DNA of 64,000 bases from the NCBI GenBank assembly GCA_029834535.1, contig JAQMWT010000388.1:213176-277175 (forward strand). The letters are read 5' to 3'. Source of the DNA: Chrysophaeum taylorii (taxonomy: Eukaryota > Sar > Pelagophyceae > Pelagomonadales > Pelagomonadaceae). The translations under genes were made by a program, and so were the position numbers. This document shows, in pieces, positions 1 to 64,000 of this stretch. Position 1 is the first letter of the stretch. Every line of letters begins with the position of its first letter. Below the pieces are notes generated by a model, which searched no databases, was not told where the DNA came from, and saw nothing but the letters and a program-made list of their open reading frames with translations.

Positions 1-237
1 TTCTTCTTCTTCTTCTTCTTCTTCGGTCACGTCGTACGAGTACGAGAAGGACTGTTGGAGGCGCCGCTCGAGCAGCAGCTTCGCCCGGTCGAGCTCTCGT
101 TCGAGCTCGTGGTAGAGCTCGTTGTCGCCGCCACTCACTGGATTAAAAAACGAGTCAGCATCCCAAAACGACGACTGTGTCAGTGCGCTTGGGAGAGCGA
201 GGACCACGCAGGCAATCCGAAACTCGCAGCCACGCAT
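1..237 (-). CDS. N-terminus of a secreted protein, cut by the window edge
   Basis: On the minus strand an ATG at 237-235 opens a frame that stays open to base 1 (79 codons), so the gene continues outside the window. The N-terminus has a basic start and a hydrophobic core (FRIACVVLALPSALT) followed by small residues, typical of a signal peptide. A charged helical stretch rich in Glu, Leu and Arg follows, then a run of eight Glu encoded by the (GAA)n tract at 1-24. Codon use is GC-rich like the neighbouring genes, and the opposite strand is not coding-like. I do not recognise a family. It is head-to-head with the AAA ATPase gene starting at 582. Confidence 0.55.
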   Translation of the reverse strand, partial: MRGCEFRIACVVLALPSALTQSSFWDADSFFNPVSGGDNELYHELERELDRAKLLLERRLQQSFSYSYDVTEEEEEEEE

Positions 238-581
238 CGACGATCCAAAAAATTATGATGCGGAAGCGATAATTTTATTGGTTGAAGCATCTTCCCGGAA
301 CCCTTCGGGAAGTTGGATAGCTCCTTTTCTCCGGATATCTGACGGATAATAATAAGGGTAAGGACTACCTGCTACTACTACTACTTGCAGAATAAATAAA
401 AAAACTCTTTGTCGGCGGCATCGCGTTTGCTGCATTTTCGGTGGTGGTAGGACTGCTGTTGTTGTTAGCGATCGCGTTGTCGGATCGCCCACGCATTGCA
501 CTTTTTCTCCTTCGCGTCGTAACCGCCACCTTTCTTGATATCAGAAGACATCCCGAAAGAGCGTCGCTTCTCACGGCTAAA
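238..581. promoter_or_regulatory. Shared upstream region between divergent genes
   Basis: These 344 bp separate the start codons of two divergent genes (237 minus and 582 plus). The stretch must hold both promoters and 5' untranslated regions. I see no TATA box or other motif that I can assign. Confidence 0.3.
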
Positions 582-2060
582 ATGTACTACTCGCACTGTC
601 CCTTCGATCCTCGCGAGGTTGAAGAACTCATCGGAGAGGACGTGTCGGCGTACGAGTACGCCGAAATTCCGTCAAACGAATGTAAATTGACGTCTCTTGT
701 GCTTGCTTACGTCGCGAACAAATCGAGCAACAACGCGCGCCGCTCCTACGCCATCGCGCAAACCAACAAGGACAACGATTCGGACGACGACGAGGACATG
801 GGTTCGGAGGACGACGAGTGGCACACGCCCGCCGCCGAGGACGAGTGCTCGAGGACTAAAATATTGGCGGGGAAAGGGTGCTTCGCCGTCGACGACATGT
901 TCGTGTTGTACCAGACCGTTGGGAAGCCGTGCGGAACGGATTGCGCCGTCGATCAGAAGCACGTGCTCCTCGTGTTCTGCCCTACTGCGAAGGGTGGCAT
1001 CGCAACAATCCAAGCTTTCTGCACACGACTGATCATCGACAGCGAGCGCGCCGATCCCAGGCGCTACAGCATCTACCGCTGGCATCTGGAACACAGATAT
1101 TGGCGCCTCGACTCGCGCGTTCCCGTGCGGCCGATCGAGAGCATCGTGCTGCCGGCCGCGATGAAAAACAAGGTCCTTGGCGACGTGGAGGACTTCTTGT
1201 CTCCTGAGACGCGGGCCTTCTACCTCCGCCATGGAATCCCTTATCGACGTTCACTGTTGTTTTACGGCCAGCCGGGCGCCGGCAAGAGCTCTCTGATCGC
1301 CGGGCTCGCCGGCAAGTTTGGTCGAAACGTCTGCTACGTCTCGATCTGCGACGAAAAGATGTCGGATGACGCTCTCAAGGACGCGGTCAATCGAGTGCCC
1401 TCGCGATCAATTATCGTCCTCGAGGACATTGATTCGCTCTTTGACAAGAAGCGCGGCAAGAAAAACGATACGCCCCTGACATTCTCCGGTCTCCTGAACG
1501 CACTTGACGGCATCGGAGCAGCGATCGGCCAGTTGTTCGTCATGACCACCAACGAAGCCCATAATCTCGACGCCGCCCTTGTCCGCCATGGTCGTGTCGA
1601 CCTCAGCGTCGAGTTCAATAGCTGTGTCCCCGAGCAAGCCGAACTGATGTTTGCCAACTTCTATCCGGACGCGCCCGAGCCGTACGCGCGAACCTTCGCA
1701 AAACGCTTGTTTGACCAGCTAGGGGAACGCGCCCTTTCCACCGCCGCGCTGCAGTCGTATTTCGTCAAATTCCGGGCTGCCGACGCTTGCCAGGCCCGAG
1801 ACTCCACTACGGATCTTATCGCCGATCTCGACGAACGCGCCGCTCGGGACCACCAGGCGTCTAATGACGGCCGCGACGACGAAGAAGATGCCGACGACAG
1901 TGACGATAACGACGGCGATGATGATATCGCAACGAATCGATCCCACATTGCGGCCGTCTGGCCGTACCTTGAGCGCCACGGCCCCGCTATCTTCAGCGCG
2001 GTACTCATCATGGTGCAACTTTTCTCTCGCCCCCGCTCATCCTACCGTGCGTCGTCGTAA
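582..2060 (+). CDS. BCS1-like AAA ATPase
   Basis: The protein is 492 aa from the ATG at 582. The frame is open further upstream but has no ATG there. The segment ending HGIPYRRSLLFYGQPGAGKSS is the typical entry into a BCS1-type AAA domain: Walker A GQPGAGKS near aa 229-236 and Walker B IIVLEDIDSLF near aa 277-287, followed by a sensor-like MTTNE and the arginine-containing HGRVD. The SIVLP...FL region before it matches the BCS1 N-domain/AAA linker. Classical BCS1 sits in the mitochondrial inner membrane and exports the Rieske protein. Here no N-terminal membrane helix is seen, only a hydrophobic segment near the C-terminus (IFSAVLIMVQLF), and acidic low-complexity inserts occur at about aa 65-85 and 430-450. 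The AAA call is firm, but the substrate cannot be inferred. Confidence 0.85.
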   Translation: MYYSHCPFDPREVEELIGEDVSAYEYAEIPSNECKLTSLVLAYVANKSSNNARRSYAIAQTNKDNDSDDDEDMGSEDDEWHTPAAEDECSRTKILAGKGCFAVDDMFVLYQTVGKPCGTDCAVDQKHVLLVFCPTAKGGIATIQAFCTRLIIDSERADPRRYSIYRWHLEHRYWRLDSRVPVRPIESIVLPAAMKNKVLGDVEDFLSPETRAFYLRHGIPYRRSLLFYGQPGAGKSSLIAGLAGKFGRNVCYVSICDEKMSDDALKDAVNRVPSRSIIVLEDIDSLFDKKRGKKNDTPLTFSGLLNALDGIGAAIGQLFVMTTNEAHNLDAALVRHGRVDLSVEFNSCVPEQAELMFANFYPDAPEPYARTFAKRLFDQLGERALSTAALQSYFVKFRAADACQARDSTTDLIADLDERAARDHQASNDGRDDEEDADDSDDNDGDDDIATNRSHIAAVWPYLERHGPAIFSAVLIMVQLFSRPRSSYRASS

Positions 2061-2124
2061 GATGCGGACGACAAGATTCAATCAATCCGCGCAATCTCCA
2101 CCACCGCGATTCACCCGTTTGATT

Positions 2125-4294
2125 CTACAACATCTCGGGCACCGCGCTCAAAGCAGACGTCGTGCTGCGGCACAGCAGGGTCTGCGTGTCGCCACACCCG
2201 ATACCATCTTCTTTATAAAAAAGTATTATTACGTGCGATTGCGGATTCTTTCGAGTCGAACGGGATCCGCGAGGCCCCATCGCACAAGGAGGACAGCGAG
2301 CCTGCGTGCGATAATATTGTGGTACAAAACGTGCCGCCGAGGATGCAACGTACTTGGCCGCTCGCGGCGTCTGGTGGAGGGACTCGTCCTGGGAGCTCGT
2401 AGTGTACGCCACGTCGGCTAGCAATACGACGAGGGAGGCGAACTGGGAGTAGTTTAAACCAGCGGGATCTGCTCGTTTGTTCGAGTGGACGGCCGCGTAG
2501 CAGGCCTTGAGAAGGGCCGCGGCGACGAAGAGTGGCGTGATCTCGAAGTCCCGCGCGAGGGCAATCAAGCCGTGGCGCTTCCTGTTGTTGGTGGTGGTGG
2601 TGGTGTCACCCCCTCCGAGCTCGAGGTAGTGACTGACGGAGTCGACAGTCGAGTAGTAGCGGAAGACATGACGGAGCTGTGCGTCGACAGTGACGATGAC
2701 TTTGGTGACGGAGCGATCGCGCGCGATCGCGTCGATTCGCCGCGGCAGCGACGACGAGAGCTCGGCGATACCAGCCGCCCGCCCGTCCCTCAAGCTGCCT
2801 TCCCGCGGCGGCGATGAGGCGATCGACGACACTCCGGCGTCGTCGCGTATCGAAGCGCACCAGAGGTCGCGCGACGGTTCGACGCGCGGCTGTTCGATAC
2901 GATAGGGTTCATCGTCGACAACGACTGGTCGCAGCGGGCTGCCGGGGACGGCGCGGCCGCCGAGGGAAACCCAGAGAGCTACGGGCTCGCGCGTCACCTC
3001 GTAGGCACACGAGTAAGAGCCGTCGTTATCGTCGACGACGCCGAGGACGCGGCCTGCCCCGTCGACGCGCGCGTCGACGACGTCGCCGCCTTTCTCCACG
3101 TCGTTCCCGAACCGGTCCCGGACTCTGAGTTCAAAGTGAGCCGGTCGGTGCGGCACGACTCGCTCGGCGCCTCGGAGAACAGACGCGGCGGCGCTCGCGG
3201 GCCCCGGGACGATGCGCACCGGGAACGGACTCCCGAAGACGTGGTACTCGTCGCGGAGCAACACCGACAGTTCGTAGTCGCCGGCGCGAGCCACCGCGTA
3301 CTCGCACTCGTAGGTTCCGTTACCCTCGTCCCGCACTTCGAGCAGGTAAAGCAGCGAGGAAGACTCGAGCCGCGCCGTGAACTCCAAGCCCCCCGCGTCG
3401 AGCGCCGCGCCGTTGGTAGTCGCGACGATAGAAAACGTCGCCGTCTCGCCGCACACTGCCTGGTAGAGCCCGGGTCCGAAGGCCTCGCAATTTAACGCGT
3501 CGTCCGTCTGCTTCTCAACCCACCTCGCGCGCGGGTACCTGTACGCATCATCAGAATCAGAACATCGCTGCGCAACGAGTGTAAGCCTCACAGCTCGCGT
3601 TTCTTCGCGAAGTCGATCGCCGCCTGCGCGTCCGGCGTCCCGGCGTTGCGGTGGTCAACGTACCGAGATGGACGCGATCCACTCGTCGCGCTCGTCGGCC
3701 GTCGGGGCACACAGCTCGAGCTCGGTGCGCTGCGCGCGCGATTGTTTGTTGAACATCATCTGGACCACCTCACGCGTGGCGCGTTGAGCTCGAAGGTGTG
3801 GACGATCCGCTTCTTCTTGTGGCGCCTGCGCTCGGCCGAGACCTCGGCTTCGCTCAACGCAAACGATCCCGTTGGATTTGTCGACTCGCGGCTCTCGTAC
3901 CACACCAATTCCACCTATTGCAGGCAGCAGGGAGAGGACCTCTTCTTCGTGCGAATTTTCGAGCGGTCGGTCGTACCCGATCTCCCGCATGTTCGATCTG
4001 CGTTCGAAGCACCAGCCACGCGTCCCGCCAGCTACGATCGTCGCTCTTCTTCTTGTCACCCTTGAGTGCGACGATCCCACTGCTTCGCGGCAGCATCGAC
4101 GGCAACAACGCCTCGACTTCCGCTGTTGTCACCTCCGCGCCGCGCGATGACGAATGCGACGCCTCCCCTCGGTCGTCGTCCTCCGAACGAGAGCCACGCT
4201 CGATGTCATTCACGCGCTCTCGGAGTTGATCGAGTCCGAGGACCTCGTTGAGGGATGATGCGCGCCGAGGAGTAGGGGTCATCGTCGCACACAT
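2125..4294 (-). CDS. PH-domain plus filamin-repeat protein, five exons
   Basis: I read five exons: 4294-3977, 3914-3774, 3729-3664, 3623-3592 and 3538-2125. Four GT-AG introns of 62, 44, 40 and 53 nt join them in frame to 656 aa. Exons 1-3 build a PH domain: SWRDAWLVLR, then VELVWYES, then ELCAPTADERDEWIASIS with the near-invariant Trp of the C-terminal helix. The last exon opens with at least two filamin/ABP280 immunoglobulin-like repeats, recognisable from DEGNGTYECEY, DNDGSYSCAYEV and the FGSPFPVRI/PGSPLRPVV strand ends. The C-terminal 200 residues match no family I know. A membrane-phosphoinositide-linked scaffold is a reasonable inference. Its start codon lies 55 bp from that of the divergent flagellar gene at 4350, and its 3' end converges on the AAA ATPase gene with a 64-bp gap. 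Confidence 0.75.
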
Positions 4295-4349
4295 AATAAT
4301 AATACGGTCATATCTTTCGTGACGTCATTGATTCATCCAGGATTTCGTG

Positions 4350-7300
4350 ATGGCTGCCGCCGTATTATTGAGTGCGTCTCGGCCAAAGGGGCAGAAGCGC
4401 AGCAATCTCCCCGAGACACGGGAGAAGAAGAAGAAGAAGGACACTTCTATTCGAAAACAACATGGACGGAAGAACTGGAAGACGTTGGACATGGCCATGC
4501 ACACAAAGAAGTACGAGTCTTAAGCGAAGCCGCTTACAACAACATCCCACCACCGTAGGTGGGACGAGTTTCAGCGCGCCACGGACGCGGCCTGGGACGA
4601 TCGCGAGCGCAAGCTGGAGGCGGAAAAGCTTGCGCACCGAGCCGAGCGGCGCGACAAGGAACTCGAACGCGCGCGAGAGTGGATCCAGTTCAAGAAATCG
4701 TGGCTCGACGCAGGGTGCGTCGCCCGCTCTCGCCCCGACACACAAGACATGCCCACAGGTACGAAAACTGGCGCAAAAACCAGATGGTCAAGAAGCACCG
4801 GCAGCAATGGGAACTGCGATACAAAGCGAGCCTGGTCGAGCGCAAGGAGGTCCTCAAGCAGCAAGCGAAAGTAAATCGCGCCGAGGACGCCCAGCGCGGC
4901 ATTTCATGGTTTGAGACCAACTTGCATAATAACTTTGGCATCAGCACTATGGAGATGGAGACTTTTTCGCCGTCGTCGTCGGGAACCAAGGCGGCGGCCA
5001 AGCGCGAGGCGCGCGATCAGTATTTGCAGCGCATCCAGGCTCTGGTGCGTCGTCGTAGCATTTTCTGTTGTTTCGAGGAGGGTCACCAATAATACAGGTC
5101 CAAGCTGAAATAAACAATCCCAACGAGGTGGCAGATGTGGTTTCGCGTTTGAAGAAGAAGACCGAACGAAGGCGCACGGCCCGAAAGGAACGCGAGCAGA
5201 GGAGTCAGATATTAATCTTGGAGCAACAGCGCGAACAGGCCGAGCTCGATCTCAAGAAGAAGCAGGAGAAGGCGTGGGTGTTCTGCCGTTACTACGAGCG
5301 TGCACTGCTCGTGTTGGCCTTGGGCCAGTGGCGGCGAGTCAACGAAAAGGGCAGGGCGTCAGAGCAGCGAGCGGCGCGCATAGCCCAGATGAAGAAGGAA
5401 TTCGAAGAGAAGAGCGCGGAAGCGTTCGAAACGTTCGCCGCGGCCGCACGCGAGCGGTGTACCGAGGCGGCCGCTGCTGAGGTCATGTCGAAGATCAACG
5501 AAATCAAGAGAATTTCGAGGGAGCGCAAGTCGCGCAAGGCAGAGCTCGTGTGCACAGAGACCGTTCACAAGCTCCTCGACTTAACCTGTTGCGCGCTACG
5601 TGCTCGGGAGCAGCGCGAAGATCACCTCATGACCGAACCCGAGTGGCGCCAGATGAAGGAGCGGTTCGTCTCGAACCAGGCATTTTTCGAAAAACGCATG
5701 CACACCAAGGTCACCAAGGGCGTGGATCCCGTGGCAGATGCTCGAGCCCTTTCAGAAATTGACGACTTCGTCAGAGGCGCGGGCGAATGGGATATCGGCC
5801 GCAAGGACGATTTCCTTACGCCCGCCAAGGATCCGCTGGCTCGAGCCGTTGCAACAATGCGCGCACTCGTATCGAATGAGCAGTTGCGCATGCGCCCAGC
5901 GCGCAACCCGTGCGATTTTGGCACAAATCCTGTGCAAATCTGCGTCGCTGGTACCGCCGGAGAAGTCGTCGAAGCGGCCAAAAACGCCTGCGCGATTCAC
6001 GGGCTCCATGTCATAACAGTTGAAGCAGCTATCTCGCGTGCCGTGGAAGTCGCGGAGATAGCCAAGTCCACCGCATTTTCTTCTTCCGAAGCTACGGGGA
6101 AACTCCGCGAGGCGGGAACTACACTCAAGACCCTCAAAGACGAAGCCGCCACAGCAACTGAGAATGTGCAGCCACCATCGTACCCGGACAATTTGCTTGT
6201 CGACACAATCGTAGCCTACGCCCAGGAACTCGACGAACAACAACGAGACGCGCCAGACCAATGCGCGCAGGCGAGTTGGCTTCTCGCTGGCTTTCCTCGG
6301 TCGCTTCTTCAAGCCAAGCTACTCGAGAACCAGCTCTGCAACTATACCGACCCGGAGGTAGAGGCCGCACACGCTGCTGCTGCCAAGAAGAAGGTATGAA
6401 GAAATTATCGCCGACTCCATTTCAACGCGTCCCTGCGTTTACAGGGCGACAACAAAAAAGCAGCTGCCGACCGTAACGATCGTCCCGAAGCATACGTATC
6501 TCCGCTGAGCGCCGTGCTCATTGTGTGCGATGCCGCCGAGGAAAAGTCGATGACTAAAGACAGTGCTGAGCCACGTGAATCCGTCGTCAACCTGGAATCG
6601 TGGTGGTCGACGGTCAATCCTAGGACAGTTGCCAGGTGCATGTCAAATGTCAAACAGCTTGAAGACGAGATTGATGTTGTTGTCGAAGTTTGCCACAATC
6701 TCAAGGAACATGACGACGCCAACAACGCTGAGGTTGACGAGGGAGCCGGCGAAGCCAATAGCTCGAAGGAGGACCCTTCCTCGAACGAGAGCGAAATGCA
6801 AAACAAGGACGAGGGAACCAAACCAGCCAAGGCAATTTTTCAGTCGTCGATGAATGATGTGATAGCGGCGCACCGCGAGTCAAGGATTGCGTCCCTCACA
6901 CCGGTGAAACATTGCAGCGTGGAAACACTCACAAATCGACGACAAAACAGCGGGAACAATAATGACAATTGCCTGTGTCATCCGTAGGTCGAGCGAATTT
7001 GGCGCGCGCACGTGACGCAAGAACGCGCTTTGGATATGAAGGGTATCACAGCGACGCTCGCAACATGGGAGAGAGAGGAGAAGGCATATAGTAGTGTGCT
7101 CGACTCATTCGCATACACTCTTGGTGAGCAGAGCAAGTTGCTTCACGCGGAGATTGCGGATGCGCGCAAAAAGCTACGAACCAAGCTGCAATCTCACGAT
7201 TCTCGATGGGACAATATTCTCAACAACGCTCGTTGTCGACTCGATCACGACGCTGGCAACAATGACAACGTGACCAGATGCTTAGATGACGTGGAACTGG

Positions 7301-7850
7301 AACTCGGAGATGTCGTTGACGACCGCAAAGAAGAGGCCAACGTAATGCTCGCATCTTTGCTCGCGAACGTCGACGCTTCAGTAAAGGGCGCAATCGACCA
7401 CTTGTCGTTATTGGCCATTCTCTTCGCGACGGCTGAAGCATCGCGGTATTCGGAGGGCATGTTTCTGCTCGATGACTACGCCCACCAGTTCGTGAGTAAC
7501 AAGACCTTGCTTGAAAATCTTGTGGATGTTCTGCATTCGTGCAGGCAAGCACTCCCATTGTTGAGGCCCCTCGGGATCTATGCCATCATCTTTCAACGAT
7601 GCTGATTGCGCTGAACTTAAAAAAGTGCGCAGCCGAAGTTCTGGACAAGGTCAAAGATGTTACCAACCTAGTTGATACGTACGCTCGCCCGGGAAATGCG
7701 CACAAATCGAGAACACCGGATGCGGTAATCCTCGATAGCTTGAAATACGACTCACTCGTTCGCGGCACAGGCCCTGCTGGCTTGTCACTTGGTAAGGAGA
7801 TTGCACAGCATAGTATGCAGATTGACGACGGCGACATCAAAATTGCATGA
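4350..7850 (+). CDS. SPEF2: SPEF2/CPC1-like flagellar central-apparatus protein, seven exons
   Basis: Exons at 4350-4510, 4559-4714, 4759-5044, 5098-6393, 6445-6903, 6988-7491 and 7545-7850 join in frame to 1055 aa. The introns are 44-84 nt; the donor at 6904 is the least certain. The N-terminal half is charged coiled coil (DDRERKLEAEKLAHRAERRD, then a long KKK/ERR-rich helix). A segment with MTEPEWRQMKERFVSNQ follows, then a degenerate adenylate-kinase-like region: ICVAGTAGE where a P-loop would be, and WLLAGFPRSLLQAKLLE, the NMP-kinase GFPR signature. This order matches SPEF2/CPC1 of the C1 central-pair projection. The amino-terminal calponin-homology domain of animal SPEF2 is not seen; it may be absent or lie in an unrecognised upstream exon. 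The gene implies a motile 9+2 flagellum. Confidence 0.7.
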
Positions 7851-8399
7851 ATCAAACCGAGGGCTGAAGGAAGAACTCACGGTAGGCCATATTTCTTCTA
7901 CACCACTTGTTTTACCACTTGTTTGTACAATGGACGTAGGCGATGGTGAACGCGCGATTTGAACAAGAACACGAAGCAGTGGGCCAGTACGCCGCCAATT
8001 GCCGTCAAAACAAGACCCCAGTCACGATTCTGACCAACTTTGCTGTGGACTCTTGAGGGACCAGAGTCCATGACGCCCCCCGCCGATTCGCCGTGAAAAG
8101 ACGCTATTCGAGCACATCGCTGATGTCAGCATACGACTACGATGCGCCACAATGAGTCTGAGGCGCTTTGAATCTCGACACCTCGTGCGCCTGACACAAA
8201 ACGTCCACATTTTACCCGCCGCCATAGCTCCTCGAGAGTGTGACGTTTGCAACGTACAGGGCGGGGGATTTATCTCTCTCATCCGCGGATCTAGATTTAT
8301 TTCCCTCTCGGTGGTTGTTGTTGGCGAGTGGAGCGGGCTGAACCATCAGACGTGCCATCTGGATGCAGATCTTTTATTCTTTGTTCTTATGGTGAAGGT
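7851..8399. other. Intergenic, no gene seen
   Basis: These 549 bp lie between the 3' ends of the convergent SPEF2-like and RING genes. Short open frames occur, but none has coding-like composition or a recognisable motif. Confidence 0.4.
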
Positions 8400-9035
8400 T
8401 CAAGAAATATTGCATGCCATCGAGGTGCATCGTCTTGGTCGATTAGAGGGATCGTCTGGTGGTTGTCGTAGGTACGCGCCGGCGAACTCGAATTTTTTTT
8501 CGAAGTCTTTTGGGAGTTCGGGACTCACTTGGCACACCCATTCCCAATATCTATCTCTCTCGTGGCCGTCGTGCTCGAGCAGTCGTTGAATCTGTCCACA
8601 ACAGAGCGGACAGTAAGACCACTCGCAGAGCTGGCGAGTCTCGCCGATGCTGTGCTTGATTATACACGCTCCGCACAAGCACTTGTGCTCGCACGGAAAG
8701 ATGACGAACGTGGACGGTTCGGCGCGACACATCGTACAAGGCGGCTCGGCGTGGAGGTCGCGGTATTCTCGTTCCGCTTTGTAATTCCGTGCGAGTGCGA
8801 CATAGTCCGTCTTTTTCTCCCGTCCGCTGTCGAGGAGGCCAACCCTGCTCTTGACTCGAGAGAGTCCCTTTGTTGTCGTCGTCGCTGGGTCGTCCCACTG
8901 CTGCGTCGAGTCAGTCTCTGTACGGCACGGATGGCCGGGCTCGTCGTCGTCGTCGTCGTCGTCGACATAGTACTTCCGGCGGCCTTGATGCATCGCACAA
9001 GTGGACCAGCTCAGCTTGACGTCACTAAATCTCAT
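8400..9035 (-). CDS. RING-finger protein, probable E3 ubiquitin ligase
   Basis: The protein is 211 aa from the ATG at 9035. Near the middle is a C3HC4-type RING: CTMC, CEHKCLCGAC and CPLC give the Cys/His ligands in the expected order. The insert between the second and last pairs (IIKHSIGETRQLCEWSY) is longer than average. A hydrophobic/acidic C-terminus with WEWVCQVSPELPKDF follows. The N-terminal third is low complexity, including a seven-Asp run. RING domains of this kind usually recruit E2 enzymes, but the target is unknown. The start codon is 56 bp from that of the divergent DnaJ gene, so both probably share a promoter region. A TGACGTCA palindrome at 9018-9025 lies just inside this coding sequence. 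Confidence 0.7.
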   Translation of the reverse strand: MRFSDVKLSWSTCAMHQGRRKYYVDDDDDDDEPGHPCRTETDSTQQWDDPATTTTKGLSRVKSRVGLLDSGREKKTDYVALARNYKAEREYRDLHAEPPCTMCRAEPSTFVIFPCEHKCLCGACIIKHSIGETRQLCEWSYCPLCCGQIQRLLEHDGHERDRYWEWVCQVSPELPKDFEKKFEFAGAYLRQPPDDPSNRPRRCTSMACNIS

Positions 9036-9091
9036 CCGTTACGCCGAAGCAGTTATTAGTTTGACTCTCGTCGACTCGAACACACGACGAG

Positions 9092-10072
9092 ATGGAGGCA
9101 ACAACGACCGGGCCAGAAAAGGATTTGTACGAGGTGTTGCAGGTGACGCGTTCGGCGACGGACGCCGAGATCAAGAAATCGTACAAACGACTGGCGATGA
9201 AGTGGCACCCCGACAAAAATCCCGAGAATGCCGAAGAGGCGGCACAGATGTTCCAGGATATTGGCGAAGCCTACGCCGTCCTCACCGACAAGGAGAAAAA
9301 GGCGATCTACGACCAGTACGGCTACGAGGCTCTGCGCGACGGGGTGCCCGACGACAACGGCGGCTCGCAAGGCGGCTGGAGCTACAAGCAGAACGCGCGA
9401 GAAATTTTTGAGAATTTTTTTGGGACGTCTAATCCGTTCCACGACTTCAGCTTTGGCGAGTCGGTGCCCTTCGCAGCGAGACTACGGAAGCCCGGTCCCA
9501 AGAAGATGGAGCCAATCACGAGGACGCTCGAGTGTACGCTCGAGGAGTTGTTTAACGGGTGCGTCAAGAAGTTTGCTGTTACCCGCAAGCGACTCTCCTC
9601 CGAGCCGGCCGAAGACGGGTCGATGCAGTTTGTGGACGAGAAAAAGACGCTGACCATCCACGTCAAGCCGGGCTGGAAAAAGGGGACCAAGGTGACGTTC
9701 GCGAACGAGGGGGACGCCGGGCCCCACGTCGTCCCCGCCGACATCGTATTCGAGCTCAACGAGATCCGGCACAAGACGTTTGCCCGGGAGGGCACTAGTC
9801 TCGTCTTCACAGCCGAGGTCTCGCTCGCTGACGCCCTCGGCGGCACGATTGTCGAGGTCCCGACGCTCGACGGCCGGACGTTGTCCATTTCCGTGCCCGA
9901 GGTCATCAGTCCCGGTTACTCCAAGATTATCCAGGGCGAGGGCATGCCCCTCTCAAAGACACCCAACGTCAGAGGGAATCTCATCGTCCGCTTCAAAGTC
10001 ACTTTCCCACGGCACTTGAGCGAAGCGCAAAGGACCGTCTTGAAAAAAGTCCTCCAGCAGCAGCAGCAGTAA
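9092..10072 (+). CDS. DNAJB13: Type II Hsp40 (DnaJ), DNAJB13-like
   Basis: This is an uninterrupted 326-aa protein. The J domain is at about aa 10-78 with the HPD motif in KWHPDKNPEN. A short linker with FENFFGTSNPF follows, then the two beta-rich client-binding domains with LEELFNGCVKKF and DIVFELNEIRH, ending at a dimerisation segment with NVRGNLIVRFKVTFP. There is no zinc-finger domain, so it belongs to class B. The short linker without a long Gly/Phe stretch and the FFGxxNPF motif resemble DNAJB13, the radial-spoke (RSP16-type) Hsp40. A general cytosolic DNAJB1-type chaperone is the alternative. Its closeness to the SPEF2/CPC1-like gene fits an axonemal role. The C-terminus ends in a short Gln run. 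Confidence 0.8.
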   Translation: MEATTTGPEKDLYEVLQVTRSATDAEIKKSYKRLAMKWHPDKNPENAEEAAQMFQDIGEAYAVLTDKEKKAIYDQYGYEALRDGVPDDNGGSQGGWSYKQNAREIFENFFGTSNPFHDFSFGESVPFAARLRKPGPKKMEPITRTLECTLEELFNGCVKKFAVTRKRLSSEPAEDGSMQFVDEKKTLTIHVKPGWKKGTKVTFANEGDAGPHVVPADIVFELNEIRHKTFAREGTSLVFTAEVSLADALGGTIVEVPTLDGRTLSISVPEVISPGYSKIIQGEGMPLSKTPNVRGNLIVRFKVTFPRHLSEAQRTVLKKVLQQQQQ

Positions 10073-10163
10073 GCCTAGCAACAAAAGACTAGTAATGCTA
10101 CTACGACGTAGTAGTTAGTTATTATTAAGTAGTGTGGTGATTTCCCTCCGGTCTCTGAGCGTC

Positions 10164-10204
10164 GTCGATTTGGTATCTCGCCTAATAATCGATACCAAAT
10201 CGAT
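10164..10204. repeat. Perfect 12-bp inverted repeat (hairpin)
   Basis: The arms CGATTTGGTATC (10166-10177) and GATACCAAATCG (10191-10202) are exact reverse complements around a 13-nt spacer. One more A-T and one G-T pair extend the stem. It lies about 95 bp after the DnaJ stop codon, so it could be a 3' UTR structure. Confidence 0.6.
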
Positions 10205-10415
10205 CGATCTATTTGTGGTACCTGGAATGCGAATCCGACCGTAGGTACCGGTAGTAGGCGATAATGATAATCAAGATGGCGAGTACAAAAAATACGTCCT
10301 AACAAACAAGACAGTTTATGAAGAGAGTATCCCATCGCCTCCTGGGATGTTCTGCTATCTACACCGAAGGGTGTGCGCCTGCTCGGACGCTCTTCCATAG
10401 ACGACGCGACGAAAC

Positions 10416-10499
10416 CCTTTATTTTTTATTTTATTTTATTTTATTTTATTATTTTTTATTTTATTTTATTTTATTTTATTTTATTTTATTTTATTTTTT
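10416..10499. repeat. (TTTTA)n microsatellite
   Basis: About 80 bp of near-perfect TTTTA pentamers with a few 6-T interruptions lie between the convergent DnaJ and cactin genes. Confidence 0.9.
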
Positions 10500-10661
10500 G
10501 CAATAAGCCAGTTGCAACTGGTTTGTTGGTTGTTTGCTTTGTGCAGGTCGTGTTTGCTACGCGGCACGCAACGCTTAAGAGAAAGGAATACGCACGGGGC
10601 CTCTTGAAATCGGCACTACGTCGTCGACCACAGCCCAAGAATAATAAACGAAGAGAAGAGG

Positions 10662-12214
<1,553 letters not shown>

Positions 12215-12217
12215 TAT

Positions 12218-14067
12218 TTATCCGCCGTCGTCGTCGTCTCCAAACCCCCAGGCCCAGGTCCGCGTGTTTCGGGGGGGGCAGACGCGCCAGAGGCGGTCGA
12301 GTTTGGCCTTGTCCCGGGCGAGGCGGCCGCACACAAAGTCGACGTCGGAAAAGTCGTGCTCACCGCAGAGATCCGCCTTCCGGAGCTCGGCGCGGACCTC
12401 GGGGTCCTCGTCGAGGAGGCCGCTGAGACCGAGGCGGGCGCAGAAGAGGCGGTGGACCTTCTCGTAGAGACGAAAGTCGAGGGCGTTGTGGAAAAAAGCG
12501 CCGCGGCAGGCGTGGGGGTCGAGGCGGAGTGCGAGGGCGCCCGAGCACTGCCGCTCGAGGGAGTACGAGCTGCGCGCGGCCTCGAAGTCGCGCCCGTCGG
12601 GCGCCGGCTCGAGGCCAAAAACGCGCATCGCGAGCTTCGTGGACGCGTTGTAGGCCTCGAGGAGGCCGACAAAGGCGTGGCGCTCTATCGCCTTGAAGGC
12701 CGCCACGAGGTGCCGGTCCTCGAGGGTCGCGTTCCGGTAGGCGTGGCACTCGGCGAGGACGGCGCACGCCGGCCGACGGTCGCACCTCCGCGCGTCCCGA
12801 CACCCGTGGCTGTCGCCAAACAGTTTGACGAAAATGTTTTGGTACTCGGGAAGTTCGACAAAGTCCCGGAAACTAAATCTCGCGTAGGGCGTGTCGTCGC
12901 CCTTCCGGGGCACGGCGGGCCGGAACACCCCCGGCCGGAGGTTGTAGTTGTCGCTGTTGGGCGAGTGGCCGCGGTAATAGTACGCGGACGCGAGGCGCGT
13001 GAACGGCATCCGGAAGAGCGTCATCGAGTTCGCGCCGGGGGACTGCGCGCCGCAGCAGGGCCGGCTGCGTCGAGCTTGGTTGAGCGGCATGGGGGGTCGC
13101 CGTCGGCCCTGCGTCGTCGTCGTCGTCGTCGTCGCTTTTGCGGCGGCGGCGGCGGCGAAGATCTGCTCGTCGACGGCCTCCGCGTGGATTGCCTGAGCCG
13201 CCCTGTGACACGCCCCCATGTTATCGGTCGCGCGCCGCATCGGACCGCGCGTGTCGTCGTCGGGAGGTGTCCCGGCGGGACGACTCGTAGTAGTAGTAGT
13301 AGTAAAGTTGTGCCAGATCTGCGCGACGCGCGGCCGGGAAATGACGTCGCGAGCGTACAAACCCGTCTCGTCGGCGCGCGCGTCGAGCTCGGCGAGCGTC
13401 ACGCCCATCCGCGCAAAAAACGCGACGCGCGACTCCATCGGCCACGAAAGGTGCGAGCGGAGCCGCGAGAGGAGACCCTGGGCGCGCGCCGTGCTCGCTT
13501 TCCACGCGTCGCCCTCGCGCCAAATGCCCGCCAGCTCGAGGTCGGAATCCGACGGCGCCGGCCGGAACGCCGACCGGTAAAAGCTCACGCCCGTCCGGTC
13601 GTACCACTCGCGGCTGCAGCACGCCATGTCAACCAGCTGCGTCATCGAGCTCGTGTGCCTTCCAATCCCCTGGACGAAGGGACACGTCGACGACGACGCG
13701 AAGCACGAGATTTCCGAGAGGCACAGCGACGGCACGCAGCAGGGGTTCAGCCACCCCGCCTCGTGCGTCGCGATCTCCATCTTCTCCGGACCCACCCTCG
13801 CGAGTCCAGGGTTCTGGCCGCACGCGACGCGCCGAGCGAGGTTCGCCATCGCCGTCCCGCCGGCCTGCGCATTTCAACAAGTTGTCTCCGAACAAAAAAC
13901 CAACCAACGAACGAACGAACGAACGAACAAACGAACGACCGACCTACCTTGGGGATGTGCGTCCAGTGGATCGCGAACAGCGCCTCCTTGCATTGTTGCT
14001 CCTCGCCAGCCGTCAACACGGCCACGACGACCACACACCACCGTCTCATGTAGGGTCGTCGCGGCAT
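12218..14067 (-). CDS. Sulfotransferase (Sulfotransfer_2-like), two exons
   Basis: Exon 1 (14067-13948) encodes a signal-anchor-like N-terminus (RRWCVVVVAVLTA) and the first half of the PAPS-binding motif. An 83-nt intron (13865-13947) interrupts that motif, and exon 2 (13864-12218) completes it as HIPKAGGTA at aa 37-45, giving 588 aa. The intron contains GTTC-type tetranucleotide repeats. The 3'-phosphate-binding segment is TLFRMPFTRLASAYYY. This is the layout of Golgi carbohydrate sulfotransferases: type II membrane protein, HIPK(T/A)GGT, then RxPxxRxxSxYY. The acceptor is unknown; algal sulfated polysaccharides would be a natural substrate. Low-complexity Thr and Ala runs separate the two motifs. 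The stop codon is 3 nt before the cactin ATG. Confidence 0.8.
13865..13947 (-). other. Intron with tetranucleotide repeat in the sulfotransferase gene
   Basis: This GT-AG intron splits the HIPK/AGGTA codons in phase 0. Its plus-strand sequence contains (GAAC)n around 13908-13936, the same repeat family as the (TTCG)n tract at 16891-16928. Confidence 0.8.
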
Positions 14068-14303
14068 CAAGAAAACAAGGGTCGACGCAAGGGATAGGTC
14101 CGTTGGATATGAGAGCTCGGTCCGGAGGGCGAACAAGCATAATAATCACCTTGAGACGCGAGAGAGAAGAAAGGACGTCTCGCGTCCCGACGGGGTGGTC
14201 TCGCGCGAGAAACAGAGCGAGCGAGCGAGCGAGCGAGCGGGCACGGAGCATCATTCATCTCCGCGTATATATGGCGCCCGGAGGGAGGGGAGGGAGGAAG
14301 AGC

Positions 14304-14660
14304 CTAGATATCGGTGTTGAGGAGGCCGGAGACCCGCTGCATGATGTAGTCCTGCTGCGGGTCGTAGGGCGTGTCCTTGGACGGCATCTCGAGGACAGTC
14401 GGGATCGTCTTGTTGTAGTTTTTGAGGAGATGTCGGATCTCGTTGGCGACGTGCTGGTTGATGAGGACGATGCCGATGTCGTCGCGATTGGTGAAGTCGT
14501 TGAAGGCGTGCTCGATAACCGAAGCCGGCGTGTCGCTCTTGACGACCAGAAAGTTCGACTTGTCCGCCGTGCGGTGCCCGACGCCGGCGAGCAAAAATCC
14601 CGTCACCGTGTCTTCGTCGCCGATGAGCGCGACGAGCTTGCCGTCTGCTGCCGCCGCCAT
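14304..14660 (-). CDS. VMA7: V-type proton ATPase subunit F
   Basis: The protein is 118 aa, the usual length for subunit F. It shows the small Rossmann-like fold expected of the family: KLVALIGDEDTVTGFLLAGV at the N-terminus, DIGIVLINQHVANEIR in the middle, and IPTVLEMPSKDTPYDPQQD near the end. Subunit F sits in the central stalk of the V1 sector and couples ATP hydrolysis to rotation, acidifying vacuoles and endosomes. It follows the CCCH gene on the same strand, with 88 bp between that gene's stop and this ATG. No introns are seen. Confidence 0.95.
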   Translation of the reverse strand: MAAAADGKLVALIGDEDTVTGFLLAGVGHRTADKSNFLVVKSDTPASVIEHAFNDFTNRDDIGIVLINQHVANEIRHLLKNYNKTIPTVLEMPSKDTPYDPQQDYIMQRVSGLLNTDI

Positions 14661-14748
14661 GCGCGTGCTTTTTCCGACACTACTACCCTAGGCACTAGTC
14701 GACTAATAATAATAAACCCTATTAGAACTAAAACTTCGCGAGGCTTCT

Positions 14749-16803
14749 TCAGCCCGCAGGGACGAGGAGGTCGGGGTCGTCGTCGGGGCGCGCGTGGGGG
14801 TCGTCGTTGTCGTGGAGTGCTTGGTCGAGCCAGGCTTGGGGGAGGTCGGAGGGAAAGGGGTCGTTGAGCTCGGGGTCGGCGTCTCTGTATAGCCACTTCG
14901 AAAGGCGGGTAGAAAAGGAGGCGGCGGCGCGGGCGGCCATGGTGACCGCCGCTTTGTGAAACCAGGGGGGCGCGTCGCGCGGGAGCTCTTCGACCCCCCA
15001 GGTGGTGCATCTCGTCTTGGGGAGAGCGGTATCGTCGTCGTCGTCGTCGAGGGGCTCGAGGAGCCACGCGTGGACGGGGACGGCGGCGCGGTCGTAGGCG
15101 TCCGTCTCGGGAACGAGAGCGGTCGTGACCGAAAAACGGAGTCGGAGCCAGGCCCCGGGTCTCGAAGCGAGGGCGGGCGGGGCGGCGCGCCAGGCGACGA
15201 TCGTGGCGCGGTCGTGCGGTTTGACGAAAGGAACGGCGAGAGCGCCGCGTTCGTGGACGAGAACCGTGCGGGCGTCGTAGCGGTAGACGACGTGGTGGGC
15301 CTTGGTGAGTTCGTCGGGGTAGAGCGTAGCGTGCGGGGGTTTCTCGAGGACGTGGACGAGGGTAGGGAGGTCGCGGGGAAGGACGCACGTCGAAAAAGCG
15401 AGAGCGGCGTTCGTCGCGCCGTCGACGTGTTGTCGCGAGCCGCCGAGGCTCTCGATGGTGTCGGGTCGATCCCAGCGCGAATCCTGCGCGACGCGGTTTT
15501 CTACGAGATCCCACGCGTGGAGCGCGTCGAAGAGCGGTCGCGTCTTGATCGCCTCCTTGACTTTTTTGCGGATAAATCTCCGGACGTCGGCCATGTCCGA
15601 AGGGAGACGCGGGGACTTGCGCAACTTGGCCGCCTCGGCCTCGCGGCGGTCCTCCTCTTCGTCGAGCTGCTCGGCCATCCGCCGCGAGGCTTCGTCGCCA
15701 TCGACCTGCTTCCACGGGTCGGCGAAGCGGTCGTTATCCAGAAGCTTCTCGAGGTCGCCGACGACGGTGCCGTCGTACGTGACGCCCGAGGCCGCTTCGC
15801 CCGGGAGATACTTGCGCAAGACTCCCATCATGTAGCCGCCCTTGTTTCGGATCGAGGAATGGATGTCTTCCATCGCCTCGCGGAACTCGTGGAGGGCGGC
15901 CATCGCGTGCTTGGGGTTGAGTCGGAGAATCGTCTTTATGTGCCGCGTGTCGATGTGCTGGTGGCACCCGGGAATGGCGAGAATCGCCTGGCGGTAAGAC
16001 TCGGGCAGAGGCTCGAGGATCGGCAGAATCTCGTCGATCTCCGCCTGCGTCGCTACGGGTGGTGGCGGCGCTACTGCTCTCTCGTCCCTCGCGACCCCCA
16101 CGCCCCGCGCCTTCTGACGTTGATTATACTCGGCGATCGTCGTCACCCCCGCCTCCTTAAACAGCTGCGCCATGCGGTCCGACTCGGACGATGCCGGCAC
16201 TCTCATCTTGGTCCCGGGAGCCGCCGCCGCCGCCGCCGCCGCCTCGGCCAGCGGGACTCCGTCCTCCTCGCCGACGGCCAGACCGGTACTCGGATCGTGA
16301 GAGAAACGACAATTATCGCCGCGCGCGCACCTCCCGTTCATGAAATCCCGGCAGATCTCCTGGTGGCGGTGGTGGTTCGAATCGCCGCCGCGCGAGTTCG
16401 ACGAAACCCCGCGGTCGTCGTCGTACGGACGGTACTCGGGGGGGGGGAGGTACTCGCGGCGCGCCCTCTCGGGCGACCATCGCGGCTCGGGCCGCCGCCA
16501 CCGCGGATCTTCGTCGCGGTGTCGCCGCCGCCCGCGCGACTCCGACCGCCGCTCGTACCGCCGCGGGCTCCGACTCCGAGACCTTCGCCGCCGACGCTTC
16601 TCGCGGTGCCGCCGCTCCGCCTCTCCGATCTCACCGCCCTCAACCGGAGACTCGACGGGCTGGTAAGACCCAGGATATTCCTCCCTGCGACTCCGACGCT
16701 TCCGGTACCGTCGGTCATCGGGCCGCCACCGCGCATCGCCGTCGACGCCATCCGCCTGCGCGACCGGCCACGCACGATTTCGTCGCTCCCTTCCAATCTC
16801 CAT
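14749..16803 (-). CDS. CCCH zinc-finger protein with hnRNP-Q-type acidic domain
   Basis: Starting at the ATG at 16803 the protein is 684 aa. The frame is open upstream from a GTG, but no ATG lies there. The first 140 residues are Arg/Ser/Glu-rich in the manner of splicing-related proteins (RRRRRSRSRSPRR). A CCCH finger follows (ICRDFMNGRCARGDNCRFSH; C-x7-C-x5-C-x3-H at about aa 151-169). A helical domain then runs from EIDEILPILEPLPESYRQ to SSIRNKGGYMMGVLRKYL; its end matches the N-terminal acidic domain of hnRNP Q/R. The C-terminal 300 residues are not recognised. An RNA-processing role is inferred, with no RRM visible. Confidence 0.7.
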   Translation of the reverse strand: MEIGRERRNRAWPVAQADGVDGDARWRPDDRRYRKRRSRREEYPGSYQPVESPVEGGEIGEAERRHREKRRRRRSRSRSPRRYERRSESRGRRRHRDEDPRWRRPEPRWSPERARREYLPPPEYRPYDDDRGVSSNSRGGDSNHHRHQEICRDFMNGRCARGDNCRFSHDPSTGLAVGEEDGVPLAEAAAAAAAAPGTKMRVPASSESDRMAQLFKEAGVTTIAEYNQRQKARGVGVARDERAVAPPPPVATQAEIDEILPILEPLPESYRQAILAIPGCHQHIDTRHIKTILRLNPKHAMAALHEFREAMEDIHSSIRNKGGYMMGVLRKYLPGEAASGVTYDGTVVGDLEKLLDNDRFADPWKQVDGDEASRRMAEQLDEEEDRREAEAAKLRKSPRLPSDMADVRRFIRKKVKEAIKTRPLFDALHAWDLVENRVAQDSRWDRPDTIESLGGSRQHVDGATNAALAFSTCVLPRDLPTLVHVLEKPPHATLYPDELTKAHHVVYRYDARTVLVHERGALAVPFVKPHDRATIVAWRAAPPALASRPGAWLRLRFSVTTALVPETDAYDRAAVPVHAWLLEPLDDDDDDTALPKTRCTTWGVEELPRDAPPWFHKAAVTMAARAAASFSTRLSKWLYRDADPELNDPFPSDLPQAWLDQALHDNDDPHARPDDDPDLLVPAG

Positions 16804-16890
16804 CCCTTCACCCAAAAAAGGCGGGTAAGCTTTCGAGGCCACGTGGGGTCAATGATGGTGAGAGGCCAAAAGGCGGGTTCCGGAGCCTTG

Positions 16891-16928
16891 TTCGTTCGTT
16901 CGTTCGTTCGTTCGTTCGTTCGTTCGTT
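16891..16928. repeat. (TTCG)n microsatellite
   Basis: About nine tandem TTCG units lie upstream of the CCCH-protein gene. Confidence 0.9.
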
Positions 16929-17113
16929 CATTCAGAGCCCATATTATCACTGGAGCGCGGACCACCATAGAAAAGCTACCGGTCTAGGCCGGCGCGGCCC
17001 GCCTTGGAACCGACCGTGGAGGGTTAGATGGTTGGATGCCAGCAAGACTTGAAGTCTCGGAGGAGTAATACAATAGCGACGAAACGTGCCGCCAAGGCGG
17101 CGGGCGGTTCCTG

Positions 17114-17158
17114 AGACCAGGAGCGTATGAGGAAATGAATTCGTGGTCTATACGCTCC
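17114..17158. repeat. Interleaved inverted repeats (A-B-A'-B')
   Basis: AGACCA (17114-17119) pairs with TGGTCT (17144-17149), and GGAGCGTAT (17120-17128) pairs with ATACGCTCC (17150-17158). The arms come in the order A, B, 15-nt spacer, A', B', which allows a pseudoknot or two exclusive hairpins. The block ends 3 bp before the stop codon of the neighbouring minus-strand gene. Confidence 0.55.
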
Positions 17159-17160
17159 TA

Positions 17161-17992
17161 TTACGCTTTTGAGGAGTCCTCCCCCTTGGAGGATTTTGAG
17201 GAAAGAAGCGAGGCACCGAAGGTAGCGGCGAGGGCGACGACGACGATCGCAGCTCCGACCTTGCCCGCGGCGGTGAGGGCGCTGACGATGAGGCCCGCCG
17301 CGACGACGCCGGCGAAGATGGAAGTGAGAGCCTCGAGGAAGGGCATGCCGAGGACGAAGGCGATCATGGCGCCGGTCCAGGCGCCCGTTCCCGGGAAGGG
17401 TACGCCGACGAAGGCGGCGAGGGCGGTCCAGCGCTTGTTGCCGTCAAGGACTTGCGAGGACTTGGAGCGCGCTTTTTTCAGGGGCACCTCGAGGAGGCGC
17501 TGGACGAGGGGCGCGCGAAGGCCGAGAAGCAAGGGCACGATGGGGAGCCTGCGGGGTCGTCGTCGGGACGGGACGGGACGGAAGTCGCACATGTTTCCCA
17601 GCACGCAGAGCGCGAAGGTCTGGGCCAGAGGGACCTGCGGGGCGAGATGCGCGGCGCGGTATCCGACGACGCACGCCCATCCACACGCCGACGGGGATGG
17701 CTCCGCGGAGCTCGACGACGGGCATCGCGGCGATGGCGGCGACAATCGCGACGTCGGGCAGGCCGGATGACCGGAGCGCGAGGGCCACGCGCTCGCCAAG
17801 GTGCGGCTCGGCCGCGGCGGCCGAGGCGGCGGCGATCGCCGGCTTGACGGCCACGGCCGCCGCCGCGGCGGCAAGGGCGAGCTTTTTTTTCGTTGCGGGG
17901 GCGACGGACGGCGGTGCGCGCACCGTGGTGGGGGTCGTCGAGAGCCGGAGCGCTCCCACCGCGCGCAAAAACAGCAGCAGAAGCCGAAGCAT
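17161..17992 (-). CDS. Small multidrug export family membrane protein, three exons
   Basis: Exons 17992-17675, 17634-17591 and 17548-17161 join through introns of 40 and 42 nt to 249 aa. The spliced core reads VELRGAIPVGVWMG, then VPLAQTFALCVLGNM, then LPIVPLLLGL, the hallmark of the Sm_multidrug_ex (PF06695, COG2426) family. A second hydrophobic half follows (GTGAWTGAMIAFVLGMPFLEA and the Ala/Val-rich C-terminus). The N-terminus is hydrophobic (RLLLLFLRAVGAL) and then Ser/Thr/Pro- and Ala-rich, which could be a plastid or secretory leader. The transported substrate is not known for the family. It is divergent from the gene at 18254 with 261 bp between starts. Confidence 0.8.
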
Positions 17993-18253
17993 GCTGAAAT
18001 AATATCTTCAACAAAATTGCCGTTGAATAATGAGAGCCGTTTGTGCTTCTTTCCTCCCTCGACGACGTGGTTTTCTTTTTTGAAGTATGTTGCGCATCTT
18101 CCAGGAATGTGACGAGAGGGAGGTTCTGCATCTGGGACCTGGGACACACGATCGTGCTTTCGCCGGAATTGGAGAGGAAGGGGACCGCGTGTTTTGCGAG
18201 ATCCTTGACTAACGACGACGGCTGGGGCGGCCACCGAATTTTGGTGGGACGCA

Positions 18254-19381
18254 ATGGACGACGCGGAGCGGGGGGGGTCTGAACTCGAGGAGGTCGAACA
18301 CCGCGGGCCGGCGACGCGGCTGCTGGTGGTGTCGCACGAATGCTCGCCGGCGCAGGCGGAATATCAGAAGCTCCGGGTGAACCCCGGGAGCATGAGTAAT
18401 TTGTTCTACAAGGACGCTACGCCGCGGGGGGAGCACTACATGCAGTGCGTCGTCAAGCTTCTGGGTCGCGAGCACGAGTCTGAGGCCCAGCGGCGCGTCG
18501 TCCCGCTCAAGCTGACGCTGTGCTACGACGACGGTCAGCCGATCGAGGCGGTCGACCACAGCTCGCTGCGCATATTGAGTTCGAATTCCCATCTCAAGGC
18601 GGCCATCCCGGCCAACGAGGACCACGTCACCTTCTCGTACCGCATCGAGCTAGGCTCGTTTCGTCGCGCCGACCGGTCGTTCGCCGTTCGAGTCGAGGCC
18701 GACGCCGACGCGACCCATCGCCCGTCGAGTTACCTCGCATTGAGCAAGTGCCGCGAGATCGAGCCCTGTCTCACGCCGGCCGTCTACGTGCTGTCGAAAA
18801 AGAAGTTGAACGATCCCTCGCCGCAGGGCATGCAGCTCGGCGGACTCCCCGTCCCCGCGAGGTCGGGCGGCATCTCTGCCTCGCCGTTTGCCCCCGCTAC
18901 CCTCCCGCGGCCCGACTTTGGCCCGGCGACGAACGGGTATCCCGCGTTACCCAAGCGCAAGTTTGTGGGGGAGGACTACGACGACGGTGGCCCCGAGCAG
19001 ATCCGCCTCCGGTGGTCGGGTACCGGTACGCACGCCGAGCCCGACGACACCTCGGCCATCATGGTCCGCCTCACCGCGATCGAGTCACAGGTCTCGCAGC
19101 TCGCGAGCGTCATAAACAAGTTCACCGGAACCTTTGAGCAAATCGCCCAGCAGCCCACCATTCTCCCGCCAGCGAGCGCCGCCGAGCCCGCCGACCCGAA
19201 CGGCCAGCGCTACTACACGCAGTCTCCGAGATCCGTCTACAACGTCACGCGCATCCTGCCGCCCTTCGCCGACGATCCCGTCCACCAGCAGCAGGGATCT
19301 TCGCCCCACGCACAGCAACACGCGGGTGTTCAACCGCCGCAGCAGCGCCACCGCGCCTCGCCCGCCAACATTGGGTGCTGA
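18254..19381 (+). CDS. Unrecognised protein with a beta-rich N-terminal domain
   Basis: This is a 375-aa protein from a clear ATG, without introns. The first 180 residues look like one folded beta-rich domain: LRVNPGSMSNLFYKD, YMQCVVKLLGRE, VVPLKLTLCYDDGQPIE and VTFSYRIELGSF are regular alternations of hydrophobic and polar residues, ending in FAVRVEAD. Residues 190-260 are Pro/Gly-rich linker. A heptad-like helix follows (IMVRLTAIESQVSQLASVI), suggesting oligomerisation, then a Gln/Pro-rich tail. I cannot name the family. A beta-sandwich adaptor or DNA-binding domain joined to a coiled coil is possible but unproven. Confidence 0.6.
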   Translation: MDDAERGGSELEEVEHRGPATRLLVVSHECSPAQAEYQKLRVNPGSMSNLFYKDATPRGEHYMQCVVKLLGREHESEAQRRVVPLKLTLCYDDGQPIEAVDHSSLRILSSNSHLKAAIPANEDHVTFSYRIELGSFRRADRSFAVRVEADADATHRPSSYLALSKCREIEPCLTPAVYVLSKKKLNDPSPQGMQLGGLPVPARSGGISASPFAPATLPRPDFGPATNGYPALPKRKFVGEDYDDGGPEQIRLRWSGTGTHAEPDDTSAIMVRLTAIESQVSQLASVINKFTGTFEQIAQQPTILPPASAAEPADPNGQRYYTQSPRSVYNVTRILPPFADDPVHQQQGSSPHAQQHAGVQPPQQRHRASPANIGC

Positions 19382-20261
19382 CGACGACGAGACGACCAAA
19401 AAACAAAGAAAAACAAAGGAAGAAAGACAAACAGACAGGCAGACGCGGTTGTTACAGACAAACGCACCACTGTCGTCACCACGCTCTTTGGACAAACACA
19501 AAGAGCACCACTCGTCGTCGTTCTCGTCGCTGTGACCTTTTTTTTGCCCAAGACACGCTTCTTTCGATGAGTACTCGTTGCGCGCCGCACCACCTTCTCG
19601 CTCGGGGGAGCTCCATATACATCAACCCCACCACCCGCGATTTCAATACCTCGTCGAAAGCCACGAGCGCCCCAGAGGATGCCCCGTTCGCGCCGCTGCC
19701 GCCGCCGACCCCACCATCACGCCGAGTGGTCGAGGGTCTACCAACACATTTTCGACTTCCACGTGCCCACCGGGCGTCCTTCCTCTTCGACTGTACACAT
19801 GCCGCGCTCGCAAATCCTAACAACAAACACGCCCCCTGTCAATTAATATCCAGCGCGCCGTGATCCGCTTTGCGACACACGCTCCGCGCCAATTCCTCGA
19901 CGTCCGTTTGCACATAACTCTCTCTGACGGAAGAGCCATCCCCTCCTTGTGGTGTTGTGCTATCTCACTGTCTCCTCCCGCGAGGCAACGACCCCTCTCC
20001 TGGGACGACCTGTATCGGACGGGTTCTTTCCACGATTATACGCCGAGATCCATCCGCCCGATGTTCTGTTCTTGTTACATGACATCCAGTGACCTCGCAC
20101 GGCGGCGCACTATCATCATACACCCTACTCCACCTTCTCTTCGGCGGAATCGTCGTATTAGCTCTCACCTAATAGCCAGTTGCTTCGCCTACCCAGTGTG
20201 ATGCTGATGCCGATGCCGATGCTGATGCCGATGCCGATGCTGATGCTGATGCAGATGCAGA
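19382..20261. other. Intergenic, no gene seen
   Basis: These 880 bp lie between convergent genes. The frames are short and not coding-like. The right end carries the hexamer repeat listed separately. Confidence 0.4.
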
Positions 20262-20266
20262 TCAGA
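20199..20266. repeat. (GATGCC/GATGCT)n hexanucleotide repeat
   Basis: About eleven units of GATGCC, GATGCT or GATGCA overlap the stop codon of the prolyl 4-hydroxylase gene. Confidence 0.85.
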
Positions 20267-21722
20267 TCACCCGGGGTCGAGGTTTATCGATGATCGATGA
20301 TGGCGGCCTTTTTAGTTGCCGTCTGCTCCGCTTTTTTTTAGAGGACGTGGCAGTCATCGTCGTCGCCGACGGGCGTTTATTATTATCGCGGAGGGAGTCC
20401 TCGTCGTGTCGTCTCGCCCCGGAGGACGGGTGCTCGAGGGCCACGAAGGGGGTCGTCGAGGTCCGTGCTCGCCCATGATTCCTGGAGGAGGGGTAGGAGG
20501 AGGAGGAGGAGGAGGACCCCCATTTGTAGAGGACCTCGGTGCGGATGATGTACTTGGATCCGCTTGCGACGTTGGAGCCCTCGTGAATAAGAGAGCCTGC
20601 GGCGTCACCGTGCGGAAAGAAAAGGACCGAGCCGGCGCGGGGGGTGACCCCAAAGACGCGCAAGGTGTTGTCGTCGGCGGCCGAGTAGAAGGCGGTCGTC
20701 CCACCCGAAAAGTCGTCGTTGAGGTAGACGACGGCGGTGAGCTTGGAGAGGCGGTCTCCAAAGGCGTCGTATACATAGTTGCCGGCGGAGTCGAGAGCGG
20801 AAGCCGGCCAGGCGCCGTCGACGTGGGGGCGGTAAGTGCCGCCGGCATCGTAGCGGTAGAGGCGCCAGCGAGCGTTGAGGCCGCATAGTTCGGCTCTGCC
20901 GACGGCGCGACCGCGCGCGTCGCGGCAGTCGTCGTAGGTCTGGGGCAGGTGGGACCTACACCGTTCAAATAAGCCCTCGTTCAACGCGGCGTCCGCTAGC
21001 CACACGACGGTCTTGGACCGTTCGCTCACGCCCGTCTTAAGATTGGTCCGAGGCTCGGGATCGTCGAGATCGTCGTCGTCGTCCGCGAGCGCGGCGAAAG
21101 CACCTTTGGTGCGCGCCGCAGCGAGCGCGAGGCGATCGCGTTGGTCGGGGTCGAGCGGCTCGTCGGGTTCGAAGCCAAGCTGCGTGGCGATATCAAGGAG
21201 CTCTCGGCACTCGCCGACCGATAGGACGCCGTTCAGGACGAACGCGCCCTCGACCGCGCCGACTTCGACCCGTCGCGCGGTCGCGGGTGCCAGGGTCCTC
21301 ACCTCCCGCGATGTCCAGATGCGCAGGTCGTAGCGATTCGGCGGCTGGCGCTCCAACGCCTTTTCGGTATGCGCGACGAAAAAAGAAGAAACCGACGCCG
21401 AGCGCTCCGCTGGGCCGCCGCCCAAATTTGGGCGCCTCTCGCAAGGTTCCCACGGATCAAAGCGCACGACCGCGACGGGCTCGCGGGGCACGGCGGCCGG
21501 CTCCCCCGCCGCCACGCGACACAGCAGCCACAGCAGCGCAAACGACGCCACCTCGTCCTCGTGCCGGGCGGCGTCGGCGTCGCGGACCCACCGCTGCAGC
21601 GCGCCGACTTTGGCGACCCCTCCCAGCCTCGAAAGCTCCGCGAGGCGCGAGGCGGCCTCGCCCCACCGCTTTTCTTGCAGCGCCGCGGACACACCATTGC
21701 ACACCTCACGACGAGACATCAT
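20262..21722 (-). CDS. Prolyl 4-hydroxylase-like 2OG-Fe(II) oxygenase
   Basis: The protein is 486 aa from the ATG at 21722. The frame stays open further upstream, but that part overlaps the divergent protease gene. The catalytic double-stranded beta-helix is clear: NARWRLYRYDAGGTYRPHVD gives the HxD iron ligands, and SLIHEGSNV gives the distal His, followed by KYIIRTEVLY with the basic 2-oxoglutarate-binding position. KLTAVVYLNDDFSGGTTAFY is the usual strand pair between them. The N-terminal 200 residues are helical and unassigned. The last 75 residues after the catalytic domain are Ser/Arg/Lys-rich and end in several basic clusters that could act as a nuclear signal. The substrate is unknown. 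Confidence 0.8.
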   Translation of the reverse strand: MMSRREVCNGVSAALQEKRWGEAASRLAELSRLGGVAKVGALQRWVRDADAARHEDEVASFALLWLLCRVAAGEPAAVPREPVAVVRFDPWEPCERRPNLGGGPAERSASVSSFFVAHTEKALERQPPNRYDLRIWTSREVRTLAPATARRVEVGAVEGAFVLNGVLSVGECRELLDIATQLGFEPDEPLDPDQRDRLALAAARTKGAFAALADDDDDLDDPEPRTNLKTGVSERSKTVVWLADAALNEGLFERCRSHLPQTYDDCRDARGRAVGRAELCGLNARWRLYRYDAGGTYRPHVDGAWPASALDSAGNYVYDAFGDRLSKLTAVVYLNDDFSGGTTAFYSAADDNTLRVFGVTPRAGSVLFFPHGDAAGSLIHEGSNVASGSKYIIRTEVLYKWGSSSSSSSYPSSRNHGRARTSTTPFVALEHPSSGARRHDEDSLRDNNKRPSATTMTATSSKKKRSRRQLKRPPSSIIDKPRPRVI

Positions 21723-21839
21723 CAATATTCGGGGGATAGGTGGTACTCTACGCAACGGATATATAGCCCTGGAGCGACGACGAGGACGCCGCGATAGATA
21801 CCTTACCCACTCACTCACCAACGGGTGTTTCGAAAGTTG

Positions 21840-23300
21840 ATGCGTCGCGTGACCAACGAGCACGCGGTCCACAAGGTGGAAGAGATGAAGAAGATCGCCG
21901 ACTCGGACAAGGCGCGCAAGCTCCTCGAGGATATAAAAATGCACGCCGATCCTTTGCTCAAGGTATGATGATGATGATGATGATGGTGACGGGTCGTCAC
22001 TCTGCCTCGAGACGATACGCCGCAGGCGCGCGGGTGGTACGTGCGTCGATTGATCGAGATGTGCTGCTGCGAGAAGAAAAATATGGGGACAAACTTGGGC
22101 GTGGGCGGGTGGTGCCGCGCCCAGCGCGGCGCAAGCGGCGCGGCAGTGATCGCCATACGGCTCCGACGGCCGCGCTCGCACGAGTTCAATTCGCTCGAGC
22201 ACTGCCTCCAGGTGATGTGGCACGAGATGACGCACATCACGCACGGAAATCACTCGGCAGCATTCTACCAGCTTATGGACGAGCTCAGGCAGCACTACGA
22301 GCTCATCCGGTCCAAGGGCATGATCGTCGACGCTTCTGGATTTCCGATAGACGGCGGCCGCAAGGCCGACGGCGCACGCCACAACCCCTCGATGCCCGAG
22401 GCACGGCGACGCGCCGCGGATGCCGCCGAGCAGCGCGAAAAGCGCCAGCGAATCGCGTCAGTCTCGGGTGTCGTGGGCGGCGCAGCCAAACCCAAGTCCC
22501 CGAACGAAGCGGCAGCCGCGGCTGCCGCGCGCCGCGCCCGCGACGCCGCCATCGGTTTGGGCGACGCCGAGGAGGCTGCCGTCGCGCCAACGCCCGGTCT
22601 CGTAAAATGGGACGGCTCCTGGCGTGCGGTATGCCCCGTTTGCGGCCCCGTGTGCGTCGACGTCCGCGCGCACGCGAGCGTCGACTCGGACGACGAGCGT
22701 GACGCTAACTACTGCGACCTCACCGAGGACACGTCCCTCGCCGAGGACCCCCCCAAGCGCAAAGACCTCCTCCAGAACAATCGCAACAACGACACGCCGC
22801 TCATCGACCTCACCGCGAGCGACGACGACGACGACGACGATAGAACGCGGGCGCCGTCCGAGGAGGCGGAATGGGCGTGCGCGTCGTGCGCTTGCCTAAA
22901 CCCGGCCGATGCCGTCGCGTGCTCCGCCTGCGAAAGGGTCCGCGACACGACGCCCGATACGACCAAAGACGGCGAGGTCGCCCTCGAGCTCGAGCGCCGC
23001 GAGCGCGAGGCCGAGCGCGATCGCAACCTCGCCCGGGACGAGCAGTTCGCGCGCTCGCTCGGCGGTGTGGTCGTCGACTCCGAGCACCTCGCGCGCGTCC
23101 TAACGCAGCCAGACACCTCCCGAGATGCGGACATTGCCCACGCCATCGCCCGAGAGCAAGAGGCTGCGTCGTTGCTCCGCGGACTCGTGCCGTCCCGGGG
23201 TGGCGCGACTACGTTGGCACCACCCCCCCCCTTTGACCCCTTCGCCGCCTCCCTCAACGGCCAGACAAACTTCCGTGCTGGGACCAAACGAAAAACCTAA
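21840..23300 (+). CDS. WSS1: WSS1-like metalloprotease (WLM domain), two exons
   Basis: Exon 1 (21840-21962) and exon 2 (22026-23300) join across a 63-nt intron to 465 aa. The active-site motif is WHEMTHITHGNHSAAFY (HEMTH at about aa 107-111), the WLM-type zinc site HExxHxxHGxH. Upstream, KARGWYVRRLIEMCCCEKKN and MGTNLGVG match the WLM N-terminus. Near aa 330 is a RanBP2-type zinc finger (WACASCACLNPADAVACSAC). WSS1/SPRTN proteases cut proteins crosslinked to DNA, and in yeast act with Cdc48 and SUMO. LIDLTASDDDDDDD and YCDLTEDTS resemble SUMO-interacting motifs (hydrophobic run then acidic run). The start lies 117 bp from the divergent hydroxylase start. Confidence 0.85.
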
Positions 23301-23330
23301 TAACAACAAAGAAAGAAGATTCGGGGAGTT

Positions 23331-23371
23331 CGTTTCGTTTCGTTGCGTTGCGTTGCGTTGCGTTGCGTTGC
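23331..23371. repeat. (GTTGC)n pentanucleotide repeat
   Basis: Six or seven tandem GTTGC/GTTTC units lie between the WSS1-like and pyrophosphatase genes. Confidence 0.8.
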
Positions 23372-23455
23372 TAACGTTTGTTTTTCGTGAAGCTTGAACA
23401 TTCAGTTCAGTAGGAGTCGTGGTCCCAGAGTGACACGACCAACACCAGAAGAGGG

Positions 23456-24469
23456 ATGGGCGGCGGGCTGAGCCGATCGGACGTGGCGAGCCTTGCGCTT
23501 AGCCTGGGGGCCGCGAGCCTGTCGGTGTACCTCGTCCTGAGGCCGACCGCCGAGCCGCGGCGCGCGAAAAGGTCGAAATCCGAAAAAAAGGCGGACCAGA
23601 TCCGCCGCATGAACCAGGTCGAGCGGCTCATCATGGAGCGGGGGAAACACGGGACGGAGGACTTCCGGGTCCACGTGCTCGCCAAGGGTGGCGGCGAGAC
23701 GGTCGCCGAGCTGTCGCTGTGGCACGACATTCCGCTCGTCGCCGATTCCGGAGCCAAGGACGGGACCGCCGAGTTGTTCAACTTCATCTGCGAGATCCCC
23801 AAGTGCACGCGTAAGAAATTCGAGGTTGCGACCAAGGAGGGGGCGACCCCCATCAAGCAGGACACCAAAAAGGGAGTGCTCCGCGAGTTCAAGAAGGGCG
23901 ACATTTTCTTCAACTACGGCTGCTTCCCCAGAACCTGGGAAAACCCCCGCGTCGTATCGCCCGACACGGGCTTTCCGGGCGACAACGACCCCCTCGACGT
24001 CTGCGAGATCGGCCTGCGACAAATCAAGACGGGGGAGATCCGCGCCGTTAAGGTCCTCGGCATTCTCGCCATGATCGACGACGACGAGACGGATTGGAAG
24101 GTCGTCGTCATCGACGCCGCGGACCCTTGGGCCGACGAACTCAACGACGTCGACGACTGCGAGCGCCTCATCCCGGGTACTCTTGACCTCATCCGGGAGT
24201 GGTTCCGCACCTACAAGGTCCCCGATGGCAAGCCCGAGAACAAGTTCGGCTTTGACGAAAAGTTTCTCCCGGCCTCCTATGCGCACAAGGTCATACACGA
24301 GACCCACGAGGAGTGGGCTAAGCTCGTCCACGCCGGCGAGAGCGAGTCCGACGGCCTCCACCTACCCAGCAAAGACAAGCTCGACTGCGAGACGGTCCAC
24401 CGCGACTCGAAAATCATACGCAACCTCTCCAATTCCAACCTCCTCGCCGCGGCCGCCACCGCAGCCTGA
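23456..24469 (+). CDS. Soluble inorganic pyrophosphatase, family I, membrane-anchored
   Basis: The protein is 337 aa without introns. The active-site signature is GDNDPLDVCEIG (three metal-binding Asp). FFNYGCFPRTWENP, ILAMIDDDETDWKV and DEKFLPASYAHKVIHETHEEW are other conserved blocks of the eukaryotic family. It hydrolyses pyrophosphate to phosphate and so drives biosynthetic reactions forward. The first 30 residues, MGGGLS then SLALSLGAASLSVYLVL, form a possible N-myristoylation signal followed by one hydrophobic segment. That suggests membrane attachment rather than a purely cytosolic enzyme. The segment could alternatively be an organelle-targeting leader. Confidence 0.93.
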   Translation: MGGGLSRSDVASLALSLGAASLSVYLVLRPTAEPRRAKRSKSEKKADQIRRMNQVERLIMERGKHGTEDFRVHVLAKGGGETVAELSLWHDIPLVADSGAKDGTAELFNFICEIPKCTRKKFEVATKEGATPIKQDTKKGVLREFKKGDIFFNYGCFPRTWENPRVVSPDTGFPGDNDPLDVCEIGLRQIKTGEIRAVKVLGILAMIDDDETDWKVVVIDAADPWADELNDVDDCERLIPGTLDLIREWFRTYKVPDGKPENKFGFDEKFLPASYAHKVIHETHEEWAKLVHAGESESDGLHLPSKDKLDCETVHRDSKIIRNLSNSNLLAAAATAA

Positions 24470-24602
24470 CCCGGTTCTTCTTTCAAAATATCGCTCTTGC
24501 CGGCCGGCAGGCAGTAATTATTTTACGTCCCGACCGATGGAATCGATAGGATTTAAGCAACGGCAGCGCCAACGGCATTTTTGAAGGCGATCGTGCCGAA
24601 GG

Positions 24603-24824
24603 ATGATGCGGTGGTTGCTCGCGGTGCTCTGCTTGCTGCAGCTGGCTGGTCTCGCCGAAAGTCTCAAGGTTCGCTCCCGTGGCGTGGCGGTGTCGCGATT
24701 GCTGTCACGGCGCGGCGGCCTAGTCGACGAGCCACAACTTGCTGAGGATGAGGAGCCTCCTGCTGGCGGCGCCGGGGATGACGGCGGTGCGTCGAGCGTC
24801 GCTTCTGTGTCACCTTTACGCCCA

Positions 24825-24857
<33 letters not shown>

Positions 24858-25238
24858 GATGAAGAGGACGAGGAGGTGGCGGAAGAGCGGAGCGAGACGA
24901 TCGGCGGTATCGACAAGGCTGTCTTGAAACGGTTGATTGTCATGGGGTGCGTTCGTTGCGTTGTGGCCTGACATTCTTTTTTCAGCGGCATGACCCTCGT
25001 GCTCCAAGTGTTGCTGGCCAAACCGAGTATCGTGGCAGAGAGGCAATACGAGGCGTCCAAGAAGGCGACCGAGACCCCCCCCGTCCCCGAGGAGAAGGCG
25101 CCCAAAACGCCGCCGGAGCCACCCGTCGTCGCCGCCGAAAGTGAGCCGGAATCGACCGACGACGAGATTATCGAGGTCCATGACGACGACGACGAGCCGG
25201 AAGAGGCTGCTACCAGAGCAAGCGCCGCCGAGGCCTGA
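24603..25238 (+). CDS. Acidic secreted or membrane protein, two exons
   Basis: Exon 1 (24603-24946) and exon 2 (24986-25238) join across a 39-nt intron to 198 aa. A signal peptide is evident (MRWLLAVLCLLQLAGLAESL). A very acidic stretch with ten consecutive Asp follows. The junction creates one hydrophobic segment (LIVMGGMTLVLQVLLA) in the middle, likely a transmembrane helix. The C-terminal part is Pro/Glu-rich and acidic. I know no family. Its position 130 bp after the pyrophosphatase gene on the same strand carries no clear meaning. Confidence 0.6.
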
Positions 25239-25547
25239 GTTGTGGTCTTATTCTGGGGAACAAACTGTCGTACGGCTCGTTTCTTTGCAACGATACTAGG
25301 GTGAGAGCCCTCGGGACATACATCTCTTTCGAGCCACGTGTGCCCCGCCTGGTATATGGATGGGCTCCTCCTCCTCCTCCTCCGATTATAGCTAGTGTCC
25401 GCGGTGATTTTATCTCGTCCTATTGGTTCGGTGCGGTTTGGTAGTGGCCACGAGTTTTTATCGCGGAGAAGATCTGATGCGCGAGGATTTATATAACATC
25501 GATCGCCCACGCGGCCGAAGCTATAAACAACAACAAACCTTTTTAAA
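25239..25547. other. Intergenic, no gene seen
   Basis: These 309 bp lie between the 3' ends of convergent genes. A CTCCTCCTC run is the only notable sequence. Confidence 0.35.
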
Positions 25548-27290
25548 CTAGACCAGGCAGGGAATGGCCTCGCCGAGGCCGTCGACCAGCGGGATAGGGT
25601 ACTGCCTCCGCGCGGGGTGGTGGTCACACTCTCCATAAAGGGAGAAAAAAAAAAAAAATCCACGCACTGGAGCATCCAGGTGAGCCATCTCGGCGGCGGC
25701 GGCGGCGGCAAGAGGGCGAACTCGTCCGGATCGCAAGGATGATCGATCTTCTTCCTCTTCTTCGACAAAGCAGATCTCGGTACCGTCGTCTCGGCGACCG
25801 AGCGCGACGCGGCCGAGAGTTTCGTCGCGCCACGCGTGCAGAGGGAGGTTGGCGAGGTTTGTCGGGAGGCGCGAGTATGTGACCGAAAAGGGTTCGCCGC
25901 GGTCTCTTGCGTAGAGGAGGGTGCGGCGGAACTCGTAGGCCTGGGGTGCGCTACAATTATGATTCTACACCAAAAAAAAAAGGACCTCGCGCGAACGAGA
26001 AACTCGAGGTCGTAGTCAGCGGACATGCCGAAGACGTCCTGGCGGCCGTAGAAGGTGCGGGAGCAGTACATGGCGAAATATCGGCCACTTGACCCCGAAG
26101 CCTTCAACATGGCGTGGACTCGGTCGGATTCGGCGTCGGTAATGTTCGTCTCGAAGTAGAGAGCTCGTCGAAGACGGTCGAATTCGCAGCATCGAGACGC
26201 ACGAGACCGCCGCCGAAGGTTCGTGGCGACAGGATGTCGGCAACGCCTTTCCGAAACAGCACGCCCGTCGGAAGGACGTAGTGGTTCGACGCGGGGCCGT
26301 ACTGGTTGAGCTGGGCGAACATCGTTGAGCTCGCCGTAGCGACGAACGAGCCCGAGGACGGGACCGAGAAAGCCGTAGGCAACGGCGAGCGCGACGGCAG
26401 CGCACCGCACCCAGCTGCTGCTGGTGGAGCCCCTATGGTCACACGACCGGCGACCGGCGACGCCCGCGAAGACGGCGTGAAGGTAGACGAGCATCAGGCC
26501 CGAGTACGAGAGGCGGGCGCCGTCGATCGCGCCTCGTCGAGTCGTCTTCAGAAAAACAGCGCTCGCGATCGCAACGACGGCGGCCGCGGGCGAGAGCGGG
26601 GTGATGGTGGAGAGCGCCTCGTTCAGGGTCCCCGGCGCCACCACCAGCAACTTGGAGCAGCACGCGATCGAGAAGCCGCCGGCGTACCCGCGACAGTCGT
26701 TGTTGAACGCTCTTTTAACGCGGACGGAGCGCGCGCGACGGGCATCCAGTTGATGAACTCGTGGAAGGCGAGGGAGACGAGGATGCACGAGGGTAGGTGC
26801 AGCCACAAGAGCGTCGGGACGAGGAACTCGATGAGCGTGACCTGGACTGGGGCCGTCATCACGAGGATTTTTGCCTCGGCTCGCGGGATACGAGCGAAGA
26901 TGCTCGTCGCGAGCTCGGCGACGAGTATGTTGGCGCACGAGACTTTAGGGTCGAGGAACGATGATGTGAGCTTCCAGAAGCCGGCCGAGAAGTACAAGAG
27001 GATCCTAAGATGTGGATCCGACCAACAATAAACGTGTCGAAGCACGCTCGCAGCGTCGACCGCGCGGCCGCCAGAAAGGCGCGAATCGGGTCGTCCCGCG
27101 ACGCCGCGACAGCGAGCAAGAACACGGACTCGAAAATAGCCATCCAGCACATGTGGTCCCACACCAACGGCATCCACGCGGCCCAGAAGACCACGTTCGC
27201 GAGGTGCGACGCCGCGGCGAGAAGAACGTTCTTTGTTTCGGCCAACACGACGAGGACCAGAGGATGCCGCACCCGCCAGTCCCACCTTCC
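25548..27290 (-). pseudogene. Multi-exon membrane-protein paralogue, probably decaying
   Basis: Pieces in several minus-strand frames align in order with the intact gene at 38779-40528: MPLVWDHMCWM, FSAGFWKLTSSFLDPKVSCA, YAGGFSIACCSKLLVVAPGT, YGPASNHYVLPTGVLFRKG, EPFSVTYSRL and a final GLGEAIPCLV before the stop at 25548. Most breaks can be closed by very small introns (29-37 nt GT-AG, one possible 32-nt GC-AG). One break, at the CTCTCT run in the segment aligned to STYLNDLYPSETT (near 26150), sits inside homologous sequence and needs a 2-nt frameshift. The 5' end upstream of WDWRVRHPL is unresolved. It is a multi-pass membrane protein of unknown function. It may be a recent pseudogene, or functional if the frameshift is a sequencing error. 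Confidence 0.55.
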
Positions 27291-27677
27291 GAGAGGTCAG
27301 TTGTCGAGGGCGCCGTCGATGCTTAATAAACCATCGACGAAAGGAACCACCAGTTGGTGAGGGACTAGACGATTGCGTATTCTTCTCCTTCGGCCATGTC
27401 AGAGGAGGAAACGCGGAGAAGAACAACGGTTCGTAAATTTCCGGAAAATGAGCAAGCGCACTATCCACCTTCTCGTACCGATCAACAGGGGTATATACTA
27501 ACTTTCGTACACAAAATCTTATATCATATCCGTCTTTTCATTGGACGAGAGACGCTGTGCGGCGAAGCTGCTGAAGCTGCCCTAGCTCGGAGCTAGTCGT
27601 TAGTAGCCGGCGTTTCTAACGGCCAACAGCACCTCCTAGCACGGCCATCCGTTACTAGCTGTTCCGAGAGGCTTCGA

Positions 27678-28319
27678 ATGGATGTGAGCGACGTTATCGA
27701 CGCCGCCGAAGAGGCCGCTGCGGTTGAGGACGCACTGGCTGGAACGGAGCCGGCCGGCATCGACTTCGACGTTAAAGATCTCGTGTACCGCATCTGTCGT
27801 TTAACCCCGAGGGGGCGCTGGTTGGCGCTCGACGATGACTTCTACGGCCCCCACTTCACGTAGGCCACCATCATCGGCGTCGACTTTGGCGTCGTACACC
27901 GCATCTGCGAGAAGCACGACTGGCTTGAAGAGTTCTTCGTCCGATTCACTGATGGCTCGGGGTTCTTCCACCGCCCGAGAAGCACGCTGGCACGGGTTGT
28001 GAGCAGGGAGGAGGTCGCCCAATACCTCCAGGGCCAGGATTTCGCTGACGCCGCAGCTGAGCAACGGGATCGCAAGCGCCTGCAATTTGCCATCGAGAAG
28101 GTCAGATGGCTGATCGTCGACCCAACTCGCTCGTCGGCGCAACTCATCTGTCCGGGTGACCAGATTCCACCTCGCAACTCCCAACACCGCATGGCTGCTC
28201 TGCGCAAATGCTGGGCCGCCCTTGGGCCCGAGGAGCGTCAGACCATCGACGAGCTCATCAACAAGAACGCCAGCGGACTCTATGGCCGGCCGGCCGGCAC
28301 CCGAAGTAGGATGCCATGA
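27678..28319 (+). pseudogene. Single frame interrupted by one TAG
   Basis: One reading frame runs from the ATG at 27678 to the stop at 28319 (about 213 codons) and is broken only by a TAG at 27861-27863. Both halves look coding: an acidic, Ala-rich start with DFDVKDLVYRICRL, then after the stop VVHRICEKHDWLEEFFVRF, REEVAQYLQGQDFADAAAE and IEKVRWLIVDPT. The YRIC and HRIC segments resemble each other and could be an internal repeat. No family is recognised. It is either a recently inactivated gene, a read-through case, or has an intron that I could not place. Confidence 0.4.
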
Positions 28320-28368
28320 GATCGAGGAGGTGCCCGAACAAATGGATCTTGACCAAACTAACAACCGG

Positions 28369-28842
28369 TCACGACGACGACGACGACGCCCCGTCTCCCA
28401 GGCCGCTCCATGAGCATAGCCGTGTCCTCCTCGATCGAGGCGTTGATCTTACGCCACTTCTCACGCCCCGTCTCCCAGGCCGCTCCATGAGCGTAGCCAT
28501 GTTAGCTTCAATCGAGGCGTTGATCCAACACCACTTCTCCTTCCCGTAAGGGAGCACCTCCTGGAAGAGAGGAATGAAGAAGTGAAAGAGGTATGGGTGG
28601 TGCTGGATGATGCTCTCCGAAACATGCTTGCGATTGTGTAGCTTGGGCCAAACCAACCAGATGTTTTTTGAGATCGAGCTTGCGAACTTCCTGGCAAAGC
28701 TGAACGCCGCCGTCGTGCTCGTTGTTGTCTGCTGTGTCGTCGGATGCGAGCAGTTCGTGGAGCTGCTCCGCCTCCTCTGCGTCGAGAGTACGTCGTCCAG
28801 ATCACCGTCGTCCATTACGGCCCTGGAGAAGCGAGCCGGCAT
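28369..28842 (-). CDS. Hypothetical open frame over an imperfect tandem repeat
   Basis: A 157-codon ATG-started frame runs on the minus strand. The segment ASISKNIWLVWPKLHNRKHV and the stretch WINASIEANMATLMERPGRRG look protein-like. The latter is repeated downstream in another frame (INASIEEDTAMLMERPGRRG) because of a 77-bp direct duplication. Nothing identifies it. It may be a fragment of a longer lost gene. Confidence 0.2.
   Translation of the reverse strand: MPARFSRAVMDDGDLDDVLSTQRRRSSSTNCSHPTTQQTTTSTTAAFSFARKFASSISKNIWLVWPKLHNRKHVSESIIQHHPYLFHFFIPLFQEVLPYGKEKWCWINASIEANMATLMERPGRRGVRSGVRSTPRSRRTRLCSWSGLGDGASSSSS
28389..28542. repeat. Imperfect 77-bp tandem duplication
   Basis: The sequence beginning CCCCGTCTCCCAGGCCGCTC at 28389 recurs at 28466 with about ten differences. 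Confidence 0.7.
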
Positions 28843-29021
28843 GGCGCCGCCATGTGCCCCGTGACAGCAGCACGTTGCGTCAGAAATATACCACAGATAC
28901 TGACTGTAAACAATATCATCAAGTTAGGGTTCTAGTATCAGGGTCATGTTCTCCCTGCTGATTGGTAAGAAAGAGACCTCATTTTTTGTTTGTGGCCACA
29001 AATTAACAACCAACGATTATT

Positions 29022-31004
29022 ATGAACCAGGAGGACCTCGAGAGCAGGGTGTCGACCTCGACCCGCGCCCGGTCGCGGAGCTCGATATCGCGATCGAGCG
29101 AGGCCCGGGTTCGATCGCGCAGGGCGAGTCTCCGCGCGCTCCCAGCGATCAGCGACCATGACGTGAGGGAACACCTCTATGCGCCCAAGGCCGAGGAGCT
29201 GCCTGTCGCGGAGGACGCACACATGTCTCGGTACCTCGCGGAGCGAATCTCGACGGCGATCGCCGAAGCGGCGACCGCTGAAGAAAAGGATGGCAGGGAG
29301 GAGATCCGGCGACGCGTCCTCGAAACTTACGACATCCGGACGAGCCATCAGTACTTTCGGTGGAACCTTTTATGGCTTTTGTTGGTGTTGGTGATTTCGC
29401 CCATGTCTCTGGTGGCCTTGGCGTATCCCTCGGTTGGCCTCGCGCTCTGCCTGGGGCTCCAAGGCGTGTTGGCGGTCGCGTTTCTCTTCGCGTGCTATCA
29501 CTGTTTGTCGTACTGCTGGAAGATGATCGGCGCCGTCAACACGCCTTACCTCGCCAAGGCCCGGGCGATCGACGCGGCCGAGGTCGCCGAGTTCCGGCAC
29601 ATCGTGATGATTTGCTCCTACAAGGAACCGCTCGACCTCCTCCGCACGACGCTTCGATCGCTCGCGCGGTCGACGATGGCGTCGCAGATTATCGCGGTCG
29701 TGGCGTTCGAGGCAAAAACACCCCAGCGCGAGCAGAAGATCCAGGCGCTCACGGAGGAGTTCACCTCCGAGTTCTTCGCGCTCACGTGCACCACCCACAC
29801 CCTTCTCGCCGGCGAGATCCAGGGGAAATGTTCGAACGCTAACCACGGCATGCGCGAGGGCGCGAGGATTCACCTCGAGCGCGGCGATCTCATTCCCGGC
29901 CGCACCATCTGCACATCCTGCGATGTCGATTCGCTCTTCCACGACAAGTACTTTGAAAATCTCACCTACAACTTCATGACGGACCCGAATCGCTACGAAG
30001 TTGTCTGGCAATCCCCGCTCGTCTACAACTTGGGCCTCGACGGGTGCTCGGTGTTCTCGCGCGTCACCGGCATCCTCCGCACATTTTTTATGGTGGGATT
30101 CCTTATTCCGTTGAATATCAACACGATGAGCATCTTCTCGACGTCCTTGGACATGATGATCAAGGGCAAGTTCTTCCACCCGGGCTACCAGATGGACGAC
30201 ATCATCTACACGCTCACGTGCATGCGCGCGATTCGCAAGCGAGTCAAGATCCGCCTCATCGAAGTCCCGACCGTCTCGGGGCCGACCTCCGGCGCGACGT
30301 GGTGGGAGGACGTCTCCGAGTGGCGCGTCCAGGCCCGACGCTGGACGATCGGAGCCGCCGAGGTCTTTCACTACTTTTTCGTCAAGCTCGTTTACCGCGA
30401 ATTCGACTTTTTCTCGGGCCTCAGTTACGGTCTCGTCCTAACCTACTACTACGGCATCGTGCTCTGCATCGGCCAGCTCAATTGGATCTGCAACTTGATC
30501 GTCTTCAATCTAGTCGACGTCGAAGGCGTTACGTGGGGATCCTGGCACGTCGGCCACCACCTCGTACGGTTAACGGTCGGCGGGGTCGTCTTCCAATACC
30601 TGACGACCTACGCGACCGCGTTCTTTATGGATCGCCTCGTGTGCAATGTCCTCATCATAGAGGAAGAAATCAGCCTCGTCCGCCGCATCGGGCATTTTCT
30701 CGCCTCGCAGCTCGTCCTCGTCGCCTACAATTTTGTCGAGCTCGTCGCGATATTCGAGGTTGCCTGGAAAGGCAAGAAGGTGTGCGGCCACAAGCCATCA
30801 AACAAGGACAATTTGCCGGCACAAAAACGACAAAAGAATAGCAATCACTCTCCCGAAAGCAATGGTGGAAGTGAGATCGCGATGGGGGAAACCCCGCCCG
30901 CGTCGTTGTATTCTTCCGAGCCCGGAGACATCCTGAAGCACCCAAACACCTTCGAAGAAGAAGAAGAACACCAGCAGCAGAACAATACGACGGACCTCGT
31001 CTAG
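29022..31004 (+). CDS. Family 2 processive-type glycosyltransferase
   Basis: The protein is 660 aa without introns. Two hydrophobic segments at about aa 114-170 precede the catalytic domain. The domain shows IVMICSYKEP (nucleotide-sugar binding), TSCDVDSLF (DxD, aa 301-303), GYQMDDIIYT (the catalytic-base region) and EWRVQARRW (QxxRW, aa 437-441). Several transmembrane helices follow (SYGLVLTYYYGIVLCI, LNWICNLIVF, LVLVAYNFVELVAIFEV). This is the architecture of membrane polysaccharide synthases of the cellulose/chitin/hyaluronan synthase class; the product cannot be read from the sequence. The N-terminal 60 residues are Arg/Ser-rich, and the C-terminal tail is hydrophilic and Glu/Gln-rich. 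Confidence 0.85.
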   Translation: MNQEDLESRVSTSTRARSRSSISRSSEARVRSRRASLRALPAISDHDVREHLYAPKAEELPVAEDAHMSRYLAERISTAIAEAATAEEKDGREEIRRRVLETYDIRTSHQYFRWNLLWLLLVLVISPMSLVALAYPSVGLALCLGLQGVLAVAFLFACYHCLSYCWKMIGAVNTPYLAKARAIDAAEVAEFRHIVMICSYKEPLDLLRTTLRSLARSTMASQIIAVVAFEAKTPQREQKIQALTEEFTSEFFALTCTTHTLLAGEIQGKCSNANHGMREGARIHLERGDLIPGRTICTSCDVDSLFHDKYFENLTYNFMTDPNRYEVVWQSPLVYNLGLDGCSVFSRVTGILRTFFMVGFLIPLNINTMSIFSTSLDMMIKGKFFHPGYQMDDIIYTLTCMRAIRKRVKIRLIEVPTVSGPTSGATWWEDVSEWRVQARRWTIGAAEVFHYFFVKLVYREFDFFSGLSYGLVLTYYYGIVLCIGQLNWICNLIVFNLVDVEGVTWGSWHVGHHLVRLTVGGVVFQYLTTYATAFFMDRLVCNVLIIEEEISLVRRIGHFLASQLVLVAYNFVELVAIFEVAWKGKKVCGHKPSNKDNLPAQKRQKNSNHSPESNGGSEIAMGETPPASLYSSEPGDILKHPNTFEEEEEHQQQNNTTDLV

Positions 31005-31208
31005 TACTACGCCTTTTCTCCTTCTGCTGCTGTTTTTTTTTTTTTCACAGCGGCGGACCTCCTATTCTTGCCGTGAAAGAGCGAGCGAGCGAGCGAGCGA
31101 GCCCCGAGTTGCGAACAAACTCGCTTGGAAAAAAAAATCGACGCACGACGACATTTCGTCGGCGACGACATTTATTAATTATAATTGCGTGAACATATTC
31201 TCTTCTTT

Positions 31209-31243
<35 letters not shown>

Positions 31244-31572
31244 ACCACATTCCGACGACGACAACGACGACTTTCACGCGCTCGACGACGAGAACCGCCA
31301 CCACCACCACCACCACCACCAAGTGCGCACGCTTGCTTTCCGAGCTACAACTGGTCAGGAAGTATTGCGGACTTGCGATCTATCACGAACTAGCAAATTT
31401 TGGTGAGCACTGCCGCCATATCATCTCTTAATGTTGCTGCTGCTGCTGCTGCTGCCGCATTCTCGGAAAAATTATTTATTAATTATAGCACTTCTTCGAC
31501 AACAAATACATAATTGTGCAGGCAGGCGCACGACGCCCAGCCGCGAGCTGCCTACAGAGAAAGGCACTCACA
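31005..31572. other. Intergenic, microsatellite-rich
   Basis: No gene is seen in these 568 bp between convergent genes. They contain (GAGC)n at about 31080-31103, (GGC)n at 31210-31241, (CAC)n near 31300-31320 and (TGC)n near 31434-31455. Confidence 0.6.
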
Positions 31573-33156
31573 CTACTGCTGACTCGCGCCGTTAGTACCA
31601 CCACCACCACCACCACCACCATTTGGAAGGGGCGTGGCGTAGAAGATGAAGTCGTCGAAGTAGCCAAGACCGTCCGGTCGGCCGAGGAGATAGTGGCGGA
31701 GTTCGTCCCGGGAGACGAGGCCGTCGTTGTTAGTATCGAGGGCGGAAAGGGCGAGGTCGACTTCTTGAGTCGCGACATTCCTGTGGCCGCGCTTGAGCTC
31801 GGAGACGTCGGCGACGAGGGCCGCGAGCTCAGAATAGTCGAGAAACCCGGAGTCGTCGACGTCGAGGGCAGCAAAGAGCTTGTCGATGTCGAAATTCTCT
31901 TCCGGAGCGCGAAGGACGTCGATAGCAAGGGGGGGTCGACGCGCCCGCGAGCGACGGAGGTAGTCCGAGGAGCCCATCTCGACGAGGCGCGAGGCGGTGC
32001 GATCGAAGGCGAAGGCCTCGTCGCGGTCGGTTTTGTTGCCACCACCAGGACGCAATTTGTCTTGCACGAAGAGACGCGTCGGCGGAGCCTCGGCGTGCGC
32101 GACGAGGACCACGCGAGATTCGTACAACGCGTCGACGAGGGTAATGAAGCGACGCGTTCGGTTCAAATCCGAGAGGTCGAGGAGAGGTATTTTGTCGAGA
32201 AAGACAACCCCAAACGCGGCGGAAATCGCGAGGTAGTCGGCGGCACCGACGGTGCTGCCGCAGAGTTCGTCGAAGTCGAAGAGGCAGGCCCTCGCGGCGA
32301 GATCGCATCGAGGGACGTCGACGAGGCGCGACGTTCCGCGCACGCGCAACTTGGCGTGATCGTCCAGTTTCTTCGCGAGGCGCCGCTTGCAGGCTTCCCA
32401 AGATTCTCGGTCGTCGACGAAGTAGACGCGCGCCGTTTCCCCGGAACCGATTTCCAGTCGGTAGTCCGTCGAGGATGCCTCGACCGACGCCACCGCGCAC
32501 CGTCGCTCGAGGAGCGGGATGAAGGGCTCGAACAGCTGGCGCTGGATCCCGTTGTGGTACAGCATCCGGGGCGCGCGGTTCGAGGTCGCGACGAAGACGG
32601 CGCCCTTTTCGAACAGCGCCTCGAAGAGCGCCTTCAATACGAGAGCGTCCGCGACATCGACGACCTGGAACTCGTCCAGGCACAGGAGCGCGCCGTTTTC
32701 CAGGATTCTATTCGCGACGAACTGCATCGCGAGCCTACCGTCGCCGGCGAGGCTCTGCTTGGCCTCGTGGAGTCCTCTGTGCACCGACAGCATGAACTCG
32801 TCGTAGTGGACGCGCTGCTTGCCAACGCGCGACACCGCGTCGAAGAATACGTCCATCATCCGCGTCTTCCCGCTCCCCACGCCGCCCCACACGTACACGC
32901 CGCGCGGCACGTAGGAGTACGCGTCCTCTCGGCGGGTCCCGAGGCCCACGCGCTCGGCGAAGGACGACAACCATCCGCCAGACAGCGGGTTCCGCACTGG
33001 CGGCGGCGGCTCGTAGGTCAGCAACTCCTGGTGCAACCTTTCGAACTCGTGCATGACGCCGTACTGCACGGGATCGCGTCGGAGCTCGCGCTGCGCAACG
33101 AGCCGCTCGTACGCGCCGAGCGGCGACAGCCACCGCTTCGCCGCGAGCCGCCGCAT
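31573..33156 (-). CDS. AFG1: AFG1/ZapE-type ATPase with two C-terminal EF hands
   Basis: The protein is 527 aa from the ATG at 33156. The AFG1 family is clear: SPLGAYERLVAQRELRRDPV at the N-terminus, Walker A WGGVGSGKT at aa 91-98, VHYDEFMLSVH, Walker B ALLCLDEFQVVDVADA, then ATSNRAPRMLYHNGIQRQLF. AFG1 (LACE1) is a mitochondrial matrix-side ATPase that helps turn over respiratory-chain subunits. After the ATPase domain come two textbook EF-hand loops, DVDDSGFLDYSE (aa 432-443) and DTNNDGLVSRDE (474-485). These are not part of known AFG1 proteins and suggest calcium control. The open frame extends upstream over the next gene without an ATG-supported leader, so a mitochondrial presequence exon could be missing. 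Confidence 0.88.
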   Translation of the reverse strand: MRRLAAKRWLSPLGAYERLVAQRELRRDPVQYGVMHEFERLHQELLTYEPPPPVRNPLSGGWLSSFAERVGLGTRREDAYSYVPRGVYVWGGVGSGKTRMMDVFFDAVSRVGKQRVHYDEFMLSVHRGLHEAKQSLAGDGRLAMQFVANRILENGALLCLDEFQVVDVADALVLKALFEALFEKGAVFVATSNRAPRMLYHNGIQRQLFEPFIPLLERRCAVASVEASSTDYRLEIGSGETARVYFVDDRESWEACKRRLAKKLDDHAKLRVRGTSRLVDVPRCDLAARACLFDFDELCGSTVGAADYLAISAAFGVVFLDKIPLLDLSDLNRTRRFITLVDALYESRVVLVAHAEAPPTRLFVQDKLRPGGGNKTDRDEAFAFDRTASRLVEMGSSDYLRRSRARRPPLAIDVLRAPEENFDIDKLFAALDVDDSGFLDYSELAALVADVSELKRGHRNVATQEVDLALSALDTNNDGLVSRDELRHYLLGRPDGLGYFDDFIFYATPLPNGGGGGGGGTNGASQQ

Positions 33157-33229
33157 GCAATTGTTAGAAGAAGATAGGATTCCCCCCTTTGTTGTCTCCG
33201 AAAAAAAAACTCTAATACTAGGTGTTGTT

Positions 33230-34561
33230 TTAGTACGAGACGGGATCGAAGAAAAAGGCGGGTTCCTCGAGCTTAATGAGGCTGAGAATGTGGTGGGTCC
33301 TCTTGGCGAGGTCCGAGGCGGGGGCGAGGGAGGCGAAGGTAGCGTAGAGCTCGAAATTGGGGGCCGTAAGGGCGAAGTAGGTGCGGGCGTTGGAAGTCGC
33401 GTAGACGAGGGAGGCGGCGAGGGGGGCCTCGAAGAGGTCGTGGGCGCTGGTGTTGGGGTCGGTGGCGAGGGCGTGCTGGGGCTGGGCCGAGCCGCAGCGG
33501 AGGCGGAGGGCGAGGGCGTGGTAGTGCGCCCAATGATGTGTCCCGACGGCGCGGGCGGAGAGACACTGAGCGAGGGCGAGCTCGGCCCGGGGTTCCTTTG
33601 GGGGCTGGGCCGCGAGGGGTCGTCGTCTCGAAAAAATAAAGTGGTCCGCCTTGGCCGTCTCGGCGATGCGGTCTGCCGCGCGGTAATCTTCAACAGCCGC
33701 ATCGCGGAGCGCGTCGAGGACGCCGTCGCGGAGGAGCGCGTTCTCTATCGCCTTGGACACGTTGCGGAGGGTCGCGAACGTCTCCGGCTTGTCGTCGGCC
33801 GCGACGAGGACGAGGCACAGGTCGACCGCGGGATCGAGGTAGGCGACGAAGGCGTGGAAGTAACCGCGCTCGTCGAAGCGCGGGAGGCAGAGCGGAAGCC
33901 ACGAACTCTCGGCCGCGACGAGGGCCGCGCGCTGCGAGCGAACGTAGTTGGCGAGCAGCAAGAGGTCGGTCGACCGCAGGCGTCGCTCGATCGTGGGAGT
34001 GGGCTGCAGGACCGAGAGCACGGCGTCGCCGCAGAGCGCAACGCCAAAGACGAGGAGATCACCAGAAATTTTTCTAGCCGACGCGAGCACGTGGGCGAGC
34101 TGCGCGCGACGCGACGCCTCGAGCCGCGCCGCGCGGGCCGCGCCCAAAAAAGGCTCGGGACGCGTCCGCCCCCACGCCTCGAGGCTTGACAGCACGGTCC
34201 CCGTCGATCCGAGGAGCTCTTTCACGTCGTAGCCCGGACTCGACGCGAGCACCTTGTGCACGCGCGAGGTCAGGGCCATCAACATCGCCTCGTAGGCGTA
34301 CTCGAGCTCGCGCGCCAGGTAGGCCTCGCAGTCGCTCGACCCCGCCGCGACGAACACGAGCTCGCCGCGTCGCGCGCACACGATTCGTCCGCTACCGCAG
34401 CTCACGCTCCGTATCGTCTCGCCCTGCTGCTCGCACACCCCCATCACCGCCGTGCATAGACCCGTCAGCGACGACACTTCGGACTCGCTCACCTCATCCC
34501 CGACGCTAGACCACACGCGCTTCCCAGCGAGCGTCAACGCGAAGATCTTGCGCTGGCCCAT
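33230..34561 (-). CDS. MON1: Vacuolar fusion protein MON1
   Basis: The protein is 443 aa without introns. It shows the three successive longin-like domains of MON1/SAND proteins. The diagnostic start is KIFALTLAGKRVWSSVGDE, followed by LTGLCTAVMGVCEQQGETIR. Later blocks are LLLLANYVRSQRAAL, SWLPLCLPRFDERGYFHAFV and a C-terminal LVYATSNARTYFALTAPNFELY. MON1 with CCZ1 forms the guanine-nucleotide exchange factor that activates Rab7 on late endosomes and vacuoles. It ends 73 bp before the AFG1 start on the same strand and is head-to-head with the Tab2 gene, 95 bp between start codons. Confidence 0.9.
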   Translation of the reverse strand: MGQRKIFALTLAGKRVWSSVGDEVSESEVSSLTGLCTAVMGVCEQQGETIRSVSCGSGRIVCARRGELVFVAAGSSDCEAYLARELEYAYEAMLMALTSRVHKVLASSPGYDVKELLGSTGTVLSSLEAWGRTRPEPFLGAARAARLEASRRAQLAHVLASARKISGDLLVFGVALCGDAVLSVLQPTPTIERRLRSTDLLLLANYVRSQRAALVAAESSWLPLCLPRFDERGYFHAFVAYLDPAVDLCLVLVAADDKPETFATLRNVSKAIENALLRDGVLDALRDAAVEDYRAADRIAETAKADHFIFSRRRPLAAQPPKEPRAELALAQCLSARAVGTHHWAHYHALALRLRCGSAQPQHALATDPNTSAHDLFEAPLAASLVYATSNARTYFALTAPNFELYATFASLAPASDLAKRTHHILSLIKLEEPAFFFDPVSY

Positions 34562-34656
34562 AGGAATGTAATTCAGTCGCTGCTGCTAAAACCGAACCCT
34601 CTAAAAACAACAGCATATCCATCCTCCTTACCCTCCTCACTTTCTGCGACGTCGTC

Positions 34657-35658
34657 ATGGCTCGCTTGATGATGATCCTAGTCGTCGTGTCCACGGCCCT
34701 CGCCCCCCCCGGGCGGGTGCCGCGGCTCGCCGCAGTTCAAGAGAGCGGCGCCCCCGCTGCGGTTTCGACCACAGCAACGCCCATCTCGAGCGAATGGGAA
34801 CTCGACTGCTTCTCGCGACCGGTCATGGTCGACGGAAAGAAGCTCTGGGAACTGATGGTGATCGACTCGACGGGCCAGTGGCGAGAGGTCGTGCAGCTGC
34901 CGGCGACAAAAATCAACTCGGTGACGGTCCAGGAGGCGGTCGATGCCGTGATCCGGTCGGCGCCCGTCAAGCCCACGGCGATCCGTTTCTTCCGGCGCCA
35001 GATGGTAAACATGCTCACCATCGCTCTCAACAAGGTCGCCGCCTCGAGACCCAACTTGCGCGTCATTCCGTCGCGCTCCACGCACGCGCTCTACGCGTGG
35101 CTCGACCAACGGGAGGCGGAGTACTCGCTCATGGACGGCTTCTCGCCCGCGCTCGTCCAGCCCCTCGACGCGGGATTGATCCCCTCGGCGGGCACGGCCG
35201 GACGACTCCCCGAGGCCCTCAGGGGCGAAAAGTACGCCTTTGTCACCCTACCCTTGTCAGAGGTCCTTCCCGGGGGATCGATATCTTCCGAAAACGTCGG
35301 CGCCGGTAAACTTCTCGACGCCGCGCCCATCGCCGCCAAAATCGACGCCCCCATCGAGGACCTCGTCCTCCACGGCCTCCTCCTCTTGACGCGACGACCC
35401 GACCCCCTCGCGATGGCCATGGCCTCCCTCGAGCTCGCCGCCGCGCGCGCTGACACCTCCTCCCGCCAGCTCGTCCTCGACGTCAACCTCGACGAAACCT
35501 ATCTCCTCGCCCGCCTCACCGACGACCAACGGGCCGAGGCCGCGCTCTTCGAGCGTGGCAAGGCCGACCTCTCGGGCCTCCACTTCCTCGCCGTCCAGGA
35601 TTCGGCCGACGACGACGCCGACCCCGCCGCTTTCTGGCTCCTACGCGAGTTCGCATAA
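34657..35658 (+). CDS. TAB2: Tab2/Atab2-type chloroplast translation factor
   Basis: The protein is 333 aa without introns. The family start is unmistakable: WELDCFSRPVMVDGKKLWEL, then KINSVTVQEAVDAVI and AIRFFRRQMVNMLTIAL. The LPLSEVLPGG region and the C-terminal ADLSGLHFLAVQ match as well. In green plants and cyanobacteria this family binds RNA and supports translation and assembly of photosystem I proteins. The first 16 residues (ARLMMILVVVSTALA) form a hydrophobic signal-peptide-like leader, followed by a Pro/Arg/Ala-rich stretch. That is the bipartite pattern used for import into complex plastids, so the protein is probably plastid-located. Confidence 0.9.
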   Translation: MARLMMILVVVSTALAPPGRVPRLAAVQESGAPAAVSTTATPISSEWELDCFSRPVMVDGKKLWELMVIDSTGQWREVVQLPATKINSVTVQEAVDAVIRSAPVKPTAIRFFRRQMVNMLTIALNKVAASRPNLRVIPSRSTHALYAWLDQREAEYSLMDGFSPALVQPLDAGLIPSAGTAGRLPEALRGEKYAFVTLPLSEVLPGGSISSENVGAGKLLDAAPIAAKIDAPIEDLVLHGLLLLTRRPDPLAMAMASLELAAARADTSSRQLVLDVNLDETYLLARLTDDQRAEAALFERGKADLSGLHFLAVQDSADDDADPAAFWLLREFA

Positions 35659-36887
35659 TCTATGATGTAAACCAAACCCGGGGTGGTCCCGAATCTGCTT
35701 TGTTGATATCGTCTGCTTGTGCGGTCCTGGTGCAGCGATAGATCGCTGTCTTCGACCTCCTCCTCCTCGGACTTCCGCGTCGTTTTCGCTACCCCGCTGT
35801 TGTGTGCTATATATGATAGTGGGCGGCCACGACCGAGGTCGTCGTTGCGAACCACAGCTCCTCTGTTTTTTTGGTATGAAGCTCAAGCCGTCGCCGCCGT
35901 GCTTTTTGCATTGATGCTGCTGCTGCTGCTGCTGCTGCTAAGATGGACATTTTGCTGCTGCTCGGATGGAGGAGGACCGGGCCTGCTTTTGCCGGCCGGC
36001 CGCACAGTCTTAACGTTGCAGCACGAGACTGACTGACTGACTGTCGCGAAAACGATGCATATACCGAAGCGTTACTCAGCTTCCTCGACATCCTCCGCAC
36101 TTCAAGTCGACAAGCCACCACCACCAGGACTCTCGTGGGATTGAGACTCACCATTGTTCTGACCCAAAGGCCTCTTTGACCTTTCGCGTTGTGGATGTGG
36201 AAGGCAGACACAAGAATGGCGTGCGAAGGTGAGTGAGTGCCAGGTATATCCTCGTAATTGTCAGTTTGATCGCACTCGTCGTTTAAAACACATTTCTTTT
36301 GCGCATTCATTAACCACGCGAGAGACTTCGTAGGCGGAGGACCACACGCAGTATGAATTATAGAATTTAGGCAGCACCATATGCATGCCCACAGCTCGAA
36401 GTGCCGTATGTGGATTCGGCAGGGTTATCGGGGACTATTGGTCGGCGGCGAGTCGCATCATTGTTGGCCTCGAGAGTTCGGCTCAGCTCGATTGGAAATG
36501 GATTCATCACGCGGTGAGCTGCTGCATCAACCGAACCTCACACGCTCTCGCTCCAATATATATATCCTTGCGGCGCGCGATATCTCGGACAAAAAAATAT
36601 TGCCCAGGCGCGACGCTCATCTCGGCGCGCTGCTGCTGTCATCGCAAAATACTACTAGGTAATGAAATTCGTTCCCGCGACGACGACGAGTCAACGGCCG
36701 AGTTTGGCCATCACAAAGAAGAAGAAGAAGAAGAAGAAGAACGGACTCCGTGACCCCCCAGTGAGGCCATCCACCGATATATATCCATCCATCCATCGCG
36801 GAAGAAGAACGGATTCCACGACCCCTCGAAGAGGCGGAGGATCACCGGATCGGCGCACTAATGGTAGTTCGGGGAATAAATAGTGTG
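35659..36887. other. Intergenic, no gene seen
   Basis: These 1.2 kb lie between the 3' ends of Tab2 and the mTERF gene. A (CTG)n run at about 35912-35940 and a (GAAGAA)n run at 36717-36740 are the only distinct features. The open frames here are not coding-like. Confidence 0.45.
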
Positions 36888-38669
36888 TTATCTTGCAAGG
36901 AGTTTGCGGAATTTCTCGTCTGTTAGATTCGCGCGATCCAGGACCATAGTCACAGGTTTTCCCGCTCGGCGACACAACTTGACCCGTGGCCGGTATCGTT
37001 TCTCGAGGCTGAGGCCAAGGAGTGCCGGGAAGGAAACGATCTTTTGTCGCAGTGTGCCGTCCGAGAGTTCGAGTTCGGTTTGCAAAAAAGATATTTTCGG
37101 TTCGAGATTTGCAGAAAAGCTACAACCCAACACAGATGGAAACCGCACAACGACACGCTTTAACTCCTCGTCGTTTAGTTGCAGTCTGTGTTGAAGCGAT
37201 GCCAACAGGTGTTCAATATTGTCGTTGCTCAAACCGAAGAGTTGCGGCCGCGAAACAACTATCTTCGTTAGCTCCGCGTGGGTCAAGTTGAGTCTTCCTC
37301 TTAGCCCCTCGAGTTTCGACTCGAGATTTGTCGACCTACAGCCGAGCACAGTAGGCAATTGAATCACTATCTTCTTGATTTCCTGCTCGGTCAACCCGAA
37401 TTCTCGCAACATGGATAGTTTGAGCTTGTCGACGCTCAAGCCGAGCACCTGAGGGAATCGCAACACAACCTTCTTGAGCTCGGCGTCGCTCAGCCCTAGT
37501 TCCCGAAGTGCCTCAAGTTTGCGGTCGAGCGTGCGTTGGCTACAAGTGACAATCGAGGGCATGATCTTCTTCATTTCTGCGTCGCTGAAGTTGAGGATTT
37601 TGGGGAGATTCTTGCGCCCGAGTATAGAAGGCGACCGAACTACGACCTTGTTGTTGTCGTCGTTGTCGGCATCGAAGCGTTTCGTGAGATTCAAACCGAG
37701 GACAGGCGGGAACCTGAGAACAATCTTTTTGGCGTCAGAGCCGAGGATTTCCAGCGAGCTGTTAATCTTCTCCGAGCTCAGGCTGAGCACCGAAGACTTC
37801 AGGACGACTCGTTTGAGTTCCGCCTCGGTCAGATTCAGCGCTTCCTGAAGCGCGCTCAGCTTGCGATCGACCGTCCGCTGTGAATAGCTAAACACAGAAG
37901 TCTGGAGTGCGATTCTCCGCAACTCTGGTTCCGTCAGTTCAAGTCGTTCTTGGATCGCCGCCAATTTTCGAGCGAGAGATATCGGCGAGTAGCTGAGAAC
38001 CGCCGGAAACCGAAGCACAATTTTCTTGAGCTCTTGATCTGTCAACCACCGTCCAAGCGGCGAAAGGACGTACTCGCTGTTCAACGTGAGGAGCGGTGGA
38101 TGACGAAGAATGATTTTCTTTATCTCGGCATCCGTCAAGCCAAGCCGATCGAATGCCGCGAACTCGGGATCGTAAGCGAAAAGGCTCGGTGCCGACAGAG
38201 CCATCATCTTCAATTCATCGTCCGTGAGTCCGAGGCGTCGTTGTAGTTCGACACACACGTCCTCGGCACCAACGTACTCGGGAAGCCACGGTAAGGCCTC
38301 GAACCGCGCCGCCTCCGACGAGGAAGCCTCCTCGGACGACGCGTTCAACGTTGCCACCTCAGAAAATGCTTCCTCCGATGAGCCTCGAGCTTCAGACGGC
38401 ACAAACGATGAGGTTTCATTCAAAGAGGCCTCAGCAGACGCCATCTCCCGCGAATCCTCCTCCTCCTCCTCCTCCTCCTCCTCCTCCACAGATCTCGCTT
38501 CCAACAACAAAGCCTTCGCTTCAGATGCCAAAATTGACGTGGCCTCCTCCTGAGACGCAGCAGCAGCCTTCGTCGCCGCTCCAGACATCACCAAGTGCAC
38601 GCGTGGTCGCCACAATGGGCCCATACCATGTTGCAACGCACTCGCGCCGACTATGACGAGTAACACCAT
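36888..38669 (-). CDS. mTERF family protein
   Basis: The protein is 593 aa from the ATG at 38669. The frame is open three codons further up from a GTG. At least eleven consecutive mTERF motifs of about 33-36 residues cover aa 150-580, each with the pattern L(T/S)(D/E)xExKK(I/V)(I/V)LRFPxLLG; examples are LTDQELKKIVLRFPAVL and LNDEELKRVVVRFPSVLG. mTERF proteins are organelle nucleic-acid-binding factors of mitochondria or plastids. The start is hydrophobic (VLLVIVGASALQ), compatible with a signal peptide and hence plastid targeting. Residues 40-130 are Glu/Ser/Ala-rich low complexity, including an 11-Glu run. Confidence 0.9.
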   Translation of the reverse strand: MVLLVIVGASALQHGMGPLWRPRVHLVMSGAATKAAAASQEEATSILASEAKALLLEARSVEEEEEEEEEEDSREMASAEASLNETSSFVPSEARGSSEEAFSEVATLNASSEEASSSEAARFEALPWLPEYVGAEDVCVELQRRLGLTDDELKMMALSAPSLFAYDPEFAAFDRLGLTDAEIKKIILRHPPLLTLNSEYVLSPLGRWLTDQELKKIVLRFPAVLSYSPISLARKLAAIQERLELTEPELRRIALQTSVFSYSQRTVDRKLSALQEALNLTEAELKRVVLKSSVLSLSSEKINSSLEILGSDAKKIVLRFPPVLGLNLTKRFDADNDDNNKVVVRSPSILGRKNLPKILNFSDAEMKKIMPSIVTCSQRTLDRKLEALRELGLSDAELKKVVLRFPQVLGLSVDKLKLSMLREFGLTEQEIKKIVIQLPTVLGCRSTNLESKLEGLRGRLNLTHAELTKIVVSRPQLFGLSNDNIEHLLASLQHRLQLNDEELKRVVVRFPSVLGCSFSANLEPKISFLQTELELSDGTLRQKIVSFPALLGLSLEKRYRPRVKLCRRAGKPVTMVLDRANLTDEKFRKLLAR

Positions 38670-38778
38670 ACTGCTCACGGGCCGGGCGGCGATGACGGAG
38701 GTGGACCCTTCCTTTCGTAAGGGTTAAGGCTTGACTTGTCCCCCTCGAATCGGATTGGATCGATATCGAATCGAATCA

Positions 38779-40528
38779 ATGGTGGCCTCGAAGGAGGACG
38801 CCAAGAATGACGAATCGAATCTAAAACATAACGCGAAGATTGGCGCGTCGAAAGATGGCGAGGCATCAGCGGAGGCGATGTTGAGCGCGTATGCGGTTCA
38901 GTTGGCGCTGACGGAAATGGCAAATCTGCAAGGAAATCTGTTCATCTTTCCAAGCGCCTTCTGGCACTGGTTGGTGTGGCCTTTGCTGTGCCTGGTGCTG
39001 GTCGTACCGTCGAACCGGTGGGTGTTGGCAGTAGCTCTCATCGTCCGGCGCGCAATGACGCTCGCCGAGGCTCCCTTCGTTTGGGACGCGTGCGTCTGGA
39101 TGCTTCAGACCGATTTGATGCTGCTGGTCGGCCTTTTGGAATTGGACCCTGTGGGTGAGACAGCCTGGGTCTGTCGATGGCAAATGGGCATTTTCTACAC
39201 AGCTTGCGGGTTCTGGAAGTGAGTGAACGATACTCGAGCCTGATAATTTAATCGCGTACAGGTTCAACACATCCTTTTTAGATCCTCGCGCGAGCTGCGC
39301 CTCGGTTCTTACGGTGCAGCTCATCGCAGCCTACGCACCGTCGACGCCTCTCGCAGCGACCAAGATACTGTCGGACGCATCGCCTCTGTTGGTCGCTGCC
39401 GGCGAGACCGTGATGGGCCTCTTGCTTCTTGTCAAGAATCGGTTTTGGCAAAAAATCGGCGTCTTCTTGGCGCTGCTGTTACATCTCGGGATCGCTTTTT
39501 CTCCTTTTCCGAATCAAGTCGCTGTCTACTCGGTCGTTTGTCTTTGCCGTTTGTTCAATGTCGTCCCCGCGACCTGGACCCTGGCGCAAAACGAGCTCCT
39601 AAGTCTCCCGAAGACCAAGGCAGGTGCCGCGGGGCGCGCCTGCGCTTACGCGCTCGTCGCGTCGTCCGCGTTGCTCAATACCAACCCCGTCGTCAAAATC
39701 GATTGGGCTCAACCTTATTATGTCTGGCAATGCATCGTATGTCTGCGCGCATTCTACTTAGACCGTGATCGCCGTTTGTTGACGACGCGTCCCATCGTCA
39801 TCAAAGGCAACAAGAGTTTGGTGGTGGGCTGGAGCCTGATTGGCTTGGCCGCGTTCTACGCCTTCGGCGAGAACGTCCTCGGATTGGTTGACGTCTCAGC
39901 GGCGGCACCGTACACACAAATAAGAATGCACGCGGGATCGAACCACCTCGTCTTGCCGACGGCCTTGCTTCAACGCGACGGCCACTTCTTTCGAGGCGGC
40001 GTCGTCCGAATCGAATCGTCTACTTCGACGTATCTCAACGACCTCTACCCGAGCGAAACGACGTCGCTCATCGCCCCCGAGGCCCGCGACCTATTGCACC
40101 GAGTCGGACACGTTGGTCGAGAGTTTTCTCCGACGGTCTATCGAATGATAGGCCCCATCAATCGCCGATCCATGCCTCGCAACGGCGACCCTTTCGTGAA
40201 ATACACGATACCCAACTTTGAGCTGCGCCGCGTCGTCGACGAGCTCGCCACCTTCGAAACTCAGCCTTTCAAACTCACGTATTCGCGCCTCGTCGGCGAG
40301 GGCGACGAAGTGTGGCGCAAGCACCACGTCAACCGCACCTTTCTCCTACAACGAGATGCCCGCGGCCGCACGACCTGCACGCAAATCTTTCCGGGCAGAA
40401 GATCTCGCTGTTCCGACGACGAACTCGCCTTGCTCGAAAAACCTAACTATATAGCCCGCAAGTCCATGATGTTCTTCGCGTATCCTGCGGATGATTCTTT
40501 TGGCGACGTCTTGCCCTGCATGGACTGA
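38779..40528 (+). CDS. Multi-pass membrane protein of unknown function, two exons
   Basis: Exon 1 (38779-39218) and exon 2 (39262-40528) join across a 43-nt intron in the middle of ACGFWK-FNTSFLDP, giving 568 aa. The first 330 residues hold about eight hydrophobic segments (FWHWLVWPLLCLVLVV, MLLVGLLEL, MGLLLLV, VFLALLLHLGIAF, LVVGWSLIGLAAFYAF and others). The C-terminal 230 residues are soluble, with LPTALLQRDGHFFRGGVVRI and KLTYSRLVGEG. The diverged copy at 25548-27290 shares the whole order. The loose layout recalls HTTM/vitamin K-dependent carboxylase-like proteins, but I see no diagnostic motif and do not assign it. It is head-to-head with mTERF (109 bp). Confidence 0.7.
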
Positions 40529-40823
40529 ACTTCCAGGCTCTAAATATCGTCAAGTTCATGCTCGGCGTCACAGCGCTTTGGGCTCTGGTTGTGAGGGCCG
40601 AAAAAATACCTTCTAGCCGCGCGTCGCTTCTTCTTCGCCCCCCGGGCGATTTCGAATATGCTCTGCCTCGTGTATACATTCATCGACGAGCTCCACGCAC
40701 TACACCACTCTAAGAAAGACGACGACGACGACGACGACGACGTCGTCGAAGACGGAGCTCTCGATCTCCATACGGCACAGCCAGCGCGCGCTAGTATGTA
40801 CAAAGTAGGAGGATAATTGCGCC

Positions 40824-41906
40824 TCAGCTGGTGCCGTCCGTCTGATCACCGCGTGCATCCTGAGAGATGACGACGGCGCCATCGGCTTGAACAACACCAA
40901 CGGTCGCCGCCGCCGCCGCCGCCGCCGCCGTAGATGGCGCAAGGCAGGAGGCCTTCTCCATGCCGACGGACTCGCAGAGCTTGAGAGCGAAGTAGTCTGC
41001 CGTCGTGATCCCCTGACTTGGCGCATGCGGTGTCGAAAAATTGTCATCAAAGTTGAGGGGCTGGACGAGCGCGTGGTAGTCAAAGTAGGCAAAAAAAGCG
41101 GTGGAGTAGCGTTCTTTGGGCGAAACTGTCCGGACGCGATGGTTGGCGGACTTGTATCGGCCGGCGGTGAACAAGGTTATTTGGTCGCCAGCGTTGACGA
41201 TGACGCAACCTTCCTTGGGCGGTACGGGGATCCACTCGCCGTCGCGTTGTATCTCGAGGCCCGGCACGCCGTCGGTGACGAGGAGCGTGAGGGTGCCCCA
41301 GTCGGCGTGGGCGCCTGCGCCGAGCTTGGACGACGGCGCGTACCGGAGCTGCTTGAGGACGAAGAATGGCTGGCGCGCGAGCGATGGATTGCCGCCTTTG
41401 AGGCCGAGGGCTCTAAAAAGGAGCGCGTTGAGTCTGTGGTTGAGGGCGTAGAAATGGGCGGCGTAGTCGCGCATGACGGGCTCGTACGCCGGGAGCGGCG
41501 GCCACAAGTTGTCGGATCCAGCGAGGGGGTCTGACGGGTCTACGGCAAAGTGCCTCCGGAAAACAGCGTTGTTCGTAAGCATGAAACCCTCCTTGACGTC
41601 TTGCGCGCCCGAATCCTCGTCGAGCGCCTGGTCGGCGAGGTAACCGATGTCCTTGTGCGGCACGAAGGCGAGGCTGCGCTTCACTTCCACGGGCAGCGAA
41701 AACATCGCCTTGCTCTGGGCGAACATGGCCTCCACCAGTGCCGCTGGGACGCCGTGGTTCCTAACGTAAAAGAAGCCGTAGGACCGCAGCGCCTCGTCGA
41801 CCAACAACGACGACGCTGTCTCGTCGTGACTAAGATCCACGACGGGCACGGCCGAAAGCTCTGCACCCACTATACTGTGGGCGCCTACCAGTAGAAAGTA
41901 AATCAT
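40824..41906 (-). CDS. 2OG-Fe(II) oxygenase, isopenicillin N synthase-like
   Basis: The protein is 360 aa without introns. The N-terminal DIOX_N block reads VPVVDLSHDE and LRSYGFFYVRNHGVP. The catalytic block has GAHADWGTLTLLVTD (HxD iron ligands), then QITLFTAGRYKSANHRV (distal His) and ERYSTAFF (Arg-x-Ser for 2-oxoglutarate). These are the landmarks of the plant/fungal isopenicillin-N-synthase, flavanone-hydroxylase and gibberellin-oxidase superfamily; the substrate cannot be told. The first 15 residues (YFLLVGAHSIVGA) are hydrophobic and could be a signal peptide. Its start codon lies only 6 bp from the proposed start of the divergent proteasome-like gene. Confidence 0.85.
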   Translation of the reverse strand: MIYFLLVGAHSIVGAELSAVPVVDLSHDETASSLLVDEALRSYGFFYVRNHGVPAALVEAMFAQSKAMFSLPVEVKRSLAFVPHKDIGYLADQALDEDSGAQDVKEGFMLTNNAVFRRHFAVDPSDPLAGSDNLWPPLPAYEPVMRDYAAHFYALNHRLNALLFRALGLKGGNPSLARQPFFVLKQLRYAPSSKLGAGAHADWGTLTLLVTDGVPGLEIQRDGEWIPVPPKEGCVIVNAGDQITLFTAGRYKSANHRVRTVSPKERYSTAFFAYFDYHALVQPLNFDDNFSTPHAPSQGITTADYFALKLCESVGMEKASCLAPSTAAAAAAAATVGVVQADGAVVISQDARGDQTDGTS

Positions 41907-41912
41907 GATGAA

Positions 41913-42846
41913 ATGAAACTTTTGAAAGTAAAGATGTGGTGGTGGTGGGCGCTAAGCAGCATCAACGTGGCGCGCGCCGGGTTCGGGTCCGACGGGCGCA
42001 TCCGGCAGGTGGAGTACGCCCTGCGCGCGTCGGCGCGCGGCGGTCTGGTGCGCTCGTGCGACTGCAACGCGTGATCACTCACCCACCCAGGTCGTGGCTG
42101 TGGAAGCCGCCGACGGAGCACTCGTCGCGGCGAAGATCGAGGACGAGGGCCCGGTGACGAACCTGCGCGACGACCGCGACCTGAAGATCAGCGAGATCGC
42201 GCCGAACCTGGCGCTCGGGACCGCGGGAATGGCTGGCGACGCGCGGCACCTCGCTTCGCGCGGTCGATTCGTCGCCGTCGAACATTGGTTCAAGTTCGGC
42301 GAGTGTCCGCCCGCGCGCCGCGTCGCGCGCGGCCTCGCCGAGCACGCCCTCTCCTTCTCCGGGAGTCCTCTCGCGGCCGAAGAACCCAGGTACCGCACGG
42401 CGAGACCGATGGGCGTATCCGCTCTCCTCGCGGGCGTCGACCGCGACGGCGCTGCCGTCTACTCCATCTCCCCCGGCGGCGACACGCGCCGCTGGCGGGC
42501 CGCGGCCGTCGGCAACCAGGCTTCCGCCGCCGAACAGGCTCTCGAGGACGAGCTGCGCCACTGCGGCACCTCGACTTGGACCCTCGACGACGCTCAGCGA
42601 GCTGTCGTCCGCGTCATGCAGCGCGTCGCAGTTCAGGCAGCCCAGCCTGCGCTCTCGAGCGATTCCCTAAGGATCATGCTCGTCCGCCAGCCCCCCCCAC
42701 GCACCCCTTCCCAAACCTACGATGCCGACACCTACGACGACGGTTGGTTTTCGCCCCGCGCCGCGTCCTGCTACGCGCTGACCAAGGACGAAATCGACGA
42801 GCTCCTCCGCCTCCGAAATACGGCGCCACCGCAACCGTCGGTATAG
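41913..42846 (+). CDS. Divergent proteasome alpha-type subunit with hydrophobic leader, two exons
   Basis: Exon 1 (41913-42047) and exon 2 (42091-42846) join across a 43-nt intron in phase 0 to 296 aa. GFGSDGRIRQVEYALRAS is the proteasome A-type N-terminal signature, and VVAVEAADGALVAAKIED, LALGTAGMAGDARHLA and DGAAVYSISPGG follow the alpha-subunit order. The fold is right, but many usual residues differ. Instead of the normal short polar N-terminus, the signature is preceded by KVKMWWWWALSSINVARA, a basic residue pair plus hydrophobic core with a signal-peptidase-like ARA/G site. Starting at the second Met (41934) keeps this leader. The C-terminal 40 residues are an extra acidic/helical tail. 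Confidence 0.75.
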
Positions 42847-43377
42847 AGGGCCTGTGATTTGTGTCCCTCATGAGTCGCACTTCTTCGTCGTCGGAATATA
42901 AGGACCCGCGGGTGAGTGACATCATGATAATTTTAACTGAGGGCCTTTATTTTACCAACGCTTGGAACCAACAGCAGCATAGTGTCCCGCCATGTTCGAT
43001 GAGTTTGCGCTTTTCAGCAGTCTAACACCCCACGTCATCTGCGACCAAATTTGGCAGCTGGATTTATTTTGCTGTTATGCACGCGCATGGCCCCCTCAAT
43101 TTTTTTTTTCATGGCACTTACTACTTGTTGTTGTCCGGCTCTGTTGTGCGCGCGTGCAGAGCCAGAGGGTGTTGTTTCCTTCGGACGACTGAACACGCGC
43201 AAAACAACGTGTCCCTCGGCTACTACTACTACGGACACGCACGCCGCCTTAGAGGAGGCGAAATCGAGTCCGTTGATTTTACCGATTTTTTTTAAGCCGC
43301 CGCGCGAAAGTACTACAACCCCTGTTGTTGTACTCCATCCTCAGCGTGTTTGTTGTGTGTCAAAAAAACAACTCAAA
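42847..43377. other. Intergenic, no gene seen
   Basis: These 531 bp lie upstream of the exostosin gene. The exostosin frame is open back to about 43051 but has no ATG before 43378 that improves the protein. Confidence 0.4.
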
Positions 43378-44724
43378 ATGATGAAGCATGCGACAGCGTG
43401 TTTCGTGATGATGGTGGCGGGTGGGGAGAGCAAGCCGCGGATGTGGCCGAGGGTGTACGTGTACGACCTGCCCGTGTTCTGGGACGAAGAGCGGTTCACG
43501 TTGCGGGACATGCGGCCCAGCGTCGAAAAGAAGCGGTTACGGGTCCAGCATGACGTCGAGAAGCGCATATTTGGTCACCGGTGCGAGGGGTTTGACGAAT
43601 CGAAAACGAGCATGTTCACGGTCGTCGAGATCCTGCTATGGCGCGTGCTGCGATCGCCGCTCTACTACGAGCCAGATCCGAGCCTCGCAGACCTGTTTTT
43701 CGTGCCTATCTGGCCGCGCGACAAAAACGAGCCGGGGTGGCTCGACGTCTGCAGCCGCGACGTGAATTTTCACGTCGAACACCATCTCAAACACTTTACC
43801 GAGGCGAACGCGCACCGCCATTTTTTCGTCGTAGCAAAGGGGCACACCAAGCCGAAATTAAACTGCGACGCGTGGTGGAAAAAACCTCGAGGACTTCTCC
43901 AGCGGGCGATGCGCTTCGCGTATTCGGAGGATTTCAGCGAATTGTCGAACAAAGGGGGCTACGGACCCTTGAGGTTCGACGACGACTATATTGCAAACGA
44001 GCTCGCCCCCGACGCGCTGGAAGACGGCGACGTCTTCTTTCCTCACCTCGTCTCGATACCGTACCCGTCGAGCGTCCACGCCGAGAAGTTCGACAATGCC
44101 CATTTCCACAGAGTCCACTACCACAAACGCCGAATCTTCACCTCCTTTATTGGAAGTGATCACACCTTGGGGAACGCCTCGGGCAAGTACGCGATGGCGC
44201 GCGCGAAACTCATGCGAGACTGCCTAAAAAGGCGAGAGACTTGTTCGTGCTTTCGCACCGACCACCACATGCTCCAGTGCGGCCAGCTCGTCGAAGAGTA
44301 CGCCAATGCCACCTTCTGCTTCCAGCCGGGCGGGGATTCGCCTTACCGGAAGGGCCTCTACGACGCGCTCGCGCTCGGCTGTATCCCCGTCGTCTTCGGA
44401 CTATACGAAACTCGAGTCTCGCCATGGCACTTCTGGACAGGCCATCGCCAAAACTCTATGGTCGTCATCAACGAGACGGCTTATCTCCGAGGCGAAATCG
44501 ACGTCTTCGACCATCTCCTCTCCATCAGCGACACCAGCATTCGCAAGATGCAGGCGATTATCGCCCAAAACGCGCACCGCCTCCAGTATGCCTACTACGA
44601 TTTCCCCGATGACGCGGTCGACATCATTCTCCGTGGCGCCTGGCACATGGCCAAGCTTCGAGATGCCATCTATCATGCCCAAGCGACGCGAGCAGGAAAG
44701 CCCCGCCCACGACATTATTCATAA
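43378..44724 (+). CDS. Exostosin-family glycosyltransferase (GT47)
   Basis: The protein is 448 aa from the ATG at 43378, beginning with a short hydrophobic leader (HATACFVMMVAGG) that fits a signal peptide or anchor. The exostosin domain is clear: PRVYVYDLPVFWDEERF, a middle with PSLADLFFVPIWPRD, and the GT47 donor-site block SCFRTDHHMLQC then ATFCFQPGGDSPYRKGLYDALALGCIPVVFG. Exostosins transfer sugars in the Golgi to make proteoglycans in animals or cell-wall pectin/xyloglucan in plants. With the GT2 synthase and the sulfotransferase in the same window this gives three polysaccharide-related genes, though they are not clustered. Confidence 0.88.
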   Translation: MMKHATACFVMMVAGGESKPRMWPRVYVYDLPVFWDEERFTLRDMRPSVEKKRLRVQHDVEKRIFGHRCEGFDESKTSMFTVVEILLWRVLRSPLYYEPDPSLADLFFVPIWPRDKNEPGWLDVCSRDVNFHVEHHLKHFTEANAHRHFFVVAKGHTKPKLNCDAWWKKPRGLLQRAMRFAYSEDFSELSNKGGYGPLRFDDDYIANELAPDALEDGDVFFPHLVSIPYPSSVHAEKFDNAHFHRVHYHKRRIFTSFIGSDHTLGNASGKYAMARAKLMRDCLKRRETCSCFRTDHHMLQCGQLVEEYANATFCFQPGGDSPYRKGLYDALALGCIPVVFGLYETRVSPWHFWTGHRQNSMVVINETAYLRGEIDVFDHLLSISDTSIRKMQAIIAQNAHRLQYAYYDFPDDAVDIILRGAWHMAKLRDAIYHAQATRAGKPRPRHYS

Positions 44725-47700
44725 TATATACCCTAGGCCGCCACCGCGTGCTCTCCGCCGACGCTCCCTCCCTCCCTCCCTCCTGCCTCGAGATTCAATC
44801 ATTCGGCGCTCCTCGCTGCAGACCTACCCAGAACGCACACACTCGCTACCGCGTCTGTCCCCTCCGAGACTATTATGTGATTTTATCTAATATTCTTTCA
44901 AATTTCGTGCGCTTGATAGTTTTGACATCCTCGCCATTATTTTTTGTTGTCCATGCGACGCGCGCTACAGTCAAGCGACTCGCGCAACATGGAGGCGTCT
45001 GCCCAGGGAATTCGAATTTGAATTTGAATTTGAGTTGGTTGGCCACTTTCAGTGGGGTCGCTTCCCCGAAGTGCACCCACCACCCACCCACCCACCCGGG
45101 AGCGGAAAGTATAAATTTGCGGCACCGAACGACTTCCATGAAGAAATATTCCCCCGACGGCGCTTGTTGGCACGCACCCACAAGTTTGCAGTTCTCGTGA
45201 GGCTGCCGAAGAAGGCAAATTCGACGCACGACTTTTGGGCTACCACCACAGACAGGCAATCCATCTTCCCACGGAAAAAAAAAAAGGCACCCAAATGAAG
45301 ACTGACCTCGATGTGGCCAGCCTCCAGGAACTGCCGGAGTGCACAGATGTCCTTCCATTCGAAGAAAGCTGGTCGCCCGCCAAGAGCAGCATCGGTGCGC
45401 GATGATTTCTTCCACGACACCTGATGACTCCTCCGATGTGTCCGCAAAGAGGAGCTATACTGCTTTTTGGGGAAGAAAATATGCTTTTTATCCACTAGTG
45501 TCCGCTTCTTATGCGCGCACCCGCTCGATAATATTGAGGTAAGCCGCTACACTCCAAAGTGTCTGCCATCAGGCAAGAAAATATGTTGTTTCTTGCGTGG
45601 GCACCCGTTCTTCTCGCGACAACTCTAGGACTCCTCGAGATGGCCGGCTCGAGCTGCGACATTGCACGCTCCGTCGTCGTCCCAACTTCGGACAATCGTG
45701 TGCGAGTGCCACCAACTTGAGGACTTTAAGCTGACAGGGCAGCGACGTTGCACGCCTCATGCTACGAATGCACGAAGGCGTTGGACATCATCATAACTGT
45801 GTGTGTCCCGGAAATTCTGGCACATTGATGAGCTCGCACTTCTGCCATGAAGCCAGCCTTGACTAAAAGCCAGGAGATTTCGGCGAGGCGCGCTTGTTCC
45901 TCGATGCGCTTCTTCAGCGCCAGTACAAAAACGTGCCTCACTTTTGATTTGGATTAGCAGGTGGATTCGCACAAGTCGATCGTCCTGGCGGACGGGTTCA
46001 TCCCAGTTGTCCGGGGACACTACGCCAATCGTGATTAAGCACGGAGACCGCTAAATCCGGTGCGGCGTGTTTCGTCGCCAATCGCGACCAGAAAGACCTC
46101 ATTCGTGATAACAAGTCGGTGGGCTTCAACCTTCGAACCCACCCGCGATCATGACCGCCGTCGCACGGCACTACCAGGACATTCGCAAATATATAGCAGA
46201 TGCGGCGTTTGACGGGAGCATGATGGTCGGCGCACCAGGTACTCAAATCCTCCACGAGATTGAACTTAACTTCGTGCGCATTGCCAACAATGAGTGTGCT
46301 GTAATGATTCCGTAAGTCGCATCGATGCCCAATTTCTCGGTAGGTGCGCGAGTGGGGCTACTCGACGACTTCATACAATTTAAGAAAAAAACATCTTTCG
46401 CGTTGTCTTCCGCCACGTTTCATCCAATTTAAGAAAAAAACATCTTTCGCGTTGTCTTCCGCCGCGTTTGAACGCGTAGTCGAATTCGCCGAGGTCTCGG
46501 CCTCGCGGCGTACAAGCACAAGATCTATTGGCGAGTATTGTTTAACGCACTTCGACGCCATCAATAGCAGCGAGGCACACAAGCCACGACCCGTCGTGCG
46601 AGATTACGTGCGTTGTGCGTTGCTTTTTAAAGACATTATGTTCTTCATATGTGGTTCGATCGGGTGCTTGTGCCTTGAATGTTGGCCACGGACAGACAAG
46701 ATGACGGGCAATTTCGACGCTCTTTCTGATTGTAAAGATCTATATACCTCTCTTCTCCGTCCAGCTCTTTATTACCCACAGCATCTTCACGTTGCATCGT
46801 CCGTGTCGAAAAATAATCTGCGCTCGGTCGAATGTTCACGACTCTCTCTCTACGCAGCTCGTTTTTTTTTGACAAGCACAATCCCAGGCTGAACTAGCAA
46901 GCTAACTAACTAGAGACCAGCCCAATGCATGGGGCGTAGGCTACTCCAAGCGCCATGGCGCGTGGGAGTATGGTCACTGGGCGATGAGACGGAGGGGGTT
47001 AGAAAGGGGGATTGAGGACGAGTTGATTTGTTGTCGCCACGGTTTTGAGGCTGAACGTGGCAAAAATACCATTCACGACGCCGATCCCAAGCGACTCGCT
47101 CGACTTCGTGCTTGAGCTTTAAGTCGACCTGAGGCCGGTCATCTGTGTTGCTGAGGCCGGTTCCGCCCCGGAGCTTCGGGAGATGAGCTCTTGTACGGAC
47201 AACATCTCACTTGAGCGAGGTCCTCGAAGAGACCGCCGCTGACGTGGGGTGGCAGTGCCGTTACCATCCGTATTCAAGCTTTCGGTCTCTCGACTATGGC
47301 TATGCGCGTAAACATGCCTCTGTGTATATGTCATACGTAGAATCTCCTGCCGCCAATGTAGGTCCTCCATTTTCTAGTGTACCGTCTTTCTCTTTTTTCT
47401 CCTTGCGTCGTCACGTTGCGAGGACCCTAAACAGGTTGCGAGATTGTGACTGTGAACCTTTGGATGTAATGGTGACGTGAGTTACTGAAAAAAATTAATC
47501 CTTGCCTTAGTGCTCGGGTTGCTTCAAACGGGGCCATTCCCAGGTCGCCATGGTCGCCAGCGGTGTCGTTATCCCGCACCTCCTCCCTCAAGTCGCAAAA
47601 AATACTCTGTGGGCCGAGATCGCCATGTCGAAAGCACATTGTCGTCGCATTCTACACCTTCGTCGATATTATTTTAGGGCGATCCCGCCTCGAACCCGGT

Positions 47701-48008
47701 GGTCATCCCGGCCATCACACGCATCGTCATTACGAACTGCCATGTTTCTGATTCTTCTCGTCTTCGGCAGTTTTTCTCTTCAACAACAATACTACTATCT
47801 ATGGCAGGATCCATAGCGTCAGCGGAGCGCGTCTTAGGAGACTGCGTGAAGGAGGGGGGTAATCTGTTCTGCTGCGAGACTTCGTGCAGCGGCACGGAAA
47901 CTCCATGATAGTATTCTGCAGCCCAATAGTACGTCCACGTCACATATCCATTTTCAACGTGACCCTGGCTACTTTTTTATTAATCTCCAGATACGACGTA
48001 TGCCATTC
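44725..48008. other. 3.3 kb without a supportable gene
   Basis: Both strands have only short frames, codon composition drops to AT-richer values, and no domain is recognised. Fragments such as RHYQDIRKYIADAAFDGSMM (plus, near 46170) could be remains of a mobile element. The composition change marks the start of the repeat-rich part of the window. Confidence 0.4.
46371..46468. repeat. 49-bp tandem duplication
   Basis: The unit beginning TCAT-CAATTTAAGAAAAAAA at 46371 is repeated at 46420 with very few differences. Confidence 0.85.
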
Positions 48009-48560
48009 TCACTGAGGTTCGCTATCAGCATCGCAGTCGTAAGTTTTATGACCGCGGTACGAGAGGTGAGCCGTCCAGAGCACAAAGGCAACATTCAGAA
48101 AGAGCGGCCGTAGAAAGGGCGGGACGACGGCGAAGTTAAAGGTCTGCGTTGGGACCCAGACGCTAACAGAGGCGAGCATTGTCGCGGCGAATTCGTTGGT
48201 CATCCGGGTTGAGTAGCGTTGTCTGAGGGTCGCGAACGGGCCCCAGAGCTCGGAGTACAAGTAGAAAAGGCCGTTCGTCAGCGGCGCCATGGTCGACTGG
48301 TTGAGCGCGACCTTGATAGCCAGACCGCGCGCGCCGCCGCCAAAGCGCTCGAGCCATCGGAACCACAACGTCGAGCTTGGGCCCATCCAGACTGCCCCCC
48401 ATAGACTCAACTTTGCTGTTCGCACTGCGTCCCACTCCCGTCGCTCCAAGATCTGAGATATCACATCGCCGCAGCTTGTGACGACCATCGCGCTGGCGCA
48501 ATTCGTCTCCAAAGGCCGCCGCCTGAGCGCCTCAAGGTACCGCGCGACTAGAAAGGCCAT
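48009..48560 (-). CDS. Mpv17/PMP22 family membrane protein
   Basis: Starting at the ATG at 48560 the protein is 183 aa, the usual length of the family; the frame is open upstream only from a TTG. The N-terminal signature is complete: RYLEALRRRPLETNCASAM then VVTSCGDVISQ. The C-terminal block VWVPTQTFNFAVVPPFLRPLF and the final helix with WTAHLSYRGHK also match. Four hydrophobic segments are present. Mpv17-type proteins sit in the mitochondrial inner membrane or peroxisome and act as channels or in nucleotide homeostasis. It is the only ordinary host gene within the repeat-rich part of the window, and no intron is seen. Confidence 0.9.
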   Translation of the reverse strand: MAFLVARYLEALRRRPLETNCASAMVVTSCGDVISQILERREWDAVRTAKLSLWGAVWMGPSSTLWFRWLERFGGGARGLAIKVALNQSTMAPLTNGLFYLYSELWGPFATLRQRYSTRMTNEFAATMLASVSVWVPTQTFNFAVVPPFLRPLFLNVAFVLWTAHLSYRGHKTYDCDADSEPQ

Positions 48561-48701
48561 CGAGATGTCCGAGTGATGTGGGCGGCAATGACTTCCCGGT
48601 GCTGCTCGCACCGCCGCCCGCAAGCCGGACGAAATGTCGTGCAGTCCGACTTATTACGTCACGAAGAAAATCTTGCTTCAAAAGCGATTAGGGGACAACT
48701 A

Positions 48702-49742
48702 TACTTACTCCCCACACACACCCCCCTCTTAGCAGTCGACATTTAAAGACAACTATACGATGACCCCGACTAGGTCCCGCGTACTTATCTCCGCCCGTCA
48801 GGCACATCCCTCATACCCCACAACCCCACCCACATCCTTCATGCTCCCCACACACACCCCCCTCTTAGCAGTCGACATTTAAAGACAACTATACTTACGG
48901 CCGGTACCGAGGCAATCTCGCCCGACGTCAAGTCGTCCCAGACATCCTCACCACGCTCGACAACAAGGAGCAACTCTACGACATCAAAACCCTCGCTTGG
49001 GGTTCGTTGTACACCGCCCACGCCCTCCATCCCTCCCACCCGTCGCCTGTCGATCGGCGCGCAGCGCAAGTCCACTCCGAATACCTCGCTCACGCCCGCG
49101 GCATCGACGCCATCATCCCCAAGCCGGGTACAGCACCACCGCCTGGCTTCTTGGGCCCTGTCGAACAGCGGCTACGTAGCTACGGCACCGTCGCCGGCCT
49201 CGTCTTTGGTGCCTTCGGTGAGGCCAGCGCGGCGTGCCACGTTCTCGCCCAAACATGCGCAGAGCGCATCGCTGCGCGAACCTGGGTGACAAGCGGCTGC
49301 GCCAACTTCACAGAGGCAAAGGCGGCCCAAACTCGCCGCATCTACCGTGAGTGGGGGATCGCCAACGCATTAGGCCGGGCTCGCTGTGCCCTCACCGCCC
49401 TCACCCATGTCGCCGCCTCGGGGAACCCCGCCCAGGCCGCCCGATCCCAGCAGGACGTCACCCTTCGTCGCACATACGTCCGGCGGCAGCATGCGTACGA
49501 CCTACGGGCGGGGCCCGTCCTCTCTTCGCCTGCCCCACGCCTCGGCGATGACCCCGACTAGGTCCCGCGTACTTATCTCCGCCCGTCAGGCACATCCCTC
49601 ATACCCCACAAACCCACCCACACCCTTCATGCTCCCCACACACACCCCCCTCTTAGCAGTCGACATTTAAAGACAACTATACATACAACCCACCCACATC
49701 CTTCATGCTCCCCACACACACCCCCCCCCTCTTAGCAGTCGA
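48702..49742. repeat. Satellite-like repeats with a 136-bp direct repeat pair
   Basis: A motif CTCTTAGCAGTCGACATTTA followed by AAGACAACTATAC occurs with its GTCGA at 48735, 48871 and 49659. A further copy was split by the LTR element (GTCGA at 49738 and 60155). A longer 136-bp unit beginning GATGACCCCGACTAGGTCCC is found at 48759-48894 and 49547-49682, flanking the retroelement fragment between them. Confidence 0.8.
48896..49561 (+). mobile_element. 3'-terminal fragment of another retroelement ORF
   Basis: One frame is open from the satellite junction at 48896 to the stop at 49561. It includes RYRGNLARRQVVPDILTTL, GTVAGLVFGAFGEAS and AAQTRRIYREWGI. The GAFGE-type segment followed by AAQTxRIYR and an Arg/Ala helix also occurs at 61316-61900 on the other strand. 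This pattern is typical of the C-terminal part of reverse-transcriptase-type polyproteins of algal retroelements, from what I know of such sequences. The fragment lacks a start and is bounded by 136-bp repeats, so it is a 5'-truncated copy. It has no conserved RT core and is not expected to be active. Confidence 0.4.
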
Positions 49743-50123
49743 TGTGGCGTAAGGAGAATTTTAGGGGCTACCTGGCGTGCCTTCGAATCCTGGCTCGCCG
49801 ATCGCGTCCGTGCCCTTGGTGGGATCACTGGACGAGGATGGCCGTTCTCCCGCCACGCGACCACAAACAACTCCTGCGCCTGGTCCTCTCAACTTGAGGA
49901 TCGGCTGTTGCTTTATGATCAAAGATAATCGAAATCAGAAATCAGGGTGACACATGTCACGGAAAAGGAAGATGATGTCAGAGAAAACTCGGTGACACAT
50001 GTCACGGAAAAGGAAGATGATGTCAGAGAAAACTCTGACCTCATCGGAACGGAGTAGGGTGCCCCTGATAAGGGGGGGGCCTAGAAGAGGGGTAAGCCTT
50101 AGGAGGCGGGAGTTGCCGCCACA
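49743..50123 (-). repeat. 3' LTR
   Basis: 381 bp with TG...CA ends, about 95% alike to the other LTR outside an internal tandem-repeat difference. It contains two 44-bp tandem units with GTGACACATGTCAC and GATGATGTCAGAG, and a stem-loop at 50016-50045 with one mismatch. A purine-rich stretch read on the minus strand (AGGGGAGTCC) directly precedes it and could be the polypurine tract. Confidence 0.9.
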
Positions 50124-50163
50124 GGACTCCCCTGGTAAGAATTCGAGCTGCCCCAGCGAGGTG

Positions 50164-52344
50164 CTAGCGCGAGGAGCGCGGCTTCGCCTTACGAGCATCT
50201 CGTGAACGAATCTTCTGGTAAACGCGGGTGATGATCGGTTCAGGAACTCGACCACTGCGTAAAGTAAACTTGGGGACCAACACGTCAATCTCGTGCGGAG
50301 CGAAATCCGTGACACAAGGAGTTGTGTTGGAGGAAATTCGGGACTTGTCGGTGAAACTTCGACCTTCAACGTCCTTGAATTCGGGCTTGAGCTTGCGGTG
50401 CGAAAGGTGAGAGGTCGGCTTGAAATAAGCGACATCATCATTCGGACCCAAATCGGAATAGAAATGTAGAGCGACACGATCATTTTGGTAATCGTAAGGC
50501 TCGTAAACTTCGGCAACATAAATCTTCTTGCGCCAATCAGAGCGCTTTCGGTCAGGAATCCGGAAAACAACAAACTTACCGTGCTGATAATCATCACGGA
50601 AGGTTTCTTCGGGTTTGCGGATGGTTTGATCAACGATCGGAGGTACCATCACAGGCGTGATCTGACTTACATGAACACGTCTTTCTTCGGGCGGAGAGTC
50701 GAGAGACTCAATCCTATAGGTGACCGGGGAGAGGCGTTCCTTGATAATAAACGGCCCTCGCCATTCCGGTCGAAGTTTGTTCTGAAGGAAAGGGATGTAG
50801 AGCAAAACGTGCGATCCTTCCTTGTATTCAACATCAACATGATCAGCATTGTAAGCCAATCGCTGTTTCTTCAAAGCTTTATCACGAGCCTCGCGGACGA
50901 TCTTTGTATAATATTTCAATCGTTCGCGAGTCACGGCGACTGCATCAGAGCGAGTCTTCGGCAATAATCGCGTATCAAAGTCCATAAGCGTGTAGTCCGG
51001 CGGCAGCATCGGCTGACGGTTCAGGCGTAGCATAAAGGGAGAAATCTGCGTGCCTGGAATAAACTTGCGGTTATAGCAAAACGGAATATAATGAGCAAAG
51101 TCAGGCCAATCCGTGATGTTCCGGCCTTGAAGGCAAGCACGGAGGAAGGCCTTGATAAATCGGTTGACACGCTCAGCCGGGTTCGACTGGGCATGATAAG
51201 GAATCGTAGTTTGGTATCGTGTGTTAAAGAGATGGCAAAACTCGCGCATCAACTTGTTCACGAACTCTTTACCGTTGTCGGTACGAATCATCTGGGGCAA
51301 GTAGCCCTTGAGGAGAATGTTAATGACAAAAGACTCGAGGACAGACTCAGCAGTCTTATCGTTCAAAACATCCAGAATCAAGAAATGCGAGAACGGATCA
51401 AAAAATACTAGAAGATACGTCTCGGGACCAGCGCTGGGCAAGGGTCCAAATAAATCCATGCAAAGAACAGCACCATCACCATCGTAGACGGGCTGCTGCA
51501 AGAGTCCAGCTCGTTTCGGCTCAGGCGTACGAGCTTTCTGGCAAACTAAACATTCAGCAATGAAGACTCCAACTTCGTTCGACATGTGAGGCCACCAAAA
51601 TCGTTCTTGGATAGCCTGGACGGTACTGTGACGTCCCATATGACCACCGTTAACCGGAGTGTCATGATAGAGTCGAATAATGCGCTTGCGCAACGTAGCA
51701 GGTGCAACAATCATCGGGTGCAAATCAGCAGAAATGCGGTAAAGAACATCTTTAACGACTTCAAATCGTTCGTTCGCTCGGGAACGTCGTGGCGTCTGAC
51801 CTTGGGCCATTCGGTAGCGAATATCCTCGCACGTAGCATCAGATTCGTGCTCACGTGCGATCTCCGCGAGCGTCATATTATCGGGTATCTTATCGATATA
51901 ATCTTTGTAAGCGGCTGCGTCCTTGAAGATCTGTGGCTCATCGCGCGCACGGTTCTTCCGACGTTGTCTCGTAGCGTGAGACGTAGCCAATTTCATCGGA
52001 TCCTTTTCAGGATCTTCTTCCTCGTCTTCCGGCAGTTCGGTCGTAATAAACGACATTATGAAGTGGCAGCCGGAGACGGGAACTCCTTGGTCATCAACAG
52101 GTCGGGGGAGCTCTTGGAACACTAAATAAGCGTGGTTCAAAGGTTCTCCAAACTCGTCAGTCTCGATGACATGATCTATCGGGTTGCGGGAGAGACAGTC
52201 AGGGATACTCATTCCCGGTGACTTTCCCGGCTTGTAACCAAGTTCAGGGTCAAAATTGGCGAGGCGCATCGCCCAACGAGCAAGCTGCCCAGACGAGTGC
52301 GTCGCCTTACGTAAAAACGTCAAATTTCGGTGATCGGTCTCCAA
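50164..52344 (-). CDS. Integrase with RNase H end, LTR element pol (part 2)
   Basis: The frame is 726 codons and is open further upstream (to about 52445) without an ATG, so it is read from the RT frame. It begins with the end of RNase H (TDHRNLTFLRKATHSSGQLARW). Then come an H2C2 zinc domain (HDTPVNGGHMGRH...CLVCQKA) and the DDE core: CMDLFGPLP (first Asp), MIRTDNGKEFVN (second Asp) and HAQSNPAERVNRFIK (Glu). A GPF/Y module follows (WRGPFIIKERLSPVTYRI). Beyond it lies a 160-residue extension with KFVVFRIPDRKRSDWRKKIY and VALHFYSDLG, which resembles a small beta-barrel and could be a chromatin-binding module in place of a chromodomain. Confidence 0.9.
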   Translation of the reverse strand: METDHRNLTFLRKATHSSGQLARWAMRLANFDPELGYKPGKSPGMSIPDCLSRNPIDHVIETDEFGEPLNHAYLVFQELPRPVDDQGVPVSGCHFIMSFITTELPEDEEEDPEKDPMKLATSHATRQRRKNRARDEPQIFKDAAAYKDYIDKIPDNMTLAEIAREHESDATCEDIRYRMAQGQTPRRSRANERFEVVKDVLYRISADLHPMIVAPATLRKRIIRLYHDTPVNGGHMGRHSTVQAIQERFWWPHMSNEVGVFIAECLVCQKARTPEPKRAGLLQQPVYDGDGAVLCMDLFGPLPSAGPETYLLVFFDPFSHFLILDVLNDKTAESVLESFVINILLKGYLPQMIRTDNGKEFVNKLMREFCHLFNTRYQTTIPYHAQSNPAERVNRFIKAFLRACLQGRNITDWPDFAHYIPFCYNRKFIPGTQISPFMLRLNRQPMLPPDYTLMDFDTRLLPKTRSDAVAVTRERLKYYTKIVREARDKALKKQRLAYNADHVDVEYKEGSHVLLYIPFLQNKLRPEWRGPFIIKERLSPVTYRIESLDSPPEERRVHVSQITPVMVPPIVDQTIRKPEETFRDDYQHGKFVVFRIPDRKRSDWRKKIYVAEVYEPYDYQNDRVALHFYSDLGPNDDVAYFKPTSHLSHRKLKPEFKDVEGRSFTDKSRISSNTTPCVTDFAPHEIDVLVPKFTLRSGRVPEPIITRVYQKIRSRDARKAKPRSSR

Positions 52345-52409
52345 AACAGTCCGGTGCCCTTCGATGTAGGCTCGAAAGTGCTCTAGAGAAAGTATAACTG
52401 CCAGCAGCT

Positions 52410-53912
52410 CTAGCCGACGGGGCTCATAATTCGCATCTCCTTCGGCACAGCTCGGCTCCAGTATTCAATCACTCGTTCTTCTCGAGTCACTCTTCCGGCA
52501 TCGTCCTTGACTTCGACAATCTGGAAGAGATATGCTCCAAGTCCATCCTTGGAAGCATCGGATCGGATCTGAAAAGGCAGATCATAATCGGCGTGGTAGA
52601 CTCCACGGGAATCAACCAAAGCTTCAATAATCGTATCCCAAGCTTTCTGACACTCGGGCGTCCACTCGAACTTTACACCTTCGAGGCATAATCGTCTCAA
52701 CGGTTCCACAATCTTCGAGTAGCCCTTCACATATCGCCGGCAGTAATTACTCATGCCGATGAAAGAGCGTATCTGGGTCTTCGGGGAAGTATTCGGTAAA
52801 GTACCTGGAATCGGCATCTTCTGCAGTGCTTCCAGCGTCTTCGGATTCGGCTTCAAGCCTTCTGGGGTAGAAATGTGTCCCAGAAATTCTATATCATCCT
52901 TGAGAAGGTGGAACTTCGCGGTTCGACCGCTGTACCCTCTCTGTGCCAAATGACACATCACTTCGATCAAAACTTGTAAATGTCGATGAAGATCGTCGGA
53001 TCCCATCATAATATCGTCAACAAACGCAACCAAGTCTCGATACATCCATTTCGAAAGGTCGCTCGCCATTTGCTTGCAGAAAAGAGCTCCGGCCGTCTTC
53101 ACACCTAGAGGTAATCGCAAGAAACTATGAGCGCCAAGTGGGCTAACCATCGTGACAGCGTCTTGCGCTGCCGGATCCAGACGAAGGTTGTGGTATCCCC
53201 ATCTAATATCAATGCATGTCCGCCATCGTCTCATCGCGAGAAAGGCTAAAGCATCATCTTGTCGAATGTTTGGCCAACTGTCATTGACCAATTGATCGTT
53301 GAGCTGACGTAAGTCAACTGCAGCACGGAACGCGTTTGACGTTCCAATCTCAGCTCCTTTCTTCGGAAGCATCAACACAGGAAAGCCCCAAGGTGAGTTG
53401 GCCGGACGAATGACTCCATCCCGGCACCACTCGCTGATCTGCTTGCGGAGACAATCGAGCTTCGCAGGCGTCAATCGGTAGGGCGTCATCTTAATCGGTC
53501 GCGGATTCGCGTCTTTGAATCGTAGAGACACAGGAGGCGAGTCCACAGGTCTCATAATCGGGTCGAAAAAGGCCCAAGAATATTGCACACAGTGACGGAG
53601 CATCAGTTTCGCCTCGTCATCTAAGTGCGGATTGTCAGGAATTCCCAGCTCCTGAACAACCTTGTCAACTTCTTCCTTCGTAGGAATTTGAACTTTCATT
53701 GCTTCGTTGTCCTTGACATGCTCAGGAGTTTGCGGCAGCGGTGCACCCTCAGCATCGCGCGGCGCATCTTTCCATGGCACATCGAACTTTTTCTCGTATT
53801 TTAGTTTCACTTCCGGGTGGCTTTTGTTGATCCTCTCGCCTTTGACACGAACACTCGGCTCGCTCTTAATCTTCGGTTCCCGATCTCGCTCAGGATCTGG
53901 CGGAACGTCCAA
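52410..53912 (-). CDS. Reverse transcriptase and RNase H start, LTR element pol (part 1)
   Basis: The frame is 500 codons without an ATG at its start. It overlaps the methyltransferase frame by about 106 nt in the -1 register, so ribosomal frameshifting or a fused polyprotein is likely. RT blocks in order: FRAAVDLRQLND, CIDIRWGYHNLRLD, LPLGVKTAGALFCK and FVDDIMM (catalytic xxDD), then the primer-grip region with FLGHISTPEGLKPNP and RSFIGMSNYCRRYV. RNase H starts with IRSDASKDGLGAYLFQ and the frame stops at SRAVPKEM...SPVG, where the rest of the RNase H domain continues in the -1 frame. An N-terminal 120-residue charged region links it to the methyltransferase. Confidence 0.92.
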   Translation of the reverse strand: MDVPPDPERDREPKIKSEPSVRVKGERINKSHPEVKLKYEKKFDVPWKDAPRDAEGAPLPQTPEHVKDNEAMKVQIPTKEEVDKVVQELGIPDNPHLDDEAKLMLRHCVQYSWAFFDPIMRPVDSPPVSLRFKDANPRPIKMTPYRLTPAKLDCLRKQISEWCRDGVIRPANSPWGFPVLMLPKKGAEIGTSNAFRAAVDLRQLNDQLVNDSWPNIRQDDALAFLAMRRWRTCIDIRWGYHNLRLDPAAQDAVTMVSPLGAHSFLRLPLGVKTAGALFCKQMASDLSKWMYRDLVAFVDDIMMGSDDLHRHLQVLIEVMCHLAQRGYSGRTAKFHLLKDDIEFLGHISTPEGLKPNPKTLEALQKMPIPGTLPNTSPKTQIRSFIGMSNYCRRYVKGYSKIVEPLRRLCLEGVKFEWTPECQKAWDTIIEALVDSRGVYHADYDLPFQIRSDASKDGLGAYLFQIVEVKDDAGRVTREERVIEYWSRAVPKEMRIMSPVG

Positions 53913-55015
53913 ATTTGGTTGTCGGGGGCAGCAGAAGAAGCATGAGACGTCCCCGGCTCATCTGTTGCAGGCGGAATCAACGGTACCTCTGGAGGTTTCC
54001 ATTTGGTGCGATCTTGAAGATCATCAGTCGACACCCATCTTACGACACGTGTGCGCGTGTTTAACAGCGGAACTTGTACGTGACGAAGGGTGGTTTCATC
54101 AATTTGTAAATAATAATCAAACGGTCGGTCTGCAGGACTCAACGCTGACGGCAAAGCTTCGCCGCTCAGGTGAAATTCCTTGGTCACAGAGTTGTGCAGA
54201 TCGAGCATTAATAAGGCCATCGTGTCAGGTGGCACGACGGACGCCAAGTGTTTCAACGAGGTCGTCCTGGAGAAGCCGGCCCAATCAAAATCAGGGGGCA
54301 TCGTCAGCAACTCCGAAGTCATTTTCAGATTCAGAGATCTGTAATCGGAACGGTGCGGTCCTACGCGAAGCGGGACACGCGTAACGGTATAAGCTGCGTC
54401 TGTCGCGGCTCGTGATGATCCTAAATTGTTCATCTGAAGTAAATGTCGTTCGTCGGCGTAGCCAAGTGCTGCGGCGAACTTTTGCTGCATATTCTTGCAA
54501 GTCTTTGGAACTGCGCGCAAATGGAGCGGATGGCTGGAAACCAACAATCGCACGCGACAGCTCATCAAACTGGTTATGTCGTAAAAATTGACGACGTATA
54601 CGTAAGGGTGCAAACGTGCAACGTAAGAAATAATCGAAGCCTCCTGCTCTATCAACCACATGAAGAAACCAGCCATCTTGCATAATTTCATCGTCCAGTG
54701 GGTAGCGGTGACTCCCTTCCCAACATCTCTGGAAGTCAAGTTGCACAGAGCGGAGTGTACGCAGGGTGGCGACGCGACACACATCGACGACGACCATTCC
54801 GCGTAGGGTAAATAAGATTCGATCAACCGTAAGGTTGTAACATAGCGACCACACAATGTGTGCTGCACCACAGGAATATTCGGAAAGTTCTTGTGGTGGA
54901 TCTGGTTGGCGGTGTCCGACGCATCGAGTGCTAGCACGACTCGAAACGACGTCCCACACGTTTCGTTGGCTCGTTGGAGACCTAAAGTACTGCCTCCGGC
55001 TCCACTGAACAGCAT
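53807..55015 (-). CDS. DNA cytosine-5 methyltransferase-like protein within the LTR element
   Basis: The protein is 402 aa from the ATG at 55015, whose A is the last base of the preceding TGA. It begins at once with motif I (MLFSGAGGSTLGL). The next strand ends in LALDAS...NFPNIPVVQ, like motifs II-III. Motif IV has the catalytic Cys as VASPPCVHSALC (Cys85). Motif VI is altered (MWLIEQEA, about aa 119-126, where ENV is usual), and motif VIII reads SCRVRLLVSS. The C-terminal LLTMPPDFDW and LASVVPPDTMALLML resemble motifs IX-X. This is the order of C5 methyltransferases with a shortened target-recognition region. The last 90 residues are a linker leading into RT. Activity cannot be asserted because motif VI is non-standard. 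Confidence 0.78.
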   Translation of the reverse strand: MLFSGAGGSTLGLQRANETCGTSFRVVLALDASDTANQIHHKNFPNIPVVQHTLCGRYVTTLRLIESYLPYAEWSSSMCVASPPCVHSALCNLTSRDVGKGVTATHWTMKLCKMAGFFMWLIEQEASIISYVARLHPYVYVVNFYDITSLMSCRVRLLVSSHPLHLRAVPKTCKNMQQKFAAALGYADERHLLQMNNLGSSRAATDAAYTVTRVPLRVGPHRSDYRSLNLKMTSELLTMPPDFDWAGFSRTTSLKHLASVVPPDTMALLMLDLHNSVTKEFHLSGEALPSALSPADRPFDYYLQIDETTLRHVQVPLLNTRTRVVRWVSTDDLQDRTKWKPPEVPLIPPATDEPGTSHASSAAPDNQIWTFRQILSEIGNRRLRASRVFVSKARGSTKATRK

Positions 55016-55233
55016 CACCACCTTGCGATAAGTGATTGGAAGCCATTGAACCTTTTCATATCGGCGGCGGATCTCCGCTTCGGTGATCTCGCGGCATTTC
55101 TTTTCATCTTTTCTGACCTTCGAGCGAAATCGTCGCTGCCTTCAGGTCGTTTGAGGGTGGACTTGTCCGTCATAGCGGTCATAGCGTCCTTCTGCACCGT
55201 GCTCAGCAGCATCGGCGGGGAGATTCGTCGCAT
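55015..55233 (-). CDS. Short basic ORF4 of the LTR element
   Basis: A 72-codon frame starting at the ATG at 55233 overlaps the end of ORF3 by 31 nt and ends in TGATG, where its stop overlaps the methyltransferase start. The product is Lys/Arg-rich (RRSEKMKRNAARSPKRRSAA). It could be a nucleocapsid-like basic peptide or simply a translational bridge. Confidence 0.45.
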   Translation of the reverse strand: MRRISPPMLLSTVQKDAMTAMTDKSTLKRPEGSDDFARRSEKMKRNAARSPKRRSAADMKRFNGFQSLIARW

Positions 55234-56792
55234 CGCGTCAAATGACTAGCGACAGAAACGGTGAAAGAAAGGTTCCCCTTGTCGTATCCTTCTTCACATT
55301 CTTTCGTAAGTTCGTTGATCGTAGAGACGTTCAACTCATCTTCGTACCTAACGATATCACCAATCGCAAGGGCTTCGCCTTGAGTGACGATCGTCGGCAC
55401 TTCTTCCGTGGCAGTAACTGCCACCCGAGCAGCGGACCGGTCGCGCTCTTCGCAAGAAGAACACATTCCTTCGACAACTCCCAACTGCTCGTTCTCAGCA
55501 AACGTAGCGACGAAAACCTGTCCTTTTTCCATAGGCTTCGACAAAATAACCGGTAGATTGTACGTTCGACCGGGCTCGATTTGAAGCGTGCGCGCGGCAT
55601 AAGCGATTACTTCTCGCGCGTCTTCTCCCGGAGCTGGGGAGAATTTGGTCGTAGCATGTCCCCGCGTAGCCATGGCTACCTTACGTTCCGGCGGCGGGCT
55701 TCGGAGATCTTTAATCGTGCTCAAACGAGCATAAACTCGAGTCTTGACCAGGTCGAGACTCTGCCGAAAGGCATCGTGTTGATGATTGTAAATCGGTACG
55801 GTTATCGGATTTCGATCGTAAATAGACCGAAAGGTCACGATTGGTGCATCGACCCGTTCATCCTTAACTTTAATCTTTTTGCGCCCGTAGACGACTTGGG
55901 TTCGACAAAAACAGATCCGATCATGGGGAAAATCCACGATGGCTCCTAAAACTCGTATATCGCGCCCTCCCAACAGGAACAAATAATTCGTATCGGCTAC
56001 AATAGCGACAATGGGGGCAGCGAAATCGTCGGCGAAGGCGACCCGAAGGGCGATCCAACGATGGATCGTCGTCGTATTCAACCCTGATCTGTACAGCTTG
56101 CGCTTAATCGGAAGTTCGCCTTCATCGAAAATCAACTGATCTTTGGTCAACTTTTTGACCATTTCTCGGCAAATATAAGAAACATCTGCCATTCCATCGA
56201 CACCAATGGTCGTCGAGAATTTCGGTCCGTCACGATTCCTGTAGATGTGACAGGCTATAAACGTTAAAGTACCCGTATCTAAGCAACTGAGGGTAATCAA
56301 ATCATCTTCGATCGTCTTGCCATCTCGCGGCGTCAACGAAGTGTGAGCACATCGGGCTCTGAATCGCTCATCTCCGGGGTTGGGCATCGATACCGCGGCT
56401 TGAGCTTTCGTATTATCTGTTGTTGGCGTCTTCGCCATAATGCTCGCGGCAGCCTCTTTATCTGGCGGCTTCCGCTCTTCCTCCAAGACAATCTCAGAGG
56501 GAATCAGTGCTGGTAGGGGATCCTGGTCTTCGTAGTTCACGGAAGCAAAGGACCCCTCCCATAAATCATTCATTTCGTCTTTCCAGAATGCATCTGTAAA
56601 TTCATTCGTCGCCTGCTGATCCTCATCAGCATCGGCGATCGGTTCCGTGTCAGCTGCGGCTTTGAGTCTGCAGCTGCGCGGTTGTTCTGGTGGCTTCTTC
56701 AGCAAGAAATTCCGAGCTTTCGTCCACCAATCCTGCAGGTTCCACGTCTGCTCGTCTTCGTCACACTTGAGAACGCTGCTAATCTTCTTCAT
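55203..56792 (-). CDS. Retropepsin-like ORF3 of the LTR element
   Basis: The protein is 529 aa from the ATG at 56792. The middle resembles a retroviral-type aspartic protease: TTIGVDGMADVSYICREMV where the active-site Asp-Thr/Ser-Gly would be, a central beta strand IALRVAFADDFAAPIVAIV, and YLFLLGGRDIRVLGAIVDF matching the flap-to-end segment (I/L-L-G-x-D). The catalytic triad is not standard (VDG instead of DTG/DSG), so the assignment rests on the surrounding pattern. The N-terminal 130 residues are acidic. A C-terminal pair GMCSSCEERD could bind metal. Its ATG lies four bases after the stop of ORF2. Confidence 0.6.
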   Translation of the reverse strand: MKKISSVLKCDEDEQTWNLQDWWTKARNFLLKKPPEQPRSCRLKAAADTEPIADADEDQQATNEFTDAFWKDEMNDLWEGSFASVNYEDQDPLPALIPSEIVLEEERKPPDKEAAASIMAKTPTTDNTKAQAAVSMPNPGDERFRARCAHTSLTPRDGKTIEDDLITLSCLDTGTLTFIACHIYRNRDGPKFSTTIGVDGMADVSYICREMVKKLTKDQLIFDEGELPIKRKLYRSGLNTTTIHRWIALRVAFADDFAAPIVAIVADTNYLFLLGGRDIRVLGAIVDFPHDRICFCRTQVVYGRKKIKVKDERVDAPIVTFRSIYDRNPITVPIYNHQHDAFRQSLDLVKTRVYARLSTIKDLRSPPPERKVAMATRGHATTKFSPAPGEDAREVIAYAARTLQIEPGRTYNLPVILSKPMEKGQVFVATFAENEQLGVVEGMCSSCEERDRSAARVAVTATEEVPTIVTQGEALAIGDIVRYEDELNVSTINELTKECEEGYDKGNLSFTVSVASHLTRCDESPRRCC

Positions 56793-56796
56793 AAAT

Positions 56797-58146
56797 CTAT
56801 CCTTTTCTTCCGGCGGCGTATCCGTGTCTCGATCCGTAGTAATCGAAACCGTTTCGGGGGGGGTCCGCAGGAAAAGATGGCGTCGTCCCCGACGTCAACT
56901 CTGTCGTAAAATCGTCGTCTGCAATACTCGCGCTGGTCATCGTCTCGTCAGTCGAATGCGCGCACGAGCTATCACTGCAGAAATTCATGTCTGGCTCACA
57001 GCCAGTTCGGTCGCCAGCGGTCGTCTCTGGAGGGTCCAAAGATAAGCCGATGGCATCGAGGGCTTCCTCATCAAAAATAAACGGTGGGTCGTCCATGGAC
57101 GACTCGTCAAATAACGTTAACGCAGACACTGGTTCACAAAGTGTAGCTTCTTCATCTTCCGAATCTGAATCGCCTTCCCAGTATCGTGTAGCTTCAAGTT
57201 CCTCGCTCGAATCTTCGAGCTCATCGCTCGACATCTGCTCATAAATCTGTGCCAAAGACCGACGATTGGTCAGCACGTCGTTGGGTGGCTCGTCCATCGG
57301 TGGGCGAGCAAGATCTTCGAATGCGGCCGCGGCAAGGGCGTCGGCTGCGTCGTCGGTGCGGGTGTCCGTGTTCGGGTACACCGTCACTCCTAATGGTAAC
57401 TGTTGACCGCAAGGGGTCGTAAATGCGAGCGTTGCGCTCAAAAAACTCGAATTATTTTGGTGTCGGCCTCCGTCGTATTCGTCGTAGCGCGATCGGCGTC
57501 GTCTGTGCCGGCGCGAACTTCGACTGGGGCTCTTGTTATCTTTGTCTCTCTCTGGCGTCAGTTCGGCAGGTCCTAGTACCTCTGGATCGTCCCTGTAGGC
57601 GACTGGTGCTCCCAAGTCTATCCGAACTGGCTCAATCGTCTCTTCTATCGAAATATCGACGCCTTCGTCGTCTTTTTGCCAAACCTCCGACCAAACGTAA
57701 ATTAAATCTCGGTTGGCCAATAACTCCGTGCCTCGGGGTCGGAATTGTACTTCTTTCCGCTCTGGCGGTTTCTTCTTCAGGAAACATTGAGCTCGTATCC
57801 TTATCGTCGGTACGCTCATCTTCCTATTATCCATGCTGATCGTCCCATCCAAATTCGGTTCCGGGCGGCAGCTATACTCATCCCTCATAGTATGTTCGGG
57901 ATCTTTCTTTATCACGTAGCCATCATCATATGCAGGCTGAAAATCTTTGAACTCTTCGTTCGTGAGTAATACGCCAGGGCTTTCACTGAGCTCCAAAGGC
58001 AGTTCATGCGTTATAAGATTCTTCATCTCTTCCGCTTTCGTATTCATTTTCTCGGCCGTTTCACTCGGCCTCTCATCCACTCCATCGCTTCGAATATCGG
58101 CAATCGCCTCGTCACTAAAAATGTCGGCACACGAATTGTCTGCCAT
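56797..58146 (-). CDS. Gag-like ORF2 of the LTR element
   Basis: The protein is 449 aa from the ATG at 58146, two bases after the stop of ORF1 (TGA-CG-ATG). It is acidic overall with one basic cluster (SRSSRRHRRRRSRYDEY). It ends in TSGTTPSFPADPP, nearly the same as the end of ORF1 (TSGTTPSSLQPP), so the two ORFs may share a processing site or derive from duplication. No capsid or zinc-knuckle motif is seen. Its position between ORF1 and the protease suggests a structural protein. Confidence 0.5.
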   Translation of the reverse strand: MADNSCADIFSDEAIADIRSDGVDERPSETAEKMNTKAEEMKNLITHELPLELSESPGVLLTNEEFKDFQPAYDDGYVIKKDPEHTMRDEYSCRPEPNLDGTISMDNRKMSVPTIRIRAQCFLKKKPPERKEVQFRPRGTELLANRDLIYVWSEVWQKDDEGVDISIEETIEPVRIDLGAPVAYRDDPEVLGPAELTPERDKDNKSPSRSSRRHRRRRSRYDEYDGGRHQNNSSFLSATLAFTTPCGQQLPLGVTVYPNTDTRTDDAADALAAAAFEDLARPPMDEPPNDVLTNRRSLAQIYEQMSSDELEDSSEELEATRYWEGDSDSEDEEATLCEPVSALTLFDESSMDDPPFIFDEEALDAIGLSLDPPETTAGDRTGCEPDMNFCSDSSCAHSTDETMTSASIADDDFTTELTSGTTPSFPADPPRNGFDYYGSRHGYAAGRKG

Positions 58147-58148
58147 CG

Positions 58149-59264
58149 TCAAAGGGAATAAAACATCTGCAAAAACGTCTGCAGTCGGTTCGTCGGGGGC
58201 TGCAAAGAAGAAGGCGTCGTCCCCGACGTCATATCTGTCAAAAACTGGCCACCAAAGGGCACGTGACGTTCGATGGGTGTGTACTCAGGTGCGCGCTTAT
58301 CATTCGAGGTAATCCTCTGCGACGCATCGTCGATCGATCGTGGAGGCGACGTGCCATCCACTTGAATGTTCGGAGGTAAACTCATAGCATCGAGCGTAGC
58401 AGCGGCGGGTCCCTTACTTTGGGCGTCATCGGCTGCACGGGGCTCGTAAATCGGATTCACACATAACTCCGGCGCGTCGTCAAGACCGAGGGTTGTGTCA
58501 GCTGACGACAAATCATATCGTGCCACCAACGGTGACACCGGGTTAGAAGCGGTAGACGGCTTCGACCCGTAGTTTAACGACGTTTCGGTCAAATTCTTCG
58601 ATTCTGTGGGGATTTTGGTTTGGGTGAGCTCCTTCGACTTGGATTGCTCTTGATCGTAGTTTAACGACGTTTCGGTCATCTCGGACGACTCGTCGTCGTC
58701 GTCGCGCGGCTTCCTGACTTTCGCTCGCGTTCGCGTGGGCGGCGGTACCTCCGAAGTTCGGAATTCTTCCTCGAGACCGTTCGCTCGCCTCGGGCGATTC
58801 GGCATACGCAATTCATCTATTTCACGTGTCAACGCGCTTGCTTGATCTTGGAGGGCGTCTGCTCGAGCATTGGCCATACGCAGTTGCTCTTGCATTATTT
58901 TTATCTCCTTCCGGTGTAGCCGTTCTTTTCGTTCGTTCTCTTCCCCTAAGAGTTTTAAAAGTCTTTCTTGCGCGCGTTCGTTCTCTTCGCGTAATGCCCG
59001 CAAGTGAGCTTCGTAGAACTCATTCATTTTCGTTGCATCCGGGGGTTCTGCACGCGTTGACGGAGCTGTCGATCGTCCTCCCGCCGGTCTCTCCGTGGGC
59101 TTGCCGTCGTTGTAGTTTAGCTCTTCTTCCTCGTCAACTTCTGTATCGTGCTCTTCTTCATCATCATCATTATCATCATCGTCATTCCGCTCGTTCGTCT
59201 CATCCTGACGGCTTAGCGGTTCTTCATATCGTAGCTGCTCGACGGCAGCATCATCGTCTTCCAT
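58149..59264 (-). CDS. Coiled-coil gag-like ORF1 of the LTR element
   Basis: The protein is 371 aa from the ATG at 59264. Residues 25-55 are an Asp/Glu run. Residues 85-150 form a strong coiled coil (HLRALREENERAQERLLKLL, KIMQEQLRMANARADALQ), suited to self-assembly. The rest is Ser/Thr/Pro-rich. ETSLNY occurs twice with similar flanks, a short internal repeat. As the first ORF of the element it is the likely gag. The frame 59358-59678 between it and the 5' LTR is coding-like but lacks an ATG. Confidence 0.55.
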   Translation of the reverse strand: MEDDDAAVEQLRYEEPLSRQDETNERNDDDDNDDDEEEHDTEVDEEEELNYNDGKPTERPAGGRSTAPSTRAEPPDATKMNEFYEAHLRALREENERAQERLLKLLGEENERKERLHRKEIKIMQEQLRMANARADALQDQASALTREIDELRMPNRPRRANGLEEEFRTSEVPPPTRTRAKVRKPRDDDDESSEMTETSLNYDQEQSKSKELTQTKIPTESKNLTETSLNYGSKPSTASNPVSPLVARYDLSSADTTLGLDDAPELCVNPIYEPRAADDAQSKGPAAATLDAMSLPPNIQVDGTSPPRSIDDASQRITSNDKRAPEYTPIERHVPFGGQFLTDMTSGTTPSSLQPPTNRLQTFLQMFYSL

Positions 59265-59357
59265 ATCGGCTCTGGCTCGTTCTAGTCGGCCGAGATCAGA
59301 GCGGGTCCAAAATGGTTGAGTCGTCGTCGTTCTCGTGCTCCTTCGGCTCCGGAACTT

Positions 59358-59678
59358 CTAATCGTCCACGACACGCGTAATATCGTCGTTGCGTGCGTCT
59401 TCCACCGACAAATCTATCCGTACGGTGGGCGGCAGAACTCGTCTCTGCCCGGCAAACAATGCCTTATCCGTGAGTTGCGATCTCACTCCGCTCGCCTGCG
59501 GCAGCGGTACCCGGGTTGCGCGTCGGTTAGCACCAAATCGCGCGTCGTCACTTCCGACGACAAACGTATCCGGCCGGGGAACTTTCCCACGGCAATGGTC
59601 CTTCTGGAATTCCTTGTCGGCGCGCTTGATCAGGGCGCGCACGGCTTGTCCGGACCGTGTAGAGAATGCAAGATGCAC
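59358..59678 (-). other. Leader open frame without ATG
   Basis: A 106-codon frame lies between the 5' LTR and ORF1. It contains FQKDHCRGKVPRPDTFVVGS and VRIDLSVEDARNDDI and looks protein-like. No ATG starts it, so it may be the 5' untranslated leader, or an eroded ORF. Confidence 0.3.
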
Positions 59679-59710
59679 TAGTTCGTTGCGACCGATATAG
59701 TCGCTCGAAT

Positions 59711-59729
59711 CTCGTATTCCTCCACCACC
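59711..59729 (-). promoter_or_regulatory. Candidate primer-binding site
   Basis: Directly next to the 5' LTR the minus strand reads GGTGGTGGAGGAATACGAG. Its complement ends in TCCACCA, as a tRNA 3' end with CCA would. The matching tRNA is not identified. Confidence 0.35.
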
Positions 59730-60154
59730 TGTGGCGTAAGGAGAATTTTAGGGGCTACCTGGCGTGCCTTCGAATCCTGGCTCGCCGATCGCGTCCGTGC
59801 CCTTGGTGGGATCACTGGACGAGGATGGCCGTTCTCCCGCCACGCGACCACAAACAACTCCTGCGCCTGGTCCTCTCAACTTGAGGATCGGCTGTTGCTT
59901 TATGATCAAGGATAATCGAAATCAGAAATCAGGGTGACACATGTCACGGAAAAGGAAGATGATGTCAGAGAAAACTCTGACATCATCGGAACGGAGTAGG
60001 GTGCCCTGATGTCAGAGAAAACTCGGTGACACATGTCACGGAAAGGAAGATGATGTCAGAGAAAACTCTGACCTCATCGGAACGGAGTAGGGTGCCCCTG
60101 ATAAGGGGGGCCCTAGAAGAGGGTAAGCCTTAGGAGGCGGGAGTTGCCGCCACA
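59730..60154 (-). repeat. 5' LTR
   Basis: 425 bp with TG...CA ends. It is 44 bp longer than the other LTR because of extra internal repeat sequence. It carries a perfect 13-bp stem (GATGATGTCAGAG, AAAA loop, CTCTGACATCATC) at 59958-59987. It should contain the element's promoter. Confidence 0.9.
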
Positions 60155-61315
60155 GTCGACATTTAAAGACAACTATACATCTTTATGCACCATACACACA
60201 TCCCCCTCTTTAGCAGTCGACCTCACCGTCATTGGCCGAGCGTTCCAACTAGGTGGCCGTTCCTTGAAAAATGCGATCCCAGAAAATCAAACTCGACCAA
60301 CCAGGCGAAATACTTTGACCCTAGAAAATCAAACCCAACCAACCAGGCGAACGGAATCAACCCGAGCAATCCAACCAAACCAACCGCCAAACCAGCCAAT
60401 GCCAACATCCAGCGTTCTCGGTCGCGTCGTCTTCTGGGGCCCGCAAGACACGCGCGCCGTTCCTTCCGAGCAACGCGCATCATTGTGGCCAAAACTCTTG
60501 GCATGGAGATGACGAACACGTTCGGATTTGCTCTCCTCTGGCGACGGCCGGCGCTCTAACACCCGCCCTGGGACCATAAAGAAAGATCCAATAGAGGTAT
60601 TGCATGTCGCTTCGTTGTAAACGGTGCAGCGGCTTCAGCCGGAGCCGCCGCCGCCGTTGTCGTCGCTGGTGCCGGTGGTGGTGCCGGAGCAGGTGCAGGG
60701 CTGGTGCCATGGCGCTTGCGGCGGCGCAGGCTCTGCAGCGTATTTCTTAAGGATTCCTCGACGCCAGCGTCGTACATCTCCTGGGTCCGCAACTTCTCGT
60801 CGAACAGGTCCTTCAAATCTTTCAACTCAGCCCGGCGCGCAGCTCGAGGTCGTCCATGGTTCAGGAATGCCTAGGCGAAGAGGCAAAGAAAAAAAGAAAA
60901 AGGCGTGCGTCGGCGAAGAGAATGAATCAAACCAAACCAATCAAAAATGCGTACGTCGGCGAAAAAATGAATCTCACAAAACAAACCGGAGACGCGTCGC
61001 GTCAAGATGATAATCCAACCCAACCAACTGCCTCTGCGAAGAAAATGTATCGAAATATCCAACATTGGCAACAAAAACCAAACTTATCCTTTTTTTTTTT
61101 TTGGGGGGGTCAAACCAGGTTAGATCGGCTCGGCCAAGTGTACTCATCACACCACGGTTGATGTGGTTGAGTTCGAATTGAGGGACCGGGTCGAAGTCAG
61201 CGCAAAGCGAAACTTTGGAGGTTTGAGAACTAAGTGAATGTGGGGTTTAGGAGTAGACTCAAAGGTTAGCGAACGTGCGCTGATCAAAGCAGCTTAGATT
61301 GGCGGGGCGAGAAGA
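60155..61315. other. Right flank of the LTR element, degenerate simple repeats
   Basis: Starts with the GTCGA duplication and the rest of the split satellite motif. From 60270 to 60400 and 60900 to 61030 there are degenerate AATCAAACC/CCAACC-type repeats with AAAATGAATC units. A minus-strand frame near 60556-60830 contains LKDLFDEKLRTQEMYDAGVE, possibly an exon remnant, but no gene can be defined. Confidence 0.4.
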
Positions 61316-61900
61316 GCGTCGAGCTGAAATGAGAGTGGGGTGAGTGGGTGTAAGGGGGACGGCAAGGCGTTAGCCTGACCGTCCGGGCGCCGCCAGGGAC
61401 CCGGCGGCCGAGAGACGTAGGGGCCGTTGGCGTTTCCGTAAGCGTCTTGGCGCTCCCTGAAGTGCGCCTGCCTGTGCGTAATGCCGGTGCCGGAGGTGGG
61501 CGGTGGCTGCACCGCCTTCGACATACTGGAGGCTTGCTAGATGGAGACGAGCACGCTCACGGCGCGCCGTGATGGAGAGACGCCGGTAGATGCGTGTTGT
61601 CTGAGCCGCCGTGGCTGCCGCGATGGAAGGAGCACCCTCCTTAAGGCAAGTGTTGATGCCAATTCGACGGGCAACACGGTGGGGAAGACCATGTAGATTG
61701 TCACTACCCTCCGCGAAATTACCAACTCTCTGAGCAACTACAAACCCCTGCACGGGCCCGAACTCCGCGAGGCTGTCCCGGAACGGACCCCGCGAGGCTG
61801 CCGGGTCAACCCCGCAGAATTTCCTTTCGGCGTACGCAGCATACGCAACGTATTCGCGTTGGATGTCGTTAAAGATCTGGGCAAACTTAGTGGCCTGCAC
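61316..61900 (-). mobile_element. Second retroelement C-terminal fragment
   Basis: A minus-strand frame contains FRDSLAEFGPVQGFVVAQRV, NFAEGSDNLHGL and TAAQTTRIYRRLSI. The same order (Gly-Phe-Val segment, acidic turn, AAQTxRIYR helix) is seen at 48896-49561. The two fragments are clearly related but well diverged, and lie in opposite orientations on either side of the LTR element. The fragment has no start and no RT core. Confidence 0.4.
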
Positions 61901-62128
61901 TTGTTTTTAATGTAACGACCTCCGACGCGTGCGTCATGGTGTTGAGATGTTTGGAGTTGAGGGAGGCATGTCTTCTTAGTGCGACTATTGGAGATGTGGT
62001 TCTACACGATTGGAGAGGTCGCGTTCTTAGGAGGTTGGAGTGCATACGTCGAAAACACACGCTCCTATGGACCTCACCCACAAAATCTGTAGAAGAAGAA
62101 GAAGAAGAAGAAGAAGAGGGGCAAAAGC
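61901..62128. other. Intergenic, no gene seen
   Basis: No coding-like frame; a (GAA)n run lies at 62091-62118 just downstream of the following minus-strand stop codon. Confidence 0.4.
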
Positions 62129-62790
62129 TCAGTCCTCGTCGTCGTCATCGTCGAGGACGACGATGGCGGCGAAAGAGACGGCATAAGCTCGGACCTTTGG
62201 TTTGGTGGAGGAGCTTTTCTTTTTTTTTTTGTTGCGCTGGCGCATGGTCGGGAACCAGTAGCCGCTGAGGAGATGGTTGACGGCGGGATCGCCAGGGTCA
62301 TTGTTCTCCTTATTGTCGTCAACGAGCGCTCGGAGATCGTAGTGGTCCGGGCGATCGGTGAAGAACGCCTGGAGCTCGTCGATTTTGGCGTCGCGGTCGA
62401 GGGCTGGGTCCGGGTGGGCGCGAGAGCTCTGGACCTCGCGCTCGCCGTAGTTGCCCTCCTTGCGCTTACCGACGCAGACGAGGTAGGCGGCCGCGGGCGA
62501 CAGGGTGCGGGAGATGGCGTCGGCGACGCTCGGTACGGGTACTGCGCTGTTGGTCGCGTCTGCGAGCGATGGCGCCACATTTTCGGACTGGGAGATGGCC
62601 ACGAGCCTTTGATCTGTTTCGATCATGAGTTGACCTCGCTGGAGCGCGCGGATGAAGGTGTCGACGCAACGCCGTCGCACGTCAATTTGCGCTGCGCGAG
62701 CGGGATGACACGGCAGACTGCGGGTTCTACGACGCACCGAGTGCTTGGAACGGAAGGCCCCTGAAGGCTGCGGGGTCGAGCCTACCATGC
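62129..62790 (-). CDS. 3' exon or small gene of unknown function (5' end unresolved)
   Basis: A coding-like minus-strand frame includes DVRRRCVDTFIRALQRGQLM, AVPVPSVADAISRTLSPAAA, DAKIDELQAFFTDRPDHYDL and DPGDPAVNHLLSGYWFPTM. It ends in a basic cluster, a hydrophobic strand and an Asp/Glu tail. An ATG at 62626 would give 165 aa, but the coding look extends upstream of it to about 62790. It may therefore be the last exon of the gene upstream, joined by an intron starting at the GTGAGA near 62823. No family is recognised. Confidence 0.45.
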
Positions 62791-62819
62791 AGTCACCGGG
62801 ACGTACTCGAACATCTCTC

Positions 62820-63860
62820 TCACATGGCGCTGCCGACGGAGGCTTGCTTGCGGTAGCCGGCGAAGTCGTTGTAGAAGAGGCGGCACTCGAAGAGAACGTC
62901 GGGCGAGAGGACCGCCTCGTGGTCGGGTTGCGGTTCGGAGCCGTCGACCTCGTGATTTTTGGCGGGGATCGCTGCCACGTGCGCGCCCTTGGCGTCGGCC
63001 CATTCGGAGGCTGCTCCGCCGATGCGTCGCTTCTTCTTGACGTCGTGCTCGCGTTGCTGCGGGCGCTGCTTCTTCTTCTTGAGCCACTTCTTGACCTTGG
63101 TGAACTGGATGCGCACGGCCCCCAAGCTCCGAGCGACCTCAAGGCGCTCACTCGGCGTCGGCGTCGGTGTTGTTTTCGTTGTTGTGGACTCGCCGAAATG
63201 GACCCCCCCCAAGCAGACTCCCGGCGCCGTCTCGTCGGGCGAGCCGAAGATGAACGGAAAGGACGTCTCGCTATCGCGGTAGAAGCCGCGCACAACGTAC
63301 TCCGTCTCGTTGGGACCGAACCAAAAATAGTGCTGCGATGCCATCACCACAAGTCAACTCGAGGACGCACGTCGAATTCGGCGGTGTCGACGACAACAGT
63401 CGGATCATCGACTAAACCGGCACGACTGTACGCGACATTTGTCGCGCCCGAGTCGACGTAGACGCGCGCCCCGAACGATACGCCTTCCGGCGGCGGTCGG
63501 AGCAGCGAGCACTTGATCGAGAACCGTTGCCCTTTCTCGGCGCAGTAGTACGCGTTGCTCACCCCGCCATACGACTCGCCGTCCTCGCCCTCCTCGGTGT
63601 AGGAGGTAATCGGCCTGCGACCGAGCTTGGTGACAACCACCACCACACGGGGACTCGCATCAGCACTTCGGCCTCCTCGCCCTCGCCAACGACCATCGCG
63701 GCCGAAAAGTATGATTCGACGCGCTCTTCGTCCTACGAGAGAACGCCTCCGGTCAGCCGACACATACCACCACGTTACTACCTCAAGCTCCACTTGGCTC
63801 GCGATGCGCGGTGGACTGCACCGACCGCTTCGAGAGCGTCGTCGACTCTGCTTGGCCCAT
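62820..63860 (-). CDS. Multi-exon gene of a beta-rich protein, DUF7918-like pattern
   Basis: A probable start is the ATG at 63860. Exons 63860-63794, 63732-63371 and 63332-62820 join through introns of 61 and 38 nt in frame to 313 aa. The 38-nt intron is well supported: it joins VVDTAEFD to HYFWFGPNETEYVVRGF. The first intron is tentative. The core runs VVVVVTKLGRRPITSYTEEG, YYCAEKGQRFSIKC and VSFGARVYVDSGA, a beta-sandwich pattern resembling DUF7918-type domains, for which I have only moderate confidence. A basic stretch (VKKWLKKKKQRPQQREHDVK) suggests nuclear or nucleic-acid contact. The frame could continue into the exon at 62129-62790. Confidence 0.5.
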
Positions 63861-64000
63861 CGCGCCTTCTGCTTCGGGTAACAATAACGGGCGCGACCGT
63901 TGACTTCGTGACGACGACTGGGTGATGGATGTTCTCAGTTCTTACCACAACCGCCAGAAAGGGTTTATTAAATAAACTTACTCAAAGGTTATTATTAAAG
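63861..64000. other. Right edge, no gene seen
   Basis: AT-rich end of the window upstream of the minus-strand gene; it would hold that gene's promoter. Confidence 0.3.

What the first reader, a model, noticed from the sequence alone, without database searches (positions are those of the whole stretch)
53807..55015. LTR retrotransposon that carries its own DNA cytosine methyltransferase
Seen: between the protease-like ORF and RT of a structurally complete Ty3/Gypsy-type element is a 402-aa protein with motif I (LFSGAGGSTLGL), motif IV (SPPC), a motif VIII-like CRVRLL and motif IX/X-like ends. Known: cytosine-5 methyltransferases captured by LTR retrotransposons have been reported in a few lineages such as dinoflagellates and a charophyte alga. 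Inference: this may be an independent or new-lineage case in which the element methylates its own copies, or genomic repeats, to escape or control silencing. ENV in motif VI is replaced by IEQ, so activity or specificity may be changed.
Basis: partly seen in the sequence, partly recalled or inferred. Interest (0 to 1): 0.92.

Follow-up and report, generated by a model that had tools for sequence, protein, structure and literature searches.

The report
Methyltransferase-carrying LTR retrotransposons in an alga
In the genome of a marine pelagophyte alga, two unrelated kinds of jumping gene each appear to have picked up a different cytosine-methyltransferase domain and keep it under selection, which suggests that marking their own genetic material helps them copy themselves.

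Summary
At 49743-60154 (minus strand) lies a Ty3/gypsy LTR element with a C5-cytosine-methyltransferase-like domain between its protease-like segment and RT. PF00145 is hit above cut-off, by 23 of 24 aligned open copies. At least 153 places in this pelagophyte genome carry the domain, under purifying selection like the element's other enzymes (median dN/dS 0.07 between two subfamilies). The ORF's last ~35 residues are a frame-dependent tail after a variable C-run.

Beyond the finding: a Ty1/copia family in the same genome (about 140 places) carries a second C5-MTase domain upstream of integrase. It resembles a phage enzyme, the first resembles Dnmt2, and the two do not significantly resemble each other: probably two independent captures. 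The host has Dnmt2 and a SNF2-bearing Dnmt5; no Dnmt1/Dnmt3 was detected. Copies show no CpG-decay footprint, so lasting CpG methylation of resident copies is not supported. Activity and substrate are unknown. Retrotransposon-borne DNMTs are known in dinoflagellates and Klebsormidium: new variant of a known kind.

The parts
49743..60154 (-). Ty3/gypsy-type LTR retrotransposon, whole element
   Evidence: LTRs, target-site duplication and RT-RNaseH-integrase order
59730..60154 (-). 5' LTR (TG...CA), with an internal repeat longer than in the 3' LTR
   Evidence: LTRs aligned over 378 columns with 8 mismatches and 50 gap columns
49743..50123 (-). 3' LTR (TG...CA)
49738..49742 (.). target-site duplication GTCGA, left copy
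   Evidence: read
60155..60159 (.). target-site duplication GTCGA, right copy
   Evidence: read
56797..59357 (-). gag-like region, in two frames in this copy
   Evidence: position only; no Pfam hit over its cut-off
55203..56894 (-). protease-like segment (D-T-G and LLGGRDI-like stretches, by eye)
   Evidence: no Pfam hit
53807..55141 (-). ORF with the C5-MTase domain; domain about 54107-55108, the last ~35 codons are a frame-dependent tail
54977..55012 (-). motif I, LFSGAGGSTLGL
   Evidence: PF00145 match
54761..54769 (-). motif IV, P-P-C (catalytic Cys), invariant in 24 of 24 aligned open copies
54641..54649 (-). motif VI, E-Q-E in place of E-N-V; Glu in 23 of 24
54548..54556 (-). motif VIII, R-V-R, both Arg invariant in 24 of 24
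54227..54337 (-). motif IX-like and X-like stretches (SLNLKMTSELLTMPPDF ... KHLASVVPP)
53924..53928 (-). C-run at the MTase-RT junction, up to 12 C in other copies; sets the frame between MTase and RT
52410..53957 (-). reverse transcriptase with the start of RNase H
   Evidence: PF00078 7.5e-13, PF17919 1e-11
50164..52464 (-). rest of RNase H and integrase (H2C2, rve, p58 C-terminal domain)
   Evidence: PF17917 2.4e-14, PF17921 2e-18, PF00665 3e-12, PF22938 2.7e-7

Best explanation
A Ty3/gypsy retrotransposon lineage of a pelagophyte alga has a C5-cytosine methyltransferase as a regular Pol domain between the protease-like segment and RT, and a Ty1/copia lineage of the same genome has acquired a different C5-MTase between its protease-like stretch and integrase. 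Shown: the domains, their position, copy number, constraint, conservation of catalytic residues, and the lack of significant mutual resemblance. Inferred: because it is part of Pol, the enzyme is packaged with RT and integrase and acts inside the particle on the element's own nucleic acid, most likely the new cDNA before integration. The copy would then arrive already marked; in a host whose DNA methylation seems to rest on the maintenance-type enzyme Dnmt5, such a mark could be kept after insertion or could hide the incoming DNA from host surveillance.
For: PF00145 above cut-off in the window copy and matched by 23 of 24 aligned open copies. At least 153 places: 103 (106 matches, merged) plus 50 further of the 111 matches; C10/C297 may be one place assembled twice. 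72 of the 106 matches have no stop (counted from the table). One frame of 3,063 aa holds MTase, RT and integrase zinc-finger matches in L021. Median dN/dS 0.070 (range 0.053-0.101) over 120 pairs between two subfamilies, open copies only (one search had one copy twice and gave the same median). MTase pN/pS 0.157 against 0.050 RT, 0.197 RNaseH-IN, 0.221 protease-like, 0.387 and 0.330 linkers, 0.558 an alignable part of gag (one copy of each subfamily). Catalytic Cys/Arg 24 of 24, Glu 23 of 24. Second, copia-type family: PF00145 1.6e-8, rve 0.0021 (below its cut-off), RVT_2 5e-39 in one 1,952-aa frame; 16 of 16 members hit PF00145; 154 matches, the 150 pasted rows merging to 140 places; median dN/dS 0.159 over 190 pairs (first 195 codons of 20 copies). 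Gypsy MTase against host Dnmt2: 0 of 1000 shuffles reach the score; copia MTase against phage KP15's C5-MTase: 0 of 1000; against each other 61-62 of 1000. Host Dnmt5-like gene: PF00145 9.1e-17 plus SNF2 3.3e-13; best PDB sequence 7r76 at 2.5e-143, labelled 'DNA repair protein Rad8' there; that this is Cryptococcus Dnmt5 is recalled. Precedent for activity: retrotransposon DNMTs that methylate CG de novo (PMC5890265, abstract).
Against: No CpG-decay footprint: CpG-to-T singletons at 42 of 479 sites against 99 of 988 other C sites, p 0.51; CpG o/e 1.30 against 1.34. Departures from canonical motifs (recalled): N-V to Q-E in VI, GNAVPP to ASVVPP in X, Q to S before R-x-R, so activity is not assured. 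PF00145 matches only about the first 57 residues of the gypsy domain; against the phage enzyme and Dnmt5 the gypsy domain is not above shuffles (211 and 181 of 1000). The AlphaFold2 model is useless (mean pLDDT 35.2). The Dnmt2-like affinity fits an RNA substrate as well as DNA. In the cited precedent the tested SymbioLINE DNMT did not methylate DNA in yeast (PMC5890265 Discussion). The window copy is frame-broken. The search for host DNMTs is six-frame and capped, so introns could hide others.
Confidence: 0.5

Rival explanations
1. The domain is an RNA methyltransferase: it methylates the element's genomic RNA or the tRNA primer inside the particle, as Dnmt2 methylates tRNA.
For: The gypsy domain's best resemblance is to host Dnmt2 (local score 59 against 33.5 +- 4.9 shuffled, 0 of 1000); the profile's two best PDB hits are Dnmt2/TRDMT1, though only at E 0.11-0.12; hhalign with host Dnmt2 E 2.8e-4 for one comparison, probability 41%. 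No CpG footprint in the DNA. De Mendoza et al. raise RNA methylation for their LINE DNMTs (PMC5890265 Discussion, read).
Against: The copia family's domain resembles a phage C5-MTase annotated as a DNA methyltransferase, not Dnmt2 (517 of 1000 shuffles reach that score), although it sits at a comparable place in Pol. The resemblance to Dnmt2 covers motifs I to IV only.
Confidence: 0.22
2. The domain is catalytically dead but kept as a nucleic-acid-binding or structural part of Pol.
For: Altered motifs VI, VIII and X in the gypsy family and an altered motif I in the copia family.
Against: Cys and both Arg invariant, Glu 23 of 24; constraint as strong as in RNaseH-integrase.
Confidence: 0.18
3. 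The enzyme methylates integrated copies or genomic repeats in the nucleus and so controls silencing.
For: Large copy number; precedent that some retrotransposon DNMTs methylate CG de novo (PMC5890265, abstract).
Against: No excess CpG decay in copies, no CpG depletion. The tests are blind to non-CpG methylation and to efficient repair.
Confidence: 0.08
4. Chance motif matches or a passive relic in a degraded ORF.
For: Weak single-sequence profile score (24 bits); 34 of 106 matches hold a stop.
Against: 23 of 24 aligned copies hit, two subfamilies about 81% identical, dN/dS 0.07, invariant catalytic residues.
Confidence: 0.02

Closest known systems
KnitGypsy-Dnmt3 of Klebsormidium nitens (de Mendoza et al. 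2018, PMC5890265, section read)
   Same: A C5-MTase inside the Pol ORF of a Ty3/gypsy LTR element, conserved key residues, purifying selection (Ka/Ks < 0.2 there, median 0.07 here)
   Different: There the domain is a Dnmt3 and the host a charophyte; here the best resemblance found is Dnmt2 (no Dnmt3 was compared), the host is a stramenopile, and a second, copia-type family carries another MTase. The legend there gives a DIRS-like repeat structure; here there are two LTRs with a target-site duplication
SymbioDIRS-Dnmt3 and SymbioLINE-Dnmt of Symbiodinium (same paper)
   Same: Hundreds of intronless DNMTs borne by retrotransposons in an alga; several unrelated retrotransposon types in one genome
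   Different: DIRS and LINE elements, not LTR elements with a DDE integrase; Dnmt3 or an orphan LINE lineage; dinoflagellate host
DNMT3 in LTR Copia and DIRS elements of streptophytes and dinoflagellates (PMC12344493, passages read)
   Same: A C5-MTase in a copia-type element
   Different: DNMT3 there; here a phage-like domain in a pelagophyte
Dnmt2/TRDMT1
   Same: Best detectable relative of the gypsy domain; SPPC and R-x-R line up
   Different: E-Q-E in motif VI, 10 residues shorter between the Glu and the second Arg of R-x-R (33 against 43), embedded in Pol
DIRS elements with Dam-like adenine methyltransferases (mentioned in PMC5890265)
   Same: Methyltransferase in a retrotransposon
   Different: Unrelated enzyme family and base

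Membership tests
C5-cytosine methyltransferase (PF00145) | Profile match above the curated cut-off | tested here: met
   24 bits (cut-off 22), 26 with 30 more residues; 23 of 24 copies match at E 0.01 or better; only about the first 57 residues align
C5-cytosine methyltransferase (PF00145) | Motif IV P-C with catalytic Cys | tested here: met
   P-P-C in 24 of 24
C5-cytosine methyltransferase (PF00145) | Motif VI E-N-V | tested here: inconclusive
   Glu kept (23 of 24) at the spacing of the KP15 enzyme, N-V replaced by Q-E
C5-cytosine methyltransferase (PF00145) | Motif VIII R-x-R | tested here: met
   24 of 24; the Q before it is S in 24 of 24
C5-cytosine methyltransferase (PF00145) | Motif X GNAVPP (recalled form) | tested here: inconclusive
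   ASVVPP
C5-cytosine methyltransferase (PF00145) | Rossmann-like MTase fold | tested here: inconclusive
   Model mean pLDDT 35.2, pTM 0.27; no fold search made
C5-cytosine methyltransferase (PF00145) | Methyl transfer to C5 of cytosine | not testable with these tools
   needs biochemistry
Ty3/gypsy LTR retrotransposon | Order RT-RNaseH-integrase | tested here: met
Ty3/gypsy LTR retrotransposon | Two LTRs, TG...CA, with target-site duplication | tested here: met
Ty3/gypsy LTR retrotransposon | Aspartic protease | tested here: inconclusive
   motif by eye only; no Pfam hit
Retrotransposon-borne DNMT3 (KnitGypsy-Dnmt3) | MTase in Pol of a gypsy element | tested here: met
   one open frame holds MTase, RT and integrase matches in L021
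Retrotransposon-borne DNMT3 (KnitGypsy-Dnmt3) | MTase groups with DNMT3 | not tested
   no DNMT3 sequence was aligned and no tree was built; the profile's two best PDB hits were Dnmt2, at E above 0.1
Dnmt2 | Sequence resemblance beyond shuffled controls | tested here: met
   0 of 1000 shuffles, motifs I-IV only
Dnmt2 | E-N-V and Dnmt2 spacing of motifs | tested here: not met
   E-Q-E; Cys to Glu 38 against 41, Glu to second Arg 33 against 43 in host Dnmt2

The most novel reading that the evidence does not exclude
In this pelagophyte, whose only detected candidate nuclear DNA methylase is a maintenance-type Dnmt5, the de novo methyltransferases are supplied by retrotransposons: two superfamilies independently captured different C5-MTases at nearly the same place in Pol, mark their cDNA before integration, and the host's Dnmt5 propagates the mark.
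Probability: 0.1. Interest if true: 0.92.

Novelty: new variant of a known kind. Interest (0 to 1): 0.7.

Why it matters
Two unrelated LTR-retrotransposon superfamilies in one genome appear to have taken up different C5-MTase stocks at a comparable place, ahead of the polymerase/integrase part of Pol. Together with the dinoflagellate and charophyte cases this would make methyltransferase capture a repeated solution rather than a curiosity, and it points to a step in the particle (RNA, primer or cDNA) as the target. A host with a Dnmt5 and no detected Dnmt3 makes the question of where new methylation comes from directly testable by a methylome.

Tried and rejected
Chance or relic: rejected. Cassette swap (RT copies without MTase): 63 of 125 RT places have a listed MTase within 2.5 kb; of the other 62, 6 were read and 6 of 6 hold MTase sequence, 5 of them broken or rearranged and one (L074) open, and 7, one of them among the 6, have a match near by; 50 of 125 remain unchecked. 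CpG-methylation footprint: none (L006 was dropped because it alone gave 355 singletons). Homologues elsewhere: none at E 1e-3 for the gypsy MTase (5,891 candidates) or the copia MTase (only the 8,000 candidates sharing most words were scored) in a database of 5.8 billion proteins; none confirmed in viral contigs, where only two short patterns each were scanned. hhalign gypsy against copia MTase, copia against Dnmt2, gypsy against Dnmt5: no useful match. Programmed frameshift at the C-run: both frame classes occur and homopolymer errors in the assembly are possible, so not claimed. Prokaryote scan for Dnmt2 relatives, six patterns: none. Third copia family: only a stretch matching the copia MTase's motif IX-X end and integrase could be read, so a whole MTase there is not shown. 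Selection estimates use open copies only: of 36 loci, 7 were dropped for stops and 1 for running off the locus; two more are the window copy itself; L003 and L024 are the same copy and both were, so repeats the between-subfamily estimate without L003. Synonymous sites are near saturation between subfamilies (median dS 1.69).
Full report
What is there. The element lies at 49743-60154 on the minus strand. Its LTRs (59730-60154 and 49743-50123) begin TG and end CA and are flanked by GTCGA on both sides. They align over 378 columns with 8 mismatches and 50 gap columns; they differ in an internal repeat. The internal part carries, in order, gag-like ORFs, a protease-like ORF without a Pfam hit, the MTase ORF, RT, RNase H and integrase: the Ty3/gypsy order. 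In this copy these lie in several frames; in another copy (L021) one frame of 3,063 aa holds the MTase, RT and integrase matches.

The MTase. PF00145 matches at E 3e-5 (7.8e-6 with 30 more upstream residues) but aligns only over the first ~57 residues; 23 of 24 aligned open copies match. The other motifs were read from alignments: P-P-C, E-Q-E, R-x-R, and IX- and X-like stretches. AlphaFold2 gave no usable model (mean pLDDT 35.2).

Copies and selection. One search lists 106 matches (103 places after merging), 72 of the 106 without a stop; a query from the second subfamily lists 111 matches, of which 50 are new places. Only the best candidates are scored, so these are lower bounds. Between the two subfamilies the median dN/dS is 0.070 (0.053-0.101) over 120 pairs (20 x 6 open sequences), with synonymous sites near saturation (median dS 1.69). 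By domain, between one copy of each subfamily (L021, L026), pN/pS is 0.157 for the MTase, against 0.050 for RT, 0.197 for RNaseH-IN, 0.221 for the protease-like part, 0.387 and 0.330 for the linkers on either side and 0.558 for the part of gag that aligns; the first 470 residues do not align. The domain behaves like a working enzyme of the element.

The second family. A genome-wide search with PF00145 found 57 places: a host Dnmt2 (L027; PDB 1g55 at 3.9e-39), a host Dnmt5-like gene (L028/L069; PF00145 plus SNF2; PDB 7r76 at 2.5e-143, labelled Rad8 there, recalled to be Cryptococcus Dnmt5), and 55 others. 28 of these 55 were given as loci and 28 of 28 match one retroelement family. Its Pol (L057, one frame of 1,952 aa) has a protease-like stretch (by eye), PF00145, a weak rve match and RVT_2, i.e. 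the Ty1/copia order. One search gives 154 matches; the 150 rows I pasted merge to 140 places. 16 of 16 aligned members hit PF00145; median dN/dS is 0.159 over 190 pairs of 20 sequences, first 195 codons.

Independent capture. In shuffle tests the gypsy MTase resembles host Dnmt2 (0 of 1000) and not the phage C5-MTase (211) or Dnmt5 (181); the copia MTase resembles the phage KP15 C5-MTase (0 of 1000), annotated as similar to NlaX/ScrFIA, and not Dnmt2 (517) or Dnmt5 (360); the two do not significantly resemble each other (61-62 of 1000). This suggests two captures from different sources, placed comparably in Pol. The gypsy domain, though a PF00145 member, fails the phage comparison, so the test has limited power; a tree with full reference sets was not made. 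A third copia family shares the motif IX-X end and integrase with the second; its fragment has 150 listed matches, the cap. Its catalytic half was not read.

Host. An inorganic pyrophosphatase in the window has its best named matches in pelagophytes (Pelagophyceae sp. CCMP2097, Pelagomonas, Aureococcus; 67-68%) and an 82% match to an MMETSP transcript whose organism is not shown. I therefore call the host a pelagophyte; the species is not identified. Pelagophytes are reported to have DNMT5a and DNMT6, and Aureococcus a dense linker methylation that goes with DNMT5 (PMC9998398, passages read); DNMT5 is described as a maintenance enzyme and Cryptococcus neoformans as lacking de novo activity (PMC10538959, passages read). 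No Dnmt1, Dnmt3 or Dnmt6 was recognised among the loci, but introns and the candidate cap could hide them, and 27 of the 57 places were not given as loci.

Function. Position in Pol implies packaging with RT and integrase (established for LTR elements; inference here). I rate marking of cDNA in the particle as most likely, RNA or primer methylation next, a dead binding domain third. Integrated copies show no CpG decay (42 of 479 CpG against 99 of 988 other C sites, p 0.51) and no CpG depletion, which weighs against lasting CpG methylation of resident copies but is blind to transient, non-CpG or RNA methylation and to efficient repair.

Known and new. Retrotransposon-borne DNMTs are reported for Symbiodinium (LINE, DIRS) and Klebsormidium (gypsy) (PMC5890265: abstract, section 5 part 1, sections 9 and 11 read), and DNMT3 in copia and DIRS elements of streptophytes and dinoflagellates (PMC12344493, passages read). 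In the listings (4 of 4 papers; 15 of 91; 15 of 45; 25 of 224; 12 of 2,405) I saw no title for a pelagophyte or other stramenopile case of a C5-MTase in an LTR element; the lists are capped and the library holds open-licence papers only. A Sola DNA transposon of Ectocarpus carries a methyltransferase predicted to make N4-methylcytosine or N6-methyladenine (PMC12477816, passages). New here: the lineage, enzymes not recognisable as Dnmt3, and two superfamilies with different enzymes in one genome.

Noticed in passing
53924-53928: C-run at the MTase-RT junction, up to 12 long among copies; its length sets whether MTase and RT share a frame. Could be slippage-prone biology or homopolymer error in the assembly.
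   Followed up: partly
L076 (G000:C560:4200-7000): Another copia family, with 150 matches to its fragment (the cap), shares a motif IX-X-like stretch and integrase with the MTase-bearing copia family; its upstream half was not read.
   Followed up: partly
L069 (G000:C621:16400-23000): Host Dnmt5-like gene in one open frame of 2,086 aa with DNMT and SNF2 domains.
   Followed up: yes
L057, residues about 300-890 of the frame: The copia MTase has a very long stretch (about 300 aa) between motif VIII and the IX-like motif, and an altered motif I (AGGL for GxGG).
   Followed up: no
55203-56894: The protease-like region has a D-T-G and a V-D-G-M-A-D stretch; the latter stands where D-S-G-A would be expected (recalled) and reads V-D-R-M-A-D in L074.
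   Followed up: no
59700-59727: Candidate primer-binding site beginning TGGTGGAGGAATACGAG just inside the 5' LTR; the tRNA was not identified.
   Followed up: no
G000:C10:46921-48030 and G000:C297:46942-48051: Two contigs with an MTase copy at nearly the same coordinates and equal scores: perhaps the same place assembled twice.
   Followed up: no
48758-48898 and 49546-49686: A 141-bp direct repeat (98%) just beside the element, start-to-start spacing 788.
   Followed up: no
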